Shown: positions 1-19,917 of the stretch, in pieces
Layout: each line of letters opens with the position of its first letter
How positions within the stretch are numbered: position 1 is the first letter of the stretch
Source: Thermomicrobiales bacterium
GTDB taxonomy: Bacteria > Chloroflexota > Chloroflexia > Thermomicrobiales > UBA6265
DNA length: 19,917 nt
NCBI GenBank assembly: GCA_025928535.1
Contig: JAICJJ010000003.1
Coordinates: 1 to 19,917, forward strand
Direction of reading: 5' to 3'
Position numbers and translations under genes: made by a program
The notes under the pieces: generated by a model
What the model was told of the DNA's origin: nothing
Databases searched by the model: none
What the model saw: only the letters and a program-made list of their open reading frames with translations

Positions 1-337
1 CCCGGCATATCATCTCCGGTTTCGCCAGCGACGAACAGTCGGCGACGGGCTTCGGGCGCCCGTCAGCGTCGTGCGCGAGGCGCGGCGCCTTACCCCATGG
101 TCATCCTGAGTGGTCATGCCGCGGAGCGGCGCCCCCACGGCATGAAAGACGGAGTTTTTCAGAGCAGCCGCAGCGAAGGATCTCGGCGTCCATGGACCGA
201 GCGAACGAGATGCTTCGACATCGCTCAGCATGACGGGGTGGCTCAGCATGACGGGGGGGCAGCGGCGCCGCGAACCTTCGAACCGCACCCACGGGTTCCG
301 CAGCGACGCGGACCGATGGCCGATCTCATCGGACGCC
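1..337. other. Gene-free flank left of the methyltransferase
   Basis: No convincing coding sequence is visible. The short frames here are mostly translations of the dispersed repeat at 100-258 or shadows of one another. Positions 1-99 show no recognisable gene end, RNA or terminator, and 259-337 is featureless GC-rich spacer. Confidence 0.45.
100..258. repeat. Dispersed intergenic repeat with inverted ends
   Basis: The left end reads GTCATCCTGAG (100-110). The right end carries two copies of GCTCAGCATGACGGGG (223-238 and 241-256) in tandem with an 18-bp step. Left and right ends are imperfect inverted copies of each other. An internal perfect 8-bp inverted repeat, TCATGCCG (114-121) and CGGCATGA (138-145), can form a hairpin. 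Elements with CATCCTGAG...CGAAGGATCTCG...CTCAGCATGA wording are dispersed in many copies in Chloroflexota and some other bacterial genomes and give spurious short ORFs on both strands. It lies downstream of the methyltransferase gene. Copy number cannot be judged from one window. Confidence 0.6.
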
Positions 338-1129
338 TCAGCCTCCTGGGCCGCCGGGGATTCCCCAGACGACGTCGCCCCAGACCTCCAGGCAGACCGA
401 GCCGTCCACAGCGTGCGGCGCGACCATGGCTTTGACGAGGCGATCGAAGGCGGCGGCATTCTCCGGCGTCATCCGGTCTCGCGATAACCCGTTGCGGGCG
501 TGGAACGATTCGACATAGGCGTCGAGGGGCTGGGTGAGAGCAACCGGCGCGGTCAGGCGCCGCCCGATCTCGCGGAAGAGACCCCGCTCGTTCAATTCCG
601 CAACCAGATCGTACGGACGAAATGCCCGGTTGGTCGAATACTTCCTGATCGCCCGGAGCAGCGCGTCGTCCCACGGATTGGGCTGTTCGCGCAACTCGAC
701 GATCGTCAGCACGGCGCCCGGCGCGAGAAGGTCGCGCAATCGCGGCAGCGCGACCCGCCAATCGGTCCAATGCAGGCTGGCGGCGGCGACGATCAACCCG
801 TATGGCGGCCGCAGCGAAGCGTCTTCCACCCGGCCGACGATCCAGCGCAGCGCGGGATGGTCGCCGCCCGGCAACGCGCGCCCCCTGGCGACCATGCCGA
901 CGGAAGGATCGACGGCATCTATCGCGACCGCCCGACCGACAAGCCGCCGCGCGATCTCGCCCGTTCCCGCCCCGACGTCGAGCGCCGTGCCGGGCGCGAC
1001 AAGCAAGTCCGTGAGGATGTCGATGACCTCCTCGGGATAGGCCGGCCGATGGTGATAGGCCGCGACGACGCCGGGATCGCCAAACTGGCTGGCGAATTCG
1101 GGTCCGAGATGTTCCGGCTTCGGCCGCAT
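338..1129 (-). CDS. Class I SAM-dependent methyltransferase
   Basis: This 263-residue soluble protein probably transfers a methyl group from S-adenosylmethionine to an unidentified small molecule. The glycine-rich SAM-binding motif I is ALDVGAGTGEIARRL (D51-G57 core). An acidic post-I strand follows (IDAVDPS), then a motif IV-like region (YGLIVAAASLHW) as in the Methyltransf_11/25 families. The N-terminus (F16-Y31, with YHHRPAYPEEV) resembles UbiE-like enzymes. ATG at 1129 is preceded by AAAGGGGATCGCG, a good ribosome site. The gene begins 27 bases after the MFS exporter stop on the same strand, so the two are probably one operon. Exporter plus methyltransferase would suit handling of a toxic or secondary compound, but the substrate is not inferable. 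Confidence 0.85.
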   Translation of the reverse strand: MRPKPEHLGPEFASQFGDPGVVAAYHHRPAYPEEVIDILTDLLVAPGTALDVGAGTGEIARRLVGRAVAIDAVDPSVGMVARGRALPGGDHPALRWIVGRVEDASLRPPYGLIVAAASLHWTDWRVALPRLRDLLAPGAVLTIVELREQPNPWDDALLRAIRKYSTNRAFRPYDLVAELNERGLFREIGRRLTAPVALTQPLDAYVESFHARNGLSRDRMTPENAAAFDRLVKAMVAPHAVDGSVCLEVWGDVVWGIPGGPGG

Positions 1130-1156
1130 CGCGATCCCCTTTCGCGCGCCGTCGAT

Positions 1157-2611
1157 TCACGCCGCGTCGAAGACCGGCGCTTCCTCGGCCTCCGGACGGA
1201 CGGCGCGCGGCAGCATCGTCGCCGCCGCTTCCCGATCCGGCACCCGCAGCGCGATCACGGCGCCGACGAAGGCGAAGATCGCCGCAACCTGAAACGCGCC
1301 CCGATACGCCGCCAGATTCGGAATCATCTGCCCGGCGGCGTCGAGCGTCGTCGGGCCGATGAAGGCCAGCACGGTGCTCAGGATGGCGACGCCGAGCGCC
1401 GCGCCAAGTTGCCGCTGGACGCTCGAAAAGGTGGACGCCCGCCCCGTTTGCTCGCGGGTGATCGTCGCCAGGCTCGCCGCCTGATTCGGCAGGAAGATGT
1501 AGGCCATCCCCGCCCCGATCAGAAACATCAATCCGCGAATGATCCAGAGATCGGTCGCCAGCCCGGTCAGCGACAGGAGAATCATGCCGATCCCCACCCC
1601 GGTCAGCCCGCCCGCCATCAGCCGGCGCGGTCCGACCCGGGGATAGAGCCGGGCGACAAGCTGGGTCGAAGCGAGCACGCCGATCGCTTCGGGAAAGGTC
1701 GTCAGGCCGGAGACGAGGGGCGACACGCCGCGCGCTTCCTGCAGATAGAGCGGCACGAGAAAGAGCAGCCCGATGAAGCCGATGGTCGCGAAAAAGGAGA
1801 CGAGCAGCGTCGTCCGGAACAGGCGGTTGGTCAGCAAGCCGAGTTGCACCATCGGCTCCGGCGTCCGCAATTCGAACCAGACGAACCCCGCCAGCACCAG
1901 CAAGCCGATTATTCCCGGCACGTAGACCCACGGGATGGTCCAGCCGCGCGACGGTCCTTCGCTGAGCGCGAACATCACCAGCGCGAAGCCGACGCCGGCC
2001 AGGCCGAATCCAATCGCGTCGAATTTGCCGGGCGCTTCCTCGCGATGCTCGTGCAGGAACAGGAGGCCAAAGACGAACGCGGCCAACCCGACCGGGATGT
2101 TGACGAAAAACGCCCAGCGCCAGGACAACTGCTCGATCAGGAAGCCGCCGAGGATCGGTCCCCCGGCCGGCCCGAGAATGAGCGCGAACATCAGGATGCG
2201 TCCAACGGCGACGCGTTCCTGCGGCGGGAAGGTCCGGTAGAGCATCGCCATGCCGACAGGGGTCAGCAAGCCGCCGCCCGCGCCCTGCAGCACCCGGAAG
2301 GCGACCAACTGGTTCAGCGACCCGGCCAGGCCGCAGAGGGCCGAAGCGACCGTGAAGATGGCGAGGGCGGCGAGAAAGATCCGCTTCGTGCCGAACCGGT
2401 CGCCGAGCCAGCCGGAGGCAGGGATGAAGACCGCGAGGCTGACCAGATAGCCGATGATGACGCCTTCGACCGCGGCAGGCGAGACGGAAAATTCCCGGGC
2501 CAGGGTGGCGAGCGCGACATTGACGATGGTCGAGTCGAGCGAGTTCATCACCATGCCGCAGATGTAGACGATGGCGACGACGATCTTCTGCTTTGGCCGG
2601 GGAAAATGCAC
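1157..2611 (-). CDS. DHA2-family MFS drug:H+ antiporter (EmrB/QacA type)
   Basis: This 484-residue multi-pass inner-membrane exporter should expel hydrophobic or cationic compounds in exchange for protons. It shows the DHA2 motif D1 (LDSTIVNVAL, 25-34), MFS motif A (GWLGDRFGTKR, 67-77) and antiporter motif C (GPAGGPILGG, 147-156) followed by SWRWAFFVNIPVG. The length fits 14-helix transporters. The open frame extends far upstream, but the chosen GTG at 2611 sits 5 bases after GAGG and gives a normal N-terminus (KQKIVVAIVYICGM). The upstream extension is Arg-rich shadow of the divergent gene. The internal ATGs at residues 20 and 22 would cut into helix 1. It is first in a likely operon with the methyltransferase and divergent from the cupredoxin-like gene. 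The substrate is unknown. Confidence 0.9.
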   Translation of the reverse strand: MHFPRPKQKIVVAIVYICGMVMNSLDSTIVNVALATLAREFSVSPAAVEGVIIGYLVSLAVFIPASGWLGDRFGTKRIFLAALAIFTVASALCGLAGSLNQLVAFRVLQGAGGGLLTPVGMAMLYRTFPPQERVAVGRILMFALILGPAGGPILGGFLIEQLSWRWAFFVNIPVGLAAFVFGLLFLHEHREEAPGKFDAIGFGLAGVGFALVMFALSEGPSRGWTIPWVYVPGIIGLLVLAGFVWFELRTPEPMVQLGLLTNRLFRTTLLVSFFATIGFIGLLFLVPLYLQEARGVSPLVSGLTTFPEAIGVLASTQLVARLYPRVGPRRLMAGGLTGVGIGMILLSLTGLATDLWIIRGLMFLIGAGMAYIFLPNQAASLATITREQTGRASTFSSVQRQLGAALGVAILSTVLAFIGPTTLDAAGQMIPNLAAYRGAFQVAAIFAFVGAVIALRVPDREAAATMLPRAVRPEAEEAPVFDAA

Positions 2612-2842
2612 GCGATCCTCGCAATCGGATTCGATCGATTCGAAGCGCCCGCGCGGCGACCGGAACCTGCCGCGCGCGAGCGCACCGCGGAGCCTAGCGC
2701 CAATGGTCGTCGGCTGTACAGGAAGCGTGCGCCGCCGGCCGGCCGCTCTGCCGACGGTCGCGGCGGCATGATTGTTGCTGGCGACCGGCCGCGCTTGCCG
2801 TTCGGCGGAGCGCGTCGCAGGTCGAAGGGAGAGGAGGCGTTC
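2612..2842. promoter_or_regulatory. Divergent promoter region, MFS / cupredoxin-like gene
   Basis: These 231 bases separate two divergent genes and must hold both promoters. No strong -35/-10 pair, operator palindrome or ATGAAG repeat stands out. The plus-strand gene has a strong ribosome site (GAGAGGAGG, 2829-2837), and the minus-strand gene has GAGG just before GTG 2611. Confidence 0.4.
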
Positions 2843-3736
2843 ATGCGGAAACCGCTCGCGTTGTTCGCGGCTCTGTTGCTGATTCTGACGGGGTCGGCGG
2901 CGGCGCTCGCCCAGCAGGCGACGCCGGTCAGCACGTTGGCATCGCTCGGCTATCCCGAATTGCGGGTGACGATGACCGACCAGGCGTACGAACTGTCGAC
3001 CCAGCAGGTTCCGGCCGGGCTGGTCCTGATGACGGTCGTCAACAACAGCAAGGACGCCACCGGCGCGGCGCTGCTCGGCCCACCGCCCGGCTCGACCATG
3101 CAGGACCTGATGAACATGGCGGCGACGCCGGAGCCGGGCAATGGATTTCCGGCGTTTCTCTACAAGGCGGTGATCGCAGGCGGTCCCGGCGATGTCGCGC
3201 CCGGCGGCACGGCCCAGGCGGTCGTCAACCTGACGGCCGGCGATTGGGCCGTCTTCGGCGAAGGCAACCAGCCCCCGAGCATGCTGACGGTCGCGGGCGG
3301 CACGCCGACGGCGCAAACGGAACCGACGGCCAGCGCCACCGTGACCGAACTCGACTTTTCGTTCCTCGGACTCGAAGGCGCGATTCCGGCGGGACCGCAG
3401 GTCTGGAAAGTGGTCAACAACGGCAAGCAGCCGCACATGCTTGTGTTGGGCAAGGTGCCGGATGCCACCACGATGGATCAGATCATGCAGGTCGTCAACC
3501 TGCCCGAAAACGCGACGCCGGCGCCCGGCATGCTGCAGAATTCCGACTTCCAGCCGGTCGGCGGCGTGCTGCTGCAATCAACCGGGACGACCGTCTGGCC
3601 GGCGCTCGATCTGGCGCCGGGGCGCTACGTCGCCCTCTGCTTCGTGACCGACCCGGCCACCGGCAAGCCGCACGCGATGGAGGGGATGGTCACGCTCTTC
3701 AACGTCGGCGGCGGCGCGGCGACGCCTGCCGCATAG
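2843..3736 (+). CDS. Secreted two-domain cupredoxin-like protein
   Basis: This 297-residue exported protein has a Sec signal peptide (KPLALFAALLLILTGSAAALA, residues 3-23). Two related beta-sandwich domains follow, linked by a Thr/Ala-rich spacer (152-168). Alignment of VVNNSKDATGAALLG (65-79) with VVNNGKQPHMLVLG (190-203) supports an internal duplication. Domain 2 keeps candidate type-1 copper ligands: H198, C266, H277 and M282 (or M279), in VALCFVTDPATGKPHAMEGM. Domain 1 has neither Cys nor His. Similar proteins ending HAMEGMVTLF occur in Thermomicrobiales. ATG 2843 has GGAGG about 7 bases upstream; the longer open frame before it is a shadow. Electron transfer or metal binding is plausible but unproven, because the Cys-His spacing is longer than in plastocyanin. 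Confidence 0.85.
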   Translation: MRKPLALFAALLLILTGSAAALAQQATPVSTLASLGYPELRVTMTDQAYELSTQQVPAGLVLMTVVNNSKDATGAALLGPPPGSTMQDLMNMAATPEPGNGFPAFLYKAVIAGGPGDVAPGGTAQAVVNLTAGDWAVFGEGNQPPSMLTVAGGTPTAQTEPTASATVTELDFSFLGLEGAIPAGPQVWKVVNNGKQPHMLVLGKVPDATTMDQIMQVVNLPENATPAPGMLQNSDFQPVGGVLLQSTGTTVWPALDLAPGRYVALCFVTDPATGKPHAMEGMVTLFNVGGGAATPAA

Positions 3737-3761
3737 CGCTCATCGCGATCGTGCGCGCGGA

Positions 3762-3793
3762 TCAGGGCCCTGGGCGGTTGTCCGGGGCCCTGA
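3762..3793 (+). terminator. Hairpin after the cupredoxin-like gene
   Basis: Arms TCAGGGCCCTGG (3762-3773) and CCGGGGCCCTGA (3782-3793) pair over 12 bp with one mismatch around an 8-nt loop. The hairpin lies 26 bases after the stop codon. No uridine run follows, so intrinsic termination is likely but not certain. It could instead be an mRNA-stabilising 3' structure. Confidence 0.5.
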
Positions 3794-3888
3794 CGCTTGT
3801 ACGGAATCGGGTCGGCAATTCAATCTACGCCCCAGGATCGCCCTCGGCTGGCATGGACGGCGCGGGCGGCGAGCGGAAAGGGGCGAGC

Positions 3889-4320
3889 GTGACGAGCCAG
3901 CGGAACTCCGTGCAGCAGGTCGAGTTGAGTCAGGACGCGACGCTCATCGGCGTCGCGGTCGCCGGCATCATTTCGGTCGTGATCTCCGAAGGCGAATGGG
4001 ACCTCTTCGACACGATGGTCGGTCTGGCCTTGCTGTTGGTGTTGCTGGCCTACGGCAAATTCCGGCGCGAGGTCGTCGGTTCGCCGTGGGAAGCGGCGGC
4101 GGTCGGCGCGGTCTTCGCCTTTTGCGTCGTCCTGATGGTCGGGCCGTTGATCGCCGCCATCCCCGATTGGGTCCATTGGCCGGTCGCGCCGGCCCAACCT
4201 CGCCAACTCGAAGGCTTCTGGTTTTGCGCGGTCTGGCTGCCATTGGCGGTCGCCTTCGCCCTGATCCTCCACCTTGCGGGCGAGCGCCTGCTCCACCCGC
4301 ATCTGCGCGAGCGCGCCTGA
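3889..4320 (+). CDS. Small four-helix membrane protein, unknown function
   Basis: This 143-residue protein has four likely transmembrane segments, around 17-33, 42-56, 67-90 and 109-131, with a basic cytoplasmic-type loop (KFRREV, 57-62) and a His/Arg-rich C-terminus (LLHPHLRERA). A Trp/Pro-rich loop (IPDWVHWPVAPAQP, 91-104) lies between helices 3 and 4. I do not recognise a family. GTG 3889 is preferred because AAAGGGG ends 6 bases before it; ATG 3853 in the same frame would add 12 residues without a good ribosome site. The upstream hairpin at 3762-3793 suggests its own promoter in 3794-3888. It converges on the minus-strand gene that ends 22 bases away. Confidence 0.7.
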   Translation: MTSQRNSVQQVELSQDATLIGVAVAGIISVVISEGEWDLFDTMVGLALLLVLLAYGKFRREVVGSPWEAAAVGAVFAFCVVLMVGPLIAAIPDWVHWPVAPAQPRQLEGFWFCAVWLPLAVAFALILHLAGERLLHPHLRERA

Positions 4321-4342
4321 CGTCTGCCATGACAGAGTCGGC

Positions 4343-4894
4343 CTACGGCTCCGTGATGTCGATGTCCAGGTCTTGCAGATCGCCGGTCGCCAGCATGCCG
4401 GTCGCCGCATACTTGAATCCCGTCGGCGCGGCGGCGGGGGCGCCGGCGACGGGCGTGACGAAATCGCCGACGGTCAGCGCGACGCTGTCCTTGCCGGAGC
4501 CGGGGTCGCCGCCGTCGATCACGTCGAGCATGAATGGAAAGGGCCCGGCGCCGTTCGAGGTCAGCATGCCGTGGATGCGCTTGCCTTTTTCCTGTCCGGC
4601 CAGGTTGTCGTAGTTGGTGATGGCCGTGCTCGCCAGGATCGCCTTGGTGGACGCATCGACCCACAGCAAACTGCCGATGACGACGTCGCCTCCCGGATCG
4701 GGAAAGGTCAATTTGGAGGCGAGGAGCGAAAAATTGGCGGTTCCCCCTTCGAACTTGACCGCGCCGCCGCCGACCATGCCCCGCTGCTGGATGATCGCCG
4801 CCGCCGCGCCGAGCGGGCGCGCCAGCGCGACCGCGGCCAGCGCCGCCGCCAATCCGACGCGACGATTGAAGCCGGGGGTCGTGGGTGCATTCAT
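4343..4894 (-). CDS. Secreted protein of unknown function
   Basis: This 183-residue protein has an N-terminal export signal: FNRRVGLAAALAAVALA (9-25), ending near AAAA. The RR pair just before the hydrophobic stretch could make it a Tat substrate, but the motif lacks the usual Ser/Thr and Phe-Leu-Lys context, so Sec export is equally possible. The mature part has no cysteine, is rich in Gly, Asp and Ala, and looks beta-rich (for example GGDVVIGSLLWVD, PFPFMLDVIDGG). No catalytic motif is recognised. ATG 4894 follows a GGAGGA element 9 bases upstream. It is convergent with the small membrane protein and divergent from the cyclase-STAND gene. Confidence 0.75.
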   Translation of the reverse strand: MNAPTTPGFNRRVGLAAALAAVALARPLGAAAAIIQQRGMVGGGAVKFEGGTANFSLLASKLTFPDPGGDVVIGSLLWVDASTKAILASTAITNYDNLAGQEKGKRIHGMLTSNGAGPFPFMLDVIDGGDPGSGKDSVALTVGDFVTPVAGAPAAAPTGFKYAATGMLATGDLQDLDIDITEP

Positions 4895-5022
4895 CCTGGC
4901 TCATCCTCCGCCGCGCCGCCGACCGCGAAGCCGCCAGGCGCGATGTTCCGCCGCCTTGCCCGGGATGCTAGCATCCTGCATTCCAGCGAGCGCGCGTGCG
5001 CTCGCGGCGGAGTGACTGCGCC

Positions 5023-7908
5023 GTGCCCACCTATCCTTCCGGCACCGTCGCCTTTCTGTTCACCGACATCGAAGGAAGCACGCGCCGCTGGGAACGGCAG
5101 CGCGAGGCGATGCAGATTGCCGTCGAGCGGCACCTGTCGCTCTTGCGGGCGGCGGTCGAAGCGCACGACGGCGTGCTCTTCAAGACGATCGGCGACGCCA
5201 TCCAGGCCGCGTTTCCGACGGCGCCGGCGGCGCTAACGGCGGCGACCGAAGCGCAGCACGCCATCGCGGCGGAGCCATGGGGCGACCTCGCGCCGATCCG
5301 GGTGCGGATGGCCATCCACACTGGCCTCGCGACGCCGCGCGACGGCGACTACCTTGCCCCCTGTCTCAATCGACTGGCGCGGGTGCTGGCGACCGGCTAC
5401 GGCGGCCAGGTGCTGCTGACGCAAGCGAGCCAGCAACTCGTCCGCGACCATTGCCCGCCCGGCGTCAGCCTGCGCGATCTCGGCGTCCACCGGCTGCGCG
5501 ATCTGCTGGAGCCGGAGCAGGTCTTCCAGGTCGTCGGGCCGGGGCTGGACGACGATTTTCCTCCGCTCAAGAGCCTCGATCGGCAACCGCACAACCTGCC
5601 GCTCCAACCGACTCCCCTGATCGGCCGCGAGGCGGATTTACGCGACCTGCGGCGGCAATTGGAAGGCGGAACCCGGCTCCTGACGCTGGTCGGACCGGGG
5701 GGCGCCGGCAAGACGCGGCTGGCGCTGGAAGCGGCGGCCGAACTCGTCGATGGCCTTGCGGACGGCGCCTGGTTCGTGGCGTTGGCGCCGATCAACGAGC
5801 CAGCGCTGGTCGCTTCGACCATCGCCCGCGCGCTCGGCCTGCGCGAAACCGCCGGCCAATCGATGGCGGAGGGGGTGACCGATTATCTGCGGGCCAGGCA
5901 GGCGTTGATCGTGCTGGACAACGTCGAGCAGGTGATCGACGCCGCGCCCCTGGTCGCCGATCTGCTCGCATCGTGCCCCCGGCTCCAGATCGTCGCCACG
6001 AGTCGGATGCCGCTGCGGATCGCGGGCGAACACGAATGGGCGGTCGCGCCGCTGAGGCTCCCGCCGGCGAGCGAAACGTCGCCCGCGGCGCTGCTGGAAT
6101 CCGAAGCGGTCCGGCTTTTCGTCGAGCGAGCGCAGGCGGTGAAGCCAGGTTTCGGGCTCGACGCGGCCAACGCGATCGCCGTCGCCGAGATCTGCCGCCG
6201 GCTGGATGGGCTGCCGCTGGCGGTCGAACTGGCTGCGGCGCGCGTCAAACTCTTGCCGCCGGAGGCGATCTTGCGTCGCCTCGACAACCGGCTCGCCTTG
6301 CTGACCGGCGGCGGCCGCGACCGCCCGGAGCGCCAACAGACGTTGCGCGGCGCCATCGCCTGGAGTCACGATCTCCTGACGCCGGAAGAGCAGGCGCTGT
6401 TCGCTCGCCTCGGCGTCTTCGCTGGCGGCTGGAGTCTGGACGCGGCCGACGCGGTCGCCGGGGCGGCCGACGCATTGACGCTCGACGTCTTCGACGGCAT
6501 GGCGTCGCTCTTCGACAAGAATCTGGTCCGCCACGACGACGCGGTCAAAAACGACGACGAGCCCCGCTTCGCCATGTTGCAAACGATTCAGGAATTCGCG
6601 CGCGAACGTCTGCTGGCCTGCCCGGATGCCGCGGCGGTCCAGGACGGGCACGCCGACTACTTTGTCGGCCTAGCGCTGGCGGCCGAGCCCGCCTTGGCCG
6701 GTCCCGACGACGCCAGCCGCCTCGACGAACTGGAACGCGAACGCGACAACCTGCGCGCCGCCTTGCAGTGGCGTTGTCGTCAGCGCGACGCGGCCGGCGC
6801 GCTGCGGCTCGCGTCCGCGCTCTGGCGATTCTGGTGGCTGCGCGGGCATGTCACCGAAGGACGCGCCCAACTCGCCGCGGCGCTGGCGCTCGACGCCCCG
6901 CCCGAGGCGGCGGCGATCCGGGCGGCGGCGCTCGATGGCGCGGGGGTGCTTGCCGAGATCCAGGGCGATCTCGACGCGGCGGCGGCGCTGCACGACGAAG
7001 CGCTCACATTGTTCCGGCAGGTCGGCGACGCGATCGGCATTGCCCACGCCCTCGGCAATCTCGGCGTCGTCGCGCATCACCGGGGCGACACGGAGCGCGC
7101 CATCGCGCTGCTGGAAGAAAGCCTGGCGCTGGCGCGCGAGACCGCCGACGCGGCCACGCTGGCGACGGCGCTGACCGATTTCGGCTGGGCCGTCTATCGC
7201 CGTGGCGACCATGCCCGGGCGGAATCGCTGCATCGGGAAAGCCTGACGTTGCGGCGGCAGATCGGCAATGCGTCCGCAATTGCTCGCTCACTGCACAATC
7301 TTGGGGCGCTCGCGTTCGACCGCGGCGACTACGCCAACGCCCAGTCGCTTTTCGAGGAAAGCCTCGCGCTCTACGAACAAGACGACGATCGTTGGGGGCG
7401 AGCCGGGGCCATCAACAGTCTCGGCGAAGTCGCGCGACTCAGCGGCGATCTGGACGGCGCGATTTCCCGCTATGAGCAGAGCCAAGCCCTCTTCGCCGCC
7501 ATCGGCGACGCCCGGAGCCAGGCGGCGGTCTCGCTCAACCTCGGCCTGGCGACACGTGCCCGGGACGAGACCGCGCGCGCGCTCACCGCCTTTCGCGAGG
7601 CGCTCGCGCGCTATGATGGCTTCGGGGATAACGCCGGCAGCGCGGCCGCCCTGGCCGGTCTCGGCGGCCTCGCCCGCGAACGCAACGACTGGACGCGGGC
7701 GGCTGGTTTTCTCGCCGCCGCCGCCAGTCTTGCCGGATCGGACGATCTGCTGGCGGCCGGCGTCGAAGCGCCCGATTTCGCCGGCGACGTGGCGGCGGTC
7801 CGCGCCGCGCTCGGCCCCGACGCCTTCGCCCTGGCTTGGGACGCCGGCCGGTCGAACGATCCGGAAACGACGATTCGCACGGCGCTGACCGCGGCGCGCC
7901 AAGCCTGA
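5023..7908 (+). CDS. Class III nucleotide cyclase - STAND ATPase - TPR signalling protein
   Basis: This 961-residue cytoplasmic protein has three parts. First is a class III adenylate/guanylate cyclase domain (about 7-172) with the metal aspartates D15 (FTDIEGST) and D58 (TIGDAIQAAF), the purine-selecting pair K54 and D109, and the transition-state residues N116 and R120. All six are in the canonical positions, so it is probably active and prefers ATP. Second is an NB-ARC-like STAND NTPase (about 195-560) with Walker A GPGGAGKT (224-231), Walker B LIVLDN (295-300), TSR (326-328) and GLPLA (396-400). Third are about six tetratricopeptide repeats (about 640-900). GTG 5023 gives the typical start PTYPSGTVAFLFTDIEGS; GTG 4996 is in frame but has no ribosome site. 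A ligand or partner sensed by the TPRs likely gates oligomerisation and cyclase output. This architecture is common in Chloroflexota and Actinomycetota; the signal is unknown. Confidence 0.9.
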   Translation: MPTYPSGTVAFLFTDIEGSTRRWERQREAMQIAVERHLSLLRAAVEAHDGVLFKTIGDAIQAAFPTAPAALTAATEAQHAIAAEPWGDLAPIRVRMAIHTGLATPRDGDYLAPCLNRLARVLATGYGGQVLLTQASQQLVRDHCPPGVSLRDLGVHRLRDLLEPEQVFQVVGPGLDDDFPPLKSLDRQPHNLPLQPTPLIGREADLRDLRRQLEGGTRLLTLVGPGGAGKTRLALEAAAELVDGLADGAWFVALAPINEPALVASTIARALGLRETAGQSMAEGVTDYLRARQALIVLDNVEQVIDAAPLVADLLASCPRLQIVATSRMPLRIAGEHEWAVAPLRLPPASETSPAALLESEAVRLFVERAQAVKPGFGLDAANAIAVAEICRRLDGLPLAVELAAARVKLLPPEAILRRLDNRLALLTGGGRDRPERQQTLRGAIAWSHDLLTPEEQALFARLGVFAGGWSLDAADAVAGAADALTLDVFDGMASLFDKNLVRHDDAVKNDDEPRFAMLQTIQEFARERLLACPDAAAVQDGHADYFVGLALAAEPALAGPDDASRLDELERERDNLRAALQWRCRQRDAAGALRLASALWRFWWLRGHVTEGRAQLAAALALDAPPEAAAIRAAALDGAGVLAEIQGDLDAAAALHDEALTLFRQVGDAIGIAHALGNLGVVAHHRGDTERAIALLEESLALARETADAATLATALTDFGWAVYRRGDHARAESLHRESLTLRRQIGNASAIARSLHNLGALAFDRGDYANAQSLFEESLALYEQDDDRWGRAGAINSLGEVARLSGDLDGAISRYEQSQALFAAIGDARSQAAVSLNLGLATRARDETARALTAFREALARYDGFGDNAGSAAALAGLGGLARERNDWTRAAGFLAAAASLAGSDDLLAAGVEAPDFAGDVAAVRAALGPDAFALAWDAGRSNDPETTIRTALTAARQA

Positions 7909-7915
7909 GCGGGCC

Positions 7916-9076
7916 ATGCGGACCAGCCGGTCGACCCTCTACGCCGTCGGCGACGCGCGCGACGCCGAACTGCCGCCGGCTGACGACGCCGCCTGGTCAG
8001 AGCCTCCATCAGATGGACGGGGGCTTGCGCGGGCACGAGCCGAGTTGCGGGTCGTCGGCGGCTACATGGAGCGCCTGCCGCTCGCCGCCGTCAAAAGCGG
8101 CCTGGTCGATCAGGCCGAAGCGTGGTCCTACGCGGTCGGACCGGCGACGACGACGACCTGGCGGGAGCAGCCCCTGTTCGGCCGACGCGCGTTCCGACTG
8201 GACGACGACCGGCCGCCCTTTCATTCCCCCGCCATGCTCCGGTTTCTGCGTGAGCAGGGCGCGCCCGATCTCCTCTGCGTCTGGGGGCTCGGCGTCTCCG
8301 AAGAAATCCTGCTCGCCTGCCGCGAGAGTTTCACGATCTCCTACTCGCTCGACGTCGCGCCGCTGCGCGTGCCGGCATCGGTCAGCCGCCATTTCGACCT
8401 GATTCTGGTCGGCGAAGCGTGGCAGGAAGCGGCGGCGCGCGTCCGCCATCCGACGACGCCCTGCGCGCGGTTGCCGATCGGACCGGAGTTCGCCGATCCG
8501 CTCACCTTCCGCCCGCTCGGCGCGCCGAAAGACTACGACGTGATTTATGTCGCGGCGGCGCAGGCGTACAAGCGTCACGACATCCTGTTCGCCGCGCTGG
8601 CCCGCTGCTCTCGTCCGGTGCGAACGTTGTGCGTGTTCGGCTACGGCGAATTGGCCGGGGCGTTGCGGGCGCAGGCGCGGGCGCTCGGGTTGGCGGTCGA
8701 CTTCGTCGGTCCGCCCGGGGTGTCGTACGCCGAGGTCAACGCGCTGATGAATCGGGCGCGCATCGGGGTCGTCGGCGGCGACGCCGACGGCTGTCCGGCG
8801 GTGCTGACCGAATACATGCTCGCCGGGCTGCCGGTGCTCGCCAACCGCGACTTGTGCTGCGGGCTGGGTTACATCACACCAGAAACCGGCCTGACCGCAA
8901 GCCCCGCCGAATTTCACCTCGGGATCGAGGAATTGCTGGCGCGCGGGCCGGAACTCGATCCGCGCGCCCACGTAGTCGGCCGCTGGGATTGGCCGACGAG
9001 CATCCGGCGGCTGCGTTCGATCCTCGCCGATTGCGGCTTTCGACCGCGCCGCCGGCCGATCCGGGCGTTCGCCTGA
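7916..9076 (+). CDS. GT-B fold glycosyltransferase (family 4-like)
   Basis: This 386-residue protein is probably a retaining glycosyltransferase using a nucleotide-sugar. Its C-terminal half (about 205-340) has the glycos_transf_1 pattern: DVIYVAAAQAYKRHD (207-222, with K219-R220 where phosphate-binding basics lie), VDFVGPPGVSYAEVNALMN (261-279) and DGCPAVLTEYMLAGLPVLAN (291-310), where E299 matches the conserved donor-binding acid. The N-terminal half is acceptor-side and weakly conserved, and the first 45 residues look like extension. ATG 7916 starts 7 bases after the cyclase-STAND stop with only a weak ribosome site, so translation may be coupled. A later start is possible. The partner and acceptor are unknown; glycan, glycolipid or small-molecule glycosylation are all open. 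Confidence 0.8.
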   Translation: MRTSRSTLYAVGDARDAELPPADDAAWSEPPSDGRGLARARAELRVVGGYMERLPLAAVKSGLVDQAEAWSYAVGPATTTTWREQPLFGRRAFRLDDDRPPFHSPAMLRFLREQGAPDLLCVWGLGVSEEILLACRESFTISYSLDVAPLRVPASVSRHFDLILVGEAWQEAAARVRHPTTPCARLPIGPEFADPLTFRPLGAPKDYDVIYVAAAQAYKRHDILFAALARCSRPVRTLCVFGYGELAGALRAQARALGLAVDFVGPPGVSYAEVNALMNRARIGVVGGDADGCPAVLTEYMLAGLPVLANRDLCCGLGYITPETGLTASPAEFHLGIEELLARGPELDPRAHVVGRWDWPTSIRRLRSILADCGFRPRRRPIRAFA

Positions 9077-9104
9077 ATCGGCCGGCGGACGCGATCACCG
9101 CCCG

Positions 9105-9122
9105 GCGGCGGCGCGCCGCCGC
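9105..9122. terminator. Perfect 18-bp GC palindrome between convergent genes
   Basis: GCGGCGGCGCGCCGCCGC is fully self-complementary and lies between the glycosyltransferase stop (9076) and the stop of the cysteine-rich gene (9123-9125). It could act as a bidirectional terminator. No T-tract follows on either side, and in such GC-rich DNA a short palindrome can arise by chance. Confidence 0.3.
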
Positions 9123-9512
9123 TTACTTGCAGTTCCCGTTCTTGCAGTTGAAGTTGCTGCAGCAATCGCTGCTCTTGTTGCAGGAATCGCCCTTCTTGCC
9201 GCACTTGCAACTGCCATTTTTGCACGTGCCGGAACAGCAATCGCTGTTCTTCTTGCAGGAATTGCCGTTGCCGCCGCATTTGCAACTGCCGTTCTTGCAA
9301 GTATTGGAGCAGCAATCCTTGTTCTTGCTGCAATTCGAGCCGCTCTTCTTGCAGTTGTTGTTGCCCGCTGGCTGGGCCGTCTGCGCCGCGGCCAGGTCAG
9401 GCGCGAGCCGCGTCGCCAGCCCGAGCCCGGCGGCGGCCGCGAATTTGAGCACGCCGCGCCGCGACGGCGCGGCCATCGACCGCGCAAGTTCATCGAAACG
9501 TCGATCATCCAT
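9123..9512 (-). CDS. Tat-exported protein with three cystine-knot-like repeats
   Basis: This 129-residue protein begins with an acidic/basic leader and a clear twin-arginine motif, SRRGVLK (17-23), followed by a hydrophobic AAAAGLGLA stretch and a likely cleavage near AAA-Q44. The mature part holds three tandem modules (54-77, 79-102, 104-128), each C-x6-C-x5-CC-x3/4-C-x4-C, with 18 cysteines in all; other residues are mostly Lys, Asn, Ser and Gly. The spacing is that of inhibitor cystine knot (knottin) domains and would give three disulfides per module. Tat export implies folding before transport or a need for extracytoplasmic oxidation. ATG 9512 has GGGAG 9 bases upstream. Comparable small Cys-repeat proteins are frequent in Thermomicrobiales; the function is unknown. 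Confidence 0.85.
   Translation of the reverse strand: MDDRRFDELARSMAAPSRRGVLKFAAAAGLGLATRLAPDLAAAQTAQPAGNNNCKKSGSNCSKNKDCCSNTCKNGSCKCGGNGNSCKKNSDCCSGTCKNGSCKCGKKGDSCNKSSDCCSNFNCKNGNCK
9129..9353 (-). repeat. Three tandem ~75-bp coding repeats
   Basis: Units at 9282-9353, 9207-9278 and 9129-9203 each encode one six-cysteine module. Units start 75 bp apart. The Lys-Asn-Gly-Ser/Asn-Cys-Lys segment is nearly identical in all, pointing to tandem duplication. The third unit has one extra residue between the vicinal cysteines and the fifth cysteine. Confidence 0.8.
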
Positions 9513-9622
9513 CTGCAGTTCTCCCAGGCGGCGATCGCGCCGCGAACTTCCTTGTCCGTTGGGACCGCCGCGCCGACTCGATCTTCCATGACGCGCGCCA
9601 GCGTCGGCCGGCTCCGGCCAAC

Positions 9623-9655
9623 CGCTGCTCGCGCCGGATTTCGGCGCGAGCAGCG
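9623..9655 (-). terminator. 13-bp perfect stem-loop
   Basis: Arms CGCTGCTCGCGCC (9623-9635) and GGCGCGAGCAGCG (9643-9655) are perfect complements around a 7-nt loop. The stem is about 100 bases beyond the stop of the gene ending at 9758 and 110 bases before the start of the cysteine-rich gene (9512). A smaller inverted repeat, GGCCGG/CCGGCC (9606-9619), adjoins it. It may be a terminator for the upstream gene or a leader structure of the downstream one. No T-run is present. Confidence 0.45.
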
Positions 9656-9757
9656 TCCAACGGCGACCTTACGAGGGAAGGATGAAAATTGGATTTGCGT
9701 CGCGGCGTTCAGGCAGCATCTCCCGGTCGGGCCGTTCGATCGGCTCCGCGGACGAAA

Positions 9758-10813
9758 TCAGGCGCCGCGATGGGGCGACGACCCGGCCTTCTTTGAATGG
9801 CTCTTGCCGTGGCGGCCATGCGAATGCTTGCCGGCGCCTGACGCTTTGTGCGACGGCGAGGAACGGCCGCGCGCGGCGGAGCCTTGGCGGGCGGCCGTTG
9901 TGGACGTGGTCGCCTGACTCTGCCCGCCATGCTTCGCGCCGCCAGCATTTCCTGACCCAGGGTGGCTCCCCGGGGCGCCAGCGGCGGCTTTGCCGCTGGC
10001 GGACGAATTGCAGCCGCCCGTCGGGGCCGGCTGGACATCGACCAATTCGGCCACTTCCTTGCCGCCCTTGACGATCTCCGAGCGAACGAAACCGATGCAG
10101 GGCGCGTATTGCTTCCGCTCGACGACGCCCGGATCGAGCCGGCTGGTCTCCTGTGTCTCGAGCGCGTTGTCAAATGAGCCGAAGGGAACGGTGACGGTGG
10201 TCGAGAGATTCAGCACCTTCGCCACGTCCGCTGCCTGCCGGCGTGAGCACTCCTGCCGGTAGACGTCGCCGACGTGCGAGGTCGCCTCCATCACGATGCC
10301 GGGGAGCGCGCCCTTGACGCCCGCTTCCCACGACCCCTTCGTGCTGACGACCTTGCCCTTCTTGAGCGACTTGGTGTCTTCGCCGAAGTACCAGACGTTG
10401 CCCGCGCTGTCCTGGGCGTACCAGTCGAGCGTGTCTTCGACGGGCGTCCCATCCGGCAACGAGGAGACGTCATGCACGACGACGGTGTCGACACCGAGGA
10501 TCGTCTTCGTATCGGTAGTGACCTCGACCACGTCGTTTTGCGTCTTGTTGCCGTTCACCGCTTCGCGATACGTGAACGTCGTGCCCGGCACAAGCGGCAT
10601 GAACGGATTGTCGATCGTGGTGGAAAATTGATCCGCTCCCGGAAACAGAGTGCACGATGGCTGTTTCCGCGCCGGGCTTGATTGCGCTGCCTGGCCGGTC
10701 GCTGGCGAGCGCGGTCGCGACTTCGCCAGCGTCACACCGGGAGCCGCCACGAGCAAGAGGATGACGAGCAGTCCCTCGGTTATCGGAAACGACGCCTTCG
10801 GCCAACGCTCCAT
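9758..10813 (-). CDS. Secreted protein with basic His/Lys/Gly/Ser tail
   Basis: This 351-residue protein has a signal peptide (FPITEGLLVILLLVAAPGVTLA, residues 9-30). A conserved extracellular core (about 52-270) has segments such as NPFMPLVPGTTFTYRE, DTLDWYAQDSAGNVWYFGED, GSWEAGVKGALPGIVM and TVPFGSFDNALETQE. This core is that of a widespread uncharacterised family of secreted bacterial proteins. Four cysteines lie in the mature part. The last ~80 residues are low-complexity and positively charged (GKHSHGRHGKSHSKKAG), suited to binding polyanions, cell wall or metals. ATG 10813 is chosen over TTG 10843 and ATG 10837 because AAAGGA lies 9 bases before it. The start is 136 bases downstream of an ATGAAG direct repeat, so control by the local two-component system is inferred. 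Confidence 0.8.
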   Translation of the reverse strand: MERWPKASFPITEGLLVILLLVAAPGVTLAKSRPRSPATGQAAQSSPARKQPSCTLFPGADQFSTTIDNPFMPLVPGTTFTYREAVNGNKTQNDVVEVTTDTKTILGVDTVVVHDVSSLPDGTPVEDTLDWYAQDSAGNVWYFGEDTKSLKKGKVVSTKGSWEAGVKGALPGIVMEATSHVGDVYRQECSRRQAADVAKVLNLSTTVTVPFGSFDNALETQETSRLDPGVVERKQYAPCIGFVRSEIVKGGKEVAELVDVQPAPTGGCNSSASGKAAAGAPGSHPGSGNAGGAKHGGQSQATTSTTAARQGSAARGRSSPSHKASGAGKHSHGRHGKSHSKKAGSSPHRGA

Positions 10814-10932
10814 CGCGCCACATCCTTTCCGCTCCATCGCCAAAAACGCCCAGCAGCGCCCGACCCTGCCCGGCCGGAGCGTGCGTCGGCTTGTGCGCCA
10901 TCGTCAAAAGCCGGCGCCGCTGGATTGTCTCG

Positions 10933-10965
10933 ACCGTAGGCGACGTCGATGAAGTTCGGATGAAG
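10933..10965 (-). promoter_or_regulatory. ATGAAG x2 box (11-bp step) with -10-like hexamer
   Basis: On the plus strand ATGAAG occurs at 10949-10954 and 10960-10965, an 11-bp step. On the minus strand the proximal repeat is followed, exactly 10 bp later, by TACGGT (10933-10938). This matches the architecture of the other boxes in the window and lies 120-152 bases upstream of the secreted-protein start at 10813. It also lies upstream of the divergent PPOX gene. OmpR-family regulators bind direct repeats with this period. Confidence 0.55.
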
Positions 10966-11082
10966 GGCAAAGCGACTGTCAGCCAGGAAAACGAGATCGA
11001 TGCGGGCGGAATTGCATTGCCGTGCGGTCGCATCCTGGTTGAAGGAAAACGAAATCACGGTTCGCGCGCAAAGGAGCAAGGC

Positions 11083-12237
11083 GTGGGCATGGTCACCGAG
11101 GAAATGCGCCGGCTGATCGACGAGCGGCGGCTCGGTTTCGTGGCCACCGTTTGCCCCGACGGCACGCCCGATCGAGCGCCCAAGGGCAGGCTCGCCGTCC
11201 GGGACAACGATCGGCTAATCTTCGCCGTCATCGGATCGCCGGGCACGATCGCCAATCTGCGCGCCAACCCGGCCATCGCGGTGAATGTCGTCGATCCGTT
11301 CACGCGGCGCGGCGATCGCTTCAGAGGCGCCGGCGGCGCGTTGACGGCGGGAGCGGCATTCGACGCCGGGGTGGCCTTCTTCCGTGCCCGCGGCTGCCTC
11401 GCGCCGATCCGCGCGATCGTGCTCGTCGCCGCCACGCAAGGCCGGCCCGTCATCTCCCCGGCCTATGCGATGGGACTGACCGAGGCCGCGCCGGCGCCCT
11501 GGGGAGCCCACCACCGTGCGCTGATGCGGGGCGCCGGCGCGGCGTCATCGCCGACAGCCGACGCCGCCTGCATCCTGTCGCCCCGACTATTGGGGCGCCG
11601 TCGCGACCTCGGACTTGGTGAGCATGTAGGCGTCCACCAGTTGCTGCTTTTCGCGCGCCGGCACGTGATAGTAGTCGAGCGCGCGGACGATCTCCGCGCC
11701 AACTTCGTCGAATTCTTCCGGCGTCAGATGAAAACGTTGATGGGCGTCGTGCAGCGGCAGCCCGGTGTAGGTGAAGGGGCCGCCGGCGAGCGCGGCAATC
11801 CAGATCGTCCGCATGAACTTCAGGCCCGGCAAGCGGGTCGGCGCTTCCGTCTGGTTCCATGCCTTCAACGCCGGATTCTGGTTGAGCTTCGGGTTGACGA
11901 TGATCGCGTCGCTGAAGCGATCGACGACCGCGGCGATGGCGAAGATGCCGCCGAGTCGGTCGTACAGGCTCTGCTCCGATGCGCCAGTCGGCGTCGAGTC
12001 GTCGGCCGCCAGCGCCGTCTGTTGCAACAGCGCGCGCGCCGCCGCAAAACCCGCGAGGGCGCCGGCGCCCTTGGTCACCGTCCGTCGATCCACCGGCCTG
12101 TCCATGGCACGCTCCTCGGTTCGGAACCGCTCGTCGCAGCCGGGCTCCGTCGCCCGACATTGGCCAAGACGTCCAAATCCGAGCAAGATATTCCCGCGCC
12201 GGCGGAGCGAATGGACCAGCGTTCGCTGACCTCCTGA
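11083..12237 (+). CDS. PPOX-family (pyridoxamine 5'-phosphate oxidase-like) protein with abnormal 3' extension
   Basis: The first ~150 codons match small flavin-binding PPOX-fold proteins: EEMRRLIDERRLGFVATV, then CPDGTPDRAPKGRLAV, SPGTIANLRANPAIAVNVVDPF and a C-terminal APIRAIVLVAA segment. Such proteins bind FMN or F420-like cofactors as split-barrel dimers and usually end at about 150 residues. GTG 11083 lies 6 bases after AAGGAG; ATG 11089 is the alternative. The expected stop near 11540 is absent, and the frame stays open to 12237, running antisense through the whole globin gene. The last ~230 codons look like antisense shadow. A frameshift near 11540 would end the protein at 11621 or 11627 in the other frames. 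The 5' part is well supported; the 3' end is doubtful. Confidence 0.6.
   Translation: MGMVTEEMRRLIDERRLGFVATVCPDGTPDRAPKGRLAVRDNDRLIFAVIGSPGTIANLRANPAIAVNVVDPFTRRGDRFRGAGGALTAGAAFDAGVAFFRARGCLAPIRAIVLVAATQGRPVISPAYAMGLTEAAPAPWGAHHRALMRGAGAASSPTADAACILSPRLLGRRRDLGLGEHVGVHQLLLFARRHVIVVERADDLRANFVEFFRRQMKTLMGVVQRQPGVGEGAAGERGNPDRPHELQARQAGRRFRLVPCLQRRILVELRVDDDRVAEAIDDRGDGEDAAESVVQALLRCASRRRVVGRQRRLLQQRARRRKTREGAGALGHRPSIHRPVHGTLLGSEPLVAAGLRRPTLAKTSKSEQDIPAPAERMDQRSLTS
11587..12105 (-). CDS. Tat-exported truncated (2/2) globin
   Basis: This 172-residue protein carries a Tat-like signal, DRRTVTKGAGALAG (6-19) plus ARALLQQTALAAD, ahead of a bacterial truncated-globin domain (about 46-165). The domain starts SLYDRLGGIFAIAAVVDRF. 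It contains the GGP-x-YTG turn (108-115) and the proximal heme histidine H122 in LHDAHQRFHLTPEEFDEV. The usual distal B10 tyrosine seems replaced (F64-S65 region), as in the planctomycete/proteobacterial branch. Heme binding is expected; peroxide, NO or O2 chemistry outside the membrane is inferred. ATG 12105 has GAGGAGCG just upstream, while upstream in-frame starts lack a site. The start overlaps the end of the preceding same-strand gene by 31 bases, so co-transcription is likely. The plus-strand PPOX frame runs antisense through it. Confidence 0.85.
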   Translation of the reverse strand: MDRPVDRRTVTKGAGALAGFAAARALLQQTALAADDSTPTGASEQSLYDRLGGIFAIAAVVDRFSDAIIVNPKLNQNPALKAWNQTEAPTRLPGLKFMRTIWIAALAGGPFTYTGLPLHDAHQRFHLTPEEFDEVGAEIVRALDYYHVPAREKQQLVDAYMLTKSEVATAPQ

Positions 12238-12605
12238 TCGACCCGTTCGCGAAGCGCGAGGCTCGAAGCGTCGACACGACGGGCCAGACGCACGGCGCGC
12301 CGTACTCGTTCGATGCGGCGGATTCGGCCTTGAACGTTGACAATCTCGGCCGGCAGGAGGAAGAGACGCCCCGGTTGATCGTCAACGACGCGTTCGTAGT
12401 CCGCCAACTGGGCCATCGACATGTCCATGGCGACGATCAAGAGGGCGCGCCCTCGCGCGTTTCGGGCGTTCCTCGGCAAATGGTCCGCGAGCCACACGCC
12501 GGTCCAGCCTCCAAGCGCCGGATGCGTTCCCGTCAGATCGCGAAAGCCCGATTCCAGAATCCGTAGCGCGGCCGCCTGGGTTGTTCGGTGATAGAGATCG
12601 ATCAT
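12075..12605 (-). CDS. Small uncharacterised protein (LYHRTT...ILESGF family)
   Basis: This 176-residue protein begins MIDLYHRTTQAAALRILESGFRD, a pattern of small proteins with an ADP-ribosyltransferase-like start (Tyr-His-x-Thr-Thr, then a helix and Gly-Phe). GVWLADHLP and LADYERVVDDQPGRLFLLPAEIVN follow, conserved in a widespread uncharacterised family. Homology seems to end near residue 115; the last ~60 residues are Arg/Ser-rich and may be extension. Enzyme activity is not shown. ATG 12605 has GGAG 7 bases upstream. It is followed by the globin with a 31-base overlap and lies 130 bases after the Asn/Gln-rich Tat protein on the same strand. These three may be one transcript driven from the box at 13236-13279. 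Confidence 0.65.
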   Translation of the reverse strand: MIDLYHRTTQAAALRILESGFRDLTGTHPALGGWTGVWLADHLPRNARNARGRALLIVAMDMSMAQLADYERVVDDQPGRLFLLPAEIVNVQGRIRRIERVRRAVRLARRVDASSLALRERVDQEVSERWSIRSAGAGISCSDLDVLANVGRRSPAATSGSEPRSVPWTGRWIDGR

Positions 12606-12735
12606 CCACTTGCTCCGGCCCGGAACGATGTCATGCGCCTCGACGGCATTGGGCTGCGGGGAGTCGGCCGCGTTGCGACGGGCGACGCGCGACGGGCGGC
12701 CGACCGCCATTTGCCGTGGCTACGGAGACGGCGGG

Positions 12736-13143
12736 TCAGCGACGCCGCGCGTTGCCGTGACGGCGCCGGCGCCCGCCGCGTTTCGACCGATGCGGGCTCG
12801 TCGCCTGGCCGCTTCCGCTGGCGCCGGGCGCGCCAGTTCTGCTGCCTGGGGCGCAGCCGACGTTGTCGCCCTGGTTGTCGCCTTGCTGCTGACAATCGAC
12901 GCCGTCGATTTGCTCGTCGGAGCCGGAGGTCTCCCCGTCCGTCTCATTGCCGGATGCGGAGGCTCCGCTGGAGGTGTTGGCGCGACGCCCGTGTTGCCGC
13001 TGAGCGGCGGCCGTCAGCCGATCGCTCCCCAGGCAGGCGGCGGCCAATGCGCTCCCGGCCCAGACCGCCAGCCAGCGCCGGCTGACGGCCCGATCGAATC
13101 GGCCGCCCGCCGTTTCACCTCGCTCCATCGTCACGTCGCTCAT
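12736..13143 (-). CDS. Tat-type exported Asn/Gln/Gly-rich protein with Cys pair
   Basis: This 135-residue protein has a twin-arginine motif, SRRWLAV (21-27), before WAGSALAAAC. C37 could form a weak lipobox (LAAAC), making a Tat lipoprotein possible. The mature part is Ser/Gly/Asn/Asp-rich with one cysteine-bounded segment, C84-QQQGDNQGDNVG-C97, and ends in an Arg-rich tail (GGRRRRHGNARRR). The motif resembles SC...QGND...NQGNDAGC in the broken gene at 16933-17135, so the two are probably related. ATG 13143 has GGAGG 5 bases upstream; the open frame before it is shadow. An 11-bp-step triple repeat at 13252-13279 lies upstream. The function is unknown. Confidence 0.7.
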   Translation of the reverse strand: MSDVTMERGETAGGRFDRAVSRRWLAVWAGSALAAACLGSDRLTAAAQRQHGRRANTSSGASASGNETDGETSGSDEQIDGVDCQQQGDNQGDNVGCAPGSRTGAPGASGSGQATSPHRSKRGGRRRRHGNARRR

Positions 13144-13235
13144 CTGAACCTCCGTTCGCTGGCGGCTGGATGCAGGGGCCCCGCCTGGCCCGCGCCCTGT
13201 TCGACGCCCCGGCGAAATGGAGCCGGGGCGTTTCA

Positions 13236-13279
13236 ACGACATGGCATTGGCGTGAATTCGACGTGAAGCGTGCATGAAC
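13236..13279 (-). promoter_or_regulatory. Triple 11-bp-step box (GTGAAT, GTGAAG, ATGAAC) with -10-like hexamer
   Basis: Three near-copies of ATGAAG start at 13252, 13263 and 13274, each exactly 11 bp apart. On the minus strand TGTCGT (13236-13241) follows 10 bp after the proximal copy, as in the sister boxes. It lies 93-136 bases upstream of the Tat-type protein start at 13143. Confidence 0.5.
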
Positions 13280-13372
13280 GCGGCTCCGTCTCCACGCCAT
13301 TTCCTCGCGCCGCCGCCGACCGTTGCGGCGCGCGTCGTCCCACGCCAAGACCGCCTCCCGCCGCGCACGACC

Positions 13373-13570
13373 TCACCCGGCCATGTCATAGAGCAGCATC
13401 GCTCCGAGGCAACCGAGCGCCAGCATGGCGACCGCGATGAGATCGACCGCGGCGTCGTCCTCGGCGTCGGCCAAGGCCATGAGGATGACCCAGGCCAGCG
13501 GCCCGAGGACGAGCAGGGCGAGGCTTGCGCCCAGCATGGGCAAAACGACGGGGCTGGCGGGGTGACGCAT
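13373..13570 (-). CDS. 65-residue two-helix membrane protein
   Basis: This very small protein has two likely transmembrane helices, about 8-33 (VVLPMLGASLALLVLGPLAW...) and 42-62 (VDLIAVAMLALGCLGAMLLYD). They are joined by an acidic turn, DAEDDAAVD, with both ends probably on the same side. ATG 13570 is preceded by GGAGGACATCG, a strong ribosome site, which argues that it is real despite its size. It lies between the COG4705 gene and the Tat-type Asn/Gln-rich gene on the same strand. No family is recognised. Confidence 0.7.
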   Translation of the reverse strand: MRHPASPVVLPMLGASLALLVLGPLAWVILMALADAEDDAAVDLIAVAMLALGCLGAMLLYDMAG

Positions 13571-13768
13571 CGATGTCCTCCGGCGGTTCTGGCGCGGCTC
13601 GGAACACGCTGACTTGCCAGGCAGGCCGCGGTTTTGACAACGGCCGAAACTGGTTGACGGCCGATAGCGCGTGCAAATTGTCTGCGGTTGTCATCGTTCG
13701 CCATCATCTCGCCTGCTGCTGCGTTGCGCTCGCTTCGATCCGTGGCCGGCGCGCGTCGACCGACGACG

Positions 13769-14644
13769 CTAATCCGACGCGGCGCTGGCAGGGAGCCGAG
13801 GCGCGGCGGGCGCGCGGTCGGCCGCGGCATCCGCCGTCGCCGAGTCCGCCCGGGAGATGGACAGAAAGACGACGACAAGCAGAATCGCGCCGAGGAAGAG
13901 CGCGCTGGTCAGCGGGGCGCCGAGGCCAAGACCGCCATCCGCGCGCGCCTGCGCCAACAAGTCGCCCAGCGAGGCGCCGAGCGGCCGCGTCAGGATGTAG
14001 GCAAGCCAAAAGGCGACGACCGCATTGAGCCCGAAGCCGAGATGGGCGGCGGCCACGATCCCGATGAGGGCCGCGAAGAGGAGGGCCGACAGTGGATAGC
14101 CGACGTCGAGCCGCTCCGCCGTCAGATCGCCAGCCGCCGTGCCCAAGGCAAAGGTGAACAGAATCGCGAGCCAGTAGAAGGCTTCGCGTCGGCCAGTGAA
14201 GATCGTGTGGATCGAGAGCGTTCGTTCGCTGGCGAACCAGGCCGCAAATGTCGCGGCCAGCGCCAGGCCGAAGACGAGCGTCGTCGTCACCAGCGAGACG
14301 CCGAGATTGTCCGTCAGATTGTCGGTGATCAGCGTGCCGACGATGCTCAGCAGCACGACGGCGAGCCAGTAGATGGCGGGCACATAGCGGCGCGCCCGAA
14401 ATTGGACCAGCAGGACCAGCAGCAACAGCGCGCCCATTGCCCAGGTCGTGACAGTCAACCCCAGATTCAGGTTCACATTGAGAAAGTCCGCCGCCGTTTC
14501 GCCGACGGTCGTGCACAAGACCTTGATGAGCCAGAAGTAGATCGTCACCTCCGGGACCTTGCTCAACATCTGCCGAGCGGCCGAACGAACCGGGCTCAGG
14601 GACGCCCCGGCCGTCGTTGATCCGACGTTGCTTCCCCGCGTCAT
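13769..14644 (-). CDS. COG4705-type uncharacterised eight-helix membrane protein
   Basis: This 291-residue integral membrane protein has about eight helices, starting near 32, 62, 88, 117, 154, 183, 207 and 245. It matches the uncharacterised COG4705 family (MLSKVPEVTIYFWLIKVL opening, ERTLSIHTIFTGRREAFYWLAILFTFALGTAAGD). Polar Gly/Thr/Asp motifs recur in every second helix: TVGETAAD (46-53), GTLITDNLTD (103-112), GTAAGDL (168-174) and RPLGASLGD (220-228). This implies an internally repeated fold with buried acids, as in cation carriers; the transport role is inference. ATG 14644 has GGAGG 5 bases upstream. A 9-bp palindrome (14720-14740) and an ATGAAG box (14800-14827) lie in its upstream region. 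The C-tail is Ala/Asp-rich. Confidence 0.85.
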   Translation of the reverse strand: MTRGSNVGSTTAGASLSPVRSAARQMLSKVPEVTIYFWLIKVLCTTVGETAADFLNVNLNLGLTVTTWAMGALLLLVLLVQFRARRYVPAIYWLAVVLLSIVGTLITDNLTDNLGVSLVTTTLVFGLALAATFAAWFASERTLSIHTIFTGRREAFYWLAILFTFALGTAAGDLTAERLDVGYPLSALLFAALIGIVAAAHLGFGLNAVVAFWLAYILTRPLGASLGDLLAQARADGGLGLGAPLTSALFLGAILLVVVFLSISRADSATADAAADRAPAAPRLPASAASD

Positions 14645-14719
14645 CCTGTCCTCCAAACGCGGCGGTTCAGCGTTCCTGAGCCGCCATGGCGCGCGGCCGG
14701 CGCCGCGCCGCAAACAAGC

Positions 14720-14740
14720 GGTCCGCACACCGTGCGGACC
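14720..14740 (-). promoter_or_regulatory. 9-bp perfect inverted repeat, possible operator or leader hairpin
   Basis: GGTCCGCAC (14720-14728) and GTGCGGACC (14732-14740) are perfect complements separated by 3 bases, 76-96 bases upstream of the COG4705 start. It lies downstream of the -10-like hexamer at 14784-14789, so it would be in the transcript: either a leader hairpin or a dimer-type operator acting as a roadblock. Confidence 0.45.
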
Positions 14741-14783
14741 GGCTCCAGGGGGATCGGCGTTCCGGGCGCCGACCCGGAGGCCG

Positions 14784-14827
14784 ACGGTAGAGGGCGGAGA
14801 TGAAGTCCTGTTTAGGCCAGGATGAAG
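14784..14827 (-). promoter_or_regulatory. ATGAAG x2 box (22-bp step) with -10-like hexamer
   Basis: ATGAAG occurs at 14800-14805 and 14822-14827, exactly two 11-bp steps apart, with a degenerate middle position at 14811. On the minus strand TACCGT (14784-14789) follows 10 bp after the proximal copy, almost the same as the TACGGT of the box at 10933-10965. It lies 140-183 bases upstream of the COG4705 gene. Confidence 0.5.
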
Positions 14828-15169
14828 CCGCACGGTGGCGGACGATCGGGAAGCGGGCCGATGTCCGACGGCGATCGGCTGGCGACGGCGCCCCAGTCAG
14901 CGCATCGTCAGCGCCAGACGCGCGCCGATGGCGGACGCGGTTGCCGCAACCTTCGGCCGTCTGCGAGCGACGGCGGTCCGATGGATTTCGGGGAACGCAG
15001 GGGAGCGTGGCTGGCAAGAATCGACCGCGCGGCGTTCACGCGATGGCGCGGCTGGACAATCGGGGCCGCAACCGCCGATCCAGGCGGTGTATTCCCGGCC
15101 GTGTTGCCGGGATCGTCGCCCACGCCGCCACTATGGCAGATCGTTCGGGCCGCAAGACGCGCGGCGCGC

Positions 15170-15787
15170 TCAGCCGTGATAGCGCGGATCGAGCCGGCGC
15201 GAGCGACCGCGCATCCGGCCGCTTTCCTCCAGGGCGCGTACGCTCGCCGACGCCACCCGCCACTGCCCGGAGACCTTCCAGCCGTGCAATTGCGCGGTCA
15301 GCAGCCACATCTGGATCCGGCCCACCGGGACCCCCAGCCGCGCCGCCGCTTCCGTCGTGGTCAGGCCGTGCTCCGGCGCCATCCCGAGGATGAACTGGCT
15401 GGGATCAACCCGGAGGGCTTGCGCGAGGGCGCGCACGGTCCGGGCCAGGGGCGCGCGGTGGCCTCGCTCCAGATTCGAGATCGCCTCGTGCGTCAAGCCG
15501 CTGCGCGCCGCCAACTCCAGTTGCGTCAACCCGGCCGCTTCGCGCGCCTGGCGCAGCCGCCAACCGGCCCGCCGCGGCGCGCGCCGCCAGGCCGGCACAA
15601 CCGTTCCGGCATGCATCTGCGCTTGCGCCAGGACCAGGTCGTCAAGCCGCACCCGCCGTCGGCCGCCGCTCCGGTCGGCGGGCAGCGCGCCCGTCGCGAT
15701 CCAGCCGCCGACCGTCCAGCGCGACAGGCCGAGCCGGTCGGCCGCTTCGGTTACTGTGAGCGATTCCTTGGCGCGTATGTCAGTCAT
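15170..15787 (-). CDS. Transcription regulator with three DNA-binding modules (HTH_17 - XRE - HTH_17)
   Basis: This 205-residue protein has three modules. First is an excisionase/MerR-like winged HTH (about 9-58: LTVTEAADRLGLSRWTVGGW, then GGRRRVRLDDL). Second is a Cro/C1-type XRE domain (about 76-133: LRQAREAAGLTQLELAARSG, LTHEAISNLERG). Third is another excisionase-like HTH (about 140-188: GLTTTEAAARLGVPVGRIQM, then SGQWRVASASV). Modules 1 and 3 align with each other, suggesting duplication around an XRE insert. ATG 15787 has GGAGG 4 bases upstream; the longer frame to 15940 has no site. No ligand or partner domain is present. A role as local repressor or nucleoid-type organiser is inference; its targets are unknown. 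Confidence 0.85.
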   Translation of the reverse strand: MTDIRAKESLTVTEAADRLGLSRWTVGGWIATGALPADRSGGRRRVRLDDLVLAQAQMHAGTVVPAWRRAPRRAGWRLRQAREAAGLTQLELAARSGLTHEAISNLERGHRAPLARTVRALAQALRVDPSQFILGMAPEHGLTTTEAAARLGVPVGRIQMWLLTAQLHGWKVSGQWRVASASVRALEESGRMRGRSRRLDPRYHG

Positions 15788-15918
15788 GACGCCTCCCGCA
15801 CGGTGAGGGCGGCGGGCGGCCGCCGCTGCCCTGAGACGATGCGCGGCGGCGGCCGTCTGCGTCAAGCGCCATTGGCGCCCGACCTCGGCGATGAACGTGC
15901 CCGATGGCCGCCGCTGGG

Positions 15919-16818
15919 CTACGGCCAGCCGCCCCGCCACGCATTGTGCGCCTTGGCGCCGCTTGCCGCCGCCGCGGGCTCGTTCCCAGCTCGCGTGCCG
16001 GCGGTCGATGCGCCCGACATGCCGCCGCCTCCCGCCGCATGGTCCCGCGTCTGGCCGCCAGTCTGGCGCTCCGATCCGGACGGCTGTTCGCCCGATTCAG
16101 CGGGGCCGTGCGCCGCCCCGCCCTGGGCGGAGATGAGCCAGGCCAGGCCCGGCGGCTCTGGCGCGAGCGGGGCCAGACTGGTGGCGACGATCGTCTTCAA
16201 TGCTTCCGCCTGGCCATACGACAGGCCGCCTTGCGTCTGGCGCGTGTCGATCAGCGCCATCAGCGCCTCGCGAATGGCGGCGTCGATCGCGTCGGCGCCC
16301 GACGGCGAGCCGCCGGACCGAGCGCCGCCGGACGGCGACATCTGCGCGCTTGCGCCGCGTTCGCCCGATTGCGCGCCGGTCTGGCCCATCGCTCGGCCGC
16401 TCTGGCTGACGGAGGACTTTCCTCGTTCCTGACTGTTGCGGCCCCGCCCGTCGGCAGCCGCACCGCTGGCGGCGCGCTCGCCCGCGCTTGCGGAGCCGCC
16501 AGGTTGGTTCTCCGCTGAACCACCCTGGTTCTGGCTGTTCCTGGATTCACCGCCCTCGGCCGGCGCGATGCCGGCTGGCGCCATCGATCCCAATTGCTGG
16601 GCGAGCGCCGCGGTGAAGGCGGTGTAGAACGCCGCGTGGAGTTGCGTGCGTTCGTCGAGCGGCTGGCCGGGCTCCGACGTTGACGACGCGGATCCTTCCG
16701 GCGGTCGCGGGTGCGCCACGGCGGACGGCGCGCCGCCGGTCGCCGCCGTCAGGCCGAAACCGACGCCGGCCGCGCCGAGCGTCGTGAGAAAGCGCTTGCG
16801 ATCGAGCCGTCCAGACAT
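15919..16818 (-). CDS. Exported Ser/Gly/Gln-rich low-complexity protein
   Basis: This 299-residue protein has a Tat-like N-terminus, LDRKRFLTTLGAAGVGFGLTA (5-25), using the Lys-Arg variant of the twin-arginine pair; export should be checked. The mature part has no cysteine. Two helical patches, around 52-76 (ERTQLHAAFYTAFTAALAQQ) and 175-222 (DAIDAAIREALMALID, LKTIVATSLAPLAPEPPGL), are embedded in long Ser/Gly/Gln/Ala-rich linkers likely to be disordered. ATG 16818 has AGGAGG 6 bases upstream. It lies 115 bases after the broken small gene at 16933-17135 and may share its promoter (box at 17198-17230). No family is recognised; a surface or envelope role is only inferred. Confidence 0.7.
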   Translation of the reverse strand: MSGRLDRKRFLTTLGAAGVGFGLTAATGGAPSAVAHPRPPEGSASSTSEPGQPLDERTQLHAAFYTAFTAALAQQLGSMAPAGIAPAEGGESRNSQNQGGSAENQPGGSASAGERAASGAAADGRGRNSQERGKSSVSQSGRAMGQTGAQSGERGASAQMSPSGGARSGGSPSGADAIDAAIREALMALIDTRQTQGGLSYGQAEALKTIVATSLAPLAPEPPGLAWLISAQGGAAHGPAESGEQPSGSERQTGGQTRDHAAGGGGMSGASTAGTRAGNEPAAAASGAKAHNAWRGGWP

Positions 16819-16932
16819 GTGAGGCCTCCTGTGCTGGTCGGGCGGACGCGGCCAACGTCAGTCGCTGCCCGGCGTCCGCCGCCGGCCCGCCGCACGATGC
16901 ATGCCGGTCCGCGCGACAGACAGCCGCCACGG

Positions 16933-17135
16933 TCAGCAACCGGCATCATTGCCCTGGTTTTCACCGGTTTCGTTGTCGGCCGCTCTGCCATCGTTGCCCT
17001 GCATCGAGCAGGACTGTCTCGCGCGGTCGGAGTGAAGGCGCGCGCCATGGCCGATCCAGGCTCGACGCCGAGACCGAACCCGCCGCCGACCAGCGGGACG
17101 AGCACAAAGAACAGGCGCGCGATTCGTATTGGCAG
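16933..17135 (-). pseudogene. Frame-disrupted small secreted Cys/Asn/Gly protein
   Basis: One minus-strand frame reads like a signal peptide, RIARLFFVLVPLVGGGFGLG...PGSAMARA. The next frame reads SCSMQGNDGRAADNETGENQ followed by GNDAGC and a stop at 16933, resembling the C-QQQGDNQGDNVG-C segment of the gene at 12736-13143. Joining them needs one extra base near 17035, and no ATG/GTG with a ribosome site opens the first frame. Either a small gene has been lost by mutation or the assembly has an indel. An ATGAAG box lies upstream at 17198-17230. Confidence 0.4.
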
Positions 17136-17197
17136 ACCTCACATCCGTGCCACCGTTCGTTTCATCGCCGAACGGGCCGATCCCGCTGGCGATTCCC

Positions 17198-17230
17198 ATG
17201 GTCGGTGGCCGCCATGAAGTTGCGATGAAG
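17198..17230 (-). promoter_or_regulatory. ATGAAG x2 box (11-bp step) with -10-like hexamer
   Basis: ATGAAG occurs at 17214-17219 and 17225-17230, 11 bp apart. GACCAT on the minus strand (17198-17203) lies 10 bp past the proximal copy. It is placed to drive the broken small gene (16933-17135) and possibly the Ser/Gly-rich protein beyond it. It sits just after the histidine kinase stop (17285), so this group has its own control site. Confidence 0.5.
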
Positions 17231-17284
17231 CCGCCTCGAAACGCTTTGTCGAGCGACGGCGGCGAGAAAAGTTGACGGCGACGA

Positions 17285-18784
17285 TCACCGGCGCGACGGC
17301 GAGGACAGACGCTCCGCGGGCGTGCCCGACGCGTCCCGACCGCGCCGCAACATCGACCGCCGCCCGCGGTCCGTGTCGCTCGTCGCGCCAGGCGCAGCGG
17401 GGAGCGCCATCTCGACATGGGCGCCGTGACCGGGTCGGCTGTTGAGCAGGATCGTTCCTCCGTGCGCCTCGGCGATGGCGCGGCAGATGGCAAGGCCCAG
17501 CCCGGCTCCCCCGCTGGCGCGCGTCCGCCCGACATCGACCCGGTAGAAGCGGTCGAAAACCCGTGCCTGATGTTCGATGGGAATGCCATGGCCGGTGTCG
17601 CTCACCCAGAGGCGAGCGGACATGTCCACGCGGCGGCAGCCGACGGTCACGACGCCGCCCGGCGGCGTATGGGCCACCGCGTTGGCGATCAGGTTGACGA
17701 GCACCTGCACCAGCAAATCTTCGTCGGCGACCAGGGGCGTGGCGACGGATTCGTCGCGCAGCGCCACGCCGGCGTCGTCGGCGAACGGCCGGTATTGCTC
17801 CAGCGTGGCGGCGATCGTCTCCGCCAGGTCGAACGGCGCGCGCTCGATCGGAAGTCGGCCGGCGTCGGCGCGCGCCAGGCTCAGCAGACTGGCGACCAGC
17901 CCGGTCATCCGTTCCAGATCCCCGTCGAGGTCGCGCAACGCTTCCCGGTACTCCTCGGGCGACCGTGGGCGCGTCAACGCCAGATCGATCTGGGAGCGCA
18001 TCAGACTGAGCGGCGTCCGCAACTCGTGCGCGGCGTCGCCGGTAAATCGACGCTGCCGCTCGAACGCGTCTTCGATGCGAGCCAACATGGCGTCGAAGGT
18101 GCGCGCGAGGCGGCCAAGTTCGTCGTTCGGCAGATCGAGATCGAGCCGGGCGTCGAGGTCGCGCGCGTCGATGTCGGCGGCCAGATCGGTGATGGCGGCG
18201 ACCGGCGCCAGCGCCCGGCCGGCGAGGAAGTAGCCGCCGGCGACGGCGACCAGCAGCGCCAACGGCGCCAGCAGGCCAAGCGTGGTGGCGAACTCGTTCA
18301 GGATGTCGTCGAGGTCTTGCCGATCCAGACCGACCTGCAGCACGCCGACCACATCCCCGGAGTCGCCATTGCGCCGCACCGGCAAGGTGACGATCCGGAG
18401 CGATTCGTTGTCGCCGACCGCCGCCGAATCGATGGTGGTTTGTCCGGCGAACGCCGCGGCGACGGCCTGGCGATCGAGCGGAACGCTGCCCAACGCGCTC
18501 CCGTTGTCGGCCCGCACGGCGCCGCGCGCGTCGAGCAGGCGGAGAAAATACTCGCCCGCCTGCTCCTCGACGGCTTGGGCGGCGAGGTCGGGAACGCCGT
18601 TGCGCACCTGCACGGTCGCCAGCGTGATCGCGGCCTGGCTCGTCAACTTGTCGTCGAAGTCGGCGTAAAGATGCTCGCGCAAACTGACGACGAGGATGAT
18701 GCCGACGAGCGCCAGGGTGGCGGCGAGCAGCGCCGCATACCAGAGGGTCAGCCGCAAGCGGACCGGCAAGCGGAATCCGCTCAT
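17285..18784 (-). CDS. Two-component sensor histidine kinase
   Basis: This 499-residue membrane kinase has a first transmembrane helix (about 13-35), an extracytoplasmic sensor region (about 36-165) and a second helix (about 167-188). A HAMP domain follows (about 189-241, RALAPVAAITDLAADIDARD). The HisKA domain carries the phospho-accepting H253 in DAAHELRTPLS. The HATPase_c domain has the N-box around N368 (NLIANAVAHTP), G1 SDTGHGIP (395-402), F-box FDRFYR (410-415) and G2 GGAGLGLAI (425-433). All kinase motifs look intact. Its ATG at 18784 overlaps the response-regulator stop by ATGA, so translation is coupled and the pair is cognate. The sensor region has no recognised ligand fold. The last ~30 residues are Arg/Ser-rich. 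Confidence 0.93.
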   Translation of the reverse strand: MSGFRLPVRLRLTLWYAALLAATLALVGIILVVSLREHLYADFDDKLTSQAAITLATVQVRNGVPDLAAQAVEEQAGEYFLRLLDARGAVRADNGSALGSVPLDRQAVAAAFAGQTTIDSAAVGDNESLRIVTLPVRRNGDSGDVVGVLQVGLDRQDLDDILNEFATTLGLLAPLALLVAVAGGYFLAGRALAPVAAITDLAADIDARDLDARLDLDLPNDELGRLARTFDAMLARIEDAFERQRRFTGDAAHELRTPLSLMRSQIDLALTRPRSPEEYREALRDLDGDLERMTGLVASLLSLARADAGRLPIERAPFDLAETIAATLEQYRPFADDAGVALRDESVATPLVADEDLLVQVLVNLIANAVAHTPPGGVVTVGCRRVDMSARLWVSDTGHGIPIEHQARVFDRFYRVDVGRTRASGGAGLGLAICRAIAEAHGGTILLNSRPGHGAHVEMALPAAPGATSDTDRGRRSMLRRGRDASGTPAERLSSPSRR

Positions 18785-19455
18785 CGCCTAGACGCGAGCC
18801 GGTACCCGGCTCCGCGCACCGTCTGAATCAGCACGCCGGGATAGGGGTCGTCGAGTTTGCGGCGGATCTGGCGAATGTGAACGTCGATCACGTTGGTCAC
18901 GTTCGGAAAGTCGTAGTCCCAGACATGCTCGGCGATCATCGTGCGGGTCAGCACCCGGCCGGGATGGCGCATCAGGTATTCCAGAATGCGGAACTCCTTG
19001 TTCGGCAATTGGAGTTCGGTCTCGCCTTTCCAGACCCGGCGCGTGGCGGGGTCGAGCCGCACGTCCGCCGCAATGAGCAGCGTATCCACGGTCTCGGGCG
19101 GGCGGCGGCCCAACGCCCGCAGCCGCGCGACCAATTCGGCGAAGGCAAAGGGTTTCAGGAGATAGTCGTCGGCGCCGCTGTCGAGGCCGGCGACGCGATC
19201 GGCGACGGCGTCGCGCGCCGTGAGGAGCAGAATCGGCAGTTGCGCCCGCCGCCGCCGCAGCCGGCGACAGACTTCGAAGCCGTCGATGCCGGGCAGCATG
19301 ACATCGAGCACGAGCGCGTCATACTCGCCGACATCGACCCACTCGAGCGCCTCTTCGCCGGAACCGACGAGATCGACCGCGTGCCCCTCCTCGATGAGCC
19401 CGCGGCGAAGCAGCGCCGCCAGCCGGGGTTCGTCTTCGACCACCAGAATGCGCAT
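18781..19455 (-). CDS. OmpR/PhoB-family response regulator
   Basis: This 224-residue transcription factor has a receiver domain (1-115) with the acidic pocket E7-D8, phosphorylation site D51 (ALVLDVMLPGIDGFE), T79 and K101 (YLLKPF). A winged-helix C-terminal domain (about 126-222) contains LPNKEFRILEYLMRHPGRVL and VIDVHIRQIRRKLDDP, ending TVRGAGYRLA. ATG 19455 gives the canonical MRILVVEDEP start with GAGG 8 bases before it; the frame to 19563 is upstream extension. It is first in an operon with the kinase. Two 11-bp-step ATGAAG repeats overlap its promoter region, so autoregulation is likely, and the same box recurs at four other loci in the window. Confidence 0.95.
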   Translation of the reverse strand: MRILVVEDEPRLAALLRRGLIEEGHAVDLVGSGEEALEWVDVGEYDALVLDVMLPGIDGFEVCRRLRRRRAQLPILLLTARDAVADRVAGLDSGADDYLLKPFAFAELVARLRALGRRPPETVDTLLIAADVRLDPATRRVWKGETELQLPNKEFRILEYLMRHPGRVLTRTMIAEHVWDYDFPNVTNVIDVHIRQIRRKLDDPYPGVLIQTVRGAGYRLASRR

Positions 19456-19495
19456 CCGCTTCGCCTCTCTGACGCCGTCCGAGCATGATCCAGCC

Positions 19496-19531
19496 AAAAT
19501 GCTGCGCCGTGGAAATGAAGTCAAAATGAAG
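19496..19531 (-). promoter_or_regulatory. Response-regulator promoter with ATGAAG x2 box
   Basis: ATGAAGTC occurs at 19515-19522 and 19526-19533, 11 bp apart, 60-78 bases upstream of the response-regulator start. On the minus strand a -35-like TTGACT (19519-19524) overlaps the box and is followed after 17 bp by CATTTT (19496-19501). The alternative hexamer at the spacing seen in the sister boxes is CAGCAT (19499-19504). Confidence 0.6.
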
Positions 19532-19672
19532 TCCGTCGCGCTGAACCGACCGCGCGCCTTCATTTTGCCCGCATCGCGACGACATCGCGCCAGCGGCTTT
19601 CTGCGGACTCGCCGCCGGCCGATCTCACGCCGTTTCGCCCATCGACGCGCGCTGGCGAATCGCTGCTCATGA

Positions 19673-19705
19673 CTTCATCTCGACTTCATCGCGGCTCCGC
19701 ATGCT
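19673..19705 (+). promoter_or_regulatory. Oppositely oriented ATGAAG box pointing to the right-edge gene
   Basis: CTTCAT (reverse complement of ATGAAG) occurs at 19673-19678 and 19684-19689, 11 bp apart, within GACTTCAT units. On the plus strand CATGCT (19700-19705) follows exactly 10 bp later. The orientation suggests a plus-strand promoter toward the gene starting at 19845. Confidence 0.45.
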
Positions 19706-19844
19706 TCGACGGCGGGCGGTCGCCACGCTGGCAACCAGCGGGCCGCGCCGCCCCCGCCGGCCGTAAGGGCGCTGCTTGTGTTGCCACGCGTAAGGTTATA
19801 CCTGCGAGCGCACACGAGGGTTGCCCCTGGAAGGAGTTGCCGCC

Positions 19845-19917
19845 ATGCCCCGCGCGCTTCCCGTCGATCTCCGGCAAACGATCGTCGAACGCCATCTGGC
19901 CGGCATGACGCTGGTCG
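19845..19917 (+). CDS. Helix-turn-helix / transposase-like protein, 5' end only
   Basis: The window ends after 24 codons. ATG 19845 is preceded by AAGGAG with 8-base spacing, a strong ribosome site. The start, PRALPVDLRQTIVERHLAG followed by MTLV, resembles the N-terminal helix-turn-helix of IS630-type transposases and related short HTH proteins. It may be the left end of an insertion element, but no terminal repeat can be verified. A possible -10 (TTATAC, 19796-19801) lies 43 bases upstream. Confidence 0.5.
   Translation, partial: MPRALPVDLRQTIVERHLAGMTLV

Follow-up and report, generated by a model that had tools for sequence, protein, structure and literature searches.

The window, the whole stretch of 19,917 nucleotides analysed here from a draft genome of a Thermomicrobiales bacterium, carries a two-component system whose regulator and kinase genes are accompanied by an exported protein of no recognised family (gene B), a DUF347 membrane protein and several copies of a short direct repeat (Table 1). 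The regulator scores over the cut-off for both PF00072 and PF00486, the domain pair that defines the OmpR/PhoB family, and its closest relatives (81%) are found in genomes G006 and G009. Homologues of gene B were found by tblastn and by profile, and neither it nor the small proteins of the window matched Pfam or NCBIfam. The AlphaFold2 model of a gene B relative (P0001) is all-beta (pLDDT 90.5); a Foldseek search with the gene B model gave no match at E <=0.001, the top rows, all weak, being nitrobindin, LmcA and DUF1849. An Rfam scan of the window found nothing over threshold.

Table 1. Genes and repeat elements of the window
Feature	Position	Strand	Remarks
Gene B, exported protein with basic tail	9758..10843	-	start codon uncertain
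Box before gene B	10949..10965	-	-10 TACGGT at 10933-10938
Weak triple	13252..13279	-	GTTCAT/CTTCAC/ATTCAC (+ strand: GTGAAT/GTGAAG/ATGAAC)
DUF347 / COG4705 membrane protein	13769..14644	-	PF03988, four repeats
Probable box before DUF347	14800..14827	-	CTTCAT-N16-CTTCAT, weak middle CCTAAA; -10 TACCGT at 14784-14789
Doubtful small ORF after kinase	16930..17181	-	Cys/Asn tail here; another frame has a signal-like stretch
Box directly after kinase gene	17214..17230	-	-10-like GACCAT at 17198-17203
Sensor histidine kinase gene, 499 aa	17285..18784	-	HAMP, HisKA, HATPase_c
Response regulator gene, OmpR/PhoB family, 224 aa	18781..19455	-	Response_reg + Trans_reg_C
Box before response regulator gene	19515..19531	-	CTTCATTTTGACTTCAT; -10-like CAGCAT at 19499-19504
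Divergent box, same intergenic region as 19515 box	19673..19689	+	-10-like CATGCT at 19700-19705

A rare repeat in phase with the -10 hexamer

The first-pass annotation had read the locus as a regulon marked by ATGAAG repeats with an 11-bp step. Exact copies of ATGAAG-N5-ATGAAG do lie where it had placed them, at 10949, 17214 and 19515 (plus strand as written) and at 19673 (minus strand), and in the sense direction each reads CTTCAT-N5-CTTCAT. Computation establishes the rarity of the repeat. With up to two mismatches the window holds six matches, four of them exact, against 0.48 expected, and none of 200 shuffles reached six. A scan of the whole draft (3,389,021 bases in 646 contigs and 64% complete, so that members may be hidden) found no exact copy outside the window, and the reversed pattern gave none at all. 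Four further repeats appeared at one mismatch (reversed pattern, none), and the composite of repeat and -10 is again found exactly four times, always in the window (control, none). As had been claimed, the four exact repeats avoid all genes supported by a domain or a homologue, although mechanical open reading frames cross some of them. The contig ends at 19917, downstream of the divergent 19673 box.

That a short word should have clustered by chance beside a regulator is a negligible prospect. Hexamers are common, and single-mismatch copies do occur elsewhere in the genome, nine of ten within open frames of at least 90 codons (weak evidence in GC-rich DNA), but chance is contradicted by the shuffles, the reversed pattern, the other genomes and the other regulators considered below. 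The repeat is very unlikely to be a general promoter of the class either, since four exact copies in the 3.39 Mb draft are far too few.

The phase of the repeat with the promoter is also a computed result. All 19 listed boxes are direct repeats, and a -10-like nAnnnT starts exactly 10 bp downstream of 18 of them, against 38 of 931 at other offsets. The repeat therefore covers the -35 region, the place it has in activator promoters of PhoP type, and the boxes have the arrangement of PhoP architecture I, a direct repeat one helical turn before the -10 and in the same orientation. Three of the four -10 hexamers of the window's exact boxes lack the leading T.

The two remaining loci of the first-pass annotation fared differently. 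At 14800/14822 the two hexamers are exact, with a 22-bp step, and TACCGT lies 10 bp past the promoter-proximal one; by eye this box is one mismatch from the relaxed pattern, although the relaxed-pattern scan gave no match, and DUF347 is a probable target, as proposed. The triple at 13252 was rejected as an operator, having at least two mismatches (the 13263 pair alone reaches two) and no phased -10, and the suggestion that the gene at 12736-13143, downstream of it, is a target is not supported. The small protein after the kinase (16930-17181), also proposed as a target, is a doubtful candidate, as its frame is uncertain.

The direct orientation also bears on the reading of the locus as a conventional two-component system of the heavy-metal (Cop/Cus/Czc) type, responding to Cu, Ag, Zn or a similar metal, which we disfavour as improbable. 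The kinase does pass the NCBIfam heavy metal sensor kinase model TIGR01386 (306.9 vs a cut-off of 292.55 bits), DUF347 has been linked to lead tolerance in Frankia in the accessible part of PMC4531530, and the G144 genome has an RND efflux pump (PF00873, in two frames) roughly 1 kb away from the system, beyond a further receiver-domain gene, which makes this reading slightly more likely. However, the regulator's best model, TIGR01387, stays under its cut-off (247.1 vs 279.2 bits), there is no phased box at the G144 locus, and the sensor domains of 12 kinases have no invariant or nearly invariant His or Cys column. Furthermore, AgrR, of the Cop/Czc-like class, has a box built as an inverted 6-4-6 repeat (PMC7380067, in part), an arrangement that the boxes described here do not have.

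Conservation and target families in related bacteria

Conservation upstream of orthologues, which the first-pass annotation had named as a check, was found by computation at the regulator, gene B and PepSY loci; like the lack of exact copies outside the window, this outcome favours the earlier reading. A phased box lies upstream of nine of the 15 regulators of at least 55% identity (the window's own included, and one box facing away), a cut that was fixed, like the TT[AC]A relaxation, after inspection of the data. It lies upstream of none of 101 more distant OmpR regulators, the shuffle means for the two sets being 0.00 and 0.05; the one-mismatch pattern also matches one of the 101. This bears out the earlier view of an OmpR-family regulon with a box at its own promoter. 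The six regulators without an exact phased box comprise L103 (one mismatch), L102 and L093 (two) and L089, L094 and L106 (four to six), while the box facing away, in G017, points toward a PAP2 phosphatase gene. In the regulator tree 10 of 11 box-bearing regulators fall in one 14-row clade, the label needing four changes. Orthologous boxes are not independent samples, a limit on all these counts. The position of the 17214 box, directly after the kinase gene, is also occupied by a box in G009, G021, L102 and L103.

Across 41 genomes there are 17 exact repeats, eight of them phased, and all eight adjoin this system or gene B. An exact triple repeat in G031, without a phased -10, is convergent with a distant kinase (34%) some 280 bp away. 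Class-wide, 158 genomes gave 108 phased matches against 16 for the control, the -10 being TAtaaT-like at its free positions. The same sites recur before related genes in related bacteria, probably all of them Chloroflexota.

The families behind the boxes follow from the same searches. In relatives, phased boxes precede genes for small exported PepSY proteins, gene B homologues, DUF347, a PAP2 phosphatase and a DedA-UppP operon, and one of six gene families stands downstream of 28 of 31 relaxed phased boxes (25 loci; assigned by hand). The secreted protein at 9758-10843, gene B, had been put forward as a target, and its 10949 box with a phased -10 supports this. Among 18 gene B loci (19 matches, L264 being left out with 8 bp upstream), four have a box by the strict pattern, five by the relaxed one, and 13 have none, L279 and L281 among those tested without one. 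For PepSY, 26 matches were merged into 19 genes in 15 genomes picked for holding the system or a box. A relaxed box is found at nine of 11 small PepSY genes and at none of the eight others, a grouping also made after inspection of the data. PepSY homologues were found near the system by tblastn in L053, L055, L088, L092, L094, L103, L283 and L284. No PepSY match was found in the window genome, 64% complete, and a PepSY gene was rejected as target of its post-kinase box. PAP2 follows a phased box in G017 and PepSY in G029. For DUF347 in G104 and G120 the only candidates carry two and three mismatches.

It is very unlikely that the boxes serve another transcription factor, or act as a promoter element common to the class. 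Thirty of the 108 class-wide matches have loci, and more than half of these boxes sit within some open frame of at least 60 codons on either strand. Pfam scans of the downstream protein at 11 of the 30 gave PepSY (L196, L213), GT2 (L202, L210), PMT (L192), a phosphoesterase (L207), an ABC transporter (L203) and pyruvate:ferredoxin oxidoreductase (L212), with one below cut-off (L206) and two without a match (L214 and the gene B homologue L221). Several of these genes lie outside the families named above, and those 3-kb loci gave no match to this regulator or kinase. Nevertheless, the box follows the regulator clade and is absent from the 101 other regulators.

Proposed regulation

The repeats are very probably binding sites, as predicted, of the neighbouring two-component envelope regulator. 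We consider it likely, from sequence evidence, that the boxes are putative operators of the 18781-19455 regulator, an autoregulated activator of a small set of envelope genes. Both the geometry of the repeat and its conservation agree with an OmpR/PhoB dimer that would bind, head to tail, direct repeats with a step of about 11 bp. The phosphorylated dimer would bind two TT(C/A)AT half-sites 11 bp apart, sit at the -35 position and recruit RNA polymerase to the -10 fixed 10 bp downstream. It would activate its own operon, gene B and probably DUF347 in the window genome, and in relatives also the exported PepSY proteins, the PAP2 phosphatase and the DedA-UppP operon. The PepSY protein probably exerts feedback on the kinase, on the model of DbfQ. 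The regulon probably acts on envelope lipid-carrier or cation functions; the signal may be envelope damage or a hard cation, and the output lipid-carrier recycling and cation tolerance.

OmpR-family regulators can activate and repress. The same operators might therefore serve repression, with the -35 blocked until the regulator is released or loses affinity on signal, and a box over the -35 region could indeed occlude polymerase. This is quite unlikely, as both the unvarying 10-bp phase and the weakness of the -10s in these GC-rich promoters agree with activation of the PhoP architecture I type.

The 32-bp composite element (two half-sites and a phased -10) picks out targets with little background, on other contigs too, so that the regulon can be read from draft genomes. 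It ties DUF347 and gene B, families without a known function, to PAP2, UppP, DedA and PepSY, which makes their functions directly testable.

Comparison with known systems

The kind of system is already known, and it is the half-site and the target set that appear to be new. The PmrA box consists of hexamer direct repeats with N5 and an 11-bp step. The PhoPQ box has the same geometry and, in architecture I, lies 12 nt before the -10 (PMC3335776, in part); PmrAB and PhoPQ differ in half-sites and targets, and the regulator falls under the cut-off of the PmrA equivalog NF007928 (191.1 vs 330 bits). 'Undescribed module', the earlier phrase, is fair for the lineage, the titles of the open-licence literature yielding no Chloroflexota regulator of this type with a mapped site, but not for the principle, which is known from ColRS, PmrAB, BqsRS and DbfQRS.

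In DbfQRS of Vibrio cholerae a PepSY protein adjoins kinase and regulator, and PepSY neighbours of two-component systems are more than 60-fold more frequent than chance (PMC12714742, accessible text); the regulon is different, and the window genome, 64% complete, has no detectable PepSY. UipRS-UipA of Microbacterium likewise sets a two-component system beside a PepSY protein in soil bacteria, but UipA is a tandem-PepSY uranium binder, and the accessible text describes no UipR operator (PMC8963506, in part). BqsRS of Pseudomonas aeruginosa is an activator reading TTAAG-N6-TTAAG, with an essential 6-bp spacer and repeat arrays (PMC4682146, excerpts), and has PepSY neighbours PA2658/PA2659 (PMC12714742); it differs in its half-site, its 432 genomic sites with up to two mutations and its response to Fe(II). 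The footprinted sites of ColRS in Pseudomonas putida have the consensus YYNA(C/G)NNYTTTTT(C/G)AC, three of the seven in Table 1 of PMC2689224 being, as we read them, TTCAC-N6-TTCAC. The PAP2 gene PP0900 is a target there and many targets are membrane genes, but the half-site is TTCAC with a T-tract, in another phylum, against TTCAT or TTAAT here, and PepSY, gene B and DUF347 do not occur in the accessible text of that paper.

A speculative and unlikely extension is that ColRS, BqsRS, PmrAB and the present system form one ancient cross-phylum class linked to PepSY and PAP2, with TTMAN-N6-TTMAN as its recognition sequence and protection of the polyprenyl-phosphate carrier as its role. In that case the cycle of this carrier would include DUF347 and gene B as unrecognised parts: DUF347 would be a transporter of the carrier lipid (or of a carrier-linked cation) acting alongside UppP and DedA, and gene B would be an exported beta-barrel protein that binds lipid. 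Short of that extension, the locus is best read as a putative autoregulated OmpR/PhoB-family regulon, most like ColRS, PmrAB and BqsRS.

The repeat and its association with the regulator

In the first-pass annotation, ATGAAG direct repeats spaced in 11-bp steps had been described next to a two-component system; they were placed in intergenic DNA, most of them oriented toward minus-strand genes, and read as an envelope regulon. The analysis confirms the repeats. The window contains six copies of ATGAAG-N5-ATGAAG when up to two mismatches are allowed, four of which are exact, against 0.48 expected; a pattern search of the draft genome found no further exact copy outside the window and no copy of the reversed control pattern. 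The window genome and 40 relatives together hold 17 exact pairs against 5 for the control, the latter being our own count from the result table. On the sense strand the unit reads CTTCAT-N5-CTTCAT and is treated here as a box, a predicted operator of two half-sites.

Occurrence of the box was compared with regulator identity by scanning both strands of the 300 bp that precede each regulator gene for the composite of two half-sites and a -10-like hexamer in phase; 2 duplicates and 5 loci recruited by their box were excluded. With TT(C/A)AT in the first half-site, the exact composite precedes 9 of the 15 regulators of at least 55% identity (the window's included) and 0 of the 101 below, the 55% cut and the C/A option having been set after the loci had been seen. 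Shuffle means were 0.00 for the upper group and 0.05 for the 101 others. On the sense strand only, the count is 8/15, because the box of one relative (G017) faces away. The strict TTCAT composite gives 5/15 versus 0/101, and one mismatch 10/15 versus 1/101. Of the 116 regulators placed in a tree, 11 carry the exact composite (two of these, L197 and L198, were recruited via the box), and 10 of the 11 group in a single clade of 14 rows (support 93/94); locus L090 is the composite-bearing regulator outside it, and four rows inside carry no box. The box label changes 4 times on this tree, whose bootstrap had not settled, versus 10.7 in shuffles. The regulator of L102, on a contig titled Bacillota (JAUYEF010000281.1), groups in this clade with that of L103, a Chloroflexi MAG; we suspect that the L102 MAG carries a wrong label or is perhaps a mixture. 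On this grouping the window would belong to Chloroflexota. The autoregulated operator system predicted from these sequences is, we conclude, very probably real and present in several families of the class.

Phase with the -10 hexamer

The boxes look like promoters, given their fixed phase to a -10-like hexamer. Among 19 boxes picked by nearness to regulator, kinase or possible targets (4 from the window, 15 from relatives), nAnnnT starts exactly 10 bp past the second half-site in 18, the sole exception being in L092, and TAnnnT stands at the same place in 8. At the remaining 49 offsets nAnnnT occurs 38 times in 931 (binomial 1.8e-24, treating boxes as independent though orthologues are not). 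A second check used 17 exact repeats gathered regardless of position. Eight are phased, namely the window's four and those of relatives G006, G009, G010 and G021 (contig 105), and all eight adjoin regulator, kinase or gene B, the window's exported protein with a basic tail; nine are unphased, and tblastn of the window's proteins near these nine gave one match only, a distant kinase (34%) by two overlapping repeats of G031.

A class-wide check, independent of locus choice, searched 158 genomes for TTCAT-N6-TTCAT-N11-A-N3-T and returned 108 matches versus 16 for the reversed pattern (control tallied by eye); the free positions of the 108 show a TAtaaT-like -10 (T 60/108, T 52, A 48). The window genome holds 4 exact composites, all in the window, and 6 with one mismatch elsewhere, with 0 for the control.

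Predicted targets

The main point of the envelope regulon proposed by the first-pass annotation stands, and the operon itself and gene B are supported as targets, while two other proposed targets are wrong or unproven. The gene for the DUF347 membrane protein is a probable target of the candidate box upstream, in which two CTTCAT hexamers at a 22-bp step flank a weak half-site. A phased box also lies 3' of the window's kinase gene, and decay or faulty assembly may have altered the region behind it. The divergent box aims at the contig end; its target there may have been displaced by a mobile element.

Features of the window and of loci in relatives
Feature	Position (strand)	Remark
Exact box before gene B	10949	phased
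Exact box after kinase	17214	phased
Exact box before regulator	19515	phased
Divergent exact box	19673 (+)	phased
-10 of candidate DUF347 box	14784-14789	TACCGT, right phase
DUF347 genes	13769-14644 (-); L057:6964-7899; L227; L237	
Proposed target gene	12736-13143	unsupported
Region behind post-kinase box	16930-17181 (-)	signal-like stretch in one frame, Cys/Asn tail in another
Short ORF at contig end	start 19845-19917 (+)	weak transposase HTH likeness, below cut-off
Exported Cys-rich protein	9123-9512 (-)	resembles a knottin by eye, with recurring DCC-type motifs; neither Pfam nor NCBIfam gave a match; no box found upstream
Bacterial-like globin (PF01152)	11587-12186 (-)	export leader by eye, unusual for a globin
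Box without nAnnnT at 10 bp	L092:14946	
Box outside target families	L089:10329	
Exact triple CTTCAT (G031)	L095:15243-15270	11-bp steps, convergent with distant kinase, no phased -10; a point against the operator reading
RND efflux pump gene (PF00873, G144)	L092:10321-13784	apparently split across two frames
Phased TTCAT boxes	L207, L208, L209, position 1501	-10 TATACT; before similar genes, three genomes of one genus

Directly 3' of the kinase in relatives, a box is followed by PepSY and then a gene B homologue in G009 and L103, by a gene B homologue in L102, by DUF347 in G021 or, in relaxed form, by PepSY in G036. G021 also has a divergent box, behind which lie genes for DedA/VTT and UppP/BacA; the box of G017 points toward a PAP2 phosphatase, and in G029 a box about 9 kb from the system precedes PepSY and then PAP2. 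The gene B box lies on a different contig from the best regulator match in G006, G029 and G010 (which has no close regulator orthologue, the best being about 50%), so the regulon may extend past one locus, although draft contigs do not prove distance.

The relaxed pattern was applied to 25 loci, part of them picked through the earlier searches for boxes, gene B or PepSY. It gives 33 boxes, or 31 once two double counts are removed, with none in four loci (L091 to L094). Manual assignment gives the regulator 12 of these, PepSY 8, gene B 5, and DUF347, PAP2 and DedA-UppP one apiece; left over are one box in L089 and, in the window, the post-kinase box and the divergent box. A relaxed box accompanies 9 of 11 small exported PepSY genes and 0 of 8 others (19 genes in 15 genomes chosen for holding the system or a box, the grouping being ours). 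DUF347 is rare (4/158 genomes, 2 of the 4 adjoining the system), and this scattered distribution suggests horizontal transfer. The gene behind the phased box of L207 encodes a calcineurin-like phosphoesterase, and phased boxes precede genes for glycosyltransferases of the GT2 (L202, L210) and PMT (L192) types, which recall lipid-carrier sugar transfer.

Gene B homologues occur in 14/158 genomes (19 matches), with a phased box at 4 (strict) or 5 (relaxed) of 18 testable loci. Of 8000 candidates scored, at least 1131 are homologues of a relative encoded in L103, and the 120 of these that were listed show no Pfam domain. AlphaFold2 gives this relative (P0001) an all-beta model of mean pLDDT 90.5. 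Foldseek found no match with an E-value of 0.001 or lower; its weak hits are beta-barrel and LolA-like proteins, so that lipid binding by gene B would be only a guess.

Signal, output and known systems

A heavy-metal system would agree with the kinase, which passes the heavy metal kinase model, and the RND efflux pump close to the G144 system, a locus with no phased box, counts toward this reading. The regulator fails the counterpart model, the window operator is not of the inverted Agr type, and the sensor domains of 12 kinases share no invariant or near-invariant His or Cys column. On the output side, UppP, PAP2 and DedA proteins have lipid carriers or lipid phosphates as substrates. DedA proteins are reportedly undecaprenyl-phosphate flippases (PMC12893004, PMC10127716). 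In Frankia, lead-induced operons common to DUF347 and UppP are described (PMC4531530, available text). Taken together, these points lead us to favour, tentatively, a response to envelope or cation stress that would keep the lipid carrier available.

The small PepSY protein DbfQ is described as binding its own kinase and shifting the balance to phosphatase activity, in a pathway activated by membrane damage (PMC12714742, available text); the PepSY proteins of the relatives would feed back on their kinase in the same way. The available accounts of three other regulators describe PhoP hexamers that are separated by N5 and, in architecture I promoters, stand 12 nt ahead of the -10 (PMC3335776), a BqsR site TTAAG-N6-TTAAG at which a 5- or 7-bp spacer abolishes activity (PMC4682146), and footprinted ColR sites, a PAP2 gene among them, that by our reading share the step (PMC2689224). 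The window box is like the PhoP, BqsR and ColR sites in layout but differs from them in its half-site.
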